From a virus, in IMG/VR virus record IMGVR_UViG_3300044846_005100, positions 62,001-126,000 of that record: a DNA stretch of 64,000 bases, one strand, 5' to 3'. Positions within the stretch are counted from its first letter, which is position 1. Every line of letters begins with the position of its first letter. Positions 1-64,000 of the stretch are shown piece by piece. Position numbers and translations under genes: made by a program. Below the pieces are notes generated by a model, which was not told the origin of the DNA, ran no database searches, and worked only from the letters and a program-made list of their open reading frames with translations.

Positions 1-215
1 TTCCATATCTTCAACTCGTCTTTAAAGTTAACTATATATATTTGACGAGCTCCACTAAACAATATTTTGCAATCAGGGTTAACTTGTCTATAAGTATTAA
101 TAATATCTATTGAACATTTAGTTTTACCCATCCCTACTGCTAGAGCAATAGTAGCCCTTCTGTCTTTTGAACTAAGAAAGGCTTCAACTGCTTTTTTTTG
201 AACTTCGGATTTCAT
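1..215 (-). CDS. SF2-type helicase, N-terminal fragment (runs off left edge)
   Basis: The reading frame starts at the ATG complementary to 213-215 and is open to the window edge, giving 71 residues. A helix resembling a Q-motif (QKKAVEAF) is followed by a Walker A motif, AVGMGKTK, at about residues 26-33, and then by a second strand (CKILFSGARQ). This is the layout of motifs I and Ia in superfamily 2 helicases, which use ATP to unwind nucleic acid. Only the start is visible, so the family within SF2 is open. The next gene upstream in the operon overlaps it by an ATGA. Confidence 0.7.
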   Translation of the reverse strand, partial: MKSEVQKKAVEAFLSSKDRRATIALAVGMGKTKCSIDIINTYRQVNPDCKILFSGARQIYIVNFKDELKIW

Positions 216-448
216 AAAAAATAATTACAATCTTTTCTAGGATCTTTTAAAACTTCTCCACAAAATTCAGCAGATTGAAATTTATTATCAGGCTTTTTAG
301 AATCCTCTAAGTATGCTTTTAATCTTTTACAATCCTGAGCCTTGCATGCAATGCAGGTGCATCTTATTACATTTTGAGGTAGAAAGAAAGATTGTTCTAC
401 CAAATACCCTTCCCCTCCTTCGGGACACTTTTCTATATTATTATCCAT
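212..448 (-). CDS. Small Cys-rich protein, unknown function
   Basis: 78 residues with seven cysteines, including a CTCIAC cluster at about residues 30-35 plus C8, C40, C63 and C74. Some of these could bind zinc or an iron-sulfur cluster. Its TGA overlaps the ATG of the helicase fragment, so the two are translationally coupled. I do not recognise the family. Confidence 0.7.
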   Translation of the reverse strand: MDNNIEKCPEGGEGYLVEQSFFLPQNVIRCTCIACKAQDCKRLKAYLEDSKKPDNKFQSAEFCGEVLKDPRKDCNYFL

Positions 449-493
449 TTTTTTATTGTTTTTTTTGTTACTATTTTTTGAAGTTTTTTTGGA

Positions 494-652
494 TTATGGT
501 CTCTTTATAATCTTTTCATATTTTTCTTTAAAGAACATATAGATTACATAAGGTTTAACCAAAACCCAAGCAATAATTTCCATTAAAATTATTAATATTA
601 TCCCTAGTATAGAACCTATAAAATATTGTATATTATTAGTTATTTTTTGCAT
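494..652 (-). CDS. Small membrane protein, unknown
   Basis: A 52-residue frame starts MQKITNNIQYF. It has one long hydrophobic stretch at about residues 10-35 and a lysine-rich C-terminus ending KIIKRP. It fills the gap between two co-directional genes, and its start lies in an A-rich leader like its neighbours. It is a likely inner-membrane protein of unknown role. Confidence 0.55.
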   Translation of the reverse strand: MQKITNNIQYFIGSILGIILIILMEIIAWVLVKPYVIYMFFKEKYEKIIKRP

Positions 653-679
653 GATTTTGTGTTTTGAATGATTATTCCT

Positions 680-862
680 TTATTCTATTAAACTTGAATA
701 AGCCTTTGTAATACTCATTAAAACTTTAAGTGAATTACGTTTCATTAGTGCTAAGAAGAATCTGCAAATAATGTAAGGAATTACAAATATGTAAGAAAAA
801 ATATCTAACAAGGTAAGTATAAAAGCAATAATTGCTAACAAAATAATTTTTAAAATTTTCAT
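680..862 (-). CDS. Small membrane protein, unknown
   Basis: 60 residues. The first 40 are almost entirely hydrophobic and could span the membrane twice. A short polar tail (KRNSLKVLMSITKAYSSLIE) follows. It lies just downstream of two transcription terminators, so its expression probably depends on read-through or on an unseen promoter. Function unknown. Confidence 0.6.
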   Translation of the reverse strand: MKILKIILLAIIAFILTLLDIFSYIFVIPYIICRFFLALMKRNSLKVLMSITKAYSSLIE

Positions 863-880
863 ATAATTAATTTTATGTGT

Positions 881-914
881 AAAAAAAAATGCCAGGTCGT
901 CTCTGTCCCTGGCT
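881..914 (-). terminator. Intrinsic terminator (distal of a tandem pair)
   Basis: Read on the minus strand, GCCAGG and CCTGGC form a six-pair stem, with an 11-base loop, directly followed by A and a run of nine T. This is a classic rho-independent terminator for leftward transcription. It is the second of two between the SPFH gene and the small membrane gene. Confidence 0.8.
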
Positions 915-995
915 TTAATACTTTAAGATATTTCTATCTAAGGTTTTGTCCATTTAAGGGGGCAGGCTGTATCTTACCTTTAACCCGAAGAGATT

Positions 996-1030
996 TAAAA
1001 AAAAATGGCAGACATCGCTTAACTGCCTGG
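996..1030 (-). terminator. Intrinsic terminator (proximal of a tandem pair)
   Basis: On the minus strand GGCAG and CTGCC form a stem followed by A and nine T. It lies about 45 bp after the SPFH stop codon. A CCAGGC motif next to the stem is complementary to part of the distal terminator, so the two hairpins could compete. Confidence 0.75.
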
Positions 1031-1077
1031 CTTTCGACACCATTGTTCCCATTAGGTACTACGATTTTTAAACCTTT

Positions 1078-1887
1078 TTATTTTACAGGAATACTCATTA
1101 TTGTAGAACCACCTGTTACTGCGGAAGGCATAACACCATTCCATCTATTAATAGCTTTTTCCTTTAGAATTTGATCTGTAAGACCCTTACTACGAATTAA
1201 ATTCTGTTCAGTTACCAATTGTTCTAATTCATTTAATTTCTTTTGTTCAACAATTTCTTGATCTATTACTGAAATATTGGTATTAACTTCATTTCTATTG
1301 TCAATTTTTTTCTTTACTTTATCAGAGAAATCTAATTGGCAACTAAAAGTCATCAACTTCAAGCCTTTTTTCTCAAATTCTTCTCCAATAACTTTTTGTA
1401 CATTTTCCTCAAATTTTAATGAACCTCCATTAGCCATTAATTCATCAGTAGTGTACTTTCTTGATTCTTCTTTCATAACATCATAGATTTTAGTTTCTAA
1501 GATATTGTTTTCTAAAGTTGTCATAAAGTCTTCACCTGCTCCTAAATGTTTATTTTCAAAAACTACATCAACAGCTCTTTTTTCAATAACCATAAATGAA
1601 TAAATAGGTTTAGAAGTAAACTCCGTGTTATCAGAAGCTTTTAAATGAAGAACTTTAGAATCATTGTCATCAAATGAAGCTCTTTGTTCAAATAATGGTA
1701 CTTGAAATAATTCTGTACCTGGAGACCAAGTACTTACTCTTCCTTTTACAAGAGAGAAATCACTTTTTCCATCTTTACCATAATTTTCCATTAATACTCC
1801 TACATAATTAGGTGCAACTCTTTCACAAGAAGTGAATGTCAACGCTATTGTTAAAGCAAATAGCAAGCTCATAAATGTTTTTTTCAT
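1078..1887 (-). CDS. SPFH/band-7 (prohibitin-like) lipoprotein
   Basis: 269 residues. An N-terminal lipoprotein signal ends in the lipobox TFTSC (Cys at about residue 21), so the mature protein should be lipid-anchored outside the inner membrane. Residues about 25-215 read as an SPFH/band-7 domain, followed by a charged coiled-coil (NRNEVNTNISVIDQEIVEQK and onward) and a tail ending GGSTIMSIPVK. SPFH proteins assemble into membrane-bound rings; their phage role is not established, and superinfection exclusion or envelope remodelling are possibilities. Prohibitin-like genes are known in crAss-like phages. Two terminators follow, so it may be strongly expressed as a unit. Confidence 0.8.
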   Translation of the reverse strand: MKKTFMSLLFALTIALTFTSCERVAPNYVGVLMENYGKDGKSDFSLVKGRVSTWSPGTELFQVPLFEQRASFDDNDSKVLHLKASDNTEFTSKPIYSFMVIEKRAVDVVFENKHLGAGEDFMTTLENNILETKIYDVMKEESRKYTTDELMANGGSLKFEENVQKVIGEEFEKKGLKLMTFSCQLDFSDKVKKKIDNRNEVNTNISVIDQEIVEQKKLNELEQLVTEQNLIRSKGLTDQILKEKAINRWNGVMPSAVTGGSTIMSIPVK

Positions 1888-1899
1888 TTTGATTTGGGT

Positions 1900-2064
1900 T
1901 TAATTGTTAAAAAAATTTTTTTTGATATATAAAGACAGAAAGTAGAAATACAATCCTGCCATTAAAAATCCTATCCAAGCGTTGATATGGTTAAATACCC
2001 AGATAGAAAAATATCCTACGATAAGGGATAAAAGGGTTAGTGCTAAAAATTTGTTGGTTGTCAT
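1900..2064 (-). CDS. Small membrane protein, unknown
   Basis: A 54-residue frame starts MTTNKFLALTLLSL. It contains two hydrophobic segments (about residues 6-24 and 28-47) and a basic, Asn-rich end. It sits directly upstream of the SPFH lipoprotein in the same orientation, so a role at the membrane together with it is plausible but unproven. Confidence 0.6.
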   Translation of the reverse strand: MTTNKFLALTLLSLIVGYFSIWVFNHINAWIGFLMAGLYFYFLSLYIKKNFFNN

Positions 2065-2082
2065 TTTTTATAAAATTTTAAG

Positions 2083-2394
2083 TTAAAAATATCTTTTTCT
2101 TCTTTTTATTTGTTCAGAAACGGATTCTAAATTATTTCTCAAAAATTCACTACCAATAATATCTGATGTGTTACTACGATTTTGCTCATCTTGATATATG
2201 TAATCTAATATACTTTCTAAAGTTTGAGCGGACATATCTTTTCTTTCATTATTGGAAAGTGTTAAGTCTTTTAAATTATTACCTTGTCCAGATCCTGAAG
2301 CACCTGATTCATTACCAGAATCACCTTGTTGAGGGTCTTGAGGAGGATTTACTCTTTTAAAGTAACTGCTGTCTATTGTTATACTTTTTGTCAT
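2083..2394 (-). CDS. Unknown protein with disordered Ser/Gly/Asn-rich segment
   Basis: 103 residues. Residues about 15-42 are rich in Gly, Ser, Asn and Pro and look disordered; the rest is polar and probably helical, ending in RRKRYF. The start overlaps the stop of the vWA-like partner gene by four bases, so it belongs to the MoxR operon. No family recognised. Confidence 0.65.
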   Translation of the reverse strand: MTKSITIDSSYFKRVNPPQDPQQGDSGNESGASGSGQGNNLKDLTLSNNERKDMSAQTLESILDYIYQDEQNRSNTSDIIGSEFLRNNLESVSEQIKRRKRYF

Positions 2395-3290
2395 AAATTT
2401 GCTATTTTAATAATTCTTTGTACGGTGGAGTCTTCACTTAATTCTTTATTAACCATGTTACCTGAAATTATATCATATCTATCAGATAAATCTTCTATAA
2501 TTTGGGATTCATAGATGAATGATTCTATACTGGAGTCTCTGCCTAAAGCTAAATAAGAGTTGAACAAAGTGTAGTGAAAAAATTCAGGGTGAGAAAAAGC
2601 AAAAATATTAGTTAAATTAAGTTTACAACTAGATTTAGCAACATTTACAATGGTGTAACCCCATCCTCCTCCAAAAGCATTTGTGTCTGAATCAAAAACA
2701 TCAATGTTTAAGCTGATATTTAAAGCTTGGCAAGAAAGAATTAGTTTTAAAATCTTTATAAAAGATGTTTCATAACATTCGTCTGCAAATGTTCCTACTT
2801 GGAAAGCAATATTTAAAGTTTTGCTTTTTTTACCTTGTACTTGTTTATTAAATATTTTATCACTTTGTTTAGCGTATTCAACTATTGATAAGTTACCTGA
2901 AAATTTATCTAAATTATACTTTCTTTTGGCACTTTTACCTTCATGTATAATTTTTAAAAAATCTTTGTCAGCATTTAACTGCTTTCTAGCTTTTTCAAGA
3001 ATTAATTTTTTGTTAGCAGTAATTTCACCTCTTTCTCGAAAATAAGAACGAGGAGTGTTTCCTATATTTTTGTATCCTGTACTTAGTAATACTTCAGGTA
3101 AATTTGCAGGATTATCATAAAAATATAAGTCATATAAATTTTCAAATCTTATTAATCCATTACCACTCGCTAATGTTTCTCTATGAAATTTAGGCTTGTA
3201 ATTTTCAGGATATTTTATATGTGGTTGTTTCTTGCAAAGATCTAGTCTAATTTCGTCTGCTGTAGAGAGCACCCTTGTTCCTAATGTCAT
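2391..3290 (-). CDS. Putative vWA-like partner of the MoxR ATPase
   Basis: 299 residues, 12 bp downstream of the MoxR-type ATPase. The C-terminal half alternates hydrophobic strands and helices (LNIAFQVGTFADECYETSF, LNISLNIDVFDSD), as in a von Willebrand A or Rossmann-like fold. I do not see an intact DxSxS metal site. MoxR-family ATPases are usually encoded next to a vWA protein, which is the main reason for the call. It could be a degenerate vWA domain or an unrelated cofactor. Confidence 0.45.
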   Translation of the reverse strand: MTLGTRVLSTADEIRLDLCKKQPHIKYPENYKPKFHRETLASGNGLIRFENLYDLYFYDNPANLPEVLLSTGYKNIGNTPRSYFRERGEITANKKLILEKARKQLNADKDFLKIIHEGKSAKRKYNLDKFSGNLSIVEYAKQSDKIFNKQVQGKKSKTLNIAFQVGTFADECYETSFIKILKLILSCQALNISLNIDVFDSDTNAFGGGWGYTIVNVAKSSCKLNLTNIFAFSHPEFFHYTLFNSYLALGRDSSIESFIYESQIIEDLSDRYDIISGNMVNKELSEDSTVQRIIKIANL

Positions 3291-3302
3291 ATTAATATTG
3301 AT

Positions 3303-4634
3303 TTACATGTTAGATTTTACAGAATTTTTATCAGTTTCTTCTAATGAACTTAAAAGAGTATCTATACATTCTTCATAAGACTCTCCTGATTTTACCATAT
3401 TGGCTATATCTTCTATATTTCTAGTAGAAAGATATGAACCAATTTTTTGTAAACTCTCTCTTAATTTAGTTACTTTATAGTATTGAACTCCTGATTCATC
3501 ACATAATTTTCTCTCCAAAGGCTCATGGTAATCTACGAAGAATTTACACATTCTAAATCTATCCATTAATGCCATATCCTGAAAATCTCTTCCTGAAAAA
3601 TCTTGTGACCCATTTCCCCATGTATTACCACACATAATGATATAGAAATCTTTATGTTTAACGGCAATAGGATTAGAGTCTCTATGAGGAATAGAGATTG
3701 AAGTAGAGTTATCTGCTACACCATTAAAGAATAAAGACATATCTCCACTCATTGCATCGTACTCATCAACTAAGAATATACCTCCATTCTCATAGCAATT
3801 TAAAAATGTAGTATTCAAATACGTTTCAGATGCAGGTTGTTTGTATCCCATCAAATCATGTACTGAACTATCTCTTGAACAAGAATATTTATAGAATGGA
3901 AGCCCTAATGATTTTGCAAACTCTTGAGCCATAAAAGTCTTTCCTGTACCAGCAGGCCCTACTAACATTAATTTTTTAGAAAAAACTAAAGTTTTTAATG
4001 CTTTTTCATAAATAGGGTGGGCTAAATGGTCTACGTTAGCTGAAACAGTAGTATCTCCCACAGTAATATTAATAATGCTTCTGCCTTTATTAAACTCCTG
4101 TAATAAGTCTTCTTTTATGTTGCTAACTATTCTGGAAGTTTCTGTAAAATAAGCTTCTTTTAATTCCTCAGTCTTTTCTTCTAAAAGTTCTTGGTAAGAA
4201 GAAAGAATATTTGAAGAATTTTCAATGTACTTACCTTGTGTTTCTTGGAACACTTCATCAATTTCTTTAGCTAGTCTTTCCAAATCAAACTCTAAAGGTA
4301 ATTTAACTTCTCCTTGATTTTGATTGTCCATTTGTTGCTCTAAATTTTCTTGTTTTTCCATTTGTTTATTGTTTTTATTTAATGATTGATTTTCTTCTTT
4401 TAAAGAGTATTTTTTTATAAAATCTGTAAAGGTAATATTAGTTTTTGGTGCTGTATCATTCCAATCTGGTTGCAGAGCCCATTCACTACTAATTGATTGT
4501 GACCATGAAATGCAACACCATTTTTCATTATCAAAAGTAAGCTTATCAAAAACAATTTCACCTTTTTTTCTCAAGAACTCTATTATTTCTTTATACTCTT
4601 GTTCAGATCTTAATTGAATAATTTCTTTTCTCAT
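3303..4634 (-). CDS. MoxR/CbbQ-type AAA+ ATPase
   Basis: 443 residues. The first 120 form a variable N-terminal region with a Gln/Asn-rich stretch, followed by a helical coiled-coil (about 120-180). The AAA+ core has Walker A GPAGTGKT at about 226-233, Walker B GGIFLVDEYD at about 284-292, and a sensor-like strand DFYIIMCGNT. This arrangement fits MoxR/CbbQ ATPases, which act as chaperones that remodel or activate partner proteins. The start overlaps the stop of a membrane-protein gene by four bases, and the vWA-like gene follows. Substrate unknown. Confidence 0.85.
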   Translation of the reverse strand: MRKEIIQLRSEQEYKEIIEFLRKKGEIVFDKLTFDNEKWCCISWSQSISSEWALQPDWNDTAPKTNITFTDFIKKYSLKEENQSLNKNNKQMEKQENLEQQMDNQNQGEVKLPLEFDLERLAKEIDEVFQETQGKYIENSSNILSSYQELLEEKTEELKEAYFTETSRIVSNIKEDLLQEFNKGRSIINITVGDTTVSANVDHLAHPIYEKALKTLVFSKKLMLVGPAGTGKTFMAQEFAKSLGLPFYKYSCSRDSSVHDLMGYKQPASETYLNTTFLNCYENGGIFLVDEYDAMSGDMSLFFNGVADNSTSISIPHRDSNPIAVKHKDFYIIMCGNTWGNGSQDFSGRDFQDMALMDRFRMCKFFVDYHEPLERKLCDESGVQYYKVTKLRESLQKIGSYLSTRNIEDIANMVKSGESYEECIDTLLSSLEETDKNSVKSNM

Positions 4635-5179
4635 TTTTTTATTTTTAATTTATCAAAATATTTCTTATCTTCAGCGTAACCTTTGAGAGATGTACCATTA
4701 TAAATTTCATAAATATATCTATCGAAAATACTAAAAATCCAATGGTCATAGTGTCTATAGTCATTTCTAGTTGACTTACATCCAGGTTGAGGTCTTTTAC
4801 CTGCGTTGCGCATTCCTAGCAAATTTTTATTAGTCATTACAAGTTTTGACTTTAAATTATCTGATTCCAATCTATATTGTTGTTTTATAAGATTTTTATC
4901 TTTAAAAGGAAGTTGGTCAATCAACCAATCTACTGTTTTTAAAGTTAGTGGTAAATCTTTAGATTTTGACAAGCTATCTAAATTTGATTTTAAGCACTTA
5001 ATTTCTTTAGCTTGATAACTAATCGTATCTTTTTGTTTCTGTGCATCAGCGTTAAAATAAAGCACCATTACAAGAAAAGTTATCACTACTCCTATGGTTG
5101 CTTTTTTGAAGAAATTGTATTTTATTTGTTTTTCTTCATCCAACTCCCACAAGAGAGTTTCTTTATTAAATTTGTACAT
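4631..5179 (-). CDS. Single-pass membrane protein upstream of MoxR
   Basis: 182 residues. A transmembrane helix lies at about 25-44 after a cytoplasmic N-terminus, followed by a coiled-coil (about 45-80) and a soluble, basic C-terminal domain. Its stop overlaps the MoxR start (ATGA), implying coupled translation. It may anchor or be a client of the ATPase; that is inference from position only. Confidence 0.7.
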   Translation of the reverse strand: MYKFNKETLLWELDEEKQIKYNFFKKATIGVVITFLVMVLYFNADAQKQKDTISYQAKEIKCLKSNLDSLSKSKDLPLTLKTVDWLIDQLPFKDKNLIKQQYRLESDNLKSKLVMTNKNLLGMRNAGKRPQPGCKSTRNDYRHYDHWIFSIFDRYIYEIYNGTSLKGYAEDKKYFDKLKIKK

Positions 5180-5301
5180 AATTTTAATTTTTAAATTTTT
5201 AAAAGAACTGTATAAACCCTACAATATACAATTTGTTAACTTTAGATTAATTTGATTTAATGTTCAAGGTTTGTAAGGTTTAAACATCTTCTTAAATAGA
5301 T

Positions 5302-5508
5302 TTAATTTTCAAATGGTGAATCATGTTTAGGTTGAACAAGTTTACTTTTCAATAATTTTTCACTCATATCTTTATTTTTACTTCGTTCCAATACAACAGC
5401 AACCCTACCATGATCCATAGTAGCTGTTACTGATTCAACTCTCCAACCATCATCTATATATTTTTGGATGATTTCTTGATTGTTACTTATTATAAATTTC
5501 TGTTCCAT
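5302..5508 (-). CDS. Small protein, unknown
   Basis: 68 residues starting MEQKFIISNNQEIIQ. The segment YIDDGWRVESVTA followed by a strand (GRVAVVLERS) resembles the small beta-alpha-beta proteins common in phages, such as DUF4177-type proteins. That resemblance is by eye only. It stands alone with about 110 bp gaps on both sides. Confidence 0.6.
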   Translation of the reverse strand: MEQKFIISNNQEIIQKYIDDGWRVESVTATMDHGRVAVVLERSKNKDMSEKLLKSKLVQPKHDSPFEN

Positions 5509-5621
5509 TTAATTTTAATTTAATTTTTTAAAAAGACTACACAAAGACTAAGTTGTTTATTTCAAATATAAGAATAGTGTTATTTGATTAGCCTTTGTGT
5601 ATCATCTTGGGTTATTTCTTT

Positions 5622-6434
5622 TTAAATTGTTTTCCATTTCCAATCACAGCTTGATTCTGATTTTGTTTGGCAAGTAAATATATTATAAGATTCTCTCCAA
5701 TTTGCTAGATAAACAATACCCTCTGGACTTTTTACTAATAATTCAACGTGTATTGGGGGTGTTTCTTCGTAAACTGTTTTCCATCTATCTTGTTCTTGTT
5801 GCCATTTAGCACCTTTAATAAACATTAATTTTTCTCTATCACAATAAGGATGAGTTATACTTTGGCAGTTTAAAATAGCAGCTTCTTCATCTATCTCTTG
5901 TTTATCCCTTTTACTGTTCAACCAATCTGTTAATGATTCTTTAGTTTCTTTAGATAATGCATTGTCTAATTTAGATTCAAGTTTTTCAAGATTTAATGGT
6001 TCTTGTTTAGGTTCTTCTTGTTTACCACAAGCACATCCATATTTACTAATAGCTTGTTTACAATTTTCACAAATTTGTTTAGTTTCTTCTTGTGGGATGA
6101 TTATTTTTCTTTTTAAATTACCATAATATGGTGGAACATCTATATCTTCTTCAAATGTTCTATACATACCATAACGTGGCTCTAATTTAATCTCAACATA
6201 TTCACAACTTGGGTTTTTTACAAACCATTCTAAAAAAGTATCATCAATAGATTGTACGCCATCTTCAATTAGCAAATTATTAGTAGTAAGTATTACTTTA
6301 TAAGCATATTGACCATTTCTATTTTTTAAAATATCTCCTGTAAATGAGCATTTTGCCCATATTCCATTTTGATTAACTTTTTCATTGTTATCTATTATAT
6401 ATAACTCGTCTTGTATTTTGTATAAATTTTTCAT
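5622..6434 (-). CDS. Unknown protein with zinc-ribbon-like motif and DUF551-like C-terminus
   Basis: 270 residues. The N-terminal 110 residues are a strand-rich domain. A CENCKQ and CACGKQ pair at about 127-143 could bind zinc. The C-terminal 55 residues (from about WKTVYEETPPIHV) have the spacing of the DUF551 domain found in many phage proteins of unknown role. The middle segment (EEAAILNC to FIKGAKWQQEQ) is a short phage linker often seen before DUF551. The start overlaps the HNH endonuclease stop by four bases. Confidence 0.65.
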   Translation of the reverse strand: MKNLYKIQDELYIIDNNEKVNQNGIWAKCSFTGDILKNRNGQYAYKVILTTNNLLIEDGVQSIDDTFLEWFVKNPSCEYVEIKLEPRYGMYRTFEEDIDVPPYYGNLKRKIIIPQEETKQICENCKQAISKYGCACGKQEEPKQEPLNLEKLESKLDNALSKETKESLTDWLNSKRDKQEIDEEAAILNCQSITHPYCDREKLMFIKGAKWQQEQDRWKTVYEETPPIHVELLVKSPEGIVYLANWRESYNIFTCQTKSESSCDWKWKTI

Positions 6435-6994
6435 ATTTTAGGTAAATTAAGGTGTTTCCAATATCTATTTGTTCTAATACCATCTATTGTACTGTAAGAT
6501 ATGTTATAGCTTTCTGACAATTCTTTTGTTGTAGTTCCTCTTTGCAACAAAGAATGTATTTTAATAACATCTACATCTTTTAATTTAGAATTACGATTTT
6601 CTTCTCCTTTTAAGGTTAAATTGTTTTTAATAGCGTGGTCTAAATTCTCTCTATGAGAAACCCATTCTAAATTTTCAATAGCATTATCAGTTTTATCTCC
6701 ATTAATATGGTTTACTTGAAGTTTAGATTCAGTATTATCTATAAAATGTTCTGCTACAAGTCTATGAACAAGTACCATTTTTCTTGTTGCATTTTTTTGT
6801 AAAACAACAGTTAAATAACTTTTACTTTGAGGAGATAATTTAAGTAATCTTTCTTTTCTTGAAAATTCATTTCCTAAAGATTTTACATTTCCAAAATTAG
6901 AAACTTGATAAAATGTTTCATAACCTATAATATCTTTCCAAGTTTCTTTACTAGGTTTTTTCGTTGGTAAAACCCATATATTTTTTTCTTCCAT
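6431..6994 (-). CDS. HNH homing endonuclease (NUMOD4 + HNH)
   Basis: 187 residues. A NUMOD4 DNA-binding segment opens the protein (TWKDIIGYETFYQVSNFG, about 18-35). An HNH nuclease core follows, with VHRLVAEHF (about 77-85), the catalytic-region motif QVNHINGDKTDN (about 93-104) and NLEWVSHREN. The C-terminus (KELSESYNISYSTIDGI) looks like a helix-turn-helix. All expected HNH residues are present, so it should be active. It lies between two unrelated genes with no visible intron, so it is probably a free-standing homing endonuclease. Confidence 0.9.
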   Translation of the reverse strand: MEEKNIWVLPTKKPSKETWKDIIGYETFYQVSNFGNVKSLGNEFSRKERLLKLSPQSKSYLTVVLQKNATRKMVLVHRLVAEHFIDNTESKLQVNHINGDKTDNAIENLEWVSHRENLDHAIKNNLTLKGEENRNSKLKDVDVIKIHSLLQRGTTTKELSESYNISYSTIDGIRTNRYWKHLNLPKI

Positions 6995-6999
6995 AATTA

Positions 7000-7263
7000 T
7001 TATTTTAAAATAATTGTTGATTGATTATAATTACTTTTACCACTACTTTGATTTGTTACAATGACTTCAGGAGTTTCTGTATTAGAATCTAATGGAATCA
7101 TAATCCAAACAGCTTTACTATAATTAGATGGAGATATTTGTAAAAACTTATATTGTTTTCCATTAATTTCATATATAGAGTGAGGAGTACTTATTACTTC
7201 TCCTTCATCATAACAAGAAGTTAATAATGCAATTGATGCTAATACTAATAATAATTTTTTCAT
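7000..7263 (-). CDS. Small lipoprotein, unknown
   Basis: 87 residues from the start MKKLLLVLASIALLTSC, chosen over an upstream ATG because it places the signal peptide at the N-terminus and follows an A-rich leader. The lipobox LLTSC (Cys 17) predicts a lipid-anchored envelope protein. The mature part is small and strand-rich. It pairs with the next lipoprotein gene. Confidence 0.7.
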   Translation of the reverse strand: MKKLLLVLASIALLTSCYDEGEVISTPHSIYEINGKQYKFLQISPSNYSKAVWIMIPLDSNTETPEVIVTNQSSGKSNYNQSTIILK

Positions 7264-7273
7264 GATTTTAATT

Positions 7274-7618
7274 TTAATTTTTTTGAAAAATTCCAAATAC
7301 ATTATGTTGTGTTCTATCTAAAATAAGTGTATGTTTTAAAACTTTAAGTCCAACATCACTTGGTTCATATAATCTTACAGTATCTTTATGAGTAAAGTAT
7401 TCAAACTCCAATCCTGTAAATGATATATATCCACTTTCATAATCTCCTTCTTTAATACAAGGATACCAATTAAATCCACTCCAATATTGAATACCAAAAC
7501 TATTCTGATTGAATCTGAATTTTTTATTATTGGTTGAAATGTAATTTTCAATTGGGTTTTCATATACTTTACCACAACTAGACAAAGTAATAATTAAGAT
7601 AACTAATAGTTTTTTCAT
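7274..7618 (-). CDS. Small lipoprotein, unknown
   Basis: 114 residues with a short lipoprotein signal (MKKLLVILIITLSSCGK, Cys 15). The mature domain is strand-rich with several aromatic residues (IQYWSGFNWYPC). It lies immediately after the terminator of the structured RNA candidate and 11 bp before a second lipoprotein gene. Phage lipoproteins often act in superinfection exclusion; nothing in the sequence proves that here. Confidence 0.7.
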   Translation of the reverse strand: MKKLLVILIITLSSCGKVYENPIENYISTNNKKFRFNQNSFGIQYWSGFNWYPCIKEGDYESGYISFTGLEFEYFTHKDTVRLYEPSDVGLKVLKHTLILDRTQHNVFGIFQKN

Positions 7619-7635
7619 GATTTTAATTTTTAATT

Positions 7636-7682
7636 AAAAAAAATACTCCAACCTATCTACTCGTCAGTAGCATCAGTTGGAG
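7636..7682 (-). terminator. Strong intrinsic terminator ending the structured RNA region
   Basis: On the minus strand CTCCAAC pairs with GTTGGAG, with an inner CTACT/AGTAG helix. TA and eight T follow. It terminates leftward transcription of the RNA region that precedes it. Confidence 0.85.
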
Positions 7683-8121
7683 GGTTCTCCGCTTATTTTC
7701 TTCGTCAGAGTGCTAAGACCTATCCGCAGTGAGCATTGCTAAGAGGCTTGACAGGTACTATTCAATAAGAGGTTTCATTGTTTCTAAATAAACAATTACG
7801 TTATTGAAAAAATTCCCTTCCTTTATACGTTGTATAGGGATAACCACTCATTGCAATTTTAAAGAAATTATCTTTACAGCATTGCGAGTATCATTAAAAA
7901 CTTACATAGCCATCAAGACTTGGGATAAAATTTGGATTGTTTAACTGCCTTACTCAAGCTATTCTCACTCAATTGGGGATTCAGCTCCATTTTACCATAC
8001 TCAACAAACATAACACCTCTTGATAGTGTTGTAATGACACTGGGGACAATTTACAGGAATCGAACCATACCCATCTACCAATTCATACATTACTTGTTTG
8101 TCTTTCTCTATGTAAGTCTTT
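7683..8121 (-). ncRNA. Candidate large structured non-coding RNA
   Basis: About 440 bases with no credible gene, followed by a strong terminator. The minus strand holds several helices. An exact 10-bp pairing joins 8108-8117 to 7900-7909 and encloses about 200 bases. AACAC/GTGTT forms a hairpin near 8030. Nested helices TTCAATAA/TTATTGAA and ATTGTTT/AAACAAT occupy about 7760-7808. A T-loop-like GGTTCGATTCC occurs near 8052-8066, but its flanks do not form a tRNA arm. Length, position and helices recall the large ornate phage RNAs (GOLLD and ROOL classes), but I cannot match a known family. It may be co-transcribed with the gene ending at 8129 and then processed. Confidence 0.55.
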
Positions 8122-8128
8122 TTTTTTA

Positions 8129-8578
8129 TTACATCAACAATAAAAGATTGTTATTTGGGCTTACCAAAACAGATTTTGTAGGAATAACTTTGTCTTGATT
8201 ATTTTTCAAGTATGTTGAAAATTTGTTATTACCAAATAACATTTCTTCTGCATCTTGAGAGGAATTTGGGATACCTTTAACATAAGCATAAGGGTATCCT
8301 GAACAAATAGCCCCTTCAGAGTAAAAAGTAACTTTTGTTTTATAAAAACCTATTTCTCCACTTCCTCTTTTTTTATAAGCTAATATAACCTTATCTTGAT
8401 ATTCTGGAGGTATGCACGCTGAATAAATATTTCCTTCAAAATCAAATTTAGGTAAGATTACTACAACTATATCCGTTATAGGGTCAAGAGGAAGTTCCTC
8501 TATTCCATGTTCATTAAAAATATTTAGGACTTTTTCAGATGCATCCTGAGCAACTAAATTTACTCTTAATTTTCCCAT
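8129..8578 (-). CDS. Unknown protein
   Basis: 149 residues, alpha/beta pattern with strands such as DIVVVILPKFDF and KVILAYKKRG. No signal peptide or membrane segment. It starts seven bases after the coiled-coil gene upstream and ends 7 bp before the structured RNA candidate, so the RNA may be its 3' untranslated region. Family not recognised. Confidence 0.65.
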   Translation of the reverse strand: MGKLRVNLVAQDASEKVLNIFNEHGIEELPLDPITDIVVVILPKFDFEGNIYSACIPPEYQDKVILAYKKRGSGEIGFYKTKVTFYSEGAICSGYPYAYVKGIPNSSQDAEEMLFGNNKFSTYLKNNQDKVIPTKSVLVSPNNNLLLLM

Positions 8579-8584
8579 ATCTTA

Positions 8585-8920
8585 TTATTTTGAAAAGTAT
8601 TTGTTAAAAGTTTCTTGTTTCACTTTTAATTCTACTTCCAAAAGAGCTTTTTGGTATTCAGCATTTATGATTTTTTCAAATCTTTCTTGACACTCCGCTT
8701 TGGTAATAGCTGACTTACCTGAATTTAAGTCTGTTTCTAAAGTAAAGTCTTCCAATTCAAAAATAGTGTCCTCAAGGGTCTCTATTTTAGTCTGAATAGT
8801 GTCTAATACTTCTTTTTGTAAGTCTCTTTTAATAGAGACTTCAAATTTACTTGCTCTTTCTTTTACTGATTTGTTTTGAGACATTAAAGTGTTTGCTCTG
8901 CTCATTATTTCTTTTGCCAT
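8585..8920 (-). CDS. Coiled-coil protein, unknown
   Basis: 111 residues, nearly all helical, with heptad-like repeats from about 25 to 105 (VLDTIQTKIETLEDTIFELE). It has no cysteines suggesting zinc binding and no signal peptide. It probably oligomerises through the coiled-coil. Member of the 8.1-9.3 kb leftward operon. Confidence 0.65.
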   Translation of the reverse strand: MAKEIMSRANTLMSQNKSVKERASKFEVSIKRDLQKEVLDTIQTKIETLEDTIFELEDFTLETDLNSGKSAITKAECQERFEKIINAEYQKALLEVELKVKQETFNKYFSK

Positions 8921-8947
8921 AAAAATTTGTTTTATTTTGTTAATAAA

Positions 8948-9340
8948 TTAAAGTTGTATTCCTAAGATTTCAAGGCTTATTTCATCCCATTTAGTGTCTG
9001 CTCTAAATCGTGTATCTGCTTCACCAGCAAAACATTCAATTTCTTCCTCTAATCCGTTTTCATAGGTTAAAATTAAAGTAGGAGTTGCCCAATTTGAAGA
9101 CAAATAAGTGTAATTATCATTAGTGGGCTTGCCTTTTTCAAAAATTTCACCACCTGTGAAATCCCAATCACCTTCTAAACCTGCCTCTGCTTCTAAAGTA
9201 GGATGCTCCTTAAATCTCTCTTTAATAATAGAGGCGGCTTTATCCCAATCAAAAGCTCTTTGAGGTCTACCTTGTCTCCCTGCAATCTTTGCATTATTTC
9301 CCATGAATCCTTCCGCAAAGGTAAAATTACTTTCTTTCAT
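8948..9340 (-). CDS. Unknown protein behind a structured leader
   Basis: 130 residues. A basic segment, AKIAGRQGRPQRAFDW, at about 15-30 precedes a helix, then mixed strands with acidic patches. The start codon lies about 20 bp after a long hairpin, so its translation or transcription may be controlled by that leader. Function unknown. Confidence 0.65.
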   Translation of the reverse strand: MKESNFTFAEGFMGNNAKIAGRQGRPQRAFDWDKAASIIKERFKEHPTLEAEAGLEGDWDFTGGEIFEKGKPTNDNYTYLSSNWATPTLILTYENGLEEEIECFAGEADTRFRADTKWDEISLEILGIQL

Positions 9341-9366
9341 TGTTTAAATTTTAATATGAATAATTA

Positions 9367-9656
9367 GCACCCTATTCTACTACTTGCGTTTGCTACCTCG
9401 ACCAGGTTTCCGTAATAGAATAGGGTCACAATAGTTGTGAGTGTGTAGTTTAATCTACCATTTAGTTTCATCTAACTATCTTGCTGATAACTCCCAATAC
9501 CATAGCATTTACATTCCGCTACATTAAACAAGCATATATCATGTATCTTGTGTGTATTCTGCATATTACTATGCAGTTTCAATCAGGGTTTAGATTATTT
9601 TAAGTTAATAATTTTTTTCTATGGGCTACTAAACCTTTTATAGTAGCAAATTTTTT
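9367..9656 (-). promoter_or_regulatory. Structured 5' leader or small RNA region upstream of the 8948-9340 gene
   Basis: About 290 bases without a gene. The minus strand contains a helix of at least 10 bp (CCCTATTCTA with TAGAATAGGG, 9370-9379 and 9416-9425) closing a 36-base loop with an inner ACCT/AGGT hairpin. Further upstream are a GCATA/TATGC hairpin (near 9560-9575) and a CTACTA/TAGTAG hairpin (near 9626-9647). No poly-T terminator ends it, so it is more likely a transcribed leader than a free RNA. I cannot match a known riboswitch class. Confidence 0.45.
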
Positions 9657-9710
9657 CAAAAAAAAATGTCAATGAACGCTATTCCCCGAAGGGATTTTAT
9701 TTTGATTTGT

Positions 9711-9887
9711 TTAAGACTCTCTCAAACAAATTTCTTTTTTTCTTTCTTCTTGGTAATGATACCAATCTTTTTGTGTTTTTGTTAAAGGCTTTTCTTTTTT
9801 ATCTCTCTCGGAAGCTAAGTATCCTTCATCATAAATCCTTGCATATACTTTAGGAAAAACTTTTTCGATTATTTTTTTTACTACCAT
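9711..9887 (-). CDS. Small basic protein, unknown
   Basis: 58 residues from MVVKKIIEKVFPKVY. This start was chosen because it follows an A/T-rich leader, while the upstream ATG has none. The protein is Lys-rich with a likely helical C-terminus (KDWYHYQEERKKEICL). Function unknown. Confidence 0.5.
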   Translation of the reverse strand: MVVKKIIEKVFPKVYARIYDEGYLASERDKKEKPLTKTQKDWYHYQEERKKEICLRES

Positions 9888-9949
9888 GATATATTTTTTA
9901 AGGGGTTGCAAAATTAATACTATTTTTTTTTAATCAACGTATTTTTTTT

Positions 9950-10333
9950 CTATTCCTGATAAAATTCAATATAAGTGTCCGAATGCCAAATTCTTATCAT
10001 ACTGATTTTTTTGAAAATTTGTACCTTAATCACTTTGTTCATCTCATCCAAATAACGCTGATAGGTATAAGGTGTTCCGTTTTCAGTAGTTCCTTCTTCA
10101 ATTTCTCCAAAAGGAGTGAATACTTCTGATGCTCCTCCAACTATAACCATCTTTATTTTAGGAGAGCAGTTATAATTCACATAAAACAAAACCTGCTTAT
10201 TTATCATTCTTTTCTCCTCTGTGAGCCTTTTTTGTGCTATAAGGGTAGTTGTGTTCATTAAATACTCATCGCATTGAGAGAAGGCATTAAATGAAGCCAA
10301 AATAGAGATTAATATTATTGTTATTTTTTTCAT
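9950..10333 (-). CDS. Secreted protein of unknown function
   Basis: 127 residues with a type I signal peptide (MKKITIILISILASFNAFSQ), cleaved probably after AFS. The mature part starts with CDEYLM and is strand-rich. Cysteine directly after the cleavage region also allows a lipoprotein reading, but the lipobox is poor. It should act in the periplasm. Confidence 0.65.
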   Translation of the reverse strand: MKKITIILISILASFNAFSQCDEYLMNTTTLIAQKRLTEEKRMINKQVLFYVNYNCSPKIKMVIVGGASEVFTPFGEIEEGTTENGTPYTYQRYLDEMNKVIKVQIFKKISMIRIWHSDTYIEFYQE

Positions 10334-10337
10334 CTGA

Positions 10338-10709
10338 TTAGTTTTTAAAACTGATTGTTAAATTTTCTATTGAAACCATATTATTTTCAAAATACTTTGT
10401 TTCTTTGTAGAATCCTTCAAGAAATTCTTTTGTATCTAAAGGTAGAGAATCAAAATGTCTTCTGATTTTAGCCCTTGTCTTTGACTTTTTAAATTTATCC
10501 TTACAATACAAATATTTTTCGGTAAGTCTTTTGTACAAAAATATAGGCTCTACCATTGATAATAATTCTTTTATTGTTTCGGTTTCTTTCAGCTTAACAA
10601 TAAAATCTTTTGCCTGCTCAAAGGTATCAAAGATTTCAGTAGAATATACTACTATTTCTTCTCCGATTTTTTCCAATGCTATAAAGCCGATTGTTTTTAA
10701 TTTTAACAT
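10338..10709 (-). CDS. Unknown protein
   Basis: 123 residues. The N-terminal strands (LKLKTIGFIALEKIGEEIVV) are followed by a helical, basic middle (KDKFKKSKTRAKIRRHF) that could contact nucleic acid. No signal or membrane segment. Starts four bases before the secreted-protein gene. Family not recognised. Confidence 0.6.
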   Translation of the reverse strand: MLKLKTIGFIALEKIGEEIVVYSTEIFDTFEQAKDFIVKLKETETIKELLSMVEPIFLYKRLTEKYLYCKDKFKKSKTRAKIRRHFDSLPLDTKEFLEGFYKETKYFENNMVSIENLTISFKN

Positions 10710-10719
10710 AATTTTAAAT

Positions 10720-11268
10720 TTAAGAAATTATTGAATGAAACTTTTTTAAACTACACTCTGATAATAAAATATTTTTCTTGTTATTTGCTTCAATATTAAT
10801 GCCTGATGCTGATTCTATTATTAAATAGTCTGCTTCGGTTTGTTGTAAAATATTTTGAAAAGGAATATGTGAAGAACCCGAAGAGATTTCCACTATAAAA
10901 ATAGGTTCTTCATCTCCTTTATAAGAATTATTTTTAACTCTAAATCTTTTTATTGTAAAAGCACTATTGTTTTCTAACATAGTGTATAAGTCGGTAGCGG
11001 ATTTAGTAGTGGTAGCCAAAGGAATATTTAAAGTGAAAATAATTTCTATCTTTACTATTTCCTTATAAGAAGTAATTACAAAATCTAACATGGTGTTTTC
11101 TCCCTCTGCAATAGCTTCTTTCAAGTCAGTTTCACTCCAGCCATACTCGAATATTTCATCGTCAGCTTGTTCATCTTGTTCAGCATCGTCATACTCTTTA
11201 ACAATGTAACCATTAATCTCTGACTTATCATCTTTCCAATATCCTTCTATTTCAAAATACTTACTCAT
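10720..11268 (-). CDS. Acidic protein, unknown
   Basis: 182 residues with a strongly acidic N-terminal third (DDAEQDEQADDEIFEYGWSE, about 25-45) and a strand-rich remainder. The acidic charge is shared by many neighbours in this early block. DNA mimicry or host-protein binding is possible but unproven. Confidence 0.6.
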   Translation of the reverse strand: MSKYFEIEGYWKDDKSEINGYIVKEYDDAEQDEQADDEIFEYGWSETDLKEAIAEGENTMLDFVITSYKEIVKIEIIFTLNIPLATTTKSATDLYTMLENNSAFTIKRFRVKNNSYKGDEEPIFIVEISSGSSHIPFQNILQQTEADYLIIESASGINIEANNKKNILLSECSLKKFHSIIS

Positions 11269-11275
11269 AATATTA

Positions 11276-11872
11276 TTATTTTATTTCAATTAATTCTCCA
11301 TTTTCATTTTCCATGTATTGAGCATCTTCGGGGTCTTCCCATTCTGTATAGTAATACACTTCGTTTTTGTAAGCCTCTTCAAGCAATTTTTTATCACTAA
11401 CATTGGCTGAATCGGGATTACTTTCTCTCAAATATTCTATCAAATATTTTTCTTCTGAAAAGTATTTTTCCCCATCCATAACACAATATCCCTCATTCAT
11501 ACCTTTACCTGTGGCATCACATTTTCTAGCGAAAAAAGTAGTAGAACCTACAACATCCTCGATAGATAACTCCACACTCTCAAAGTAATCTGAACTATCA
11601 TTTTTGTATTCGGTGTAAATGTAAATACTATTAGAATAAACTATCAATTGGATGATATTTGTTCTCCATTCAGTTTCTTCATCCTCATCATCAAAAAACT
11701 TAACATCCCCATCAATATCAACCCTCATATTACTGATAAAAGGATTTTGTTTTATAAGTTCTTGACAGACAGTTATTCTGCCTTTATCTACATCTGTAAA
11801 GTTGATTCCAATAGAGTGGACATCATAACTATTTCCGTTTTCGGTAGAATACCCTTTTAATACTTTTTTCAT
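11276..11872 (-). CDS. Acidic protein, unknown
   Basis: 198 residues. Opens MKKVLKGYSTENG, then strands alternating with acidic loops (FFDDEDEETEWR at about 64-75) and an acidic C-terminus. Four cysteines are scattered and not in zinc-like pairs. Lies in a leftward gene string directly downstream of the 11882-12112 gene and promoter module A. Confidence 0.6.
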   Translation of the reverse strand: MKKVLKGYSTENGNSYDVHSIGINFTDVDKGRITVCQELIKQNPFISNMRVDIDGDVKFFDDEDEETEWRTNIIQLIVYSNSIYIYTEYKNDSSDYFESVELSIEDVVGSTTFFARKCDATGKGMNEGYCVMDGEKYFSEEKYLIEYLRESNPDSANVSDKKLLEEAYKNEVYYYTEWEDPEDAQYMENENGELIEIK

Positions 11873-11881
11873 GGATGTATA

Positions 11882-12112
11882 TTATTTAGTTAATGTGAAA
11901 AATTCGTGTAAATCATAAATGTCAAATAAATGCTCATCTTCTTGGTCATCTATAATAATAATAGCTTCTTTAGCATAAGGATTTTCAGGTTCAAATCCTA
12001 TAATAGGATATGCTTTCCCTATGGTTAAGGCTTCTTCTCTTGTGCTGTGCATTACACATTTTTGTATTGCATACAAGTTAGTACCTATTTCTAAATCTCC
12101 TCTTTCTATCAT
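11882..12112 (-). CDS. Small protein, first gene after promoter module A
   Basis: 76 residues, MIERGDLEIGTNLYAIQ. The fold is probably a small beta barrel: GTNLYAIQKCVM, then GKAYPIIGFE, then an acidic stretch. The pattern of a ligand or nucleic-acid-binding SH3-like barrel fits but is not proven. The promoter -7 box ends 36 bp upstream of the start. Confidence 0.6.
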   Translation of the reverse strand: MIERGDLEIGTNLYAIQKCVMHSTREEALTIGKAYPIIGFEPENPYAKEAIIIIDDQEDEHLFDIYDLHEFFTLTK

Positions 12113-12147
12113 AACATTATTGTTTTTGTTGGTTAAAAAATATGATG

Positions 12148-12215
12148 CAAAATTACTGCTTTTCGTGTTGGGTGTGTTAGCAATTTTGTTGCAAAAACTT
12201 TAAAAATTGTTGCAA
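12148..12215 (-). promoter_or_regulatory. Phased early promoter module A
   Basis: Read leftward: TTGCAACAA (12207-12215) and TTGCAACAA (12186-12194) are 21 bp apart, then a 30 bp gap, then the -7 type box TAATTTTG (12148-12155). No TTG occurs at the canonical -33 spacing. It drives the 11882-12112 gene. Confidence 0.75.
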
Positions 12216-12223
12216 AAAAATAT

Positions 12224-12415
12224 TTATATATCTTTTGCAATTTTTACGAGTTCTGCAAATTCCCGATAAGACAATATTTTTCGCTCCATATTGGTTAATC
12301 CTAAATACTTGTAGTCAATATCCTCAAAGCTATACACAAACATTCTCCCGATGGCTTTATATGTAGTGGTTTTAACCAATCTATACCCAAATAATCCTAA
12401 AATAAATTTTATCAT
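12224..12415 (-). CDS. Small protein, unknown
   Basis: 63 residues starting MIKFILGLFGYRLVKT. A hydrophobic N-terminus is followed by a helical C-terminus (MERKILSYREFAELVKIA). It ends 9 bp before the outer box of promoter module A. Function unknown. Confidence 0.55.
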   Translation of the reverse strand: MIKFILGLFGYRLVKTTTYKAIGRMFVYSFEDIDYKYLGLTNMERKILSYREFAELVKIAKDI

Positions 12416-12422
12416 AATTTTT

Positions 12423-12776
12423 TTATTTGTTTTTTAATAATAAATTAATTTGTTCTAATTGTGCTTCTTTTACAAATTGATAATCTTCTGCACCAACTGC
12501 ATTTTCCAATACCTCTTCAATTCCGTCTTCAAATCTATTGTAGCCTACAATTTTTCCGTCTCCTGCATTAATTATTTTTGCACATTCAGCATAATCATCC
12601 TCCCAAAGAGCAAAACACAATTTCTTTCCAAAGGCAATGTTATACACATACTTCGGGCATCTTATTTCTTTTTCAAGGTCAAACAATGCTTGTCCTACTT
12701 CGTCATCGTGCTGAAATAGGTCATATAATTCCATTTTGTTTTTTAATGCTTCAAATTTTTCTTTAATGTTTTTCAT
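12423..12776 (-). CDS. Unknown protein
   Basis: 117 residues, helical at both ends with a strand-rich middle containing two cysteines (KLCFALWEDDYAECAK). Acidic overall. It lies in a tight string of genes between modules A and B with gaps under 25 bp. Confidence 0.6.
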   Translation of the reverse strand: MKNIKEKFEALKNKMELYDLFQHDDEVGQALFDLEKEIRCPKYVYNIAFGKKLCFALWEDDYAECAKIINAGDGKIVGYNRFEDGIEEVLENAVGAEDYQFVKEAQLEQINLLLKNK

Positions 12777-12782
12777 TTGCTT

Positions 12783-13016
12783 TTATCTATTTATTCTAAC
12801 GTGTCCAAAATAAGTTTCTTCTAAATTCTCTATAATTCGGTCATTCACTAAGTCCATAAATGTCGATATTTCATAATAGCCTAAATGCTCCTCTTCATCG
12901 CTTGTCATACCTAAGTTTTTCAACTCATCTATCATTTCGTGGGTATTATCAAATACTTGATTTTCGATTTCTTCTAAAATTCTTCTATTTTCTAATAATA
13001 ATACTATAATTTTCAT
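12783..13016 (-). CDS. Small acidic protein, unknown
   Basis: 77 residues, MKIIVLLLENRRILEEI. One N-terminal strand, then mostly acidic helix, then a basic end (FGHVRINR). Six base gap to the next gene. Confidence 0.55.
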   Translation of the reverse strand: MKIIVLLLENRRILEEIENQVFDNTHEMIDELKNLGMTSDEEEHLGYYEISTFMDLVNDRIIENLEETYFGHVRINR

Positions 13017-13022
13017 AATTTT

Positions 13023-13253
13023 TTATTTAACTAATTCTTTAATTATATCTTCTACTTCTCCTTCTTCTAAAGCATCACAAATGGAATTAAACTCTCTTCC
13101 ATTTTCTTCTTTAGTTATTCCTCTTAGTCTTGCTATCTCATCAAGAAGTCCTATTATTTCCACGTTACTTTGTGGATTAGGAGATAAAAATCTTGATTCA
13201 GTTTCGTTATTTTGAGCTATATATTTTAACAGCTCTTTCCATTTGTCTTCCAT
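13023..13253 (-). CDS. Small acidic protein, unknown
   Basis: 76 residues, helical and acidic, with the segment CDALEEGEVEDIIKELVK at the C-terminus. No motif recognised. Three bases separate it from the upstream gene's stop. Confidence 0.55.
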   Translation of the reverse strand: MEDKWKELLKYIAQNNETESRFLSPNPQSNVEIIGLLDEIARLRGITKEENGREFNSICDALEEGEVEDIIKELVK

Positions 13254-13256
13254 AAA

Positions 13257-13484
13257 CTATTGAATTTTACTTGTTTTTAAATTTTCTATTGTTATAAATC
13301 TAATTACATCAATGCTTGAATGTATTTCCTCTTCATTGAAAGCACGTTGGAATCCTTCTAAGGTATAAACTCTACCTTGTCTTTCACATTCATCCATCCA
13401 TTCTTTTTCTGTTAATTCCGTAAATCCTTTGTCGATTGAAATATCTTGACAATCTAAAACATATACTCTAATTTCTTTATTCAT
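13257..13484 (-). CDS. Small protein, unknown
   Basis: 75 residues. Contains FTELTEKEWMDECERQGRVY followed by FQRAFNEEE, a pattern seen in small phage proteins of Bacteroidota that I cannot assign to a function. Acidic. Confidence 0.6.
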   Translation of the reverse strand: MNKEIRVYVLDCQDISIDKGFTELTEKEWMDECERQGRVYTLEGFQRAFNEEEIHSSIDVIRFITIENLKTSKIQ

Positions 13485-13506
13485 ATTTTTTTTATTTTAA
13501 TTGTTC

Positions 13507-13713
13507 TTAATAATTATCCTGCAATCCTTCATACCAAAAGTCAGGGAAGTCACAAGGCTCACTACTGAAACCACAAACACAATTAATTTCTTCATCATCT
13601 GTGTTGCAAAACATAACATCCCCACAACCACCACAATTAACTAAATTTACTCCTATTGCTTGTATTTTCTCTTGGAAGGCTATTTGGCTTATTGCAAACT
13701 CTCTTTTTGTCAT
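13507..13713 (-). CDS. Small zinc-ribbon-like protein (paralogue of next gene)
   Basis: 68 residues. A helical start (TKREFAISQIAFQEKIQ) leads to a CGGCGDVMFCNTDDEE and CVCGF region whose Cys pairs suggest a zinc ribbon. It ends DFWYEGLQDN. The same order of elements appears in the gene at 13725-14243, so the two are duplicates. Role unknown. Confidence 0.65.
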   Translation of the reverse strand: MTKREFAISQIAFQEKIQAIGVNLVNCGGCGDVMFCNTDDEEINCVCGFSSEPCDFPDFWYEGLQDNY

Positions 13714-13724
13714 AATTTTTAATT

Positions 13725-14243
13725 TTAATATAAACCACTTTCTTGTTCAAAAATACACTCTGCTATAATCCAATCCGAATCCTCTCCATAAATTTCAATG
13801 ATTTCCTCCACGCTATTATAATAAGAGGAAATGTGTTCTTCTATTTCTTCTTCTGTGTAATTGTCTAAGTTTATATAACTCTCAATAAATTCATCATCCT
13901 CATACTCTGGCAACTCTCTATTTTTTTCTTTAAACTGAAAATATCTTTTATCAAGTTGTCTTCCGTATTGTTGATTATCTAAATCTGTACATTTCCAACC
14001 TAGCTCCTCCATTATTTTTTCTGAATTAAATTCAGCACTATCTTCTAATCCTTCATACCAATAGTCTTGGCAATCGTTGAAATATACTTTTTCTCCACAA
14101 CCAAAACATTCAGTTTCTTCCTCGTTTATATCGTGCATTATGATTGCTGAACATTCATTACATTCTACAATATTTATATTGGCAAATTCTTGGATTCTTT
14201 TTTGCAATTCTATTTGTCTTATTGCTAATTCTCTTCTGTCCAT
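13725..14243 (-). CDS. Zinc-ribbon-like protein with acidic extension
   Basis: 172 residues. The N-terminal 65 residues match the neighbouring 68-residue protein: RRELAIRQIELQKRIQ, then Cys pairs (CNECSA, CFGCGE), then DYWYEGLEDS. The remaining about 100 residues are an acidic extension. A zinc-bound fold is likely. The pair arose by tandem duplication followed by gain or loss of the C-terminal part. Confidence 0.65.
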   Translation of the reverse strand: MDRRELAIRQIELQKRIQEFANINIVECNECSAIIMHDINEEETECFGCGEKVYFNDCQDYWYEGLEDSAEFNSEKIMEELGWKCTDLDNQQYGRQLDKRYFQFKEKNRELPEYEDDEFIESYINLDNYTEEEIEEHISSYYNSVEEIIEIYGEDSDWIIAECIFEQESGLY

Positions 14244-14257
14244 TATTTGATAAGTTT

Positions 14258-14470
14258 TTAGTTAATACATCCTTTTACAAATTTCTCAATAGCTTCATCC
14301 CAATCTAAATCCTCGTCTTCCCATTTGTGGTCTTCGGGATATATGAAAATAAATCTTTCTGCGATTGTGATAGCGGTATCTATTTGTTGGAAAAAACTAC
14401 CATTAATTTTTTCTTCTAATAATTGGTTGTACATTATGTAACCTACCACTCTTGCTAATTCCTTATTCAT
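14258..14470 (-). CDS. Small acidic protein, unknown
   Basis: 70 residues, helical (ELARVVGYIMYNQLLEEKI), with an acidic, Trp-containing C-terminus (WEDEDLDWDEAIEKF). No known family. Confidence 0.55.
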   Translation of the reverse strand: MNKELARVVGYIMYNQLLEEKINGSFFQQIDTAITIAERFIFIYPEDHKWEDEDLDWDEAIEKFVKGCIN

Positions 14471-14471
14471 A

Positions 14472-14684
14472 TTATTTGATATGTTTTAATGAATATAAAC
14501 TCGTCCAAATATGAGCAAATCCTTTCTCTACACAGAAGTTGTATAAATCTTTGTCTGACATTCCTTCAAAATCATGGTCATCAAACATAGTAGATAATTC
14601 TTCCTCACAATGTGTTCTTTCATCCTCTATATAAAAATTTACTACTGAAATTATTGAGGTACGTTCTTCTCTTCCTATGGTCAT
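14472..14684 (-). CDS. Small acidic protein, unknown
   Basis: 70 residues, acidic middle (DERTHCEEELSTMFDDHDFE) and helical C-terminus (DLYNFCVEKGF). One base after its stop lies the next gene's start. No family recognised. Confidence 0.55.
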   Translation of the reverse strand: MTIGREERTSIISVVNFYIEDERTHCEEELSTMFDDHDFEGMSDKDLYNFCVEKGFAHIWTSLYSLKHIK

Positions 14685-14688
14685 AATA

Positions 14689-14997
14689 CTATTGGTTTAA
14701 ATCGTTAAAAAATATTGAATAAATGAATTCGTAGATAGCCACCATATCATCGGTTTCTAAGTCTCCTAAATCCGTTTCTGTGTCATCGGATGTACGGATA
14801 ATAATCAAGTTTCTACGCATTTCTATTTCTTTCACTACTTCGGGGGAATAACAATCTCCCACTACTACAATAGACACATCGTCTTCCTTACTTACTGATA
14901 TGATACTATCTGTTTCAATAATTTCAGAGCAATCTTTTAAAATATTTGCTCTAAGCGTTTGGATAGTTTCATTATAATCTACAAATTGTTTTTTCAT
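14689..14997 (-). CDS. Acidic protein, first gene after promoter module B
   Basis: 102 residues with an alternating strand-helix pattern (ISVSKEDDVSIVVVGDCY) and an acidic C-terminus. The -7 box of module B lies 31 bp upstream. Function unknown. Confidence 0.6.
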   Translation of the reverse strand: MKKQFVDYNETIQTLRANILKDCSEIIETDSIISVSKEDDVSIVVVGDCYSPEVVKEIEMRRNLIIIRTSDDTETDLGDLETDDMVAIYEFIYSIFFNDLNQ

Positions 14998-15028
14998 ATT
15001 CTTTTTATTTTAAATAATTAATTTACTG

Positions 15029-15096
15029 CAAAATTACTACCTTTTGGTGTTTGGGTGTTACAACTTTTGTTGCAATTTATTTAATTTTTGTTGCAT
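15029..15096 (-). promoter_or_regulatory. Phased early promoter module B
   Basis: Read leftward: ATGCAACAA (15088-15096) and TTGCAACAA (15067-15075) are 21 bp apart, then a 30 bp gap, then TAATTTTG (15029-15036). It precedes the 14689-14997 gene. Confidence 0.75.
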
Positions 15097-15157
15097 TATT
15101 TTGATAATTTTGTTGATACAAAGGCTATCAAGAATAATATGCCCATAATACAAACTC

Positions 15158-15736
15158 CTAACCACATACCACATTTTTTATATATCTTTTTTTCATTGAA
15201 ACAAATATTTCCAAAGTCTTAAATTTAGATACTAAACAATCTTCACTAAATTGTAACTTGCTACCCATGATAGGACTATCTCCATGTCCATTTGTAACTT
15301 TTTGGCAAATCTCTTCTGCTTTTTCAGAAGTGAATTGAGTAGGCTCAATAGACATTGTGGTACAAATTTGTTTATTATTATCCACTCCTAAAGAAATACA
15401 AGTTTCTTTATAATAAACAATAGTGTTACATCGTTCCAAACAAGGATATTTTTTGATATTATCAATTATTTTCTCTAATTGACTTATACTTTTTTCAGTA
15501 AATTCAATTATGGAAGACATTTCCTTGATATTGGTAGCAAAAGGGTCTGCTATATCATGGATGATGATTCCATTTTCAGTTTGTTGGGCAAACTTATTTT
15601 GATTTTCTAATAGTGAATAATATTCTTTTTTGTCCATTGTGTACCCTCCATTATTTGAATAGCCCATATTCTGTGGGAGTTGTCCTACATTTGTTTCTTG
15701 AATCGCATAATCTGCGTTTGTTACTAATTTGTGCAT
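15158..15736 (-). CDS. Unknown protein with YSNNGGYTM motif
   Basis: 192 residues. Near the N-terminus is GYSNNGGYTMDKKEYYSLLE (about 25-44), and then ENGIIIHDI. The same order occurs in a 54-residue protein at 22022-22186, so this is a duplicated module with a long C-terminal extension here. The extension has six cysteines and mixed helices and strands. Function unknown. Confidence 0.65.
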   Translation of the reverse strand: MHKLVTNADYAIQETNVGQLPQNMGYSNNGGYTMDKKEYYSLLENQNKFAQQTENGIIIHDIADPFATNIKEMSSIIEFTEKSISQLEKIIDNIKKYPCLERCNTIVYYKETCISLGVDNNKQICTTMSIEPTQFTSEKAEEICQKVTNGHGDSPIMGSKLQFSEDCLVSKFKTLEIFVSMKKRYIKNVVCG

Positions 15737-15755
15737 AATATATAATTTAATTTTT

Positions 15756-16172
15756 TTAATCTAAAAATAATGATGTAATATCTTCTACATGAACAATATC
15801 CTCCTTGCTAAATAGTACTTGATAATCTCCTTCTAAATAATCCTTCACTTCAATTAATAATACTTTAAAATCATGATTGGTTAGCAAAAATTTCAACTCT
15901 TCCTTTATAATCCATTGGTAGAAACATTCAAGGTTTTTATAAGCACAAAATCTACCTTTCATTATTTTATCATCAAATACATCTCTATTTATATATTTTC
16001 CTCCATTAATTCCTGCATCCTTAAAAGGTGCTGGTAATTCCTCATGTAATTTAAGCATATTTTCTGTTTCAGAAGTTTTCCCTAAAACATATCTATCGGA
16101 ATCAATAGCTCTATTGGCTCTAAACATTCCATATCCGTCTGTGTGTTCTACTCTAACTATTTTCTTGTTCAT
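15756..16172 (-). CDS. Unknown protein, first gene after promoter module C
   Basis: 138 residues. Opens MNKKIVRVEHTDGYGMFRA; a helical middle is followed by strands (FKVLLIEVKDYLEGDYQVLF). No signal peptide. The -7 box of module C is 31 bp upstream of the ATG. Confidence 0.6.
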   Translation of the reverse strand: MNKKIVRVEHTDGYGMFRANRAIDSDRYVLGKTSETENMLKLHEELPAPFKDAGINGGKYINRDVFDDKIMKGRFCAYKNLECFYQWIIKEELKFLLTNHDFKVLLIEVKDYLEGDYQVLFSKEDIVHVEDITSLFLD

Positions 16173-16203
16173 ATTTTATTATTATTGGTTAAAAAATATA
16201 GTG

Positions 16204-16270
16204 CAAAATTATGATGTTTTGGGATTCTATCCTAACAATTTTGTTGCAATTAGTTTAAATTTTGTTGCAT
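16204..16270 (-). promoter_or_regulatory. Phased early promoter module C
   Basis: Read leftward: ATGCAACAA (16262-16270) and TTGCAACAA (16241-16249) are 21 bp apart, then a 29 bp gap, then TAATTTTG (16204-16211). The outer box lies inside the 3' end of a 59-codon gene. Confidence 0.75.
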
Positions 16271-16429
16271 TGTTTCTAACTTCGGGATTAACTCTTCAAG
16301 TAACTCTTTTTTACCTAAAAAAAATCCATAAGATTCCGTATCTTCATAATTCATTACATCGGGTGTATTATCTATTATGTTAGAATACTCCTCTAGTCTT
16401 TCTTTTAATTCTTTTATAAGATTTTCCAT
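16250..16429 (-). CDS. Small helical protein overlapping promoter C
   Basis: 59 residues, starting MENLIKELKERLEEYS and ending ETMQQNLN. It is strongly helical and acidic. Its last codons (MQQN) are written by the TTGCAACAA-type promoter box, so coding and regulatory sequence share these bases. The segment SYGFFLGKKELLEEL recalls small phage proteins of unknown role. Confidence 0.55.
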   Translation of the reverse strand: MENLIKELKERLEEYSNIIDNTPDVMNYEDTESYGFFLGKKELLEELIPKLETMQQNLN

Positions 16430-16460
16430 TTTTTATGCTTTTATTGTGAAATAATTTTGA

Positions 16461-16817
16461 TTATGCTTCTTTTGAGGAATTATACCATTGTACAAATTCA
16501 ACACAAGCGTTATAAACTGCTTCAATTTTAGTATTGCAATCATTTGAAAAAGCAAACCCATTCTCTATATATACATCAATAGCACAACCTTGTGGCGCAA
16601 ATAATACATTTGTAAATTCATTATAGTTTTCTATCTTCTCCACTACTTGCATAAGCCAATTCCAATCGGTGTCGTATTTTGTACAATCTAAAAATCTATC
16701 AGTATGCCATTTTTTATGATTAGGAGTATTTTCAAAACCCCAAAATCCTTCATTATTTTGGTAGCAACCCATAAACTCTGCTAATAACTTATTATTTTCT
16801 ATAATTTGTGTATTCAT
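16461..16817 (-). CDS. LLAEFMG-family phage protein (paralogue 1)
   Basis: 118 residues. The core LLAEFMGCYQNNEGFWGF, YDTDWNWLMQVVEKIENY and CVEFVQWYN is shared with the gene at 17073-17642. This short family is common in phages and mobile elements of Bacteroidota, but its function is not known. Aromatic-rich. Confidence 0.7.
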   Translation of the reverse strand: MNTQIIENNKLLAEFMGCYQNNEGFWGFENTPNHKKWHTDRFLDCTKYDTDWNWLMQVVEKIENYNEFTNVLFAPQGCAIDVYIENGFAFSNDCNTKIEAVYNACVEFVQWYNSSKEA

Positions 16818-16818
16818 T

Positions 16819-17064
16819 TTAACAATAATTTAGTATAAAATTTATTAATTTTTCATCAACTCCTTTAGCCTCCAATTCTCTATAAACATGGTCAGCATCT
16901 AAGCATTCACTTATCCACTTGTTACCATTTATATCTAAAAAGCCTATAACATATCCACTATTCATTTCTCCTTCAACTTCGGGAGTTTTCCAAAAGCCTG
17001 CCATTGAAATTTGTTCGTTTGGGGTGCTTATCGACACACATTTCTTAAAATCTATTTCTTGCAT
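16819..17064 (-). CDS. Small protein, unknown
   Basis: 81 residues between two members of the LLAEFMG family, with a one-base gap to the downstream gene. Strand-rich middle (GYVIGFLDINGNKW) and helical end (YRELEAKGVDEKL). No family recognised. Confidence 0.6.
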   Translation of the reverse strand: MQEIDFKKCVSISTPNEQISMAGFWKTPEVEGEMNSGYVIGFLDINGNKWISECLDADHVYRELEAKGVDEKLINFILNYC

Positions 17065-17072
17065 AATTTTAG

Positions 17073-17642
17073 TTATTTATTTTGATTATAATGTTCAACA
17101 AAAGAAACACAACCATTGAAAACTCCTTCGATATTCAAATCCGCCAATGAATAATAAATTTTTTCATAATCTTCCCCCATAAATTCACTTAATGAATAAC
17201 ATTTTTTTACCACTTCTACAAGCAAATTCCAATCCGAATCGTATTTTAAATATCTTGCAATATTCTCAATTATCTTTTCTTTTTCTATTTCTCGTGTGAA
17301 ATAATAAGGGCTATCACTCCATGAATAATGCCCTCCATGATATGAAAGATTATCAAATACTCCCATAAATTCTGCCAACAATTGTTTTTTTGCTACTATG
17401 TCCGTAATGGAAACTATTTCTTTTAACTCAATTTGAGATAAATCCATATCTATTGTAAATCCTAAGGTAACATCACAACTATTAAAAACATGATTTGCTT
17501 TTTCAAGATTATAAGTAATCTCTTTTTTTGCCATTTCTAAAGCCTCTTCTCTACTATCTGTATATACTACTCCATTATCGAAAGAAGTCCATATTGTGCT
17601 TGTAGTTAAGCTATATTCCCATTTTTTGTTTGATTGATTCAT
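17073..17642 (-). CDS. LLAEFMG-family phage protein with N-terminal extension (paralogue 2)
   Basis: 189 residues. The C-terminal about 110 match the neighbouring 118-residue protein (QLLAEFMGVF, YDSDWNLLVEVV, CVSFVEHYN). The N-terminal 75 residues are extra (WEYSLTTSTIWTSFDNG and onward) and may be a separate small domain. Function unknown. Confidence 0.65.
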   Translation of the reverse strand: MNQSNKKWEYSLTTSTIWTSFDNGVVYTDSREEALEMAKKEITYNLEKANHVFNSCDVTLGFTIDMDLSQIELKEIVSITDIVAKKQLLAEFMGVFDNLSYHGGHYSWSDSPYYFTREIEKEKIIENIARYLKYDSDWNLLVEVVKKCYSLSEFMGEDYEKIYYSLADLNIEGVFNGCVSFVEHYNQNK

Positions 17643-17653
17643 TTTTTTAATTT

Positions 17654-17989
17654 TTAATAAGTTAAACTATCTAAATAAGTGCTTGGAAATTCCCACGTTA
17701 TATCCTCATAAACTCGTTCTACAAATTCATTGATAAATTTATCATCTATTGTAGGCATAACTCCGTCATAGGATTCTAATAGATATTCCTTTGCTTCTTC
17801 TTTGTTAAGCCAATTAGTAACAACTTCTTTTATTCTATTCCTACTATAAACATCGTCTATATCCTCTGCATTTTCGGGAATATAACAAGGTGCATCGGGG
17901 TTATTTTTGAAATTTTCATCGTTATAATACCCTCCCTCCGCATTGGATTCTAAGCCGTATTTTTCTATTATTGTATTTAAATTTTCCAT
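17654..17989 (-). CDS. Acidic protein, unknown
   Basis: 111 residues, acidic, with a repeated Asp/Glu/Asn character and helical C-terminal half (FINEFVERVYEDITWEF). Overlaps the downstream end of the neighbour at 17977 by 13 bases, so the two are co-transcribed. Confidence 0.6.
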   Translation of the reverse strand: MENLNTIIEKYGLESNAEGGYYNDENFKNNPDAPCYIPENAEDIDDVYSRNRIKEVVTNWLNKEEAKEYLLESYDGVMPTIDDKFINEFVERVYEDITWEFPSTYLDSLTY

Positions 17990-18255
17990 TTTATATTTAA
18001 AATTGATAAAGATTTTAAAAAATTAATAACTTTTTCTTTTTCTTCTTGTGTAGCCTTCGGGAACATACCATAGTCAGAAGTAAAAAAGCTACTACCTACA
18101 AATCCTAAATTGTTTTCTTCCATTTCAAAAGATATATCTTGTATCTCGTAACAATCAATTGGCTCATCTCCCCAAAATAACTTATTTTCAGCATCCGCCA
18201 TAGTTACTATATGAATATTTCCATTAATGTTTAAAAATTCTATAATTTGCTCCAT
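17977..18255 (-). CDS. Unknown protein
   Basis: 92 residues, MEQIIEFLNINGNIHIV. Strand-rich with a conserved-looking FFTSDYGMFP segment. Its 3' end overlaps the next start. Acidic overall; no family recognised. Confidence 0.6.
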   Translation of the reverse strand: MEQIIEFLNINGNIHIVTMADAENKLFWGDEPIDCYEIQDISFEMEENNLGFVGSSFFTSDYGMFPKATQEEKEKVINFLKSLSILNIKWKI

Positions 18256-18257
18256 AC

Positions 18258-18524
18258 TTATTTGTTTAAATGATTATTACCTAATAAAATTATATCTGTC
18301 TCTATTATATCTTCTTTGGTATTAAACTCTTGAAATCTTAAATCAAAATTAAGATTATTATCTACTAATAATTTTATATATTGATTCATTTCTTCAATTT
18401 GCCAAATTTCAAAAAATTCATCGGGTTTTACTCCTGCAATTCCATTTGTTTTATCGCACCAAATAGTATAATAAAATGTATTTTTATCTTTTACTGATTC
18501 TAATAAGTTTTTTAAATTTTCCAT
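18258..18524 (-). CDS. Acidic protein, first gene after promoter module D
   Basis: 88 residues, helical, acidic, starting MENLKNLLESVKDKNTF. The -7 box of module D ends 35 bp upstream of its start. Function unknown. Confidence 0.6.
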   Translation of the reverse strand: MENLKNLLESVKDKNTFYYTIWCDKTNGIAGVKPDEFFEIWQIEEMNQYIKLLVDNNLNFDLRFQEFNTKEDIIETDIILLGNNHLNK

Positions 18525-18559
18525 TTTTTATGATTTTTACTTGTTAAATAATTTTACTG

Positions 18560-18627
18560 CAAAGTTACTGCGGATTCTATTCTCAATGTTAGCAATTTTG
18601 TTGCAATTTTATTAATTTTTGTTGCAA
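18560..18627 (-). promoter_or_regulatory. Phased early promoter module D
   Basis: Read leftward: TTGCAACAA (18619-18627) and TTGCAACAA (18598-18606) are 21 bp apart, then a 30 bp gap, then TAACTTTG (18560-18567). Confidence 0.75.
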
Positions 18628-18634
18628 CTTTATT

Positions 18635-18952
18635 TTAATTATTTTTTATTGTGTTTGGTTTAGGCTCTGCCATACTATCCTTTGAGGCACTACCTCCTTC
18701 GGGAACAACAAAGTCTTTTTTATCACTATTATAATAATACTTTTCTGCTTCCTCTATCTCGTGTACATAGGCTAATTTCAAATCTATCTCTCCGTTTTCT
18801 ATGCACATGAGTCTAATTAGTTTATCGGGTGCATAGTCTTCGGGTATTACCTCCACTCCCATGATAGGAAAAATTATTTTGGTGCTTTCAGGTACATATA
18901 CCATTGGCGTACCTGCCTTGCAACACTTAATTAATTCTTTTATAGTCTTCAT
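18635..18952 (-). CDS. Unknown protein
   Basis: 105 residues. Mixed fold, N-terminal CCKAGTPMVYVPESTKIIF, ending in a Lys/Pro/Asn tail. It stops 7 bp before the outer box of module D, so readthrough and module D promoter activity meet here. Confidence 0.6.
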   Translation of the reverse strand: MKTIKELIKCCKAGTPMVYVPESTKIIFPIMGVEVIPEDYAPDKLIRLMCIENGEIDLKLAYVHEIEEAEKYYYNSDKKDFVVPEGGSASKDSMAEPKPNTIKNN

Positions 18953-18955
18953 ATT

Positions 18956-19636
18956 CTATTGATTTTCTACTTTTTTATAGATACTCTCTCCGTTGCTAAA
19001 CGTTGCTAAACGTCCGTACTCTTCACTTGATTCTTTAAAGGCTTTTTCTACCATTTCAATTGCTTCTGCCTTTGTTTTTTCTACCCATTTAACTATGTTT
19101 TTAGCTTGCATAGCTTTTAAGCCTGCGTTCATTTCTGTAGTATATAAAAACTCCTCTTCCACTCTGTCCTCGTCTATTTCATAGCCGTTTATCATAACAT
19201 CATATTCCCAATCCAATGTAGCACCCTCGTAATAACCTGCCACGAGTTGCATTGTTATTTCAAAGGTACATTCTATATCCCCGAAATTTTTACTTTTTTG
19301 CATTTCAAAGAAATTTGTACAAGGATAATTTCTATCCATATCGCATTTATTTACGCAATAGCCATACCATTTTTTATACAAAGGATTTTCTTTTAATTTC
19401 TCGATAGTACAATCTTTTTGATGTTCTATATCATCTAAATCTATCTCTTCGGTTTCTACTCCCTCTGAAAGCATATTGTGTCCACAACTTTGGCACTCGT
19501 TTAATGTATCTAAATCATATTCCCAATCTCTATGTATTTCCTCACAATCTTGACAAACTTTTGTTTGAATCTCTTGGTTTGTAAGTACTACAAAGTAGTT
19601 GCTTGCGTTTGTTTTTGCGAAATTACTTGCACCCAT
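18956..19636 (-). CDS. Zinc-ribbon-containing protein, unknown
   Basis: 226 residues. Cys pairs CQDCEE (about 29-34) and CQSCGH (about 49-54) are spaced as in a zinc ribbon, followed by acidic strands and a helical C-terminus (KWVEKTKAEAIEMVEKAF). Zinc binding is a firm guess; the biological role is unknown. The only large protein of the 18-20 kb block. Confidence 0.6.
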   Translation of the reverse strand: MGASNFAKTNASNYFVVLTNQEIQTKVCQDCEEIHRDWEYDLDTLNECQSCGHNMLSEGVETEEIDLDDIEHQKDCTIEKLKENPLYKKWYGYCVNKCDMDRNYPCTNFFEMQKSKNFGDIECTFEITMQLVAGYYEGATLDWEYDVMINGYEIDEDRVEEEFLYTTEMNAGLKAMQAKNIVKWVEKTKAEAIEMVEKAFKESSEEYGRLATFSNGESIYKKVENQ

Positions 19637-19642
19637 ATTTTT

Positions 19643-19891
19643 TTATTTTTTAGTGTTATTTAATGTTTTTCTGAAATAATATTGTTCAATGTATCTCAAA
19701 GTATCTATAGCTTTAGATGATATTCTATCTTTGCCTATTTCAAACCCTATACTTTTAAGATAGGCTTTCTTTGTTTCTATACTATGAATATCTAAAAGAT
19801 TTTGACTATTTAGCCAATTAAAATAATGTGTATTTTCAATTGGAATACTTGTATCTATATCTTTAATTTTGAATAACGTATTTTTAGCCAT
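19643..19891 (-). CDS. Small protein, unknown
   Basis: 82 residues, basic, with the segment SKAIDTLRYIEQYYF. Sits at the end of the group between promoters D and E. No family recognised. Confidence 0.55.
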   Translation of the reverse strand: MAKNTLFKIKDIDTSIPIENTHYFNWLNSQNLLDIHSIETKKAYLKSIGFEIGKDRISSKAIDTLRYIEQYYFRKTLNNTKK

Positions 19892-19970
19892 TTTAAGCGT
19901 GTTTATTTTTGTTTTGAATAAGAACGCCCACTCAAGGACGTTCTGTTTAAATTTGCTATATTAGAGTAGC

Positions 19971-20381
19971 TTAATTGATAGTAGGTAGATAGTTTAAAAA
20001 ATAATCTTCATCAAACCATTGCATAGTACCTTTATAATTATCATTGTATATTAATACTCCATTTGATTCAATTGATTCATAGTGTACCAATACGGCTATG
20101 GACTCTTGAAACGTGTCCTTACAAAGTATTTTTGTAGTGTCAAACAATATAGTGGCTAATTCCTCTACAAAAAAGTCTACATAAATTTTAACCACAATTG
20201 TAGGTTCTATTTGTAGCACTCCATTGGATTCATATTTACCTTCTCGCAATTGGCACAATATTTCAGTATTGTTTGCTTTTAAGCCTCCATACAATTCAAT
20301 GATTCTGTCTTTTGTTTTTTCAAAATCTAATTTGCCTAACGTTCCAATATTCATACCAACGTTTAATTCTATTTTACGCAT
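19971..20381 (-). CDS. Unknown protein, first gene after promoter module E
   Basis: 136 residues from MRKIELNVGMNIG. The longer frame upstream (from a TTG) would cover promoter module E, so this ATG, 36 bp downstream of the -7 box, is preferred. The fold is mixed alpha/beta. Function unknown. Confidence 0.6.
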   Translation of the reverse strand: MRKIELNVGMNIGTLGKLDFEKTKDRIIELYGGLKANNTEILCQLREGKYESNGVLQIEPTIVVKIYVDFFVEELATILFDTTKILCKDTFQESIAVLVHYESIESNGVLIYNDNYKGTMQWFDEDYFLNYLPTIN

Positions 20382-20416
20382 GTTTTTTTCTTTTTTAATG
20401 ATTAATAAATATGATG

Positions 20417-20483
20417 CAAAATTACTACCTTTGTGTATTGTGTCCAACAAGTTTTGTTGCAAAAAACACAACTTTTGTTGCAA
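20417..20483 (-). promoter_or_regulatory. Phased early promoter module E
   Basis: Read leftward: TTGCAACAA (20475-20483) and TTGCAACAA (20454-20462) are 21 bp apart, then a 29 bp gap, then TAATTTTG (20417-20424). Confidence 0.75.
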
Positions 20484-20486
20484 TTC

Positions 20487-20717
20487 TTAATAAGTTTTAT
20501 TTTTATATAGGCTTGAAATTCTTTGGTTACGCACCCTTGTATTTGTCTTTCTTACTGAAATTCTTATCATTTCAATAAAAGATACTACCAAAAATAAACA
20601 TCCATAAGATACAATAAAGATATAAATATCAAAGTGCAATATATCTAAAATCATTGCGTATGTACTTGATATTATTGTTATTGTGCTAATAGCCAGCACT
20701 AAAATTGTTTTTTTCAT
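20487..20717 (-). CDS. Small membrane protein, two helices
   Basis: 76 residues, two hydrophobic segments (about 4-24 and 29-50), followed by a basic tail (RKTNTRVRNQRISS). Inner membrane with a cytoplasmic basic tail is likely. Confidence 0.6.
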   Translation of the reverse strand: MKKTILVLAISTITIISSTYAMILDILHFDIYIFIVSYGCLFLVVSFIEMIRISVRKTNTRVRNQRISSLYKNKTY

Positions 20718-20728
20718 TTTACTTTAAT

Positions 20729-20845
20729 TTAATTTTTTTTATTAATACACGTTTCACATTGGAGGCATAAACCTAATTTATGTTTTTCTACAAAAAATAC
20801 ATTTTTACACGTATTATTTATGCAAAGTATTGGATATTTTTTCAT
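20729..20845 (-). CDS. Tiny Cys-rich protein, possible zinc knuckle
   Basis: 38 residues. It has five cysteines (C8, C14, C31, C34 and C37) in a basic background, with a CLQCETC cluster. The size and spacing suggest a zinc knuckle. It lies in frame with a proper leader and between two co-directional genes. Confidence 0.5.
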   Translation of the reverse strand: MKKYPILCINNTCKNVFFVEKHKLGLCLQCETCINKKN

Positions 20846-20846
20846 T

Positions 20847-20975
20847 TTACTTTAATTTAATTTTGTTAAGTTTTTCTAAAATTAATACTATAAAAACTAT
20901 AAATATATACACTAAACAAGGTATAGTTGCTATTTTTAAGTCTGTGAACAAAAGTTCTTTTAATTCTACTATCAT
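20847..20975 (-). CDS. Tiny single-helix membrane protein
   Basis: 42 residues, MIVELKELLFTDLK, followed by a transmembrane helix (about 15-34) and a Lys-rich end. Its stop lies two bases before the next start. Role unknown. Confidence 0.45.
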   Translation of the reverse strand: MIVELKELLFTDLKIATIPCLVYIFIVFIVLILEKLNKIKLK

Positions 20976-20977
20976 TT

Positions 20978-21217
20978 TTAATCTATTATTTCATTACCAA
21001 ACGTGTCTAAATTTTTACCCTCAAGTATATATATCATTGCTTCAAGGCTTTCATCCCCCCCGAATCCTTCTTCTTTTTCATGTACCTGCTTATATCTTAT
21101 CTCTATAGCTTTTTTAGCTTGTTGTTTTGATAGGTATGCACCTAAAAGTAAGCCCACCCCGAAACATATAATAAACATCCCGAATAAATTGTAATAGTTT
21201 AAACTTGTCTTTTTCAT
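20978..21217 (-). CDS. Small membrane protein, unknown
   Basis: 79 residues. N-terminal helix (about 8-29) in the membrane, then a helical acidic/basic region (KQQAKKAIEIRYKQVHEKEE). No signal peptidase site seen. Confidence 0.55.
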   Translation of the reverse strand: MKKTSLNYYNLFGMFIICFGVGLLLGAYLSKQQAKKAIEIRYKQVHEKEEGFGGDESLEAMIYILEGKNLDTFGNEIID

Positions 21218-21247
21218 TTTGATTATATTTTAAGTTGTTATTTAATA

Positions 21248-21496
21248 TTAATTTTCTACTATTTCATTTTCAAAAATAGATTGATACTTTTTTGGTAGTT
21301 TTTTATACTTTGTAATTTTGTGTCCACTACTCCATGAATTTATGAACGTCTCAAGGATAACAAACGAATTATTTAAGCCACTTAGCACCCAATGCCCCGA
21401 ACCCAAAACTCCCTCGTTAAATTGGTGCGCTATGCCCCCTTTATCAATATAATCATTGATTAATTTGTCCGCAGTTTGATAATTGTATAATTTCAT
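21248..21496 (-). CDS. Small protein, unknown
   Basis: 82 residues, MKLYNYQTADKLINDYI, strand-rich middle (GHWVLSGLNNSFVILETF). No motif recognised; no signal peptide. Confidence 0.6.
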   Translation of the reverse strand: MKLYNYQTADKLINDYIDKGGIAHQFNEGVLGSGHWVLSGLNNSFVILETFINSWSSGHKITKYKKLPKKYQSIFENEIVEN

Positions 21497-21533
21497 ATCT
21501 TTATAATTTTAAGTTGTTATTATTTTAAATTTT

Positions 21534-21941
21534 TTATATTGTACTTTTTGAATAATTATTTACCAATTCTTTTATCTGATTTTCACTATATTTTTTGCAA
21601 ACATACTCCAATGCTTCTGAAATACTTGTAGCGTTTGGTACTTTTATAGTGGCTTTTGTTTTTAAATGTAGTGTATTTAATTCGGGTGCATATTTATGTA
21701 CCTCCAATCCAATTACTTTATTTTCAATCAAAGATAGTTTTTTCAATTCAAACGCTAAATTTACCACCTCTATAGTGAAATTAAATTTTTGAATATTTTC
21801 GGACGTTAAAGCCTCTAATTTGTCTATATTTTGAGTATAATAGTCAATCCTTAGCTTTTTAGCTTTTAACCCGAATTTGCCCTTACAATTCACTTTGTAT
21901 ATGCAATTTTTTACTAATTCTAATTTGTGTAATTTATTCAT
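21534..21941 (-). CDS. Unknown protein behind a hairpin leader
   Basis: 135 residues from the ATG at 21939-21941. A GTG 24 bp upstream (21963-21965) would start inside the leader hairpin, so the ATG is preferred. Repeated Lys/Leu segments; possibly a leucine-rich repeat-like fold (LNTLHLKTKATIKVPN), but too short to be sure. Confidence 0.6.
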   Translation of the reverse strand: MNKLHKLELVKNCIYKVNCKGKFGLKAKKLRIDYYTQNIDKLEALTSENIQKFNFTIEVVNLAFELKKLSLIENKVIGLEVHKYAPELNTLHLKTKATIKVPNATSISEALEYVCKKYSENQIKELVNNYSKSTI

Positions 21942-21951
21942 ATTTTTTATT

Positions 21952-22016
21952 TTTACTACTTGCACCCCGAAAGGTGCAACGCTTTTGGCTTAAAGTCTAT
22001 TTATAGTTGCCAAAAC
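21952..22016 (-). promoter_or_regulatory. Two leader hairpins upstream of 21534-21941
   Basis: On the minus strand TTTTGGC pairs with GCCAAAA, and downstream TTGCACC pairs with GGTGCAA around a five-base loop. The second hairpin is about 20 bp before the start codon. It may control translation or protect the RNA; no poly-T tract follows, so it is not an obvious terminator. Confidence 0.45.
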
Positions 22017-22021
22017 AACTT

Positions 22022-22186
22022 TTAGTGTATTATAACTCCATTCGGAGTACGTTCGATTTTTTTGCCTATAGATTCTAAATATCTATAGTATTCGGCTTTA
22101 TTCATAGTATATCCACCATTATTTGAATATCCTACACTACTTGGAACGTTTGACACTTGTGTTTCTTTTTTTTGATTTTGTACCAT
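22022..22186 (-). CDS. Short paralogue with YSNNGGYTM motif
   Basis: 54 residues. GYSNNGGYTMNKAEYYRYLE and NGVIIH match the N-terminal module of the 192-residue protein at 15158-15736, which lies 6.5 kb away. The C-terminal extension is missing here. A short duplicate of an unknown early domain. Confidence 0.6.
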   Translation of the reverse strand: MVQNQKKETQVSNVPSSVGYSNNGGYTMNKAEYYRYLESIGKKIERTPNGVIIH

Positions 22187-22219
22187 TTTGATTATAATTT
22201 AAATTTATGAATAATTTGT

Positions 22220-22528
22220 TTAATTTGATTGAATTTTGCCATTTTTTACATCTATAATACCTTTAGGTATTTCCCCCCCTCTAAACATTACTTTTTGCCA
22301 CATTGGATAAAAGCACCCCGAAAAATATCTTACCGCAAAACAAGTACTATCAATTGCAATTAGTTTGTAATAGTTAGCCGAAACTCCAATTTCATTATCC
22401 ATGAATTTTGTAGTATTTGAGAAACCGTTGCCAAACCCCCTGCTATTATCTACAAGTCCATTTTTTTCTAATTGTAGCCAATTTGCTTTTGTTAAATCGT
22501 AAAAAACTAAATTTTTGTTATCTATCAT
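22220..22528 (-). CDS. Unknown protein
   Basis: 102 residues, MIDNKNLVFYDLTKANW. Mixed, with aromatic residues near the C-terminus (YFSGCFYPMWQKV). No family recognised. Confidence 0.6.
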   Translation of the reverse strand: MIDNKNLVFYDLTKANWLQLEKNGLVDNSRGFGNGFSNTTKFMDNEIGVSANYYKLIAIDSTCFAVRYFSGCFYPMWQKVMFRGGEIPKGIIDVKNGKIQSN

Positions 22529-22539
22529 TTTAATATAAT

Positions 22540-22707
22540 TTAATTTTGTGAATTTTGTTTTAATTCCTTAATAATAGTTTTAATACCACCTTGTAAATAT
22601 CCTATAGTATAGGCATGAGACACTTTTTTTTCAGTAAATTGTGTTTCACTATCTTGTAAAAGACTTTCCAAAGTTTTTAAAATTGCATTTTTTTGTTGAT
22701 TTTTCAT
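22540..22707 (-). CDS. Small helical protein, unknown
   Basis: 55 residues, MKNQQKNAILKTLESLL, followed by a segment (KKVSHAYTIGYLQGGIK). It has an A-rich leader and fits the string of leftward genes. No family recognised. Confidence 0.5.
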   Translation of the reverse strand: MKNQQKNAILKTLESLLQDSETQFTEKKVSHAYTIGYLQGGIKTIIKELKQNSQN

Positions 22708-22734
22708 TTTGATTATATTTTAATTTGTGAATAA

Positions 22735-23070
22735 TTAGTTTAATGTTATTAAAAAGTGTCTATCAAATTTATACCCTAATTCCTTAGCTATGTTATTGCA
22801 CGCCTTTAGCCAAAGGCTTGTATATAGCACCATTTTTGGACTTGTAGGATATTGTGTACCTAAATACCACAATATAGTATCTTTATTATCTATTTGACTT
22901 TGCAAACATTTGTATTTGTGCATAGATTCGCTTAACTCGCTTTTTGCCTCGTTTAACGTTTCACAATCTTTGAAAATAACATCCCAAACACTTTGTTCTA
23001 AATTATCATTGCTTTTAATAGCACCGCTTTTAATCATTGCAAATTTTGCTTTTTTACTTAATTTTTTCAT
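22735..23070 (-). CDS. Unknown protein, first gene after promoter module F
   Basis: 111 residues from MKKLSKKAKFAMIKSG. An upstream frame start would overlap the leader, so this ATG is preferred. Lys-rich start, helical middle, and a Leu-rich C-terminus. The -7 box of module F lies about 130 bp upstream, so the leader is longer than in the other modules. Confidence 0.55.
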   Translation of the reverse strand: MKKLSKKAKFAMIKSGAIKSNDNLEQSVWDVIFKDCETLNEAKSELSESMHKYKCLQSQIDNKDTILWYLGTQYPTSPKMVLYTSLWLKACNNIAKELGYKFDRHFLITLN

Positions 23071-23199
23071 TTTATATTTTTTTAAGTTTTTAAATATTGT
23101 GTTTAACAGGAAACATAGTACACCCATTCACTTTTTGACATACCTCTAGCAGTAGCCTTTTAGTGCTTATGTACCAATCCCTCCCGATTAATAACAATG

Positions 23200-23267
23200 C
23201 AAATATACAACATTCCGCACCCCTATTCCTACAACTTTTGTTACACAAAATAGTAATTTTGTTGCAA
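23200..23267 (-). promoter_or_regulatory. Phased early promoter module F (most divergent copy)
   Basis: Read leftward: TTGCAACAA (23259-23267) and GTGTAACAA (23238-23246) are 21 bp apart, then a 30 bp gap, then TATATTTG (23200-23207). It is the rightmost copy, the first leftward promoter after the divergence region. Confidence 0.65.
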
Positions 23268-24164
23268 AAGTAAAATAATTTCACAAAGGCTTCTATCCCC
23301 TCCCTCCCGAATATTTGCTATAATGGATAATAGAGAGGCAATCCACAGAGAGGCTATAATGGATGAATATACGGAGTTTGTCCTATACCCAACTCTATAT
23401 TCTCCCACTCGATACAAAATCGTGGCTTAGAACGCAAATATGGAGGTCATTATATTTCATCCACTGAAATATTTACACAACTCCCCCGAATTTTCCCCGA
23501 ATCATATCATAATAAACTCCCCTCGATTGGGTTAAGTAATTACCGCCCCCACTTGTGTAGCGTACCGCCCGAACGTCCGCCCCTTGCCCTTTGTATATTG
23601 TACTAATGGAACGCACCGAGTACCCACGTCTATACATTGCCTTATATAACTACCGCCTTATATATGTATAAACTAACTCAAGCCTCCGCCACCACCACCC
23701 ACGCACCCGAACAAGTGCCACGAGTGCCACCCCCTCGTCTCGATTCGTCCGCCTCGATTCGTTCCGAGTGCCTCCGCCACGTCCTCCGCACCTCCTCCGA
23801 GTTATTTTTTTTTGGGTATGCAAAAACTCCACAGAACTTTTCTCAAGGGGGGATTTCAAAATTGGGCTTTGTATGGTGGGCTTCGTAGGGAGGATACCCC
23901 ATTTTTTATCCACACAAACCATTTCGGGTATGTGAGTAAAAAAAATAAAATGGTGATATGGGGGTGATGATTATTTTTTATCCTCATATATGATTTTGGG
24001 TAGAGGGTAAAAAAATTTTAGGGGGTGGGGGTATGGATCTTTTTTTTGGATTTTTTCTGGGTGATTTTTTAGGCTATTTTGGATATTCAAAAACTGCACA
24101 TAAATAAATAAAGAAGGGATAAAAAAAGTGCCCAGTAAAATCAAGGGTTCCGAGAGGGCAAAAG

Positions 24165-24203
24165 TACATTTTTGTACTTTTCGTGTACATTTTTGTACTT
24201 TTG
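24165..24203. repeat. Palindromic direct repeat pair, 21 bp apart
   Basis: Two copies of GTACATTTTTGTACTTTT (24165-24182 and 24186-24203) start exactly 21 bp apart. Each holds the inverted repeat GTACA/TGTAC. Two palindromes two helix turns apart are typical for a pair of dimeric repressor or activator sites. Confidence 0.6.
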
Positions 24204-24248
24204 ACACGCTGAAACCCGCATTTCTTCGTTGAGGGGTTTTTAAAAAAT

Positions 24249-24313
24249 GGGTGACTTAGGGGGTGACTTAGGGGGTTATAATTTGTAAAGTAAAATGCTT
24301 ATAATTTGTAAAA
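24249..24313. repeat. Short tandem repeats (iteron-like)
   Basis: GGGTGACTTAGGG occurs twice with a 12 bp period (24249-24261, 24261-24273), followed by two copies of TTATAATTTGTAAA (24276-24289 and 24299-24312, 23 bp period). Such clusters next to a divergence point are seen in phage origins and control regions. Confidence 0.5.
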
Positions 24314-24319
24314 TAATTC

Positions 24320-24349
24320 TTGCTATTTGTACAAAAGTTTGTATCTTTG
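24320..24349 (+). promoter_or_regulatory. Consensus Bacteroidota promoter, rightward
   Basis: TTG at 24320-24322, 19 bp spacer, then TATCTTTG at 24342-24349. This matches the main sigma consensus (TTG-N19-TANNTTTG) exactly. Likely start of rightward transcription; the leader then runs through the GTTCAC palindrome. Confidence 0.75.
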
Positions 24350-24367
24350 TATTTTAAAAAATAGAAA

Positions 24368-24411
24368 AAATAATTATGTTCACAAAATAATTATGTTCAC
24401 AATCCGTGAAC
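24368..24411. promoter_or_regulatory. Operator-like repeats in rightward leader
   Basis: AAATAATTATGTTCACAA is repeated with a 17 bp period (24368-24385, 24385-24402). The second copy overlaps an inverted repeat, GTTCAC-AATCC-GTGAAC (24395-24411). It lies between the two rightward promoters, so it could be an operator. Confidence 0.5.
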
Positions 24412-24488
24412 AATAAAGAAAAATGAACAAGTATTAAAAAATGGTTGAAATAATAAAAAATAATAAATAATTTTTATAAAAAAATTTG

Positions 24489-24496
24489 TATCTTTG
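24489..24496 (+). promoter_or_regulatory. Second rightward promoter (-7 box only)
   Basis: TATCTTTG, 20 bp upstream of the first rightward start codon. A TTG at the right distance is missing, so it may be weak or need an activator. Confidence 0.45.
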
Positions 24497-24515
24497 TATT
24501 TTAAAATAATAAATA

Positions 24516-24899
24516 ATGAAAATAGCAATGTATGATTTGGAAGGAAACTTCCTAGATATTTTTGAAGTAAAGAGTTTCAAGGAATTGGAAACTTCTTTAG
24601 AGATTCCTAGTGGATCCTTGAGAGCATGTATAGTGGGTAAACAGTTGTCCACTATTAATAGACAATTCAGATTGGTGTCTGATAAAGGAAGATTGATTAA
24701 TAGAATTGGAGACATTTCCAGTCTTACTTCTGATTTTAATAAGCCAGTATTTAAGTTTTATAAGGGAAGGTATATTAATACATATTCTTCTGTGAGAAAT
24801 GCTTCAGAGATCAATGGTATAGATGAGGCAGCTATAAATAGATGCTGTAAAGGTAAGGGAAACTCTGCTGGAGGATTTGAATGGAAATATGCAAAATAA
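24516..24899 (+). CDS. NUMOD1-repeat protein without nuclease domain
   Basis: 127 residues with two copies of the NUMOD1 pattern: YDLEGNFLDIFEVKSFKELE followed by a short helix pair, and FYKGRYINTYSSVRNASEIN followed by the same. NUMOD1 modules help homing endonucleases bind DNA. No HNH or GIY-YIG core follows, so it is a lone DNA-binding module, possibly a relic or a regulator. First gene of the rightward arm. Confidence 0.65.
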   Translation: MKIAMYDLEGNFLDIFEVKSFKELETSLEIPSGSLRACIVGKQLSTINRQFRLVSDKGRLINRIGDISSLTSDFNKPVFKFYKGRYINTYSSVRNASEINGIDEAAINRCCKGKGNSAGGFEWKYAK

Positions 24900-24908
24900 A
24901 TAAGATAT

Positions 24909-25397
24909 ATGAATTATGTAACTTATCATGTTGGGGATGTTTTAGTGTTTGATCCAGAAAGCCCAAGGCCAATGAATGCAAACCCAGGATCTCAAGCAAG
25001 AGTAATACATCATAGTTCAAATTATGATAGTATGGTTGAGGTTGTATGGATTGATGGATTATCAAATGGCCAAGTAAATGGAAAATATTATAAACATAAT
25101 TTCAAAAAAGTTTGTAGTACTTTAGAAGAAAGTAATGGATGGCATTCTATGAGCATACCTAGCAATGGAGCATGGATAGAAGATTGTTCAGGTGTAGATA
25201 GACAAGGACCTTCTACATATTCTATCCCTGCTGACACTTTACCCTGGAATGAAAAAGAAGAAGAAGAAGAACCTGCTTCTAAAGAAGTAATAAAAGGCAG
25301 TTTAAAAAATATTTTAGATTGTATCAAAGAAGCTCCTGAGTTGGTAGATATTCTTGAAAGGATGGCAATCAATTACGTTAAAAACAAAAAGAAATAA
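24909..25397 (+). CDS. Unknown protein with SH3-like start
   Basis: 162 residues. The N-terminal part, YHVGDVLVFDPE, followed by VEVVWIDGL, looks like a small barrel. An acidic linker (EKEEEEEP) leads to a helical tail with Lys-rich end. Function unknown. Confidence 0.6.
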   Translation: MNYVTYHVGDVLVFDPESPRPMNANPGSQARVIHHSSNYDSMVEVVWIDGLSNGQVNGKYYKHNFKKVCSTLEESNGWHSMSIPSNGAWIEDCSGVDRQGPSTYSIPADTLPWNEKEEEEEPASKEVIKGSLKNILDCIKEAPELVDILERMAINYVKNKKK

Positions 25398-25398
25398 A

Positions 25399-25578
25399 AT
25401 GAAAAAGTATTTAATAAATTTATTAATAATAACAGCAATATTTGCTTGTATGAGATTCTGTATAGAATTTGTATTTGGTTTAACACCTAATGAAGGCTTA
25501 AAATGGTTTTTATTAGTATGTTGGTTTTTTTGTATAGGTTTTGCAACTGCATCCCATTTAATTAGTTTATATGAATAA
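25399..25578 (+). CDS. Small membrane protein, two helices
   Basis: 59 residues from MKKYLINLLIITAIF, the start that follows the A-rich leader just after the previous gene. Two transmembrane segments (about 5-27 and 35-55). Overlaps the next gene by eight bases. Confidence 0.6.
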   Translation: MKKYLINLLIITAIFACMRFCIEFVFGLTPNEGLKWFLLVCWFFCIGFATASHLISLYE

Positions 25579-25888
25579 TATGATAGAACAATTAAGAGAA
25601 TATTTTGAAAATACTCCAAGAGAAAAAGTGTTAGAAGACTGGGGTAAAAGTGCTCATTTAGATAATGTGGGACCTACAATGGATGAATTCATGGATAATA
25701 CCTATGAAAATTGCATTAAGCAAGAAGCTTCTATATATGCAGAGGATTGGGAAGAAATCAATCAATTAGATTGGGAAACAATGGTTCCTATTGAAGTTAG
25801 TAAGATTGATTTTATTACAGGAGCCAAATCAGATTCTGCAAAAGCTTATTGGTATAATCAATTTTTAAAAGAAAGGGGAGAGATTTAA
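25571..25888 (+). CDS. Acidic protein, unknown
   Basis: 105 residues, acidic, with YAEDWEEINQLDWETM and the C-terminal DFITGAKSDSAKAYWYNQF. The latter resembles phage linker segments of the FITGAKW type. Start may also be at the ATG nine bases downstream. Confidence 0.6.
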   Translation: MNNMIEQLREYFENTPREKVLEDWGKSAHLDNVGPTMDEFMDNTYENCIKQEASIYAEDWEEINQLDWETMVPIEVSKIDFITGAKSDSAKAYWYNQFLKERGEI

Positions 25889-25910
25889 AGTATTTCAATA
25901 AAAATATATT

Positions 25911-26096
25911 ATGAAAAATATAGAATTTTATGAGAAACTTTCGGCCCCATGTGATATACATGTCTGTACATGTGAGCAATGTAGGGCTGTGAAGAGAAAA
26001 ACAAAAAACAGATCTTTAAAAAAGAGAATAAAAAGACTTTTAAACAAAAAAAGAAGGAAACAATTTGGTAAAAAGATATGTTATATGTGGGGATAA
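25911..26096 (+). CDS. Small basic protein with Cys cluster
   Basis: 61 residues. N-terminal CDIHVCTCEQC cluster could bind metal; the remainder is very basic (KRKTKNRSLKKRIKRLLNKK), which suggests nucleic-acid contact. Confidence 0.6.
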   Translation: MKNIEFYEKLSAPCDIHVCTCEQCRAVKRKTKNRSLKKRIKRLLNKKRRKQFGKKICYMWG

Positions 26097-26107
26097 AGTA
26101 AAATTAT

Positions 26108-26629
26108 ATGTACGAGAAGGTAATTAAATTAAAACATCACGAGAAAGCAGCTAAAATTAATTTAGAAACTGGAGCAGTGGAAGAAATTGAGGGTAAAGAA
26201 AGGGTTGTTAAGAAGCCAAAAGACCCTACAATGAATTTTTTTATCAGTTCCGAGAGCTATTCTAGGTTTTTTACAAAAGCTTGGTTACTTTTAGAGACTC
26301 AAACTACAGATGTTGAGTTTAAAGTTGCTTATAAGATGTCTATGATGGCCCATGCCTACACAAATAGTCTGGAACCATTAAGACCAGAGAGTACTATGAA
26401 GGAATTAGCGGATTTTTTTAATGTAGACAGAAGAAAAATTCTCACTATAATAGAAAAATTATTTAAATTAGGAGTTATTGGGAAGTTTCAGGTGTATGAT
26501 CGGTTTGAAAATCACCATAACTACTGGGTATTCAACCCATATTTATCTTTTAACGGCAAAATTATTAAAAAAGATGTACAAGGATTATTTGATAAGACAC
26601 ATTATGCTGCTTTAGCAAAGGATTTTTAA
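26108..26629 (+). CDS. Winged-helix protein, RepL-like
   Basis: 173 residues. A helical part (EFKVAYKMSMMAH) leads to a winged helix (TMKELADFFNVDRRKILTII, then KLGVIGKFQVYD) and a tail (YWVFNPYLSFNGKIIKKDV) whose wording recalls the RepL plasmid initiator family. It may act in replication start or as a transcription regulator near the putative origin. The RepL link is by eye only. Confidence 0.5.
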   Translation: MYEKVIKLKHHEKAAKINLETGAVEEIEGKERVVKKPKDPTMNFFISSESYSRFFTKAWLLLETQTTDVEFKVAYKMSMMAHAYTNSLEPLRPESTMKELADFFNVDRRKILTIIEKLFKLGVIGKFQVYDRFENHHNYWVFNPYLSFNGKIIKKDVQGLFDKTHYAALAKDF

Positions 26630-26640
26630 AAAAAAATAAT

Positions 26641-26669
26641 TTGTATTTAAAAAAATAGTTGTATCTTTG
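26641..26669 (+). promoter_or_regulatory. Rightward promoter
   Basis: TTG at 26641-26643, 18 bp spacer, and TATCTTTG at 26662-26669. The start codon lies 19 bp downstream of the -7 box. Confidence 0.65.
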
Positions 26670-26687
26670 CAAAATAAATATAAAAAT

Positions 26688-26897
26688 ATGTCAAATTCAA
26701 GTAAAAATTCAGGAGGAATAGGAATAGGTTTAATTATATTTCTCATATTCCTTACACTCAAATTAGCAAAAGTAGGAATAGTAGCTAATTGGTCATGGTG
26801 GACAGTAACAAGTCCGTTATGGGGGCCAATTGTAGCGGTGTTTTTGTTGGCTACTATCCTTAGCATTATCAATAAAGTATATGATATTGTAAGTTAA
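26688..26897 (+). CDS. Small membrane protein
   Basis: 69 residues from MSNSSKNSGGIG, chosen because it is downstream of the promoter -7 box. Hydrophobic helices at about 11-31 and 44-62. Role unknown. Confidence 0.6.
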   Translation: MSNSSKNSGGIGIGLIIFLIFLTLKLAKVGIVANWSWWTVTSPLWGPIVAVFLLATILSIINKVYDIVS

Positions 26898-26960
26898 TTT
26901 ATTTAAGTTATCCAGGGAACTATAGCCTTGGCGGTTGGCAACTCCGTATAAGTTGTATTT

Positions 26961-27031
26961 GCCTCTATGACCGAGTGGCTAGGTGTAGGTCTGCAAAATC
27001 TATTACGGAGGTTCGATCCCTTCTGGAGACT
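26961..27031 (+). tRNA. tRNA-Cys (GCA)
   Basis: Cloverleaf: acceptor GCCTCTA with TGGAGAC (one mismatch, one wobble), D arm ACC...GGT with AGTGGCTA loop, anticodon stem TAGGT/ATCTA around loop CTGCAAA (anticodon GCA), and T arm GGAGG-TTCGATC-CCTTC. Discriminator T. CCA is not encoded. The stretch just before it (26893-26960) holds two hairpins (GCC/GGC and CAACT/AGTTG) but no full tRNA. Confidence 0.85.
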
Positions 27032-27058
27032 CTTTTTAAAACAAAAAACATTAAAATT

Positions 27059-27340
27059 ATGTATCAAAAATGTCCAATATGTAATGGAGCAGGAAAAATT
27101 ACTGAATTAGGTGTTTCCTACACTACTTGTCCTTCATGTAAAGGAGAAAGAATAATTTCTGAGTTAACAGGGTTGCCGCCAAAAAAACCTACAGAAACAG
27201 CAGTAAATCAAAATACTGATTTTCCTTTTAAACCTTTTATTAAATACAGTTGTTCAGGAGCTTGTTTTTGTGATGGAAGTTGCAAGAAAAATTCAGATAT
27301 TGATATAGATGCTTTAAAACTATTTGCAGGAATATTATAA
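27059..27340 (+). CDS. Small zinc-finger protein with DnaJ-type CXXCXG motifs
   Basis: 93 residues from MYQKCPICNGAGKI; the longer frame would cover the tRNA, so this ATG is preferred. CPICNGAG and CPSCKGE repeat the DnaJ-type zinc knuckle. A later CSGACFCDGSCKK adds four cysteines. Zinc binding is very likely; partner unknown. Confidence 0.7.
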   Translation: MYQKCPICNGAGKITELGVSYTTCPSCKGERIISELTGLPPKKPTETAVNQNTDFPFKPFIKYSCSGACFCDGSCKKNSDIDIDALKLFAGIL

Positions 27341-27357
27341 AATAATAACAAAAAAAT

Positions 27358-27672
27358 ATGTGTAGATTAATATGCATCAATGATGCAAACAGACCGAAAG
27401 AAATTCCAAAGAAAAAATGGATTACCAAAGACCAAGAGTACACTTGTATTTGGATTACTATTCACCCCGATCAAGGTAATATCCAGGGTGTAATGCTGGC
27501 CGAAGTTACTTTAGATGAAACCTGTGCTCCTTATGAGACTTATAAGCTGAGTAGATTTGGTATTCATATAGATGATTTGGAAGACTTTATTGCTTTGGCA
27601 AAAGAATGTAGTGGGTTTAGTTCAGATACAATTAAAGAAATTATAGAACAAGAAAATCTAGTAATGGTATAA
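27358..27672 (+). CDS. Unknown protein
   Basis: 104 residues. N-terminal CRLICINDANRPKEIPKKKW leads to strand-rich middle and a helical C-terminus. This opening is typical of small proteins in Bacteroidota phages. Function unknown. Confidence 0.65.
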   Translation: MCRLICINDANRPKEIPKKKWITKDQEYTCIWITIHPDQGNIQGVMLAEVTLDETCAPYETYKLSRFGIHIDDLEDFIALAKECSGFSSDTIKEIIEQENLVMV

Positions 27673-27673
27673 T

Positions 27674-27916
27674 ATGAATATAGAATATAGTAGTCCAGAA
27701 AAATACGCAGAACTTATCCTGAAGAATTATTTAAAAACACTTTCTTCTGGAGTTAGTAGAAACTTTGTTCAGCATTATGCAAAACAATGTGCTTTGAATG
27801 ATATTGAAAGCAGCATAAAATTATGGGAAAATATAGCTCCTCCTTATTTATCCTATGAGCCCTCATTAAACTTTTTAAAAGAAACAAAGAATTATATAGT
27901 TTCCTACCAATTTTAG
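27674..27916 (+). CDS. Small helical protein ending in a terminator
   Basis: 80 residues, helical. The final codons (VSYQF and stop) form the left arm of the following terminator hairpin. Confidence 0.6.
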   Translation: MNIEYSSPEKYAELILKNYLKTLSSGVSRNFVQHYAKQCALNDIESSIKLWENIAPPYLSYEPSLNFLKETKNYIVSYQF

Positions 27917-27931
27917 TAGGAAACTTTTTTT
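27898..27931 (+). terminator. Intrinsic terminator
   Basis: GTTTCCTAC (27899-27907) pairs with GTAGGAAAC (27916-27924), followed by a run of T. The stem overlaps the end of the upstream coding region. Confidence 0.8.
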
Positions 27932-27966
27932 TATTTATAAACGTTATATACAAAAACACAAAACAG

Positions 27967-28383
27967 ATGGGATTATATAAACAAACAATACAAAAAAGCA
28001 AGAAAGAATGCTTTATGGATAGGGCCAGAGTTTTGTTGGCCACAAAAGGATTATTACTATCCGACAAAACACTAGAAGTATTATATTGGGTACTATACTA
28101 TAAAATAGATTATCCTAAATTACATCCAAACAATGTAGATCAATTTAAGAACATGAATCAAATGCATGTAGTGATTGCAAAACACATGCAGGTATTTTCT
28201 TCTTATATCGGGGCCTATATAAATGATAGGATTGTTCCTTTTAAGATATTAAAAAAAGTAGTATCAAATCCAGTGGATAAGTTTTCTAAGCCAAGAGTAT
28301 TGGATTATGAGATACCAGAATGGCTTGAGAAAATGTACAAAGAAAAAACATTTAACATTAATATAAATTACGTTTATGAATAA
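27967..28383 (+). CDS. Unknown protein
   Basis: 138 residues, basic and helical (KECFMDRARVLLATKG), no signal peptide. It follows a terminator, so it needs its own promoter; I see no clear TANNTTTG box. Overlaps the next start by eight bases. Confidence 0.65.
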   Translation: MGLYKQTIQKSKKECFMDRARVLLATKGLLLSDKTLEVLYWVLYYKIDYPKLHPNNVDQFKNMNQMHVVIAKHMQVFSSYIGAYINDRIVPFKILKKVVSNPVDKFSKPRVLDYEIPEWLEKMYKEKTFNININYVYE

Positions 28384-28567
28384 AAGCATAGTAGAAATAA
28401 TAAAAAATTTAAACTCTCCTTTCCGAAAGATTATGATTATGAATCAGGCTACTTACGAAGAATTAAAAAGAGAATTAGGAATGGAGTATTACGAAGAACT
28501 TGTTAAATACAAGAATCTAACCATAGCAATTAGCCTAGATGATAACTTAAAAATATTATTAGTATAA
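28376..28567 (+). CDS. Small protein, unknown
   Basis: 63 residues, MNKSIVEIIKNLNSPF, with a TYEELKRELGMEYYEELVKY helix. Small host-directed proteins often have this size. Overlaps both neighbours. Confidence 0.6.
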   Translation: MNKSIVEIIKNLNSPFRKIMIMNQATYEELKRELGMEYYEELVKYKNLTIAISLDDNLKILLV

Positions 28568-28761
28568 TGGAGATCTTATTTAAACTTTTTTTTACCTGTA
28601 TATTGCTATCATCTATGATATTATTACATTTTAACTCTTTCAGAGAACATGGAAAGTTTCCATATTTGGAAACTAATAACAGTTTTTCTAAATATTTTTT
28701 TAAGATACTATACTTTATTTTCTTAGTATCATTAATCACAGTAATTATTTTAAACTCATAA
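28567..28761 (+). CDS. Small membrane protein
   Basis: 64 residues, two hydrophobic helices (about 3-20 and 42-62) separated by a polar loop. Overlaps the IHF-like gene by one base. Role unknown. Confidence 0.55.
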   Translation: MEILFKLFFTCILLSSMILLHFNSFREHGKFPYLETNNSFSKYFFKILYFIFLVSLITVIILNS

Positions 28762-29024
28762 TGACTATTTTTGAAGAAGTAGCTAAAAACCTTGGGAATA
28801 TTTCTCCAGAAGAAGTGCAAAAAATCTATCAAGACTATGTTAAAACAGTTTCAAAAGAAATGAGTGCTTCTCCTGCAAGAGAAATTTACTTTCCTAAATT
28901 TGGAAAATTTTCTCCGAGCGTTATAAAAATAAGAAAAAGACTTAGAATGTTTTTTAAACTACGAGAAGTAGAAAAAACAAAAAAAATGATAAATACTTTA
29001 CGAATATTAAAAAATAAAAAATAA
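28761..29024 (+). CDS. IHF/HU-like DNA-binding protein (copy 1)
   Basis: 87 residues. Two N-terminal helices (IFEEVAKNLGN, EEVQKIYQDYVKTVSKEM) are followed by the turn-strand PKFGKFSPSVIKI and a basic C-terminus. This is the HU/IHF layout without the long DNA-binding arm. crAss-like phages carry IHF-like pairs; the second copy is at 59634-60020. Probably bends or packs DNA. Confidence 0.7.
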   Translation: MTIFEEVAKNLGNISPEEVQKIYQDYVKTVSKEMSASPAREIYFPKFGKFSPSVIKIRKRLRMFFKLREVEKTKKMINTLRILKNKK

Positions 29025-29042
29025 AAATAAAAATTATTTTCG

Positions 29043-29050
29043 TATATTTG
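29043..29050 (+). promoter_or_regulatory. Rightward promoter (-7 box)
   Basis: TATATTTG about 35 bp upstream of the next start codon. No TTG at the -33 position. Confidence 0.5.
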
Positions 29051-29085
29051 CAAAATATATTTTAAACACACAAAAAAAATTAATT

Positions 29086-29517
29086 ATGACAATTAAAGAA
29101 TTCAAAGATCAAGAAATCCCAAATTTTGGATTTGAGATCAAAAGAGAAAATCACATTTTAGTACAATGTTATGCTAAAAGAAGTGAATTAGCTTCTCAAT
29201 TAGTGGGTATGGAAAACCATAGAAACACTGAAATCAAAAATGCTTTTAAAGTATTAATGGCTAATGGTTCTAAAAACTTCACAGAAGGTGATATTATTTC
29301 TATTGGAGATAATCTAGTAGACAAACCAATTGTAAGTTACAAGCCACCTGTAGGAGGGGATCCTAATGGAGATGCTAGACCTGTATATGGTTTTTATTTA
29401 CAAGGATTGATGCCTTTTACATTCTATTGCCACAAACTAGAAGAAACAGAAAACCCTTTGGAGTTGACATTCTTGATTCCAGAAGATTTGATTACAGTAA
29501 AACACATAATAGACTAA
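29086..29517 (+). CDS. Unknown protein
   Basis: 143 residues. Contains RSELASQLVGMENHRNTEIKN and a strand-rich C-terminal half (VYGFYLQGLMPFTFYCHKL). No signal peptide or membrane segment. Likely well expressed given its own promoter. Function unknown. Confidence 0.65.
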   Translation: MTIKEFKDQEIPNFGFEIKRENHILVQCYAKRSELASQLVGMENHRNTEIKNAFKVLMANGSKNFTEGDIISIGDNLVDKPIVSYKPPVGGDPNGDARPVYGFYLQGLMPFTFYCHKLEETENPLELTFLIPEDLITVKHIID

Positions 29518-29526
29518 AAATATATC

Positions 29527-29799
29527 ATGAAAGAGAAAAATAATAAACAAAATAAGGTTTCTACACCAAAACAAAAGCCATCTACTCCTAAAAGTAAAAA
29601 AAGAACTAGCTCAGGAGTATCTAAAAAAGAAGAAAAAGCTTTCTTAGAAACAAATAAAATTGAGGATAATATTGTAAATGAAACTCCAGTAGTTTATGAG
29701 ACTCCTCAGTGTTCTTTTCCTACAAGAACCGTTCTTAAAAATAAACCAGCAAAATTATCTTTGTGGGAAAGATTTGTAGACTTTATTATTAACCTATAA
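29527..29799 (+). CDS. Small Lys/Ser/Pro-rich protein
   Basis: 90 residues. Low-complexity N-terminal region (KQNKVSTPKQKPSTPKSKKR) that is basic and disordered; C-terminus KLSLWERFVDFIINL is an amphipathic helix. Possibly a DNA- or membrane-associated small protein. Confidence 0.55.
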   Translation: MKEKNNKQNKVSTPKQKPSTPKSKKRTSSGVSKKEEKAFLETNKIEDNIVNETPVVYETPQCSFPTRTVLKNKPAKLSLWERFVDFIINL

Positions 29800-29809
29800 C
29801 TATAAAAAA

Positions 29810-30130
29810 ATGGAAACCAAAAAAAGCAAAATGACAATCAGTAAAGAGACAGGAGAAGATAGCGAAAAAGTTATTCTTTCTAAAAGAACTGATACTGAGG
29901 ACATTACAAAAACAATCGAAAAGATTTCAAATGGTTATTTACTTACTGTAGAGATTTGGAATTTTAAAGAAAACATGAAATCAAAAAACATGAAAAAGTT
30001 TTTTGAAAAAAACCCTCTTGAAATGGATGAAGAAAACGAAGAAGAAGATTCTGAAGATTCTTCTGAAAATTCAAAGATGAAGGGTACATCAGAATTTATG
30101 GAAAACTGGAATATATTAGAAATAAAATAA
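29810..30130 (+). CDS. Acidic-tailed protein
   Basis: 106 residues. A first half with strand-rich segments leads to a strongly acidic stretch (EENEEEDSEDSSENS) and a final helix. No family recognised. Confidence 0.6.
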   Translation: METKKSKMTISKETGEDSEKVILSKRTDTEDITKTIEKISNGYLLTVEIWNFKENMKSKNMKKFFEKNPLEMDEENEEEDSEDSSENSKMKGTSEFMENWNILEIK

Positions 30131-30134
30131 GACA

Positions 30135-30443
30135 ATGTTTGCAAATCCTGATGCAGCTAATCCTGCAAAAATAACTTTTAAAAATGTAAAGAACTACCTC
30201 TCTGCTCAAGTTAGAGAGGCAGGTTTTTTACCAGAATGGGAAAAAGAACAAGTGTTATGGAGAAATGAAGTAGCACAAGCTTGTTCTTTAAATGGAAGTT
30301 GCCTAGAATGTGGATGTGAAACTCCTGATCTTTACTATGGCACTGATGGTTGTAAAAGAAAAGAAAATCCTTGCTTTCCTGATATGATGAATAAAGAAGA
30401 TTGGGAAGCTTATAAAATACAAAACAATATAAAAATAGAATAA
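30135..30443 (+). CDS. Cys-rich protein, possible metal binder
   Basis: 102 residues. Cysteines at CSLNGSCLECGC and further C...C (DGCKRKENPCF) suggest a metal or zinc site. N-terminal part is helical. Directly precedes the DUF1573-like gene by one base. Function unknown. Confidence 0.65.
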   Translation: MFANPDAANPAKITFKNVKNYLSAQVREAGFLPEWEKEQVLWRNEVAQACSLNGSCLECGCETPDLYYGTDGCKRKENPCFPDMMNKEDWEAYKIQNNIKIE

Positions 30444-30444
30444 T

Positions 30445-30774
30445 ATGTCAGAAAATATAAATCCAAATTTAAAACTCACTACGGTGGTATTTGAACCAGA
30501 GATCATAGTTGTAGAGGGTAAAAGAGATCAAACAGTTGGAGGGTCCGTTATGGTAAAAAATATAGGAGATGAAACCTTTATATGTCAAAGTGTGGCTAAA
30601 AGTTGTGGATGTACAACTCCTTCAGGTGTAACTACTGGAACAATAATAGAACCAGGAGAAAGTAAAGAATTAAGTTTTACTATTAAACTCGGAACTCCTT
30701 CAGATAAGTTTATTTATGTTTACGGAAATGCTACGGCTATTTCTTTAAGAATAGCTAAACGCATATTGGAATAA
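30445..30774 (+). CDS. DUF1573-like Ig-fold protein
   Basis: 109 residues. GGSVMVKNIGDETFICQ, then the hallmark KSCGCTTP, then IEPGESKELSFTI follow the DUF1573/ASPM-type immunoglobulin fold. No signal peptide, so it is cytoplasmic or virion-bound. Ig-fold proteins of this type often decorate phage capsids. Confidence 0.75.
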   Translation: MSENINPNLKLTTVVFEPEIIVVEGKRDQTVGGSVMVKNIGDETFICQSVAKSCGCTTPSGVTTGTIIEPGESKELSFTIKLGTPSDKFIYVYGNATAISLRIAKRILE

Positions 30775-30776
30775 TT

Positions 30777-31301
30777 ATGATAGAAACTACAGAAATGGTT
30801 TTAGAACCAAAGAAAATAAATTATATTTTTGAAGGAGGATTTGATCTACAAAATATAAACGAAGCTCTTTCTTTTTTAAATGGAAATGATCTTCCTGTTA
30901 ATTTGTTTATTAACACTCCTGGGGGGTATGTAAGTTATGTACATCCTTTTAGTAAAGCCATAGAAGAATATGGAGATATTGTCCTCTATCCTATCGAGGA
31001 ATGTTCTAGTGCAGGATTCTTTTTATTATTAAATACTTCCGTACCTATTTGTCTATTAGACAGATCTATACGATGTTTGATTCATTTTCCTAGAATAGAT
31101 TCTATTTTGGATATGAATAAAAATCACATTTACGATAAAGTTGATTTTAAAAATAAAACAGAACAAAAAGGATTTTCAGAATTACTAAAAAGTCTTCCTT
31201 TACCAAATAAGCAAATGAAAAAATTATTAAAAGGAGAAGATATAGTCTTATACTATAATGATTTATTAGAAATATTTAAAACGAGAATAATACATGAGTA
31301 A
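30777..31301 (+). CDS. ClpP-like serine protease (likely prohead protease)
   Basis: 174 residues. NTPGG (about 46-50), then CSSAGFF with the candidate nucleophile Ser78, then LIHFPR with His103. The order and spacing match the ClpP fold, including an oxyanion-type GG turn. The third residue (Asp) is not clearly seen. Located just upstream of the packaging and head genes, so prohead maturation is the likely job. Overlaps the next gene by eight bases. Confidence 0.75.
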   Translation: MIETTEMVLEPKKINYIFEGGFDLQNINEALSFLNGNDLPVNLFINTPGGYVSYVHPFSKAIEEYGDIVLYPIEECSSAGFFLLLNTSVPICLLDRSIRCLIHFPRIDSILDMNKNHIYDKVDFKNKTEQKGFSELLKSLPLPNKQMKKLLKGEDIVLYYNDLLEIFKTRIIHE

Positions 31302-31707
31302 TAATAATAATCATTTTGAAATTGTAAAAAACAAAAAATTTAAAGAAGTTATTTCAAATAAGGAATTTTTCACTGGTCAGACAGTCCTATTTATATGTTG
31401 TGAAGAATCTAAAACACCTACTCAACACACAATACAATTAGACACAAATTACCATGTATTAGATCCTATTGTAAAATACATAAAACATTCCTTCGATCCT
31501 AATGTTAGGGTTGAAGGACACTCTTTAGTGGCTATTAGAAAAATAAAGCCAGGAGATGAAATAAAGAGAAACTACTACGAAACAGAAGAGATTATAGTAA
31601 AAGAATTCACAGACAGAGAAACTGGAGAAAGAGTTAATACAAAAAATCTTTATTTATTCAATAATAAAAATACAGAAGATGGATTATTATTTGATGCAGA
31701 ATTTTGA
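31294..31707 (+). CDS. SET-domain protein (putative lysine methyltransferase)
   Basis: 137 residues. The core KYIKHSFDPNVRVEGHSLVAI (about 60-80), followed by KIKPGDEIKRNYY, matches SET motifs in which HS.DPN forms the cofactor pocket and the following Tyr-bearing segment the active site. The usual Asn before HS is Lys here. SET proteins methylate lysines using S-adenosylmethionine; a phage target is unknown. Lies between the protease and TerL cluster. Confidence 0.65.
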   Translation: MSNNNNHFEIVKNKKFKEVISNKEFFTGQTVLFICCEESKTPTQHTIQLDTNYHVLDPIVKYIKHSFDPNVRVEGHSLVAIRKIKPGDEIKRNYYETEEIIVKEFTDRETGERVNTKNLYLFNNKNTEDGLLFDAEF

Positions 31708-32233
31708 TTATGAGAAGAATAGATATTCTTTCTGGGATGTAAATCCTGAATTTAAATTCACAGAACCTTTTGATGATTATTACAATGCTACTGAAAATAA
31801 AGATTATTCTTCGGAAGTAATGTGGGCCATTTTTTTATTTTGCGATATTAAGTCTCCTAAAATAAGGCTTAGAAAAGACGAAAGAGATCTTGATATTAAG
31901 AAATATTTTCTTAAAGATGAGACTTTTAGTTTTGATTACCATGAAGATTTAGTAGATGCCTACCCAAAAGTAGTAATGACTAAAATACAGAGAGAACTTA
32001 AAGTATGGCAAGATAAGATAGAAGAAAGAAATAAGTTTTTAGAATCAGTTACTTATGATTTAAGTACTTATGAAGCCCTAGACAAGATGATGAAAGACTC
32101 TAAACTTATTTGGGAGTCTTTTGGAAAAATTTATAAAGAATATCAAGACGAAAATATAGAAACCAGAGCTAGAGGTGGAAGAGAAGAATCTTTCACCGAA
32201 AAGCTCGTAAGTAAAGCAAAAAAAGCAAATTAA
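31679..32233 (+). CDS. Unknown protein upstream of TerL
   Basis: 184 residues; overlaps the SET gene by 29 bases if it starts at the first ATG (14 if at the second ATG, MQNFDYEKN). A helical C-terminal half (LKVWQDKIEERNKFLES), ending in a basic KAKKAN. It could be a TerS-like or regulatory protein, by position only. Confidence 0.55.
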   Translation: MDYYLMQNFDYEKNRYSFWDVNPEFKFTEPFDDYYNATENKDYSSEVMWAIFLFCDIKSPKIRLRKDERDLDIKKYFLKDETFSFDYHEDLVDAYPKVVMTKIQRELKVWQDKIEERNKFLESVTYDLSTYEALDKMMKDSKLIWESFGKIYKEYQDENIETRARGGREESFTEKLVSKAKKAN

Positions 32234-32258
32234 TTATTCACATACAAAACAATAAATT

Positions 32259-32474
32259 ATGTTCCCAGTAAACAAACCAAATCAATACAATCAACCTAAA
32301 GCTAAAGCAAATCCTTTAGAGTTAAAACACGGAAGTTACTTTTGGCTTTCAAGACTTCTTGGCACTTACTCCAAAGAAAGATTCAAAGAGATGCAAGATG
32401 CTTTAGAAAAAATTAAGCAAAATGCTTCAGAACAGCAAGATGCTCCTGAAAAAGCATTTGAACAAATAGACTAG
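32259..32474 (+). CDS. Small helical protein
   Basis: 71 residues, helical and basic in the middle (KERFKEMQDALEKIKQN), ending acidic. Unknown role in the head-gene operon. Confidence 0.55.
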   Translation: MFPVNKPNQYNQPKAKANPLELKHGSYFWLSRLLGTYSKERFKEMQDALEKIKQNASEQQDAPEKAFEQID

Positions 32475-32480
32475 AATATT

Positions 32481-32699
32481 ATGATAATAATGATTGACTT
32501 AAAAAACAACTATATTGAGATAGATGGTAATAAAGATCCTGATCTAAATATACAGAATGTTTTAGAAAAAATTTCTCAAAACATAGATAAGTATGATGTA
32601 AAACAAGTCAACATTAGGGAAGAATTAATAAAAATGCTTTCCAAAAAAATTATAATAAGAAACAAAGATATTATACCTAGAGCTCCTATACAAAAATGA
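32481..32699 (+). CDS. Small protein overlapping TerL start
   Basis: 72 residues starting MIIMIDLKNNY; may start at the second Met. Overlaps the TerL gene by four bases. No family recognised; small terminase cannot be excluded. Confidence 0.55.
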   Translation: MIIMIDLKNNYIEIDGNKDPDLNIQNVLEKISQNIDKYDVKQVNIREELIKMLSKKIIIRNKDIIPRAPIQK

Positions 32700-34999
32700 T
32701 AATTAATACAGAAAATATATTTCCAAAAATATATGATAACACCCCTTTTATAAAAAATCATCCTACCTTACACCCTCATAGTACAGCCTATGAGGAATAT
32801 TGGACTAGGGAATTAGAAGAGTTTATATTAGGGGTTTGGGGGGAGGAAGAAACTCCTGAAGGATTACGTTGGAGATATATGAATCCTCAGTTAAATTATT
32901 TCACTAATTATCACACTATTACCATTCAAGATGGTAAACAACGTATTAAATCAAGGCCAAGTTTATTGGATATAAACTGGACCATATTAAATTGTTGGTT
33001 TATTTGTAGAGGTTTTAGTGGATTTGAACAAGATGAAGAATACACTTGTAATTGGACAGTGAAACTAAAAGAGGATAAATTAAACAATCCTCTATCCCCT
33101 GACATTCCTTTAAAATTTTTAAATAACCTATCTGACCATTGTTATAAGCCTGACGGAACCTTTAAAACATATATTGATCCTTTAGAATACTTAAATAAGA
33201 CTCATGATAAGAATTTAGGCAATCCTATTTATGATAACAATGCTTTAAATTTATTTTTATTAGGATCTCGATCGGGAGGAAAATCCTTTATGGCTTCAGC
33301 ATTAATGGAACATGAATGGTTATCGGATGGTGCTAAAACTGTAGAAGATTATCTTTCAGGAAAAAATAAAGTGGAAATTTTTTGTGGATCGGCCAGTTCG
33401 GGAAAATCTTCTCAACTATTAGACAAATTCTCCAACTCTTTGAAAAACTTACCTGGAGAATATTTTGATAGAGAGTATTTCCCTTCTCCTTTTAGTAGAA
33501 CTTTTTCTGGTACACTTAAAGTAGGAAACTCTAAAAATCCTTATAGATTTGAGTATGAAAAGAAAATCGGGAATTCTAATGTAAAAGAAGGTACAGGATC
33601 TCTACTTATCCACGAGACCTACAAAGACAATAAACAAGCAGCCGTTGGAGGCCGTTACAATGTGTTAGTAGTGGAAGAGGTGGGATTGGAAGATAAAATT
33701 CTTACAGTGCATGGTGCCAACGAATCTACACAGGATATGGGGGCAGGTAAGTTTGGATCTTCATTCTACCTTGGAACAGGTGGAGACATGGAAAAAGTTA
33801 TTGAATCTGAGATTATATTTAGAGATCCTGAAGCTTATGACTTTTTAGGGTTTAAAGATATTTATGAAGGAAGAGGAGTAATAGGTTTTTTCCTACCAGC
33901 AATTTATACAAACTTAGCCTACAAAGATGATAATGGCAATACAGATGTAGAGACTGCTTTGAAGTATGAAATGGAGCGAAGAGAAGAGAAAAAACAAGCT
34001 AATAATACTTCGGCCTACGATGAGTATATCATGTCTCGTCCAATTAAACCTTCTGAAATGTTCTTGTCAAAAACAGGTAACAAATTCCCGATTGTAATGC
34101 TTAGAGAGCAACAAGCCAATAATGATAGGTATGAGTTTAAAAAACATTTAAGAACAGTAGGATCATTGGTAGAGGATAAAGATTATATTACAGGTGTAAA
34201 ATTCAAACCTAATCCAGATTTAAGGCCTATAGATAGATTTCCTCACGATTCTAAATCTGATTTGAGAAGTGCTTGGGAGATTTACGAACATCCTCCTGCT
34301 GGCATAATACCTAGAAATCTTTTTAAAATTGTATATGACCCGATTAGAGATGAAGGCGGAGGTACTTCATTGGCAGCAATATATGTTTATAAATCTAATA
34401 ATACTGTAGATGCTAATGGTAATGAATTAGTTGCATGGTGGGTAGGAAGATATGATATGCCTGAAGAAATACATTTACAATGTGTATTGGCCGCCAAGTA
34501 TTTTAATGCTGAAGTAATGTTTGAGAATAACATTATTGACTTTAAAAACTACTGTATGCGTACAGGTAACTATCATATATTAGCTCTCACCCCGAAACAA
34601 GTTATTGAAAAAGCAATAAAAGATCCTACTTTAAAATATGATGTGGGAATTCCGATGACAAATCCTTTAAAACAATATGCTTTAAGGTTGGCCCAACAAT
34701 GGCTATTAGAGGAAAAAAAGAAATATGTAGAGGAACTAGAAGATGGCACCAAAAGAGAAGTGGTAGTTAGGAATTTACATACATTAAAAGATGATTTGTT
34801 AATTGAAGAGCTTATACAATATAATGATAAAGGAAACTTTGACCGTGTATCGGCATTTTTACTTCTAATGTTGTGGCTAGAACAAGATAAAGAAATGATT
34901 GTAAAAGAAACTGAAGAAATGGTGCAAACTACTTCCAAAGATTTTTACACTGATTTGTATCGCAATCAATTAAAAAATACCAATTTACTCAAATACTAA
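32696..34999 (+). CDS. Terminase large subunit (TerL)
   Basis: 767 residues, longer than most TerL proteins. ATPase: Walker A GSRSGGKS at about 190-197 and Walker B NVLVVEEVG at about 321-329. Nuclease: a strand carrying acidic residues, FKIVYDPIRDEGGG, at about 542-555, followed by LAAIYVYK and later acidic segments. It powers DNA packaging and cuts the concatemer. The N-terminal about 180 residues precede the ATPase as in crAss-like TerL. Followed 57 bp later by portal. Confidence 0.93.
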   Translation: MIINTENIFPKIYDNTPFIKNHPTLHPHSTAYEEYWTRELEEFILGVWGEEETPEGLRWRYMNPQLNYFTNYHTITIQDGKQRIKSRPSLLDINWTILNCWFICRGFSGFEQDEEYTCNWTVKLKEDKLNNPLSPDIPLKFLNNLSDHCYKPDGTFKTYIDPLEYLNKTHDKNLGNPIYDNNALNLFLLGSRSGGKSFMASALMEHEWLSDGAKTVEDYLSGKNKVEIFCGSASSGKSSQLLDKFSNSLKNLPGEYFDREYFPSPFSRTFSGTLKVGNSKNPYRFEYEKKIGNSNVKEGTGSLLIHETYKDNKQAAVGGRYNVLVVEEVGLEDKILTVHGANESTQDMGAGKFGSSFYLGTGGDMEKVIESEIIFRDPEAYDFLGFKDIYEGRGVIGFFLPAIYTNLAYKDDNGNTDVETALKYEMERREEKKQANNTSAYDEYIMSRPIKPSEMFLSKTGNKFPIVMLREQQANNDRYEFKKHLRTVGSLVEDKDYITGVKFKPNPDLRPIDRFPHDSKSDLRSAWEIYEHPPAGIIPRNLFKIVYDPIRDEGGGTSLAAIYVYKSNNTVDANGNELVAWWVGRYDMPEEIHLQCVLAAKYFNAEVMFENNIIDFKNYCMRTGNYHILALTPKQVIEKAIKDPTLKYDVGIPMTNPLKQYALRLAQQWLLEEKKKYVEELEDGTKREVVVRNLHTLKDDLLIEELIQYNDKGNFDRVSAFLLLMLWLEQDKEMIVKETEEMVQTTSKDFYTDLYRNQLKNTNLLKY

Positions 35000-35029
35000 A
35001 TTAAATTTTATAAAAAAATAATTTTTAAT

Positions 35030-35037
35030 TAATTTTG
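35030..35037 (+). promoter_or_regulatory. Weak promoter-like box before portal
   Basis: TAATTTTG in the 57 bp gap between TerL and portal. No TTG at the right distance. Confidence 0.35.
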
Positions 35038-35056
35038 TTTTTTTAAAAACTAAAGA

Positions 35057-37570
35057 ATGGTAATAAATAGTAGTTTAACTTCGCAATTCTTAAACGCTCC
35101 TGGAAGTGACAGGTTGAGTTATAAGAAAAAAATAGCAGACAACTATGCTTGGGCAAGGCAGAGAATGGATTACCTATGCAACCAATATAATTATTATAAC
35201 GAGAAAAAAGAAAAGTTTAAAATCAACTACGAGTTATACAACGGTAGAATGGATTTTAATAGTTATATAAATACAGGAAACACTATTCAAACCGAATTAG
35301 GTATGGATATTCCTGAAATGGAAATCAATCAAAGTGATTTTATACACTTTCCAATATTGCAAACAGTGCTTCACGACTTAGAAGGAGAGGAAATTAAAAG
35401 ACCTTTTAACTTAAGAGTGGTAAGTACTAACTCTACAAGTGAATCTATTAGACAAAAAACTCGTAGAGAGTTGTTAGTGGAAAATACTTCTAAAATTGTT
35501 AAACAAGATCTTTTGAATAAAGCTAAATTAGCTAATCAAAAGAGAATGGAGCAAATTAAAGCTCAGATGGATCCTTCTATGGACCCTGAGTATATGAATA
35601 AGTTACAGGAAATTTCTGATAGCCTTGATGCTCAATTGGAAGAAACTGTCAATAAAATGACTCCAATTGAAGTAGAAACTTATATGGCTAAAGGGTTTAA
35701 GCTTCCTGAAGAAAAACTTACAGATGAGCTTTTACAATATCATATCCGAACAGATAGAATTAAATTAGTATTTGATAAAGGCTGGAAAGATGTGATTATT
35801 ACTGGAGAAGAAGTTTATTGGACAGGAGAACTTAACGGAAAGCCTGTAATAAAAGCTTGTAATCCTTTGTATTTCAATTATGCTAAATCTAAAGATGTTG
35901 ATTTCTTAGATGAAGCAGATTGGTGTACTTACGATGAATATCTTTCTATTTATGAAATATACCAAAAATTTGGTAATATTATTACCGAAGAAGAAAGAGA
36001 AGTATTTGATAAATACGAATCTACATTAAATTCTCCAAGTGATTCTAAGATATGGGAAATTATTCCTAACGCTATTATGAATCCTACAGACTCAGAGGCA
36101 ACTCCTAGTTGGGTAGATCCTTGGGAAGACAATTATACAGATAATTTTAAAATTAGAAGACTTAGAGTTACACACGTTGTATGGAAGTCTTTGAAAAAAA
36201 TAAAATATATTTTTAGACTTAATGAAAATGGAACCTTAGAGAAAACTATTGCGGATGAAACGTATGTTTTCAACAAAGAAACAGATGTTAAGCAAGAAAT
36301 TATATTTATTCCTGAATTTTGGCATGGATATAAAATCTTCACAAATCCTAAAATTTATTTGAAAATTGAACCTATTCCTAATCAATACAGAGATATTGAT
36401 AATCCTTTTCAAATAAGGGGTCCTTATACAGGATCAGTATATTCTGCTAGAAACTCTGCTCCAATCGCTATTGCGGATTTAGGAAAACCTTGGCAATTCT
36501 TGTACAATGTAATTATCAATCAAATTATTGAATTGATGAAAACAGATATAGGAAGAGTATTGATGGGTATTTCTGAGCAGATTCCAAAAGAAATGACTCC
36601 AACACAATGGATGACTTATATTAAGAAATTCAAAGTGGCTTTAATTTCTGCTTCAAGAGAAGGAGATATGAGAAATGTAGGAGTAGATCCTCAGTATTGG
36701 AAATCTATAGATTTATCACACACTCAAGAAATTAGTCAAAAAATTGAACTATTAGAATATATTGAGAAAAAAATGGCTCAATCTATGAGTTATAACCCTG
36801 GACGTTTAGGCCAACAATCTCCTTATGAATCTATAGGTAATAACCAACAAAGTATTATACAGTCTTCTAACCAGACAGAGAAATGGTTTTACATGCATAA
36901 CTATGTAAAAGAAAGAACTGTAGAAAACTATATTGAGATCTGTAAAGTAATTTATAAGGACAATCCTTTAAAAGCTTCTTATATTCTTTCAGATTTAAGT
37001 GTTGCTACTTTAAATACAGAAGTTGCTAATTTTGCAAATTATAACTATAAAGTATTTATTACCAATACTTTAAGAGATACAGAAATCATAGGTCAATTAA
37101 AAAATCTTATTCAACCTATTATTCAAAACAGTAATGGAGATTTAAGAGTAGCTACAGAGATTCTTACTACAGAAAATGCTACCGAGGTAAAAAATATCAT
37201 AAATAGAATACAAGAGCAAAAAGAAGCAAAAGAAGAACAAATGCAAAAAGCTCAACAAGAGCAACAAATGCAAATACAACAAATGCAGATCCAAGCTGAA
37301 CAAGAAAGAATGAAAGTAGAAAAACAAATGGCAGATGATAAAAATGCTACTACTATAAAAGCTGCTGAGTTAAATACAGAACGTTTTGCTAGAGCTAATG
37401 ATATTAACCAAGACGGTACAAACGATTTGATTGAATTACAAATGATGAAAAACGAAAGTGAGTCCGCTACAGACCTTAATGATGCTAAGATAGAGCAAAT
37501 TATGCTTCAGAATAAAAAAATTGAAACAGAAATAAGCTTGATGAAGAAAAAAGGTAATGAAAAGAAATAG
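35057..37570 (+). CDS. Portal protein
   Basis: 837 residues. The central region (about 100-600) has the mixed helical/strand pattern of portal crown-wing-stem, with the conserved-looking RNSAPIAIADLGKPWQFLYN near 480. The C-terminus (about 715-770) is a Gln/Glu-rich coiled-coil (QEQQMQIQQMQIQAEQERMK). Portals form the dodecameric ring through which TerL packages DNA. Position directly after TerL supports it. Large size is typical for crAss-like phages. Confidence 0.85.
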   Translation: MVINSSLTSQFLNAPGSDRLSYKKKIADNYAWARQRMDYLCNQYNYYNEKKEKFKINYELYNGRMDFNSYINTGNTIQTELGMDIPEMEINQSDFIHFPILQTVLHDLEGEEIKRPFNLRVVSTNSTSESIRQKTRRELLVENTSKIVKQDLLNKAKLANQKRMEQIKAQMDPSMDPEYMNKLQEISDSLDAQLEETVNKMTPIEVETYMAKGFKLPEEKLTDELLQYHIRTDRIKLVFDKGWKDVIITGEEVYWTGELNGKPVIKACNPLYFNYAKSKDVDFLDEADWCTYDEYLSIYEIYQKFGNIITEEEREVFDKYESTLNSPSDSKIWEIIPNAIMNPTDSEATPSWVDPWEDNYTDNFKIRRLRVTHVVWKSLKKIKYIFRLNENGTLEKTIADETYVFNKETDVKQEIIFIPEFWHGYKIFTNPKIYLKIEPIPNQYRDIDNPFQIRGPYTGSVYSARNSAPIAIADLGKPWQFLYNVIINQIIELMKTDIGRVLMGISEQIPKEMTPTQWMTYIKKFKVALISASREGDMRNVGVDPQYWKSIDLSHTQEISQKIELLEYIEKKMAQSMSYNPGRLGQQSPYESIGNNQQSIIQSSNQTEKWFYMHNYVKERTVENYIEICKVIYKDNPLKASYILSDLSVATLNTEVANFANYNYKVFITNTLRDTEIIGQLKNLIQPIIQNSNGDLRVATEILTTENATEVKNIINRIQEQKEAKEEQMQKAQQEQQMQIQQMQIQAEQERMKVEKQMADDKNATTIKAAELNTERFARANDINQDGTNDLIELQMMKNESESATDLNDAKIEQIMLQNKKIETEISLMKKKGNEKK

Positions 37571-37695
37571 CCCATAAATAAAGGATTTCAGAGTAAATTT
37601 TTTTATTATAAAAAAAAATAATTTACAAAAAAATAATTTTTTTTCAATTTTGTATCACAAAGCAATTATAATTCACACACACAAAAAAAAATAAT

Positions 37696-38829
37696 ATGTC
37701 AGAAAATAACTTAGATTTTGAAATCTTAGAGTTTAACGAAGAAATGCTTGATAGCAATAACTTATCAGACAAGATAGAAACTCTAAATGAAGAAGAACTT
37801 AATAATGAAGATGATGAAGAGCTTGATGATGATGCTTCTCTAGTTAACCAAGATTTAATAGATGAGGAAAACATAGATGAGCTTGAGTTATCAGAAGAAG
37901 AGAAAAAAATTATCTTAGAAAAAAAGAAAGAGAAAAAAGCTTCTGAAGAAGTAGCTGAAGAAGAGGAAGAAGAGTCAGAAGAAAATGATTTGGAGCCTTT
38001 AAAAGTGTTTGCAGCAGAGTTGCAAGAGAAAAATCTCTTAAATCTTCCAGAAGATTGGGATGGAAACGAAGAAACTTTGTTTGAAGCCTATGAGCAAACT
38101 CTTGAAGAAAGAGCTTTAAATATGGTGAAAAATGCTTATAAAGTAGAGGATCCAAAAGTAGACGGAGTTCTTAGATTTATTAAAGACGGTGGAAACATTG
38201 AAGACTACATTAACTTATATAGTGAAACTAATTGGGTGGATGTAGATATAGAAGATGAAGATAATGCAACAGCTTTAGTAAAAACATATCTAAGTTCTGT
38301 AAAAAATCTTGAAGACGATGAAGTAGATGCTTTAGTAGAAGGATATAAAGAAAAAGGAAAAATCTTTAATCAAGCTAGTAAAATACAAGCTGACTTGAAA
38401 GTTTTCAGAGAAAAACAAGAAGAAGAGCTTATTAAGTCTCAACAAGAATATGCTCGTATCCAAAGAGAAGAATACACTAAGAGTGTAAATAAAATTAGAG
38501 AAACTATCCAAAAAGGTAAAAGCGAAAACATTGTTATTGCTAAAAACCAAAAAAGTAATCTTGAAGACTTTATTTTTAGTCCTCAAGAGATAAAAAATGA
38601 TAAAGGAGAAGTAGTAGGAAGAGTTACAAAGTTTAAACAAGTATTGAATAACTACTTATCTGATCCTGAAAAAATGGTAGCATTAGCTTATAAGTTATAT
38701 GAAGGCCTTTCGGATAAATCAGACAAAATAGAAATAGCTAGTAAAGAAAAGAGCAAATTGGCAGAAAGTCTTAAAAGAGCTTCAGGTAAAACTAAGTCTG
38801 ATACAATAAAATTAGAATTCATAAATTAA
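37696..38829 (+). CDS. Capsid scaffold-like protein
   Basis: 377 residues. The first about 100 are strongly acidic (EEELNNEDDEELDDD and EEEEEESEEND), followed by helical and coiled-coil regions (KVFREKQEEELIKSQQEYAR), ending basic. Acidic, coiled-coil proteins directly before MCP are typically scaffolds. 25 bp separate it from MCP. Direct proof is missing. Confidence 0.7.
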   Translation: MSENNLDFEILEFNEEMLDSNNLSDKIETLNEEELNNEDDEELDDDASLVNQDLIDEENIDELELSEEEKKIILEKKKEKKASEEVAEEEEEESEENDLEPLKVFAAELQEKNLLNLPEDWDGNEETLFEAYEQTLEERALNMVKNAYKVEDPKVDGVLRFIKDGGNIEDYINLYSETNWVDVDIEDEDNATALVKTYLSSVKNLEDDEVDALVEGYKEKGKIFNQASKIQADLKVFREKQEEELIKSQQEYARIQREEYTKSVNKIRETIQKGKSENIVIAKNQKSNLEDFIFSPQEIKNDKGEVVGRVTKFKQVLNNYLSDPEKMVALAYKLYEGLSDKSDKIEIASKEKSKLAESLKRASGKTKSDTIKLEFIN

Positions 38830-38854
38830 AATATTCAAATAAAATTAAATTAAC

Positions 38855-40432
38855 ATGAAATTATCACAAAGTAAATTCGGTATCATAAAAGCTCCTACGA
38901 TTACAGGTGATCGTAACTGGGGTATGAACTATACCAACCTAAACAACCTATATCAAGCAGGTTTGATCAAAACTGACGTTGATGCATTAGGTGGAATGGG
39001 TCAGTTGGCTTCTATGAAAACATTGTTCGATGGAACATCTCCATTGTTGGAGCTTGCACAAGGTTCTGACACTATCACTGTTGAAGGTGACAAAGTAGAA
39101 TGGGAATTCATGGTTTCAGGATACAGACCAGCTCTTATCGTTGAAGACGTTGAACCAGGAAACTTAACTAAAGGTATTGCTCAAAGAGAATTCAAAATCA
39201 AACTTGATTTGGGTACTTATGTTGAGGGTGATACATTGGTATTCACTGACAGCAAAAAATTCAACATGCGTGTAAGTAAATCTCCAGTTAAAGAAGGTTC
39301 TTTCACAGTGTACACAGTTAAATTGATGACTGACAGCCCTAATTTGTTCGTAGACAACAGTTTGTTTACACCAGGAACAAGGGTTATGAAATTGCACTCT
39401 ACTTATTCTGAGGCTTCTGTAAAAGGTGGTTCAATGAGTGTTGATGCTATCGGTAAAATTAAATTCCGTTCTGGATTGACAAGATTTAGAAAACAATACC
39501 AAATGACAGGAGATGCTGCTCAACGTAGATTGAATGGTAACTTGTCTGAGGCAGATTTGTTGATCTTGGCAGGTAGAAAAGCAGGAGAGAGCCAACAAGC
39601 TTTCCAAACAAGAATTGCTAATGCTTTGAACAAAAAGAATACAGGTAACATGTATATCACTTCAGTAGCAGAGGTTAAATTCAACAAAGAATTTGAAATG
39701 GAAAAAGAACTTCACTTGATGTATCAAAGAAGTACTTCTACAGTAATTGACGAATCTACAGGATACTTTGTAAATCAAGGTCCAGGTCTTCAAGAGATTT
39801 TGGAAGATGGATACAGAGAGTACTACAATACATTCTCTATCGGTCTTATCAAAGACTTCTTGCAAGATATTTTCTTCGGAAGAGTTGCTTACGATCAAAG
39901 AAATGTTGTAATGTGGACAGGAGAGATTGGATTGAGATTGTTTGATGAAGCTATCAACCAAATCACTCAAGGTTTCTTCAAAGACATGAAAGATTATTTC
40001 ATCAAAACTGACGGAACTTCATTAGTACCAGGTGGACCAAGTGGATTGTCTTACACTGAAACTCCTTGGACTCAATACAAATTGAAATTTGGTGGTTCAT
40101 TGACAGTTATGCACATGAAAGCTTACGATGACGTTACATTCAACACTATCTTAGATGAGAATGGTTATCCAGCAGAATCTTCAAGATTCACATTTGTAAA
40201 CTACGGATTGGGAGATGGTTTTGGTAAAAATATTTCTTACTTGAAATCTAAGAGAGATGTTGCTTACGGATTTGAAGGTGGATTGTCTAGCCCTTACGGA
40301 AACAACCAAGGTTCAATGATGTCTCACTCAGGTGACTTCTGGACTGTACATAGAATGGAATACGCAGGTATCATGGTAAAAGATGTTACAAAATGCGGTG
40401 AGTTGATTCCAGCAGTATTAAGAGGAAAATAA
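38855..40432 (+). CDS. Major capsid protein (HK97-type)
   Basis: 525 residues. An N-arm-like start (MKLSQSKFGIIKAPTITG) is followed by a long mixed domain with E-loop-like and P-domain-like segments. Codons differ from neighbours: more TTG, TTC, AAC, GGT and GAC, a sign of very high expression. Position after portal and scaffold, and before the terminator, matches MCP. The fold assignment is by synteny and length rather than one motif. Confidence 0.85.
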   Translation: MKLSQSKFGIIKAPTITGDRNWGMNYTNLNNLYQAGLIKTDVDALGGMGQLASMKTLFDGTSPLLELAQGSDTITVEGDKVEWEFMVSGYRPALIVEDVEPGNLTKGIAQREFKIKLDLGTYVEGDTLVFTDSKKFNMRVSKSPVKEGSFTVYTVKLMTDSPNLFVDNSLFTPGTRVMKLHSTYSEASVKGGSMSVDAIGKIKFRSGLTRFRKQYQMTGDAAQRRLNGNLSEADLLILAGRKAGESQQAFQTRIANALNKKNTGNMYITSVAEVKFNKEFEMEKELHLMYQRSTSTVIDESTGYFVNQGPGLQEILEDGYREYYNTFSIGLIKDFLQDIFFGRVAYDQRNVVMWTGEIGLRLFDEAINQITQGFFKDMKDYFIKTDGTSLVPGGPSGLSYTETPWTQYKLKFGGSLTVMHMKAYDDVTFNTILDENGYPAESSRFTFVNYGLGDGFGKNISYLKSKRDVAYGFEGGLSSPYGNNQGSMMSHSGDFWTVHRMEYAGIMVKDVTKCGELIPAVLRGK

Positions 40433-40447
40433 AACCTTATAGGCTTT

Positions 40448-40478
40448 AAGGGGTGAGCCGCCTAATCACCCCTTTTTT
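40448..40478 (+). terminator. Intrinsic terminator after MCP
   Basis: AAGGGGTGA (40448-40456) pairs with TCACCCCTT (40466-40474), followed by T. It limits readthrough from the highly expressed MCP gene. Confidence 0.85.
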
Positions 40479-40481
40479 ATA

Positions 40482-40552
40482 GCAGGAGGGAGGTATGGAT
40501 CTCTCTGGTCTCATAAGCCAGTTAAACCAGTTCGAGTCTGAGTCGTTGCTAC
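40482..40552 (+). tRNA. tRNA-Met-like sequence (CAT anticodon), degenerate
   Basis: The anticodon arm is clear: CTGGT-CTCATAA-GCCAG with anticodon CAT, in the loop context usual for tRNA-Met. A D-arm-like GG loop and a T-loop TTCGAGT are present, but the acceptor and T-stems have two mismatches each. It sits directly behind the MCP terminator. It could be a decayed tRNA or a divergent phage one. Confidence 0.5.
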
Positions 40553-40583
40553 TATTTTTTAAACACACAAACAAAAAAAAACA

Positions 40584-41495
40584 ATGAGCACATTAACAAA
40601 CAAAAAGGTAAAAATTTACCCAAACATTAAAAAAAATAAGCATTGGCAAGTAAATATTGACCCATCTTATAGACAAGCGTCAGAATCTTATGCTTTTTTA
40701 GCAAACGCTAATACAATTAGACCCCAATTTGACGAAAGTTCTTATAGATACCATTTGGGTCCAATTAATGAAAGATACACTGATGAACAAATTAATACAT
40801 TGGTTAGAAAACTAGCCTTAAATGATGAGATTACTAATCAAAAAATCACATCAGCCGATCCTTCTAATAGAAGAGATCCATTCTTTACACACTCAAAATG
40901 TAAAGCAAAACTAACTAGAGATATTCAAACTCTTGACCTAAACAAACCAACAGAAGAATTGGTTTATGGAATTATGTCTGCTGATCCAATGACAGTTATA
41001 GGAGAAACTTCTCTTTCAAAACATCCAACAGCAGAATGGATTATAGAAGACGAAGTAGCAGATGCTACAATAAGAGAATCTAAGCGTGAGAAAACAAGTA
41101 AATTGCACGAAAGATATAACAAGCTTACTTTGTCACAAAAAAGAGATATGAGTACCGCATTAGGTATTAAATTAACAGGAGACGAGAAAGAAATAATTAT
41201 TGAAGATTTATTGTACTCTAAGATTACAGAAAACGAAAATAAAGAAACTCTTTCAGCAATTCAAGATTTATTCATTGAATTGTCCGACCCTAAAAATAAA
41301 GCTAAATTGGAAGTTACTATTAACGTAGAAAAAATGTACCAATATGCTGTGTTAAGAAAAGAAAATATTAAAGTATTCTTTAACGGAGAACAACTTCAAA
41401 CAGATACTATCCATATTATTGATTTCTTACAAAAACCAGAAAATTCATCATTATATCTAAGCCTAGAAGAGGCTTTAAAAGCTAAAATGAAATAA
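40584..41495 (+). CDS. Head-associated structural protein, unknown
   Basis: 303 residues, mostly helical with charged segments; middle part rich in Lys and Glu (EDEVADATIRESKREKTSK). No signal peptide. Directly downstream of MCP and upstream of a connector-like gene (overlap of one base), suggesting a head or neck protein. Function inferred from position only. Confidence 0.6.
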   Translation: MSTLTNKKVKIYPNIKKNKHWQVNIDPSYRQASESYAFLANANTIRPQFDESSYRYHLGPINERYTDEQINTLVRKLALNDEITNQKITSADPSNRRDPFFTHSKCKAKLTRDIQTLDLNKPTEELVYGIMSADPMTVIGETSLSKHPTAEWIIEDEVADATIRESKREKTSKLHERYNKLTLSQKRDMSTALGIKLTGDEKEIIIEDLLYSKITENENKETLSAIQDLFIELSDPKNKAKLEVTINVEKMYQYAVLRKENIKVFFNGEQLQTDTIHIIDFLQKPENSSLYLSLEEALKAKMK

Positions 41496-42199
41496 TGTTT
41501 TCAATAAAAGAAGCCCATTATAAATTTAAACAACATGCTAACAAAGTAGACGGTTTAAGAAATGCTAATTTCCTAATACCTCAGATTGATGAGTATTTGT
41601 GGGAAGCATATATAATTTGGCTAGAAAACATTTGTGAACAGCTAGAAATAAATCAAAAGAGAAGAGATGATATTAGAGAGTTGGAAATAAAAGACTTTCC
41701 TCTCACTGTAACTAAGATCAACGATGATTATTACACAGCAGATCTTCCTTTAGACTATTATAGATATTTAGAGTCTTACTCTGTATGCTTTACAGCTACT
41801 TGTCCAAAGAAAACAATTAAGAATTTTTTCATACAAAAGGATGATATTTATACAAATGATCCTATGTTTAATTCTTCTTATACTTTTGAAAGAGTAAACA
41901 TGGATATGTCTGGAAATAAATTATATCTATACTATGAAGGATTTAATATTGATAAAGTATTTCTCACTTATATAAGAAAACCTTTACGTCCAGGGAACCC
42001 TCAAGACTTTATTAATGGAGGAGGAACATATAAGCTTCCTAATGGTACTTTAGCTGTACAGAGAGATATAGAAGTAAATTCTACTTTCCAATCAAACAAA
42101 ATTATAGATATTGCAGTATTAATCGCAATGAGAGACGTAGGTAATACTATAGATTTTGAATCACAATTAAATAAAATATTAAATATATCAAAAATTTAA
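41495..42199 (+). CDS. Head-tail connector/adaptor-like protein
   Basis: 234 residues. N-terminal helices (LIPQIDEYLWEAYIIWLENI) and a strand-rich middle (YYTADLPLDYYRYLESYS), ending in a helix. This order resembles the P22 gp4-type adaptor, and it shares the opening layout with the gene at 60013-60963. crAss-like phages use several such ring proteins below the portal. Family inferred by eye. Confidence 0.55.
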   Translation: MFSIKEAHYKFKQHANKVDGLRNANFLIPQIDEYLWEAYIIWLENICEQLEINQKRRDDIRELEIKDFPLTVTKINDDYYTADLPLDYYRYLESYSVCFTATCPKKTIKNFFIQKDDIYTNDPMFNSSYTFERVNMDMSGNKLYLYYEGFNIDKVFLTYIRKPLRPGNPQDFINGGGTYKLPNGTLAVQRDIEVNSTFQSNKIIDIAVLIAMRDVGNTIDFESQLNKILNISKI

Positions 42200-42221
42200 C
42201 AAACTTTAAATAAAAATCAAA

Positions 42222-43397
42222 ATGAGATCAAGAATTCAAAAACAAATGTTCCTTCCTACTTCTGCAGTTGCAGGTAGTGCTACAGGATACGGTATTGTTG
42301 CAACTGGTACTGCATTTTACAATGCTACTTCTAAACAATATCTTTTAAGACCAGGTCAAATCGGGTTTTACAACGCTGAAACTAATACAGCAGTAGATGC
42401 TACTACTATTGTAGGAGTAAAATCAATTTATGTTGCTATTGGAGTTGACAAAAACGCTTCAAAAACCACTTCAGACGGAGTTAGATTAGCAGCAGGAGAA
42501 ACTTTAACTTCATGTTCAATGGACGATGCAAGTGTTAAAGCTCCTCAAGAAGGTGCTTCTAACAAAGCTAAGTTTAACTTCTCTTGTACAGATTGTGCTC
42601 AAAACTATTCAATCGGTATCAGAATTAACGACCCTACATTGAACTTTTTCTACCCAGAAAATAGATACCATGTAGAAACTATTTCAGTTCAATCTGAAGA
42701 TTGTCCTACATGTGATGGAGATTGCGACTACACACATGATTGTGAAGAAGTTGCTTTAAAATTCAAAGCTGCTATTGAGTCAAATGAGTTATTGTCAAAA
42801 TATGTTGACAATGTAAGAACTTCTGCAGACCCAGTTACTCCAATTACCCCTGCTCCAGGATTTTCTTGTGCAATTGAAGTTACTTTCAAAGTAAACACTG
42901 CAGATTGTGTATGTTTCCCTCCAGCAGAAGCTATCATTGATAGATATACTATTGGATCTATCCAAGTTATCTTGAATTCAGCATGGGCTCCAAATTCTAC
43001 AAGTGTTTCTGTAGATAATACAGGAATGCAATTGCCAGAAGGTCATGGTGCTAAATTGCAATGGGAAGAGTACAATGAAATGCCAGGTGGTACAGGTTTC
43101 GATGGTTTGAACAGTGAAGTTGAAACTACAGGAGCTCCTTACTACGCTCAATTGGGTGTATCAAGAACTAAAAACTTGTTAGTTGATTGTAATCAAACAT
43201 ATTGCCAATATGTATTGGGTTATCATACAGTATCTCCAAATGAGAATGCAAACGGTATGAATTGGAATCCAAACTTTATCACAACTATCTTAGTTCCAGA
43301 AGCACATACTACTACTCAAACTGCAGTAGAAGCTACTTTGAATGCTTTTGTTACAACAGGACCTTGTGGTAAAACAATTGACCTTGAGTGTCTATAA
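42222..43397 (+). CDS. Abundant structural protein, possibly capsid decoration or head fibre
   Basis: 391 residues. Small-residue-rich N-terminus (PTSAVAGSATGYGIVATGTA), then a Cys-rich stretch (CPTCDGDCDYTHDCEE, about 170-185) that could bind metal, then a strand-rich C-terminal half. Codon use matches MCP (TTG, AAC, TTC, GGT), pointing to high copy number. Followed by a terminator. Confidence 0.6.
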   Translation: MRSRIQKQMFLPTSAVAGSATGYGIVATGTAFYNATSKQYLLRPGQIGFYNAETNTAVDATTIVGVKSIYVAIGVDKNASKTTSDGVRLAAGETLTSCSMDDASVKAPQEGASNKAKFNFSCTDCAQNYSIGIRINDPTLNFFYPENRYHVETISVQSEDCPTCDGDCDYTHDCEEVALKFKAAIESNELLSKYVDNVRTSADPVTPITPAPGFSCAIEVTFKVNTADCVCFPPAEAIIDRYTIGSIQVILNSAWAPNSTSVSVDNTGMQLPEGHGAKLQWEEYNEMPGGTGFDGLNSEVETTGAPYYAQLGVSRTKNLLVDCNQTYCQYVLGYHTVSPNENANGMNWNPNFITTILVPEAHTTTQTAVEATLNAFVTTGPCGKTIDLECL

Positions 43398-43448
43398 AAA
43401 TTAATATTATTAAGTAAAATTAATTAATATATTGTTTTGTGTGTGGAG

Positions 43449-43486
43449 TAGGTAGCAGAGATTTCTTTGCTACCTATTTTTTTTTA
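43449..43486 (+). terminator. Intrinsic terminator
   Basis: TAGGTAGCA (43449-43457) pairs with TGCTACCTA (43468-43476), followed by about ten T. It separates the capsid operon from the modular tail or fibre operon. Confidence 0.85.
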
Positions 43487-43523
43487 CATACTAAAAATTT
43501 TTTATAATATAAAAATTAATACT

Positions 43524-43531
43524 TATTTTTG
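43524..43531 (+). promoter_or_regulatory. Rightward promoter (-7 box)
   Basis: TATTTTTG about 17 bp upstream of the next ATG and just after the terminator. No TTG at -33. Likely start of the tail/fibre operon. Confidence 0.5.
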
Positions 43532-43547
43532 TTGAAAATATAAATAC

Positions 43548-44363
43548 ATGAAAAAAATAAATATTATTTCAGAGGCAATTTATAAAGGCAAGCACAAACT
43601 TGTCAATCAAGGTGCCTTTATTAATATGTCAGACTTAGTGGGAGACATATTCTCTTGTTTTAACATTCAATGTTGTAATGGACTACTTGATAGTAAATCA
43701 GATTTTTTTATAAGAAAATCCTCTTTAATTTACAGCAGAAAAAAACCAGGAGCTAACTGGCAATCGCTTAACAAATTAGTTTTGGATGTTTATAACTGTT
43801 TTACAGGTACAACATTATGTCCAGGTTCAAGAAGTGCACAATGGTGGATTACTACTGATGTAATCAGACCTGCAAAAACTGTCGAAACGATTAATTTTAC
43901 CCCAATTATAGAAAAAGTATTGGAATGTTGTGGTATTATGAATAAATGCATTCCTTTAAATTTTAGAGCGTATGCAGATGGATGGATAACAGCAGGAATA
44001 ACCAGCAAATCTGATTTCTTAGCATTATTGAATGCTATGGGTAACGGATCCCCAGTTGTAAGTAATTTTGCAAAACAAGGAGATTATCTTGCAGCATCTA
44101 TTTCAGGAGCAGAAATACTAGACTTTAGATTTTTAGCTAGTCCTCGATTATTTTCAATTACTACTTTACCAGTAGAGACTACTTACATAGATATTTCTGG
44201 CCAAGGATTTAATACAGATAATTTAGACATTACAGCTGAAACATTATTAAATGGATTTTTGCCTAAAAGTTATTGGAATAGTTCAGCTCAACAAACTGGA
44301 GACCAACCTAGTGGAAGTGTTCAAGCAGATTTAACTACAAATGTAACAAGCGTTACTTTTTAA
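43548..44363 (+). CDS. Modular structural protein, N-terminal domain type 1
   Basis: 271 residues. The first about 130 (IISEAIYKGKHKL, DIFSCFNIQCC, LVLDVYNCF, QWWITTDVIRP, VETINFTPIIEKVLECCGI) are shared with the next gene. The C-terminal part is distinct: a strand-rich domain with an SFAxQGD-like segment and a leucine-rich-like region. Probably an attachment domain plus a variable tip. Confidence 0.6.
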   Translation: MKKINIISEAIYKGKHKLVNQGAFINMSDLVGDIFSCFNIQCCNGLLDSKSDFFIRKSSLIYSRKKPGANWQSLNKLVLDVYNCFTGTTLCPGSRSAQWWITTDVIRPAKTVETINFTPIIEKVLECCGIMNKCIPLNFRAYADGWITAGITSKSDFLALLNAMGNGSPVVSNFAKQGDYLAASISGAEILDFRFLASPRLFSITTLPVETTYIDISGQGFNTDNLDITAETLLNGFLPKSYWNSSAQQTGDQPSGSVQADLTTNVTSVTF

Positions 44364-44375
44364 TAAATAGACTAT

Positions 44376-44969
44376 ATGTACATAATATCAGAAGCAATTT
44401 TTAAAGGACAAAGTAAGCCTGCTAAATTAGCAGGTTATACTAGTTTTAGTAATATATTATGTGATATATTTAGTTGTTATAATTTAACATGTAATGCTAC
44501 AACAAATACTTACATAAAAAAAGCGTATTTAATTAAATCTAATAAAAAACCTAAAAATAAATTTATTTCACTTACAAAACTTATCCTAGATATTTATAAT
44601 TGTAAAAAAGGAACAAGTTTATGTATTCCAGAAGGAGCATATCAATGGTGGATAGATGGGGGTCAAATTAGACCAAAAGCTACAATAGAAACTTTAAATT
44701 TTAATAAGATAGTAGTAAATTTATTATCTTGTTGTGGATTAGTGTCTTGTGGAGGATGTAGTTTGGCAAATGCTACGGTAGATTTAACAGATTTAGCAGG
44801 TAATCATATTGCATATATATTCCCTAATAATACTATTTGTCCTGAAGCAACAGTTGTGTTAAATGATTTAGCAGGAAATTTACTAGGATATATACTTCCG
44901 TCTAACACAGATGGAACTACAGTTCAAATAACAGATTTAGCAGGTAATACCCTAGGATGGGCATATTAA
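44376..44969 (+). CDS. Modular structural protein with three DLAGN repeats
   Basis: 197 residues. N-terminal about 125 match the previous gene (IISEAIFKG, DIFSCYNLTC, LILDIYNC, QWWIDGGQIRP, LLSCCGL). The C-terminal 65 contain three repeats of about 24-27 residues: LTDLAGNHIAYIFPNNT, LNDLAGNLLGYILPSNT and ITDLAGNTLGWAY. The repeat likely forms a short beta solenoid. Gene count varies by tandem duplication. Confidence 0.65.
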   Translation: MYIISEAIFKGQSKPAKLAGYTSFSNILCDIFSCYNLTCNATTNTYIKKAYLIKSNKKPKNKFISLTKLILDIYNCKKGTSLCIPEGAYQWWIDGGQIRPKATIETLNFNKIVVNLLSCCGLVSCGGCSLANATVDLTDLAGNHIAYIFPNNTICPEATVVLNDLAGNLLGYILPSNTDGTTVQITDLAGNTLGWAY

Positions 44970-44997
44970 AAATTAAAATAATAAAATAAAAATATAA

Positions 44998-46296
44998 ATG
45001 GCAACAATAATAACAAGTACAGATATAGGAGCAAACTTAGGGTTTACAGGAAGTCCTTTAAAACTTGCAGCTAGAGAACAATTAAGAGGTAATAATTATA
45101 TAGTAGTTTATGGAAATAATAATACTACTCAACAAAATGGAATTGAATTATTTTCTAAATTAAATTTTGCAAAAATCTCTACTCCTAATGGGCTACCTTT
45201 ATCTGACAAAAACAGAATGACGGTAATAGTTGCTCCTGGAGTTTATATTTTACCTGTCTCTATAGACTGGTTAGATATGGATACTCCTTATATAAATTTA
45301 GTATCTTTAACAGGTGAAGCAGATGTATCTTTAATTTCTTTAAATAGTGCTACTGCTATAAAAGTTACTACTTCAGATATTAAAATAAAAGGATTTAATT
45401 TAACAGAACAAAGTAATAATATTATTATAGAAGGTGCATATAGTAATAATTATTTTGAAAATATAATTGGAGGAGATTATAACTTTTCTAATGGAACCTT
45501 TAGGGGTCAAGTTGCAGGAAATTTTAAAAATTGTGTAGGAGGAAATCAATGTTTTGCAGATATAAATAATGAAGAAATGTTAATAAGTTCTACATTAGAA
45601 AATTGCACTGCTTCAGATTTTTCATTTGGTCTTGAAATAGTGGAAAGTACTTTAATTAATTGTTTAGCTGGTGCTCAAAGTTTTGGATATAAGTCAATAA
45701 TTAGTAGTTATTTAACTGATTGTACTGCACGAGGAGAGTCTTTTGGATGTGCAAGTGGAATTTTTGGTTCTACATTAACAAATTGTACTGCTGGTGATTT
45801 TTCTTTTGGAAGAACTGATTTACTTGGACAACCAACTATTATAGAAAAATCTCAATTAAATAATTGCAAAGCAGGGGTAAATTCTTTTTCAGTTGGGAAT
45901 GTTGATGACAGTTCATTTATTAATTGTGTAGGAGGAGATGAATCCTTTGGTGCAAATATTGCTAATAGCATTTATAAAAACTGTAAAGGTGGAAATAATT
46001 CTTTTGGTGCAGGACAACTACTAAGTTGGCCAGATTTGACTGCAGGAGGTAATTTTTATAATTGTGAAGCAGGAGATGGCAGTTTTGGTATAAACATTTC
46101 AAATGGTAATTATTATTACTGTATAGCAGGAGGTGATAGTTTTACTGGAAGAACTCAAGGTGGTATGGGAGGTTATGCTGCTTATTGTAAAGGTATGAAT
46201 CCAACAAGTTCAGGTTCAAGTACAGCTATTTATTGTACAGATGCAACTAATAACCCTGTTAATTACGGATTAGGTTCAACAACAAATAATATATAA
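44998..46296 (+). CDS. Beta-helix protein with NCxxGxxSFG repeats
   Basis: 432 residues. An N-terminal domain contains TPNGLPLSDKNRMTVIVAPGVY (about 60-80). From about residue 150 a right-handed beta-helix follows, with about twelve coils of the form F-x-NC-xAG-xxSFG. The same fold and opening motif occur in the C-terminal part of the gene at 52669-53736. Probably a tail fibre or receptor-binding module. Confidence 0.7.
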   Translation: MATIITSTDIGANLGFTGSPLKLAAREQLRGNNYIVVYGNNNTTQQNGIELFSKLNFAKISTPNGLPLSDKNRMTVIVAPGVYILPVSIDWLDMDTPYINLVSLTGEADVSLISLNSATAIKVTTSDIKIKGFNLTEQSNNIIIEGAYSNNYFENIIGGDYNFSNGTFRGQVAGNFKNCVGGNQCFADINNEEMLISSTLENCTASDFSFGLEIVESTLINCLAGAQSFGYKSIISSYLTDCTARGESFGCASGIFGSTLTNCTAGDFSFGRTDLLGQPTIIEKSQLNNCKAGVNSFSVGNVDDSSFINCVGGDESFGANIANSIYKNCKGGNNSFGAGQLLSWPDLTAGGNFYNCEAGDGSFGINISNGNYYYCIAGGDSFTGRTQGGMGGYAAYCKGMNPTSSGSSTAIYCTDATNNPVNYGLGSTTNNI

Positions 46297-46300
46297 GAAT

Positions 46301-46582
46301 ATGAAATATTTAAAATTAAAAAATAACAATTGGGTAGAAATTACTGCTACTAAAGTTGATACTAGAAATGAGGAAACTAATTTAGTTAAAACTACTATTG
46401 AAAATGTAGAAAGTAAGGCTCCAAAAGAAGAAGTTAAAAAAGCTCAAGATAAATTAAATACATTATCAGTTAAAGATAACAAAAACTTTGAATTGATTTC
46501 TGCTGTTTATATTGGAGGAGAAATAAATAAGCTCAATGTAGAATATAATTTATTGGGGGAATATAATCAAAATTTTATTTAG
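46301..46582 (+). CDS. Small coiled-coil protein after beta-helix gene
   Basis: 93 residues, helical with a coiled-coil (VESKAPKEEVKKAQDKLNTL). It could be a chaperone or connector for the preceding fibre. Function unknown. Confidence 0.55.
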   Translation: MKYLKLKNNNWVEITATKVDTRNEETNLVKTTIENVESKAPKEEVKKAQDKLNTLSVKDNKNFELISAVYIGGEINKLNVEYNLLGEYNQNFI

Positions 46583-46601
46583 TAAACTCAAAATTAATTC
46601 T

Positions 46602-46609
46602 CATATTTG
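46602..46609 (+). promoter_or_regulatory. Promoter-like box before PhoH gene
   Basis: CATATTTG, a one-base variant of TANNTTTG, 25 bp upstream of the PhoH ATG. Confidence 0.35.
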
Positions 46610-46633
46610 CAATAGATAATTTAAAATTATTTT

Positions 46634-47302
46634 ATGGCAGATTTTTCAAATGAAAGAGAAAAAACAATAAGGTTCCAAATTAGTTTAAACGAGGAACAAA
46701 AGCAAGCAAAAGCAATTATATTAGATAATAGCATTACTTATATTTCAGGAAAGGCAGGGTCTGGTAAGACATTATTATGCTGCCAAGTTGCTTTAGATTT
46801 GTTTTTTAAGAAGCAAGTAAAACATATAATAATAACAAGACCTGCTGTAGAAGCAGGAGAGAAGCTTGGGTTTTTACCAGGTGGTTTAGAAGAAAAGCTT
46901 GACCCTTATGTTCAAGCAATTTATCAAAATTTTTATGCATTGTATAAAAAAGAAAAGGTAGATAAAATGATACAAGATGGTATTATACAAATAAGACCAT
47001 TTGCTTATATGAGAGGAAGTACTTTTTGTGATGCTGTAATTATTGTAGATGAAGTTCAAAATACTACAGAGTCTCAAGTAAAAATGGTTATGGAGAGATT
47101 AGGCAAGGGGAGTAAAATGATGTTATGTGGAGATGTTAATCAAATAGATTTAGCTCGTAATGTTACTTCAGGTATTAAATTTTTAGATTATTTAAAAGAA
47201 AATGGTTTAAATAAATTTGAAAAAGTAGTATTATTAACTAACCACAGAGACCCAATAGTAGAAGATATATTAAACTTATACGAGAGTTTTAAAAATAAAT
47301 AA
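46634..47302 (+). CDS. phoH: PhoH-family ATPase
   Basis: 222 residues. Walker A GKAGSGKTLL (about 39-48), the PhoH-specific RPAVEAGEKLGFLPGG, and Walker B AVIIVDEVQN (about 134-143), then LCGDVNQIDL. This is a complete PhoH core. PhoH is common in phages but its role is not settled (RNA or phosphate-stress related). Here it sits among virion genes, an unusual location. Confidence 0.92.
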   Translation: MADFSNEREKTIRFQISLNEEQKQAKAIILDNSITYISGKAGSGKTLLCCQVALDLFFKKQVKHIIITRPAVEAGEKLGFLPGGLEEKLDPYVQAIYQNFYALYKKEKVDKMIQDGIIQIRPFAYMRGSTFCDAVIIVDEVQNTTESQVKMVMERLGKGSKMMLCGDVNQIDLARNVTSGIKFLDYLKENGLNKFEKVVLLTNHRDPIVEDILNLYESFKNK

Positions 47303-47304
47303 AA

Positions 47305-47871
47305 ATGAATTTAAACTTAGAATTTAGCCAACATAGTTGTACATATATTTATGTAAACAATACTTCAGAGTATGATTTAACATTAGGTGCAATTAAATCA
47401 ACATATATTAATGTATTGGTTCCTGGGCAAACTGTTACAAAAAAATTATTAATTCCTTTTGAAGGCCAACTTACTTTAAATGCTAAAAATTTAGGCCAAC
47501 AAACTAACCTTAGTAAATATTTGCAAGATATTACTGAAGGATATTACACTATGGAATTAGTTGTTGAACAACAATTAAATCCTAACAGTCCTTTAGTAGT
47601 AAACAAAGAAACTTTTTGTTACTTTAATACATGCCAATTAGATTGTACTATTGATAAGAAAACATTAGAGCTTTTACAAAACAAATGTTGTAATGAAAAT
47701 GATTGTACAGGAAAATTAACCCAAGAAACAAAAGATATTGAAACTCTAAAATTATATAGAGAAGGATTGAAGTCTTCAGCTAGTCTTTGTAAAAAAGAAA
47801 CTGCTATGGAAATATATCAATGTCTTCAATATAAATTAGGAGTCCTAAATATTGATTGTGGCTGCAAATAA
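47305..47871 (+). CDS. Unknown structural or associated protein
   Basis: 188 residues. Strand-rich N-terminal half (LGAIKSTYINVLVPGQTVTK) suggests a small Ig or jelly-roll domain; the C-terminal half has eight cysteines (CCNENDC and others) and helices. Family not recognised. Confidence 0.55.
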   Translation: MNLNLEFSQHSCTYIYVNNTSEYDLTLGAIKSTYINVLVPGQTVTKKLLIPFEGQLTLNAKNLGQQTNLSKYLQDITEGYYTMELVVEQQLNPNSPLVVNKETFCYFNTCQLDCTIDKKTLELLQNKCCNENDCTGKLTQETKDIETLKLYREGLKSSASLCKKETAMEIYQCLQYKLGVLNIDCGCK

Positions 47872-47879
47872 ATAGAAAA

Positions 47880-48488
47880 ATGAAGTTAAGTACTTATAAA
47901 GATTTATTGTGTGATTTAGATGCCCAGATTTCAAAACTGGTGCAATCTTTTTGTAGATCCGAAACTTACGGATATAAAGTTTGTAAAGATAAACTACAAA
48001 AACTAATTCATACAAAACAACTTTTAGAAAATAATTTTAATCTACCCGAAATGAGTAGATTGTTTTATAGTTGTACTAGCAATGAAGATGGCACCATTAA
48101 AACAATAAAAAGATTTAATAAAATTGTAGGAAATAAAGTAGAATTAATAGTAAAAACTATTACTAAAACATTAAATACTACTCGTCAATTTTATTTTGAA
48201 CTTCCAACTATTCCTCATACAGAAGGTTTTTATATTTATTCATTATGGATAAATTGTCAATTAAATTCTGTAGAAGATGTAGATAAAGTATTAGCAATTT
48301 TAGAAAAAGCAAATTATTTAGGATTTTATGGGTTTCAATATGATGCATTTAATAATGCTATTGGTGCTAATGAATCTTATGTATATGAAGAAGAATTTTC
48401 TTATGAATATGTAGATTTTGATGTATTAAATACTCTTCAGTGTTTAAATGAAAAGCCTATTATTTCATTAATAGAAAAAATTAACTAA
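47880..48488 (+). CDS. Unknown protein
   Basis: 202 residues from MKLSTYKDLLCDLD; the upstream in-frame ATG lies inside the previous gene, so this start is preferred. N-terminal helices, then strands (ELIVKTITKTLNTTRQFYFEL), then an acidic C-terminus. Placed among fibre genes. Function unknown. Confidence 0.55.
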   Translation: MKLSTYKDLLCDLDAQISKLVQSFCRSETYGYKVCKDKLQKLIHTKQLLENNFNLPEMSRLFYSCTSNEDGTIKTIKRFNKIVGNKVELIVKTITKTLNTTRQFYFELPTIPHTEGFYIYSLWINCQLNSVEDVDKVLAILEKANYLGFYGFQYDAFNNAIGANESYVYEEEFSYEYVDFDVLNTLQCLNEKPIISLIEKIN

Positions 48489-48506
48489 AAACTTAAAATT
48501 TATTTA

Positions 48507-48514
48507 TAGTTTTG
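48507..48514 (+). promoter_or_regulatory. Promoter-like box before collar-like fibre gene
   Basis: TAGTTTTG (fits TANNTTTG), 22 bp upstream of the next ATG. No TTG at -33. Confidence 0.4.
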
Positions 48515-48535
48515 TAAACTATTAAAACAAAAAAT

Positions 48536-49552
48536 ATGTGTGAAGAATGTAATCCTATAGAAAGTAATACTGGAGTAATTCATTACTCTGGGCCAGACTT
48601 AGTTATATGTAATGGAAATACCATTACTAATGGAGAATTACTTACTTCTGTAATCGCAAAAATAGATAATTGTATTGGAGCATTACAGTTTGAATTAGAT
48701 TTTACAGGATTAGTTGAAAATAGTCCTTGTATTAATTTAACAAAAACTTCTTTACAAACAGTATTGCAAAGTATTTTAAACACTGAGTCTGCTTATTGTA
48801 CTCAATTGCAAACTTTAAATACTCAAATAACAAATTTACAAACTCAAGTAAATAATTTACTTTTAGCAAAACCTGTTGTAGTAACTGCTTGTGATCCTAG
48901 TAGAGTACAATTAACTCAGGGAAATGTAGTAAATACTTTTAAAGTAAATGGACTTGTTCCTCCTAAAACTATATTACCTTATTTTGGTTTACCTACCGAT
49001 TTTAGTCCTACAGGATTAGGTATAGCAGGTACACAAACTGCAGGATGGGCTATAGCAAATGGACAAAATGGAACTATTAAAGTTATAGATACTGCTAATT
49101 TAATTTTTCCTTTTATAAAATATGGTCCTTCAGCAATTACTACTTCAAGTGGAAGTAATACAGTAACTTTAGATGCTCCTAATATTCCAGAAGTATCTTT
49201 TACTACAAATGCTAACTTTGATTTAGATTTTACAGGAGAAACAGATTTAGATGGTAAACATAGACATAAGTTTCCAATTTCTGAAAATGATTGTGGAGAT
49301 TGTAATGATGGAATTCCTTCTGGAGATCCTACATCATGCCAAGGTGCAGGACTAAATCCAGAAAGCGGAGATATTCAATGTTATAGCGATGGATACTGTT
49401 CTGCGGCAGGAGAACATTCTCATACATTTACTATTAATTCAACTGCAACAGGATCTTTTAATGCTGTAGTAGGAAATCCTGAACCTGAATCTTTTAGTGT
49501 TGTCCCTGTTCATATACAAGCTATTCCTATACAATGGGTGGGTCTATGTTAA
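48536..49552 (+). CDS. Tail fibre/collar-like protein with His-rich tip
   Basis: 338 residues. A Cys-containing N-terminal domain is followed by a coiled-coil (LQTLNTQITNLQTQVNNLLL). The C-terminal part has PYFGLPTDFSPTGL and AGWAIANGQNG, similar to phage tail collar domains. Histidine clusters (GKHRHKF and GEHSHTF) suggest a metal-bound fibre tip. Probably receptor binding. Confidence 0.65.
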   Translation: MCEECNPIESNTGVIHYSGPDLVICNGNTITNGELLTSVIAKIDNCIGALQFELDFTGLVENSPCINLTKTSLQTVLQSILNTESAYCTQLQTLNTQITNLQTQVNNLLLAKPVVVTACDPSRVQLTQGNVVNTFKVNGLVPPKTILPYFGLPTDFSPTGLGIAGTQTAGWAIANGQNGTIKVIDTANLIFPFIKYGPSAITTSSGSNTVTLDAPNIPEVSFTTNANFDLDFTGETDLDGKHRHKFPISENDCGDCNDGIPSGDPTSCQGAGLNPESGDIQCYSDGYCSAAGEHSHTFTINSTATGSFNAVVGNPEPESFSVVPVHIQAIPIQWVGLC

Positions 49553-49581
49553 TAATAAATAATAAATAAAAAATAAATACT

Positions 49582-51360
49582 ATGTGTAATAATTATCCAA
49601 ATTGTAACTGTCCAAGTTGTACACAATGTCAAGATTGTACTCAAGTAACTCCTACTTGTAATTGTACAACAACTTGTACCTGTACTACTGAACAGTTTAC
49701 AGAAGAATGTCCTAATGGATTACAATCTACTGATTGTTTAGTATATACTGGAGACAACTTAAAAAATTGTCAAAATAATGATTTTTTACTTAGAGGTACA
49801 AATTTTAATACATTTTTATCCCAACTTTGGGAAACAGTTAAATGTGCTGCAACAGCAACTACAGATACAATAGATTATGTAGGTACAGATATTAAAGATT
49901 GTACTAATACTATAACTATTGTTACTACAAATACTCCTGTAACTACAGCTTTAAATAATATATGGAATTATATTAAATGTTGGAAAAATGATTTACAAAC
50001 TTTAATAACTAATAGACAACCTATTTGGACAGGAAGTAGTTCTATTACAGTAGGAAGTAGTCAACCTGCTCCTTATAATAATATAAATACTGCTTTAGCT
50101 GAATTAGCTAAATATCATTTTAATACTACATTTAGTATTTATTTAGAAGATGGTAATTATGGTACAAATAATGAAGTTATTTTTGATAGTTTTTTTAATG
50201 ATAAAAATACATTAATTGTAGAATCATTATCTGGTATTAAAGAAAATGTAATTATAAAATCAATTCCAGGAACAACTGCAATTGAACTAAAAAAAGGAAA
50301 TTTATTATTTAGAAGAATTAGTTTAGGTACTAATAATACAAATCCTGTTTTAAAAATAAAAGGATCAGGAACTAATGTAAATTTAGATGAAGTTAAATTA
50401 ATTACTAATCCTGGAGATAAAACTTTAATTGATGTTTCTGAAAGTGCATCTATAAATTTAAAAAATTGTACATTTGTAGATTCAAATACTGCAAATACAT
50501 CTCCTTTTATTTATGCTGAAAGACAAGGAAATGTTACTATTTCTGGAGGTACATATACAGTAAATAGAAATTTTTTTACAGGAAGAAATGCTAGTTTGTA
50601 TTTAACAGGAAGTTCTATTAATTTTACAAATCTTGTTGCTACATATTTATTTGTTTTTACAGCAAATAGTACTGGTAATATAATTAACACTACTATAATA
50701 AATTCAAATGTTTTAGGACCACAAAGTACCGCTTTTTATAGTGAACAAAGTACACTTTATGTATATAATGCTTTTAATGTTACTACATATTGTATTGAGG
50801 GATTTCAAACAGCATTTAATATTTTAGAAAATTCTTCGGTTTATATTTATAATCAAAATAATTACTCTAAATACAATAATACATATTTTTGCGTTACAAC
50901 TTCAAGTAATTTTAATATGTTTAGTGGACATATTGGATGTTTTGATTATACTATTCCTACACTTGGTGTTTATAATTTATCAAGTAAAGTAAGATTAAAT
51001 GGGGTATATTTAGAATCTAATAGAGTAATTAATAGTTGGAATAATGCAGATAGTACTTTTGAAAATTGTACTTTTGTATTTAATACAACTTGGGCTTTAG
51101 CAAATCCTACTCAAAATAAATTTTTTATTTGGGAAGATAATGGTTGTACTTCTACTTTTGCCAATTGTACTTTAGATTTAAATAATTTATCTACAGGAAT
51201 TAGAAGTTCTGTTAATGGTACACAATTTTGGATAGATTCTAGTAATTTTATAAATGTACCTGGTAATGCAAGACTTATTTCAGATTTTAATTCAATTGTA
51301 TATGCACCTTTAGTTACTGGAATTACAAAATTAGCTGGTACTAATAGTCTTATTTATTAG
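49582..51360 (+). CDS. Cys-rich N-terminus plus beta-helix fibre
   Basis: 592 residues. The first 40 residues hold about 14 cysteines in CxxC and CxC patterns (CNCPSCTQCQDC). A linker with FLLRGTNFNTFLSQLWETVKC and NNIWNYIKCWK follows. From about 150 a beta-helix runs to near the end, with turns such as GNVTISGGTY. Probably a host-binding or polysaccharide-binding protein. The Cys cluster may cross-link or bind metal. Confidence 0.65.
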   Translation: MCNNYPNCNCPSCTQCQDCTQVTPTCNCTTTCTCTTEQFTEECPNGLQSTDCLVYTGDNLKNCQNNDFLLRGTNFNTFLSQLWETVKCAATATTDTIDYVGTDIKDCTNTITIVTTNTPVTTALNNIWNYIKCWKNDLQTLITNRQPIWTGSSSITVGSSQPAPYNNINTALAELAKYHFNTTFSIYLEDGNYGTNNEVIFDSFFNDKNTLIVESLSGIKENVIIKSIPGTTAIELKKGNLLFRRISLGTNNTNPVLKIKGSGTNVNLDEVKLITNPGDKTLIDVSESASINLKNCTFVDSNTANTSPFIYAERQGNVTISGGTYTVNRNFFTGRNASLYLTGSSINFTNLVATYLFVFTANSTGNIINTTIINSNVLGPQSTAFYSEQSTLYVYNAFNVTTYCIEGFQTAFNILENSSVYIYNQNNYSKYNNTYFCVTTSSNFNMFSGHIGCFDYTIPTLGVYNLSSKVRLNGVYLESNRVINSWNNADSTFENCTFVFNTTWALANPTQNKFFIWEDNGCTSTFANCTLDLNNLSTGIRSSVNGTQFWIDSSNFINVPGNARLISDFNSIVYAPLVTGITKLAGTNSLIY

Positions 51361-51391
51361 TAAATAATTAAATAAAATAAAATATAAAGAA

Positions 51392-51910
51392 ATGAATGAA
51401 TTTAGAGTAAAATATGTAAAATTAACTACAGATTATTTCGTAGATTTTTTATCTCAAGAAAATAAAACTTTTTTAGTTTTAGATAAAGATCAAACTGTAA
51501 TTTTTGATGCTTTTCAAGTTAAACCTGATAATAAATATAAATTTTTAGAGTGGGCACAAAAAGCTAGAATTAAATGGAACTTTCCTGCTTCTTGGAGTGG
51601 TAATCCTACTGATATGATTGTTACAGAAGATGTATATAAGTTTGGTGTATTAGAATCTGTAAATAGTAATTTATGGTTAAATGTTACAACTTTTCCTGGA
51701 ATTACTTTTCCTAATACTACAATAGTAGATAATGAAGGTAATACAATAGTTATTCCTGGGGGAGGAACACCTACAACTATTACTACTAGTAATAAAACAT
51801 TTGCAGAAATGTATGCAGAAGCAACTTTACAAGGAGTATTTTTTGGAGAAGTTTATTTACCAGAACTATATGTAGGAAAAGCTACAGCAGGAGGAGATTT
51901 ATTTGTATAA
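51392..51910 (+). CDS. Unknown protein before collagen-like gene
   Basis: 172 residues. Strand-rich (RVKYVKLTTDYFVDFLSQ), with a glycine-rich IVIPGGGTPTTITTS linker at about 120 before a C-terminal helix. Likely virion protein by position. Overlaps the next gene by eight bases. Confidence 0.55.
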   Translation: MNEFRVKYVKLTTDYFVDFLSQENKTFLVLDKDQTVIFDAFQVKPDNKYKFLEWAQKARIKWNFPASWSGNPTDMIVTEDVYKFGVLESVNSNLWLNVTTFPGITFPNTTIVDNEGNTIVIPGGGTPTTITTSNKTFAEMYAEATLQGVFFGEVYLPELYVGKATAGGDLFV

Positions 51911-52658
51911 TATGACAAGAGAAGCAATTATAAAACTTTTTGGGTATAAAGGAGGAAGAAAATTATATAACTTATTATATAGTAGTTGTAATAATTTCTG
52001 CTGTATGGTTAAAGATTGTCTTGGAATAAGTTCTTCAGGAAGTGCAACATTGTATTTAAATCAACAAGGAGATTGGAGTGCTTCAACAGGACCTCAAGGA
52101 CCCCAGGGTCCACAGGGACCACAAGGTGTTCCAGGACCTGTAGGTATGCCAGGATTATTTGCACAAACAGCAAATAGTACACCTATTACGGGTACTACAG
52201 TAGAAACTACTTTAATAAATGGAGGAGTTGGTACCTTATCAGTCCCTGCTAATGGATTTCAAGTGGGAGATAGCTTTAGAGCTGTCTTTGGTGGTGTTAT
52301 GGATGCTGCAAATAATCAAACTATTAGAATTAAATTAAAAACAGGATCTGTTATTCTTCTAGATAGTGGAGTTCAAAACCTTGGAAGTGCTATTGTAGAT
52401 GATGTATGGAGTTTAAATGTTGATTTCACTATTAGACAAGTTGGAGCTGCTACTGTAGCTTCTATTGTATCATTAGGGTCTTTTCATTACACAAAAACTA
52501 ATAATGCTTCTGTTCAAGGATTTGGGTTTAATGTAATTAATAATACTACTTTTAATACTACTATAAATAATACACTAAATGTAACTGTACAATGGGGCTC
52601 CAATAATGCTTCAAATAATATATATAGTGATATTTTTATACTAAACAAAACATATTAA
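51903..52658 (+). CDS. Collagen-like modular fibre protein, N-terminal type 2
   Basis: 251 residues. N-terminal about 55 residues (FGYKGGRKLYNLLYSSC, NFCCMVKDCLGISSSG, LNQQGDW) are shared with the next gene. A collagen-like GXY stretch (GPQGPQGPQGPQGVPGPVG, about 61-79) follows, and then a strand-rich C-terminal tip. Collagen triplets trimerise fibres. Probably a tail fibre. Confidence 0.7.
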   Translation: MYNMTREAIIKLFGYKGGRKLYNLLYSSCNNFCCMVKDCLGISSSGSATLYLNQQGDWSASTGPQGPQGPQGPQGVPGPVGMPGLFAQTANSTPITGTTVETTLINGGVGTLSVPANGFQVGDSFRAVFGGVMDAANNQTIRIKLKTGSVILLDSGVQNLGSAIVDDVWSLNVDFTIRQVGAATVASIVSLGSFHYTKTNNASVQGFGFNVINNTTFNTTINNTLNVTVQWGSNNASNNIYSDIFILNKTY

Positions 52659-52668
52659 AAAATAAATA

Positions 52669-53736
52669 ATGAACAAATTAAGTAGAGCAGATATTTTAAC
52701 AATGTTTGGTTACAAAGGAGGAACTAAACTATACAATTTATTATACAGTAGTTGTGCTAATTTTTGTTGCATGATTGAAAATTGTTTAGGAATTTCTAGT
52801 AGTGGTAATCCAAATTTAGTTTTAAATCAACAGGGTGATTGGTTAGATGTAATAAACGGTACTAATTTTTTAAGAGTAGCAGCTACCGAGAATAATGTAA
52901 ATAATGGTAATAATTTTTTAACATTATATAATTTAGCAAAAACTCTTACTCCAAATGGATTACCATTATCTTCCACTAATAGGTTGACATTAATAGTAGA
53001 CCCTGGATATTATTCTTTTTCAACTATGTTAAATATTGATGCTCAATATATTGACATTGTATCTAAAACGGGCAACACTGATTTATTTTTTGAATTTACA
53101 AGTCCTAATACTATATATGTAACAGCAAATGATGTTTATTTAAGAGGGATTAATGTAGGTACAACTTCCTTTAGAATAGCAACTAATTTAGCTTTACTTA
53201 AATGTGAAAAATGTAAAGGAGGAAATGTTTCATTTAATAGTTTAATTGAAACTGTTGTTGCTAGTGGTACTTTTATAGATTGTGAAGGTGGTAATAACTC
53301 TTTCGGTACTTGGAATGGTGTTATGGCCTTTCCAGTAAATGGTTCTACTACTGGAACATTTATAAGATGTAAGGGTGGTGCAGAATCTTTTGGTAGTAGA
53401 AATAGTTGTGGGGGATTATTTATAGATTGTGAAGGAACTAGTCAAAATGCATTTGGAAGAGGTTCAGTTATAACTGGAACTTTTATAAGATGTAGAGCTT
53501 TTGGTAATTTTTCTTTTGGTCAAGGAACTGGTTCAACATCTACAGGATTTTATTATTATTGTATAGGAGGAGTTAATAATTTTTCATCAGCTACAAATAA
53601 TGGATTTTATTATCATTGTGTATCAGGAAGTTCTTCTTTTACAGGATTATCTGGAGCTAGTACAGGAAAAGCTTTGTATTGTGTAAATAATAATAATCCA
53701 TTTAATTATGGATTTACTGCAACAAATATGATTTAA
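52669..53736 (+). CDS. Chimeric fibre: N-terminal type 2 + beta-helix
   Basis: 355 residues. The N-terminal about 55 residues match the collagen-like gene upstream (FGYKGGTKLYNLLYSSC, CLGISSSG, LNQQGDW). The rest (TPNGLPLSSTNRLTLIVDPGYY, then GGxxSFG coils) matches the beta-helix gene at 44998. It is thus a fusion of two modules present elsewhere in the same operon, evidence of domain shuffling. Confidence 0.7.
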   Translation: MNKLSRADILTMFGYKGGTKLYNLLYSSCANFCCMIENCLGISSSGNPNLVLNQQGDWLDVINGTNFLRVAATENNVNNGNNFLTLYNLAKTLTPNGLPLSSTNRLTLIVDPGYYSFSTMLNIDAQYIDIVSKTGNTDLFFEFTSPNTIYVTANDVYLRGINVGTTSFRIATNLALLKCEKCKGGNVSFNSLIETVVASGTFIDCEGGNNSFGTWNGVMAFPVNGSTTGTFIRCKGGAESFGSRNSCGGLFIDCEGTSQNAFGRGSVITGTFIRCRAFGNFSFGQGTGSTSTGFYYYCIGGVNNFSSATNNGFYYHCVSGSSSFTGLSGASTGKALYCVNNNNPFNYGFTATNMI

Positions 53737-53755
53737 CTTTTTAAATAAATTAAAT

Positions 53756-54079
53756 ATGATTTACTATAATTTAAAAGATATAAATAATTTTAAAGAAATT
53801 ATTTTACCAGAAGTACAAGAACCCACTGTATCATTAGATGATGATTTTGAAACTACAGATTCTGAAGAAATTTTAATTAAAACTTTTAAAGAAAAAATAA
53901 ATGAAAAATTTATTGATTTAAAAGATATAGAGTTTTGTTCAAAGCTGGTAGAAATTTTTATTGAAACATTTGAACCTGCAATATTAATATCAGTAGATAT
54001 ATCCATAGATGATAATTCTTTTTATGGCTTAATTAATTGCAGAAATATTAACTTACAATTACGTCAAATTAGATTTTAA
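53756..54079 (+). CDS. Acidic protein, unknown
   Basis: 107 residues, acidic (VSLDDDFETTDSEEI), helical middle, strand-rich C-terminus. Its TAA overlaps the ATG of the next gene. Possibly a fibre chaperone. Confidence 0.55.
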   Translation: MIYYNLKDINNFKEIILPEVQEPTVSLDDDFETTDSEEILIKTFKEKINEKFIDLKDIEFCSKLVEIFIETFEPAILISVDISIDDNSFYGLINCRNINLQLRQIRF

Positions 54080-54234
54080 TGGGAAAGTATTTTAATGCAT
54101 TCATAATGGCCATAATTACGTTTTTTTCACCTATAGCTGGTTTATTATTAGCTGTAGGAGCTATGATTTTTACAGATACTATATTAGGTGTCACAATCCC
54201 TTTTGATCTTGGAGCAACTTATGAAATATCTTAA
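54079..54234 (+). CDS. Small membrane protein, holin-like candidate
   Basis: 51 residues starting MGKYFNAFIMAIITFF, with one or two hydrophobic segments (about 7-37) and a short polar tail. The start overlaps the preceding stop (TAATG). Placed first in the lysis cassette, so a holin or holin partner is plausible. Confidence 0.5.
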   Translation: MGKYFNAFIMAIITFFSPIAGLLLAVGAMIFTDTILGVTIPFDLGATYEIS

Positions 54235-54242
54235 AAACAATT

Positions 54243-54560
54243 ATGGAAAAATTTTTATTGACTTTTTTTGGAAACTCAGATTTAATTGAAATATCTTCAG
54301 GAGCCTTTTGGGCTGTGATATGTTCTTTATTTGTTAATCTTAACAAATTAAAGAAAATGAAAATAGAGGATTATATAAAAATATTATTAAGTATAATTAT
54401 TACATTGAGACTATACCCTGTAGCTTCATCATGGATTGGTATGGATTTAGATTTAGGAAATACCACTGCAGTATCGGCAGTTACTGGTGCTATTGCAGGA
54501 TTAGTTGGAGTGAAGTTTATAAATAAGATTACAACTTTTTTAAGCGATAAATTAAACTAA
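54243..54560 (+). CDS. Putative holin
   Basis: 105 residues with three likely transmembrane segments (about 15-35, 43-60, 77-95) and a short polar start and end. Followed by membrane-anchored and spanin-like genes and by the M15 lysin, the usual lysis order. Would form the pore that releases or activates lysis. Confidence 0.6.
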   Translation: MEKFLLTFFGNSDLIEISSGAFWAVICSLFVNLNKLKKMKIEDYIKILLSIIITLRLYPVASSWIGMDLDLGNTTAVSAVTGAIAGLVGVKFINKITTFLSDKLN

Positions 54561-54561
54561 A

Positions 54562-54789
54562 ATGACAAAGACTACCTCAGAAGAAAAAGGGACTTTAATA
54601 CCTATAAAATATATTATAGCTATTATAGCTTTTTTATTGGTAATTATTTCTAAGACATTGGCAGACTATAGAGAAACTGCCAAACTTTGTGAATCTAAAT
54701 ATAGTGATTTACTAAAGGAAATTATTCTTAATAGTCAATTAAAAGAAAAAAACAAAGAACTGGTAAATATAAATTCTGATAAAAAATAA
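54562..54789 (+). CDS. Small single-pass membrane protein, lysis cassette
   Basis: 75 residues. One membrane helix (about 15-33) followed by a coiled-coil (ESKYSDLLKEIILNSQLKEK). The layout is that of an inner-membrane spanin or an antiholin. One base after the holin-like gene. Confidence 0.5.
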   Translation: MTKTTSEEKGTLIPIKYIIAIIAFLLVIISKTLADYRETAKLCESKYSDLLKEIILNSQLKEKNKELVNINSDKK

Positions 54790-54815
54790 TTTTTTAATTC
54801 AAAACTAAGATAGAA

Positions 54816-55211
54816 ATGTTTCATTTAAAACCATTATTTGTAGGAACTACAGGAATAGGATTAACTTTATTAACACTATTACCTTTTAATAAAAAAGAAG
54901 AGCCTATATGTTATGACTGTAGTATAGATATGATTAAAAAAAATAATGATAGCTTGAAAAAAGTAAATACTGTTTTGTATGCTAAAGTAAAAGATACTTT
55001 ACAAATTGGAAAATTAGCAATTAAAGAAGTAGCACAGTTAAAAGAAGAAGTAAAAGATTTACAACAAGATTTAGTAAAAAAACCTGAAGTAATATATGAC
55101 ACTATTCATGATACAGTATATTATGCAAAAGGAATTTTAGGAAAATATAAACAAATAGAAAAATCTCAATTATTTAAAATTGAAGATACAAAAATAGATA
55201 CAATAAATTAA
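54816..55211 (+). CDS. Spanin-like coiled-coil membrane protein
   Basis: 131 residues. A hydrophobic N-terminus (about 8-24) followed by a long coiled-coil (LKKVNTVLYAKVKDTLQIG, LKEEVKDLQQDLVKK). Positioned in the lysis cassette, it fits an i-spanin that bridges inner and outer membranes, but no lipoprotein partner is obvious. Confidence 0.5.
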   Translation: MFHLKPLFVGTTGIGLTLLTLLPFNKKEEPICYDCSIDMIKKNNDSLKKVNTVLYAKVKDTLQIGKLAIKEVAQLKEEVKDLQQDLVKKPEVIYDTIHDTVYYAKGILGKYKQIEKSQLFKIEDTKIDTIN

Positions 55212-55217
55212 TAAACC

Positions 55218-55682
55218 ATGCAATTATCAAAACATTTAGAATTAGCAGAAGTAATCAGATCTTCAACAGCTAAAAGATTAGGTATTAAAAATGAACCTAC
55301 AACAATTCATTTAGAAAATTTAAAAATATTAGCTTTACACATATTTGAGCCAATAAGAAATCACTTTGGAAGACCTATATTTATTTCTAGTGGATATAGA
55401 AGTGCAGCTTTAAATAAAGCAACACCAGGAGCTAGTACTACATCTCAACATTCTACAGGAGAAGCCATAGATATAGATATGGATGGTACAGAAATTACAA
55501 ATGCTCAAATATTTGAGTTTATAAAAAATAATTTAGAATTTGATCAATTGATTTGGGAATTTGGGACTAAATCTAATCCTGATTGGGTTCATGTTTCTTA
55601 TGAGTCTAAAGGAAAACAAAGAAAGCAGATATTAGTTGCTACTAAAATAAACGGCAAAACACATTATAGTCCTTTTAGTTAA
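55218..55682 (+). CDS. M15-family peptidase, endolysin
   Basis: 154 residues. Begins LSKHLELAEVIRSSTAKRLG and then PIFISSGYRS, then QHSTGEAIDID, then WVHV. This is the order of the zinc-binding and catalytic residues of M15 peptidases (His, Asp, His) that cut peptidoglycan cross-links. Full length for the family. Ends the cell-wall part of lysis. Confidence 0.85.
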   Translation: MQLSKHLELAEVIRSSTAKRLGIKNEPTTIHLENLKILALHIFEPIRNHFGRPIFISSGYRSAALNKATPGASTTSQHSTGEAIDIDMDGTEITNAQIFEFIKNNLEFDQLIWEFGTKSNPDWVHVSYESKGKQRKQILVATKINGKTHYSPFS

Positions 55683-55691
55683 AAAAAAATT

Positions 55692-56165
55692 ATGAATACA
55701 TTTAGTAAAATATTAATACTTGTATTGAGTATTATTTGTGTATATCTCTGGTTTAATAAAAGCAGTAGTATTTCAGAGAAAGAAAGTATTATACAAAAAC
55801 TAGAAGATAGCTTATCAAAAAAAGTAGATACTTTTATAGTAATGAGAGATACTGCTAAACACAAATACAATCAATCTAAGAAATTTATAATTAAATATGA
55901 TACTATTTACAAGCCAGGAAAAGATACGATTTGTGACTCTTTAGTAAATGCACAAAGAATAGCATTGAATAATTGCGACACTGTTATAAATATTTCAGAT
56001 ACACTTATAAAAACATTAATAATAAGAGATACTGTTAGAACAGAACATATAAAGTATTTAAAAAATAAAAATCTTTTTTCTTTAGTAGGGGGAGGAGGAT
56101 ATGGTCTTACTCCTCTAGGGTTTCTGCCTCATTTAGGTATTACTTTTGGAATAAAAATAAAATAA
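55692..56165 (+). CDS. Spanin-like or lysis membrane protein
   Basis: 157 residues. Membrane helix near the N-terminus (about 6-22), then a charged helical region (KESIIQKLEDSLSKKVD) and several strands with Cys residues, ending in a glycine-rich GGGGYGLTPLGFLP segment. Could be a second spanin partner. Low certainty. Confidence 0.5.
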   Translation: MNTFSKILILVLSIICVYLWFNKSSSISEKESIIQKLEDSLSKKVDTFIVMRDTAKHKYNQSKKFIIKYDTIYKPGKDTICDSLVNAQRIALNNCDTVINISDTLIKTLIIRDTVRTEHIKYLKNKNLFSLVGGGGYGLTPLGFLPHLGITFGIKIK

Positions 56166-56170
56166 AACTA

Positions 56171-56200
56171 TTGACAAGTAAAATAAAGTTCGTATATTTG
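56171..56200 (+). promoter_or_regulatory. Consensus promoter for structured RNA
   Basis: TTG at 56171-56173, 19 bp spacer and TATATTTG at 56193-56200: exact consensus. It faces a 430 bp stretch with no gene. Confidence 0.8.
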
Positions 56201-56206
56201 CGGAAT

Positions 56207-56500
56207 ATTTATTTCACTGAAACAAATTTCTAGTGCCTGACGTTTGAGGGGAAACCCTGGTTCATAAGATTCCACTAGATAGTTTTAAATAAGTAAGGAC
56301 CTCCGAGGATTAACAATTTAGATACCTTCAGGGAAAGGAGAGGAAAAACAGGATCAATAGACGTAAGAGTTGGGCTTCCCAATTTCCTGTATAATATACG
56401 ATAGCAGATATATCCTAAGTATGGTGACATATATGGAATACTGTAACGAACTTACCAATAGAAACAAGATAAATAGTTTTTTTAACATTGTCTTTACCGA
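56207..56500 (+). ncRNA. Candidate structured non-coding RNA
   Basis: Transcribed from a perfect promoter and without a credible frame. Helices: CTAGTG pairs with CACTAG (56231-56236 and 56273-56278), enclosing an AGGG-GAAA-CCCT tetraloop hairpin; ACAGGA with TCCTGT (around 56349 and 56386) enclosing TTGGG-CTT-CCCAA; and GGACCTCC-GAGG. Not a tRNA, and it lacks the obvious RNase P, 6S or tmRNA marks. End unclear; a CCGAA/TTCGG hairpin follows near 56500. Confidence 0.55.
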
Positions 56501-56612
56501 AAAATTTAACTTCGGGAGAACCCTTAATTTTTTTAATATTACTTAATTCTAATACTAGTTTAATGGCCAGAACTATGCTTAAAAATTTTTTTCATAAAAA
56601 TGCATTTTTTTC

Positions 56613-56642
56613 TTGACATTTGCAAAAAAAGTATTATCTTTG
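56613..56642 (+). promoter_or_regulatory. Consensus promoter for small RNA
   Basis: TTG at 56613-56615, 19 bp spacer and TATCTTTG at 56635-56642: exact consensus. The start falls near 56649. Confidence 0.8.
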
Positions 56643-56648
56643 CATTGT

Positions 56649-56738
56649 ATTTCATAGATACAATATTTATTATTCAAACAAATAATTTTTTGTACCGTAA
56701 CCCTCGCTGAATTCCCTTTGGGCGAGGGTTATTTTTTT
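56649..56738 (+). ncRNA. Predicted 90-base small RNA
   Basis: Between the perfect promoter (-7 box at 56635-56642) and a strong terminator at 56698-56738. A 5' hairpin is present: ATTGTAT and ATACAAT (about 56644-56664). No frame of useful length. The mid-part (AAACAAATAATTTTTTGT) is unstructured and could pair with targets. Confidence 0.6.
56698..56738 (+). terminator. Intrinsic terminator
   Basis: TAACCCTCGC (56698-56707) pairs fully with GCGAGGGTTA (56722-56731), followed by T. Confidence 0.85.
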
Positions 56739-56812
56739 GTCTAAAAAGTAATAAAATCATAATTTTTTTTTAATTTTGTAAAAAAATTTTTATACATATA
56801 TAAAAAAACCTT

Positions 56813-56820
56813 TATATTTG
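56813..56820 (+). promoter_or_regulatory. Rightward promoter (-7 box) for phosphoesterase
   Basis: TATATTTG 22 bp upstream of the ATG. No TTG at -33. A TAATTTTG at 56771-56778 could be an additional start. Confidence 0.5.
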
Positions 56821-56841
56821 CATAAAAAATAAAATTAATAT

Positions 56842-58104
56842 ATGATATTAACTCAGGAAAAAATCAATCTTTTTATTAATTGGACTAATAAAAATAAAGA
56901 ATATTTAAGTATTGTTAGGCCAAATAAAAGTAAACTTTTAAAAAAATTATTAAAAGAAAATATAAATATCTCTTTTGAAGAACTAGATATTTTATTAAAA
57001 CAATATGGAAGAAAAAGAAAAAGAAACATAGTAGAAGGTACTAATGTTTGGGTTCCTTTAGAAATGGTAGAAACAGTTAAAGAATTAAATGCTATTTACA
57101 AAGAAAGTTTAAGCATAGGTGTTCCTGTAAATGACATAAAGCATGGCTGGTTAAAAAATGATACAGCATCTATGTTTTTTACTAATCCTTTATATAAGGA
57201 TAAAGGGGATTTAGATTTAAGTGCTATTAATTTTAAAGAATTATTTGGAAATATTGAACCTATTGTTGTTAAAAAAATTGAAAATAATAAAAAAACAGCT
57301 TTATTTGATAGACTTGTTTTTACAGATGTACATGTAGGTATGGATGTTGCTAATTCTGGTTATTCTTTATATGATTTAAAGTGGGATAAAGAAGAATTAT
57401 TTAAGAGATTAAATATTATGGTAGAACATACTGTAGAACATCAAAAATCTAATACATTAATTATTAATGATTTAGGAGATTTTTTAGATGGATATAATGG
57501 TCAAACTACTAGAGGAGGACATAAGTTACCTCAAAATATGAGTACAAATGATGCTTTTGATACAGCTTTACATTTTAAAATAAAATTAGTTAAATCTCTT
57601 GCACCTTATTTTGACAAAATAAAATTTATAAATATTTGTAATGATAATCATGCAGGTAGTTTTGGTTATATTGTAAATTCAGCTTTTAAAATATATATTG
57701 AAGAAGCTATAAATAATGTAGAAGTAATTAACCAAAGAAAATTTATTGATTATTATATAATAGAAAATAGATGTTTTTGTTTAACCCATGGCAAAGATGA
57801 TGTAAATATGAAATTTGGATTTAAACCTAAAGCAGATCCTGCAACTGTAAATAAAGTATTAGGGTATTTAAACCAGATTGAAGTATTAAACAAAGGTTAT
57901 TTTGAAATAGAATTTGGTAAAGGAGATAGTCATCTGGCAGTATTAGATGATTCTAGTAGTGATATATTTAATTATTATTCTTATCCTGCATTCAGCCCTA
58001 GTTCAAATTGGGTACAATTAAATTTTAATAAGGGACGCAGTGGATTTGTTCATTTTAATTATATGGAAAACAGAAAAAATATTAATCCTTATTTTTTTAA
58101 TTAA
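56842..58104 (+). CDS. Calcineurin-like metallophosphoesterase
   Basis: 420 residues. Metal-binding motifs in the expected order: DVHVG (about 162-166), GDFLDG (about 212-217), NDNHAG (about 267-272) and THGKDD (about 314-319). These give the D-x-H, GD-xx-D, N-H and H-G-x signature of the superfamily. The first about 150 residues form an extra helical domain. Probably a nuclease or phosphatase; substrate unknown. It starts the last block of virion genes. Confidence 0.8.
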   Translation: MILTQEKINLFINWTNKNKEYLSIVRPNKSKLLKKLLKENINISFEELDILLKQYGRKRKRNIVEGTNVWVPLEMVETVKELNAIYKESLSIGVPVNDIKHGWLKNDTASMFFTNPLYKDKGDLDLSAINFKELFGNIEPIVVKKIENNKKTALFDRLVFTDVHVGMDVANSGYSLYDLKWDKEELFKRLNIMVEHTVEHQKSNTLIINDLGDFLDGYNGQTTRGGHKLPQNMSTNDAFDTALHFKIKLVKSLAPYFDKIKFINICNDNHAGSFGYIVNSAFKIYIEEAINNVEVINQRKFIDYYIIENRCFCLTHGKDDVNMKFGFKPKADPATVNKVLGYLNQIEVLNKGYFEIEFGKGDSHLAVLDDSSSDIFNYYSYPAFSPSSNWVQLNFNKGRSGFVHFNYMENRKNINPYFFN

Positions 58105-58107
58105 GGT

Positions 58108-58743
58108 ATGGCATATATTTATAGGCATATTAGGATGGATAAAAACGAACCATTTTACATTGGTATTGGCACTGATAATTATTTTTATAGATCTAAAAGT
58201 AAAAAAAATAGAAATAAATATTGGGAAAATATAGTAAATAAAACAGATTATAAAGTTCAAATTTTATTAGAAGATTTAACTTGGGAAGAAGCTTGTGAAA
58301 AAGAAATGGAGTTTATTGCATTATATGGAAGAAAAGATTTAGGTAAAGGAACTTTATGTAATTTGACAGATGGAGGAGAAGGAATAAAAAAATGTATACA
58401 TAGTGAAGAGACTAAACAAAAAATTAGAAAAAAATTAATAGGTATTAAACTTTCAGAAGAACATAAAGCAAATATAGCTAAAGGACAAATTGGGTCTAAA
58501 AGAACTATTGATACTAAAATAAAAATGAGTAAAAAAATAAAAGAAGCTTATAAAAATGGAAAGCTTTGTAATAAAGGGAAAAATAATGGAAGATGCAAAC
58601 AAGTTATAGACTTAACTACAGGATTTTTTTATAATTATGCAGGAGAAGCTTTTAAATCTCAAAATCAATTTAAAAATCTTAGTTATTTTATGTCTATGTT
58701 AAATGGATACAGACCAAACAAATCAAATTTTAAATATATTTAA
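58108..58743 (+). CDS. GIY-YIG homing endonuclease with NUMOD modules
   Basis: 211 residues. N-terminal IYRHIRMDKNEPFYIGIG is the GIY-YIG core (the first GIY is altered to YIYRHI), followed by conserved Arg/Glu positions (about 29-70). Two NUMOD3-like segments (HSEETKQKIRKKLIG and SEEHKANIAKGQIG) and a C-terminal NUMOD1-like segment (CKQVIDLTTGFFYNYAGEAF) add DNA-binding parts. It sits between unrelated genes with only short gaps, a free-standing homing element. Confidence 0.85.
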   Translation: MAYIYRHIRMDKNEPFYIGIGTDNYFYRSKSKKNRNKYWENIVNKTDYKVQILLEDLTWEEACEKEMEFIALYGRKDLGKGTLCNLTDGGEGIKKCIHSEETKQKIRKKLIGIKLSEEHKANIAKGQIGSKRTIDTKIKMSKKIKEAYKNGKLCNKGKNNGRCKQVIDLTTGFFYNYAGEAFKSQNQFKNLSYFMSMLNGYRPNKSNFKYI

Positions 58744-58754
58744 TTTAAAGAATT

Positions 58755-58970
58755 ATGTTTATGTATAATAATCCTTATATGCAAGGGGGACAGGTCTGGC
58801 ACAACAACCAACAAAATCAACAAAATTTCATACAAAATAATGAAATAAGTGTTGATTTGAGGCAAATATATAATCATTATATTATGCACCCTTTTTGTAA
58901 ATATAGGGATATTCCGTATGCTATTTTTAGAGCTATATATACTGATTGGTTAAATAAACAATATAAATAA
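58755..58970 (+). CDS. Small protein before ring genes
   Basis: 71 residues, Asn/Gln-rich N-terminus (NNPYMQGGQVWHNNQQNQQN), then a helical C-terminus. Role unknown; starts next to the endonuclease gene. Confidence 0.5.
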   Translation: MFMYNNPYMQGGQVWHNNQQNQQNFIQNNEISVDLRQIYNHYIMHPFCKYRDIPYAIFRAIYTDWLNKQYK

Positions 58971-58981
58971 AATAAAATATT

Positions 58982-59653
58982 ATGACAATACGAGAAATTA
59001 TTAGTGGGTATAGGGTGCCTATGGATCATGGTTTACCTACTGATGATACAGATTTTCCTACAAAATATATCTATCATTTAATGAAAATAGCTAGAGCTAA
59101 ATTATTGTATGATAGATTGAATGATCCTAGATTTAACTATAATCTAGCTTTACAGACTTTAGAGTGTGTAGAATTAGTATTAGCTGACACTAATGAATGT
59201 TGTGAAAAATTACCTTCAGGATGTAAATGGTTGAAGTCAAAAAAACCTATTCCAGAGACTATCAATAACATGATAAATAAAGTGTACAATGATAGAGGAG
59301 ATACTTATAATAGAGTGTTGTCGGAATCTTCAGGTTCTTTTAAAAGATATTCATTTATAGAAGAAAGTGATTTTAAATATTTGATAAAAAACAATTACTT
59401 ATTTGTACCAGACTTGAATAGCCCAAAATGGGTTAAAATAGAAGGATTATTCTATGATGATGAAATAGTAAAAATGACTTGTGGACCTGTATGTGATTTA
59501 TTAGATACAGAATTTCCTTTAGATAGCAGACTTATAACTGCAATGTATTCTATTATGAATGAAACAATATTGAAAGTATATCCTTATTTTAAGAAGGATG
59601 TTACAAATGATACTTCAACAGACGATACATTAAATGGCACGAAAGGTAAGTAA
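58982..59653 (+). CDS. Ring/tail-hub-like structural protein
   Basis: 223 residues, helical with aromatic clusters and cysteines (NECCEKLPSGC). The N-terminal TIREIISGYRVPMDHGLPTD is typical of crAss-like neck or tail proteins. Overlaps the IHF-like gene by 20 bases. Function by position and family resemblance only. Confidence 0.6.
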   Translation: MTIREIISGYRVPMDHGLPTDDTDFPTKYIYHLMKIARAKLLYDRLNDPRFNYNLALQTLECVELVLADTNECCEKLPSGCKWLKSKKPIPETINNMINKVYNDRGDTYNRVLSESSGSFKRYSFIEESDFKYLIKNNYLFVPDLNSPKWVKIEGLFYDDEIVKMTCGPVCDLLDTEFPLDSRLITAMYSIMNETILKVYPYFKKDVTNDTSTDDTLNGTKGK

Positions 59654-60020
59654 TAAATCCGAGTCTTTTTTTTCTTTAGTAAAAGTTTTAGAAAGAAAAA
59701 AAGATATAGATAAAGCCACTTATAAAAAAGTGATTGAGGAGCTATTTAAGGTAGCCTCAGAGCGTTTAATTTATAAAAACAAGGTAAAGCTTCCAGGACT
59801 AGGACTTTTTTATTTAAAGGCCTATAAATCGGATAAAAAAATAGTTGATTTTGGTATGACAAGAAAGCTGGGTAAAACAGTTTATCATACTAATTTTCAT
59901 AGTAACAGAGTAAGATATAAAATTGCTTGGGGAAACAATATAAGGGTTAATTACTATTCATTTAAACCTTATAGATTTTTAAACAGAGAATTAGCTAAAA
60001 AAATAATAAACGATGATTAA
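59634..60020 (+). CDS. IHF/HU-like DNA-binding protein (copy 2)
   Basis: 128 residues. Helical N-terminus (TYKKVIEELFKVASERLIYKN) and the core VKLPGLGLFYLKAYK then a basic arm (GMTRKLGKTVYHTNFHSNRVR) typical of crAss-like IHF proteins. It overlaps the gene on either side by 20 and eight bases. Likely associated with packaged or ejected DNA. Confidence 0.75.
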   Translation: MARKVSNKSESFFSLVKVLERKKDIDKATYKKVIEELFKVASERLIYKNKVKLPGLGLFYLKAYKSDKKIVDFGMTRKLGKTVYHTNFHSNRVRYKIAWGNNIRVNYYSFKPYRFLNRELAKKIINDD

Positions 60021-60963
60021 TATAGAACTAGTACCAATTAGTACAGTTATAGAAAACTGGAAACAAATTGCCGTTTCAGAATTAAATTTTAATGAAGATT
60101 TACTTACTGAATGGATTTTAGATGCTTATAATGACATAGGCACCTATAAACAATACAAAGAGAGAGTACAGAAAATAAGTGTAAAAAATTACAAAGCTGA
60201 GTTGCCTTGTGGGTTTAGACAAACTTTATATGTATTAGCTCAACCTCGTCTTATTGAAGAAGACCCTTTCTTCTTGACAGAGTATGTTAGACAAGAACCT
60301 GGAAATGAAAATTGTACATGGGAGTTTAAAAGAATATGTAAATGTCCTGAAAATACTTCATGCAGTTGTGAGCAAAATTACATAGAAACCGCAGGGTATT
60401 TGTATATTAACAATTTAGAAAAAGCAAAAGGATTTAAGTTTGCTTCAGTACAAGACTTTACTCAATGGTATTCTACTAATCCTAAAAGATGGGTTATATT
60501 ACAACCACAAAAAAATCAAGTATCTTTATTAAACTACAGAGAACTAGGTTTTCATTTAAACCCTTCACATACTTTTAATATTGATAATGGATATATTATA
60601 ACAGATTTCAAAGAGGCAGAATTATTGATAGGATATTTAGGTATTCCTATTGGAACAGATGGATTGCCATTAGTTCCCAATATGGGAAGTTTTACTAATG
60701 CTTTGATTGCCGCCATAGAAAGAAAGTTTGCTTATATTCAATACAGAAAGAGTAGAAGTGGCCCAGATTTAAACTTTTTCCAATTAGCAGATAAAGAATA
60801 CTCTAAATGGAAATTAAAAGCAAGAGAAGATATGAATGCTCAAACATTTGATGAAATGTGGGCTATGGGTGAAGCTACTAATCAATTTTTAGTTCCTAAC
60901 TCATATCACGGATTAGATCAAAGAAAATCTCAGAAAATAAATAATGGTTTCACCCGATATTAA
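60013..60963 (+). CDS. Ring/tail-tube-like structural protein
   Basis: 316 residues. N-terminal helix pattern (LLTEWILDAYNDIGTYKQY) similar to the gene at 41495-42199, a Cys-rich stretch (CKCPENTSCSCEQ, about 114-126), and a strand-rich second half. The P22 gp4-type adaptor fold is a reasonable guess. Followed by a large tail protein. Confidence 0.6.
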   Translation: MINIELVPISTVIENWKQIAVSELNFNEDLLTEWILDAYNDIGTYKQYKERVQKISVKNYKAELPCGFRQTLYVLAQPRLIEEDPFFLTEYVRQEPGNENCTWEFKRICKCPENTSCSCEQNYIETAGYLYINNLEKAKGFKFASVQDFTQWYSTNPKRWVILQPQKNQVSLLNYRELGFHLNPSHTFNIDNGYIITDFKEAELLIGYLGIPIGTDGLPLVPNMGSFTNALIAAIERKFAYIQYRKSRSGPDLNFFQLADKEYSKWKLKAREDMNAQTFDEMWAMGEATNQFLVPNSYHGLDQRKSQKINNGFTRY

Positions 60964-60971
60964 TATAAAGT

Positions 60972-63900
60972 ATGGCCGATCAAAATAATATAAACAAAAC
61001 AAAGACTTTACAGGATGTTGCCAATTATACCTTTACTAAAGGTATGAATCAAGATGCATCTCCAGAAGCACAACCTAAAGATACTTATAGAGCAGCTTTA
61101 AATATGGTAAAAGAGTCTTCTGAAGGGGATGAAAACTTTTTAACCACAGAATACTCCAATACATTTAGAATAAAGTTGCCTGGAAAAGTATTACACTCTA
61201 ATTTGATTAAACAATTAAATCAAGTTGTAGTATTTTTACATACAAATGAAATAGGACTTTATGATCCTAATTTAAATACATACACTACTTTATATTCAGA
61301 CCCTGCATTAGATTTTTCTATATACCTAGAATCAGTGTCTTTTACAAAGACAGAGTGTGAAGATATTGTATTAATATTTTGGGATGGAGTTAATAGAGTG
61401 AGAAATATAAATGTAACTCAGTATTTGAAAGAGGGCCCTGGTTCAGGTAATATACAGGATTTGGAATTGTTTAAAACTGCTGAAACTTGTATTAAATTAG
61501 CAGATGTAAGTTTTATTGAAAATGCTGCTTATAATGTAGATGCTGGGGTTTATAGACCGTTTATTCAATATGAAGATGAAGATGGTAATACTACTAATAT
61601 TTATATTATAAATGAAAATATTCCATTAATTGAAGATAGTATAAATGGAACATTCCAATATATTGATGGTAATGCTTCAAAAACATTAAACAAAAGTATT
61701 GTACTTTTATTTGAAAATGTAGATACCAAATATCCTTATATGAATGTTGGATTCATAAAAACGGTTAATGGAGTATCTACTTCTTTTATATTTAAAAAGT
61801 TACAACCTGTTGCAGAAAGCCTTACAGTTACTTACGAAGGAGACACCACTTTTAATCAAGGAATAGATTTAGCAGAAATTTTGAACAAAAGAGCTTTTTA
61901 TGTTTCTGCAAAACATGGTTTGATTTATAATAACAAACTTTTACTTGCAGGAGTAAGAGGAATAAAAAACGTTGATTATCAGCATTATGCAAATAATATA
62001 AACGTAAAATATGTTACAGGAAAAATAAATTTAAGTAGAACAAAGGGATATAAAAATCCTGAACATATTATTCATCACAAATCTTGGATGAGAGATGAAA
62101 ACTATATGATTGGAGTTGTTTTGGAGTTTGAAGATATGTCAGAGTCTCCTGTATTTCCTTTGATTAATAAAAAATATACTCCTTTCCCTGACTTTACAGG
62201 TTCGGGAGGTCCTAGACCTGAGACAAATGATACAAAATTATGTTGTACAGATGATAGAGTTTATTGGAAAGAAGTTAATACAGCAAAAAGAACTGCATAT
62301 AATCATTTTGCAGGAGACCTTAGTGTAACAGATTTTTGTTCAGGAACTATAGATAATGATTCTAACAATATTAGATCTGAGGGTTATTTAGGTTATTTTG
62401 AATCGGAAGAAAGATACCCTATAATTCCTAGATGTGATGTAGGTCCATTTAACCCTAGTACTTATGATCCTGAGGATTATATGTATCCCACTGAAGTTAT
62501 TTTGGGTAAATTATATGGCAAACCTATTACTTTATTTAAAATGCCAGATTCTACCATTGAACCTTTTCATAATAACCTTACAGACACTTATGCTATTGAG
62601 GAAAATAAAAATAGATTTGATAGTAAATATGATAGCTTAGAAATTTATCCTTTGGGTATTAAATTAGAGGGGGTAGAGATGCCTACTCTTGAAGAAACAG
62701 GAGGAGTAAAAGTTACAGGGTATAGAGTAGTGTATGTTAGAAGAGATACTTTTAATAAATCAGTACAGGACAAAGGATGGTTTGTAGAAATGTTTAAAAA
62801 TAATTTCAATGGCCAAGATTATATTTACCCTAAACACAATGTTAATGCAGGTGCCAAATGGGATTATTTTTCAAATCTTAGAGATAATGCTATAGAAAAT
62901 CAAAGTCCTATTCAAGATTTTGTTAAAAATTGTGGATATGGTAAGCATTATGATAATGGTATTATGTTTTATGGAGGTAATACGCTATCCTCTCAACAAG
63001 GCTTAAATGTAAATTATGTTAAAATAGAGCAACAATATAATACAATAGGTTATTATATTGACTCTATAAATCAAATAAATACTACTCCTCCAGGTGTTGG
63101 AGCAGGTGTTATAGACCCTTCTACTTTTAAAGATAAAGATGGAAGACTAAGATCCACTGCTATTCAAATTTATAATTTCTATGATTATGGGTATATACAA
63201 AATTCCGATGGATCAATAGACAGAACAAATGGATATAAGAATAGATCTTTAAAGTATAACTTTAAAAATATTTGTACAGATAATTATTCTTATGTAAATG
63301 ACAATGTAATCTTAAATAAGATATTAAACTCTGATTATTCTTTAGTTAATTTTTACAGAGAAAGTGGAGTTTATTTGGATTATCAATTAAAGTCAGATTT
63401 ATCTTTTAATAAAAACTTACAGTTTTTTAATTCAGATACAAGTAGTAAGAAATGTGATATGTTTTCAGGTGGAGGAGGGGCTTCTCCTTTTGATTTTACT
63501 AATGTATCAAATTATTCTACATTACCAGGAAATCAAATAAGATTCAATGTACCCTCACCTAATACTATTACTATAGGAGACATTTATTTTGTTTGGAATG
63601 GAGGTCTTTTTTCTCCTTTAGACCCTGGAGATGAGTTTCAAGTAACTTCTATAGGTAGTGTTTCAGGGTTTCCTCCAACACAAACTGTTACTTTAACAAA
63701 AGTAAATTCAGGGACTTTTGCAGGGGGAAGTGCTTTCTCTTTTCTTATTTTACAAAAAATACCTAACTTTGCAGCAGAACAATCTTTTACAGTAGCTACT
63801 CCAAGTACTGTAACTTATAATAATAATTATCCTGTAGGTACTACAATTACTGTTAGTAATTCATTAGCTCCTACACAAATAGCCAACACAAATACATTTA

Positions 63901-64000
63901 TTGTAACAAATAGCACCACTTTAACTCTTACAGGAGGTCCTCCTCTTACTTCAGGCCCTCCTGTTGAGGTTTTTGTCACAGCTTCCGCACCTTTCACACC
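60972..64000 (+). CDS. Large tail/muzzle-like protein, N-terminal part (runs off right edge)
   Basis: The frame from the ATG at 60972 reads in a consistent way to the window edge (about 1,009 residues so far, no stop seen). It opens DVANYTFTKGMNQDASPEAQ and is strand-rich with KTECEDIVLIFWDGVNRVRN, like the tail protein that follows ring proteins in crAss-like phages (compare the P22 gp10-type stabilisation protein). It is likely a major tail component. The C-terminus is not in view. Confidence 0.75.
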   Translation, partial: MADQNNINKTKTLQDVANYTFTKGMNQDASPEAQPKDTYRAALNMVKESSEGDENFLTTEYSNTFRIKLPGKVLHSNLIKQLNQVVVFLHTNEIGLYDPNLNTYTTLYSDPALDFSIYLESVSFTKTECEDIVLIFWDGVNRVRNINVTQYLKEGPGSGNIQDLELFKTAETCIKLADVSFIENAAYNVDAGVYRPFIQYEDEDGNTTNIYIINENIPLIEDSINGTFQYIDGNASKTLNKSIVLLFENVDTKYPYMNVGFIKTVNGVSTSFIFKKLQPVAESLTVTYEGDTTFNQGIDLAEILNKRAFYVSAKHGLIYNNKLLLAGVRGIKNVDYQHYANNINVKYVTGKINLSRTKGYKNPEHIIHHKSWMRDENYMIGVVLEFEDMSESPVFPLINKKYTPFPDFTGSGGPRPETNDTKLCCTDDRVYWKEVNTAKRTAYNHFAGDLSVTDFCSGTIDNDSNNIRSEGYLGYFESEERYPIIPRCDVGPFNPSTYDPEDYMYPTEVILGKLYGKPITLFKMPDSTIEPFHNNLTDTYAIEENKNRFDSKYDSLEIYPLGIKLEGVEMPTLEETGGVKVTGYRVVYVRRDTFNKSVQDKGWFVEMFKNNFNGQDYIYPKHNVNAGAKWDYFSNLRDNAIENQSPIQDFVKNCGYGKHYDNGIMFYGGNTLSSQQGLNVNYVKIEQQYNTIGYYIDSINQINTTPPGVGAGVIDPSTFKDKDGRLRSTAIQIYNFYDYGYIQNSDGSIDRTNGYKNRSLKYNFKNICTDNYSYVNDNVILNKILNSDYSLVNFYRESGVYLDYQLKSDLSFNKNLQFFNSDTSSKKCDMFSGGGGASPFDFTNVSNYSTLPGNQIRFNVPSPNTITIGDIYFVWNGGLFSPLDPGDEFQVTSIGSVSGFPPTQTVTLTKVNSGTFAGGSAFSFLILQKIPNFAAEQSFTVATPSTVTYNNNYPVGTTITVSNSLAPTQIANTNTFIVTNSTTLTLTGGPPLTSGPPVEVFVTASAPFT

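What the first reader, a model, noticed from the sequence alone, without database searches (positions are those of the whole stretch)
12148..23267. Six copies of a phased promoter module control the early arm
Six intergenic regions (near 12.15, 15.03, 16.20, 18.56, 20.42 and 23.20 kb) share the same design on the minus strand: two TTGCAACAA-type boxes whose starts lie exactly 21 bp apart in all six, a gap of 29 or 30 bp, then a TANNTTTG box. The usual TTG at 19 bp upstream is absent in every copy. Two helix turns between boxes and a fixed distance to the promoter indicate a protein binding the same face of DNA, probably a phage- or host-encoded activator that replaces the -33 contact. The design appears only in the block of small unknown genes.
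Basis: partly seen in the sequence, partly recalled or inferred. Interest (0 to 1): 0.85.

Follow-up and report, generated by a model that had tools for sequence, protein, structure and literature searches.

The report
Phage early promoters with HTCS-type operators
Six operons of small genes in a crAss-like bacteriophage each start with the same twin-box promoter, and that design is otherwise found on Bacteroidota chromosomes next to genes for AraC-type, mostly sugar-sensing, regulators, which suggests the phage lets a host activator switch on these genes.

Summary
Six minus-strand modules (two TTGCAACAA-type boxes exactly 21 bp apart, 29/30 bp, TAnnTTTG) lie at 12.15-23.27 kb and nowhere else in the 140-kb record; Markov simulations give 0.0. 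Relatives with 41-54% identical proteins downstream keep the boxes while upstream flanks fall to ~30% identity.

The main new result is outside the phage. A scan of ~85,000 prokaryote genomes for the module gave 47 hits, 46 in Bacteroidota, 41 with a gap of exactly 29 bp. The gene just upstream of host modules is often an AraC-type regulator, mostly a hybrid two-component system (HTCS): 9/25, against 6/119 other nearby genes. Published HTCS operators are direct repeats averaging 21 bp. The phage clade has no detectable AraC domain.

Best reading: HTCS/AraC-type activator sites in front of host-sigma -7 boxes, with the activator most likely supplied by the host. This would be notable because crAss-like early genes are thought to be read by the virion RNA polymerase. 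Host, cognate regulator, timing and transcript starts are unknown. The operator type is known; its use in a phage early arm appears new.

The parts
12148..12215 (-). Module 1: box1 12207-12215, box2 12186-12194, TAATTTTG 12148-12155; first gene 11882-12112
   Evidence: orthologous module before the orthologous gene (41-43% aa identity) in five related records
15029..15096 (-). Module 2: box1 15088-15096 (ATGCAACAA), box2 15067-15075, TAATTTTG 15029-15036; first gene 14689-14997
16204..16270 (-). Module 3: box1 16262-16270 (ATGCAACAA), box2 16241-16249, TAATTTTG 16204-16211 (gap 29); first gene 15756-16172
18560..18627 (-). Module 4: box1 18619-18627, box2 18598-18606, TAACTTTG 18560-18567; first gene 18258-18524
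20417..20483 (-). Module 5: box1 20475-20483, box2 20454-20462, TAATTTTG 20417-20424 (gap 29; also a TTG at N20); first gene 19971-20381
23200..23267 (-). Module 6: box1 23259-23267, box2 23238-23246 (TGTGTAACAA), TATATTTG 23200-23207; first gene 22735-23127
   Evidence: orthologous module in G003 and G012 before the orthologous gene (~51% aa identity)
11882..23127 (-). Co-directional small genes, six putative operons each headed by one module; nearly all without a database match

Best explanation
Each module is an activator-dependent promoter of the HTCS/AraC type. Two direct-repeat half-sites of about 16 bp (TTGCAACAAAAnTTnA), 21 bp apart, are bound by two AraC-type DNA-binding domains on the same face of the DNA. 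The promoter-proximal half-site ends near the -33 position. The bound activator recruits host RNA polymerase with its primary sigma to the Bacteroidota -7 box TAnnTTTG, in place of a -33 TTG. The phage clade encodes no recognisable AraC domain, so the activator is most likely a host HTCS or AraC-family protein, and the six copies make one regulon of the small-gene arm. Shown: geometry, conservation across relatives, the same module on host chromosomes beside HTCS/AraC genes, and absence of a detectable AraC domain from the phage. Inferred: protein binding, activation rather than repression, host origin of the activator, early timing.
For:: 6 modules against 0.0 expected; orthologous sites keep box1 (92-100%), box2 (78-100%) and the -7 box (81-88%) while the 60 bp upstream is ~30% identical; 47 hits in ~85,000 genomes, 46 in Bacteroidota; 41 have gap 29 although 27-32 was allowed; the nearest same-strand upstream gene is an AraC-HTH regulator in 9/25 host modules against 6/119 other genes (Fisher p=9e-5), often ending within ~90 bp of box1; in Prevotella L075 the module heads an HTCS gene; these proteins carry Reg_prop, Y_Y_Y, HisKA, HATPase_c, Response_reg and HTH_18; 3 of 26 HTCS genes drawn without reference to the motif have TGnAACA-like pairs at 21 bp plus TAnnTTTG downstream (L379 closest). 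(PMC3878776): all 16 predicted Bacteroides HTCS motifs are direct repeats averaging 21 bp, one kind being two 16-bp sites with a 5-bp spacer; no HTH_18 at E<=1 in the phage or ten relatives.
Against: The phage's exact extended operator was not found near any host gene: 0 of 398 Flavobacteriales, chance-level hits in 195 Cytophagales, so no cognate regulator or host is known. Phage gaps are mostly 30 bp, host gaps 29. The host association is partly inflated by related species (five Cyclobacterium hits), and most host modules have no AraC gene immediately beside them. Cultured crAss-like phages are reported to read early genes with a virion RNA polymerase (PMC10136315). A diverged or novel phage activator cannot be excluded.
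Confidence: 0.6

Rival explanations
1. The same promoters are switched on by a phage-encoded activator with a DNA-binding domain no library recognises, made very early or carried in the virion, as T4 MotA serves T4 middle promoters.
For: Most small early-arm proteins have no match. The full module with the extended box occurs only in this phage clade among viral contigs and the extended box was not found in sampled hosts. Six copies behave like a dedicated regulon.
Against: It does not explain why the same 21+29 geometry and core box occur on Bacteroidota chromosomes beside HTCS/AraC genes. No HTH_18 or LytTR domain in the phage.
Confidence: 0.22
2. The boxes are operators of a LytTR-family regulator, whose direct repeats also lie about 21 bp apart (AgrA, ComE and AlgR types; from memory).
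For: LytTR-only genes lie just downstream of the module in Portibacter and Runella loci.
Against: No enrichment: upstream 0/25, downstream 1/37, other genes 2/119. Runella has 71 LytTR genes, so neighbours by chance are expected. Upstream regions of about 20 other LytTR genes show no such boxes. In Runella the gene upstream of the module is itself AraC-type.
Confidence: 0.07
3. The modules are promoters of the crAss-like virion RNA polymerase, and the likeness to host promoters is convergent.
For: In phi14:2 early genes are transcribed by the virion polymerase in a rifampicin-resistant way (PMC10136315).
Against: TAnnTTTG is the host sigma -7 box and also heads late-oriented genes of this phage. 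The same module occurs on host chromosomes. A distant relative (terminase 73% identical) has none.
Confidence: 0.06
4. The boxes are sites for a host repressor, or for an architectural or replication protein, rather than an activator.
For: The sign of regulation cannot be read from sequence; direct repeats of about 21 bp also occur as replication iterons (from memory).
Against: Fixed distance to a -7 box in all six copies, lack of a consensus -33, position before genes in six separate places, and host counterparts at PUL-type genes.
Confidence: 0.05

Closest known systems
HTCS (AraC-type hybrid two-component system) operators of Bacteroides PULs (Ravcheev 2013, PMC3878776)
   Same: Direct repeats, average 21 bp between tandem sites, monomers on the same face; one group has two 16-bp sites with a 5-bp spacer
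   Different: Those serve polysaccharide genes beside an HTCS gene; here six copies head phage operons and no HTCS gene is in the phage
AraC araI1-araI2 activation site of E. coli (from memory)
   Same: Two direct half-sites 21 bp apart upstream of a promoter with a weak -35
   Different: Different half-site sequence, Bacteroidota -7 element and a longer distance to it
T4 middle promoters (MotA box plus -10; from memory)
   Same: A phage promoter class in which an upstream box and activator replace the -35 contact
   Different: MotA is phage-encoded and its box sits near -30; here twin boxes lie further upstream and the activator appears host-encoded
crAss-like early transcription by virion RNA polymerase (phi14:2, crAss001; PMC10136315, PMC8375218)
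   Same: Same kind of phage and a similar block of small genes on one arm
   Different: There host RNAP is not needed for early genes; the promoters here are of the host sigma type

Membership tests
HTCS/AraC-type operator-promoter | Two direct-repeat half-sites with ~21 bp between them | tested here: met
   21 bp in all six and in relatives; published average 21 bp
HTCS/AraC-type operator-promoter | The same module lies beside HTCS/AraC genes on host chromosomes | tested here: met
   9/25 upstream genes against 6/119 others, p=9e-5; domains confirmed
HTCS/AraC-type operator-promoter | Cognate HTCS/AraC regulator encoded in the same replicon | tested here: not met
   No HTH_18 in the phage or ten relatives; it would have to act in trans from the host
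HTCS/AraC-type operator-promoter | Half-site equals that of a characterised HTCS | not tested
   Motif logos of PMC3878776 could not be read here; similar half-sites seen downstream of HTCS genes
HTCS/AraC-type operator-promoter | Regulator binds and activates | not testable with these tools
   Needs EMSA, footprinting or a reporter assay
Bacteroidota sigma-A promoter | TAnnTTTG near -7, upstream of a gene start | tested here: met
   39-80 nt before the first start codon in all six
Bacteroidota sigma-A promoter | TTG about 19 bp upstream (-33) | tested here: not met
   Absent at N19 in all six; copy 5 has it at N20
LytTR operator | Association with LytTR genes | tested here: not met
   No enrichment; no LytTR domain in the phage
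Crassvirales | crAss-like portal, terminase and major head protein | tested here: met
   PHROGs matches; portal ~28-30% identical to many crAss-like phages over ~88% of its length

The most novel reading that the evidence does not exclude
A crAss-like phage clade has put much of its early arm under a host sugar-sensing hybrid two-component regulator, so that expression of these genes, and perhaps infection itself, depends on the glycan state of the host and on host RNA polymerase rather than on the virion polymerase alone.
Probability: 0.3. Interest if true: 0.88.

Novelty: new variant of a known kind. Interest (0 to 1): 0.66.

Why it matters
Crassvirales are major phages of Bacteroidota, and their early transcription is attributed to an ejected polymerase. 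A regulon of host-type, activator-dependent promoters in the early arm would mean that some clades use a second route and may read the host's nutritional signalling. It gives a concrete motif to test in a phage-host pair. The host-side result, an HTCS/AraC operator-promoter with a fixed 21 + 29 bp layout across Bacteroidota, is useful on its own for finding HTCS regulons.

Tried and rejected
LytTR was my first idea from the 21-bp spacing and two LytTR neighbours; it was dropped when adjacency was counted against a control and AraC came out instead. Literature searches for the box sequence and for LytTR in Bacteroidetes gave nothing useful. A search for autoregulatory 21-bp repeats upstream of LytTR genes failed. 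An unbiased repeat scan downstream of 26 HTCS genes gave only 1 strict and 3 relaxed hits, and the 21-bp spacing did not stand out there, so these boxes belong to a subset of HTCSs at most. A phage-encoded sigma factor and histidine kinase/response-regulator pair looked relevant at first, but they lie in the first ~40 kb of the record, which has higher GC and almost no match to any relative, so that part is probably mis-joined and was set aside. Searches for a host carrying the phage's exact extended operator found none. A terminator scan found no more than shuffles. Relaxed viral scans added only coding-sequence coincidences outside the clade.

Full report
Observation. On the minus strand box1 starts at 12215, 15096, 16270, 18627, 20483 and 23267; box2 starts 21 bp later in every copy; the gap to TAnnTTTG is 30, 30, 29, 30, 29 and 30 bp. 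No other place in the 140,223-bp record has the design. With a strict definition there are 6 observed and a mean of 0.0 in 200 Markov simulations; same-strand box pairs at 21 bp alone are 6 against 0.045. Two statements need trimming: 9 of the 12 boxes are literally TTGCAACAA, and copy 5 has a TTG at N20, although none has one at N19.

Anatomy. Aligning the six copies with five from relatives shows that the conserved unit is longer than 9 bp: TTGCAACAAAAnTTnA for box1 and TTGCAACAAAAnTTGnTAaca for box2. This is about 16 bp per half-site, with about 5 bp between half-sites. The spacer to the -7 box is not conserved in sequence. Each module is followed 39-80 nt downstream by the first gene of a co-directional run, so the genes from 23.1 kb down to below 12.1 kb form six putative operons. 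Other intergenic TAnnTTTG sites in the record have no boxes; a few have a TTG at N18-19 and most others have AT-rich upstream sequence.

Conservation. The window belongs to a crAss-like phage: terminase, portal and major head protein match PHROGs head families and the portal is ~28-30% identical to many crAss-like phages. Relatives with 71-100% identical terminase were fetched. A near-identical record (G008) carries all six modules; others carry one to three; a relative with 73% identical terminase carries none. Two sites can be compared as orthologues: module 1, before a gene whose protein is 41-43% identical in five records, and module 6, before a gene ~51% identical in related records. There the boxes and -7 element stay at 78-100% mean identity while the 60 bp upstream is ~30% and the spacer 21-50%.

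The module on host chromosomes. Scanning one genome for each of ~85,000 species for TGCAACAA-N13-TGCAACAA-N27-32-TAnnTTTG gave 47 hits; 46 are in Bacteroidota and 41 have a gap of exactly 29, although six gap lengths were allowed. Relaxing the pattern in 396 Bacteroidota genomes gave 15 sites against one in the reversed control, three of them in one Runella contig within 18 kb. The downstream genes are mostly secreted proteins, enzymes of PUL-like loci, or regulators. The nearest same-strand upstream gene is an AraC-HTH regulator in 9 of 25 testable modules, against 6 of 119 other genes in the same loci (p=9e-5), often ending within ~90 bp of box1. Pfam shows several to be complete HTCS proteins (propeller, Y_Y_Y, HisKA, HATPase, receiver, HTH_18), and the Runella one to be an AraC-TPR protein. 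The related Cyclobacterium species are not independent, but Runella, Olivibacter, Arachidicoccus, a Saprospiraceae, a Crocinitomicaceae and others add separate lineages. Of 26 HTCS genes chosen without reference to the motif, 3 have TGnAACA-like pairs at 21 bp and a TAnnTTTG downstream.

Known counterpart. Ravcheev et al. [quoted passage not shown] AraC itself binds direct half-sites 21 bp apart (my knowledge). LytTR regulators also use ~21-bp direct repeats (my knowledge), but LytTR genes are not enriched at the module.

Who supplies the activator. HMM searches found no AraC (HTH_18) domain at E<=1 in the phage or ten relatives, no LytTR domain in the phage, and no recognised DNA-binding activator among early-arm proteins. 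The first ~40 kb of the record encode a sigma factor and a histidine kinase with receiver, but that stretch has ~40% GC against ~29%, and almost nothing in it matches any relative, so it is probably a mis-join and is not counted as part of this phage. A host activator is therefore the simplest reading, but it is inferred. The phage's exact extended box was not found in 398 Flavobacteriales, and only at chance level in 195 Cytophagales, and the phage gap is mostly 30 where host gaps are 29. The host is unknown.

Why it is of interest. Reviews of cultured crAss-like phages state that the virion RNA polymerase reads early genes independently of the host (PMC10136315; PMC8375218). Six host-sigma-type, activator-type promoters heading the small-gene arm do not fit that picture simply. 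Either this clade uses host RNAP for part of its early programme, or these genes are not early in the same sense, or the promoters serve a later phase. Rifampicin and 5'-end mapping would decide.

Confidence. That the modules are functional operator-promoters of the AraC/HTCS kind I put near 0.8. That the activator is host-encoded brings the full statement to about 0.6. That a glycan-sensing HTCS specifically gates infection is about 0.3.

Noticed in passing
G000 record 1-~40000 (L004, L005; outside the window): Probable chimera: GC falls from ~0.40 to ~0.29 between about 38 and 43 kb, and almost no protein before that matches any relative, whereas most of the later ones do.
   Followed up: partly
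L005:8990-10615 and L005:8566-8997 (- strand): PAS-PAS-HATPase_c kinase followed by a stand-alone receiver protein and, downstream, a GH19-type endolysin, in the doubtful part of the record; a phage two-component pair next to lysis genes.
   Followed up: partly
L004:3073-3792 (-): Sigma-70-like protein (regions 2 and 4; phrog_351), in the doubtful part of the record.
   Followed up: partly
L198 near 11140 and L201 near 9956: Relatives carry another 21-bp-spaced repeat, two copies of GTACATTTTTGTAC, upstream of a gene.
   Followed up: no
L037-L039, L046-L048: The terminase gene match is about 1 kb longer than in the window's phage, suggesting an intron or other insertion.
   Followed up: no
window 24489, 29043, 35030, 43524, 48507, 56771, 56813 (+): Late-oriented genes have TAnnTTTG preceded by AT-rich sequence with no TTG at -33, perhaps a second promoter class.
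   Followed up: no
window 26961-27032: tRNA-Cys (GCA) gene near the start of the plus-strand arm.
   Followed up: no
L006:8725-10077 (-): Deoxynucleoside monophosphate kinase frame that also matches HNH endonuclease families, apparently with an inserted endonuclease.
   Followed up: no
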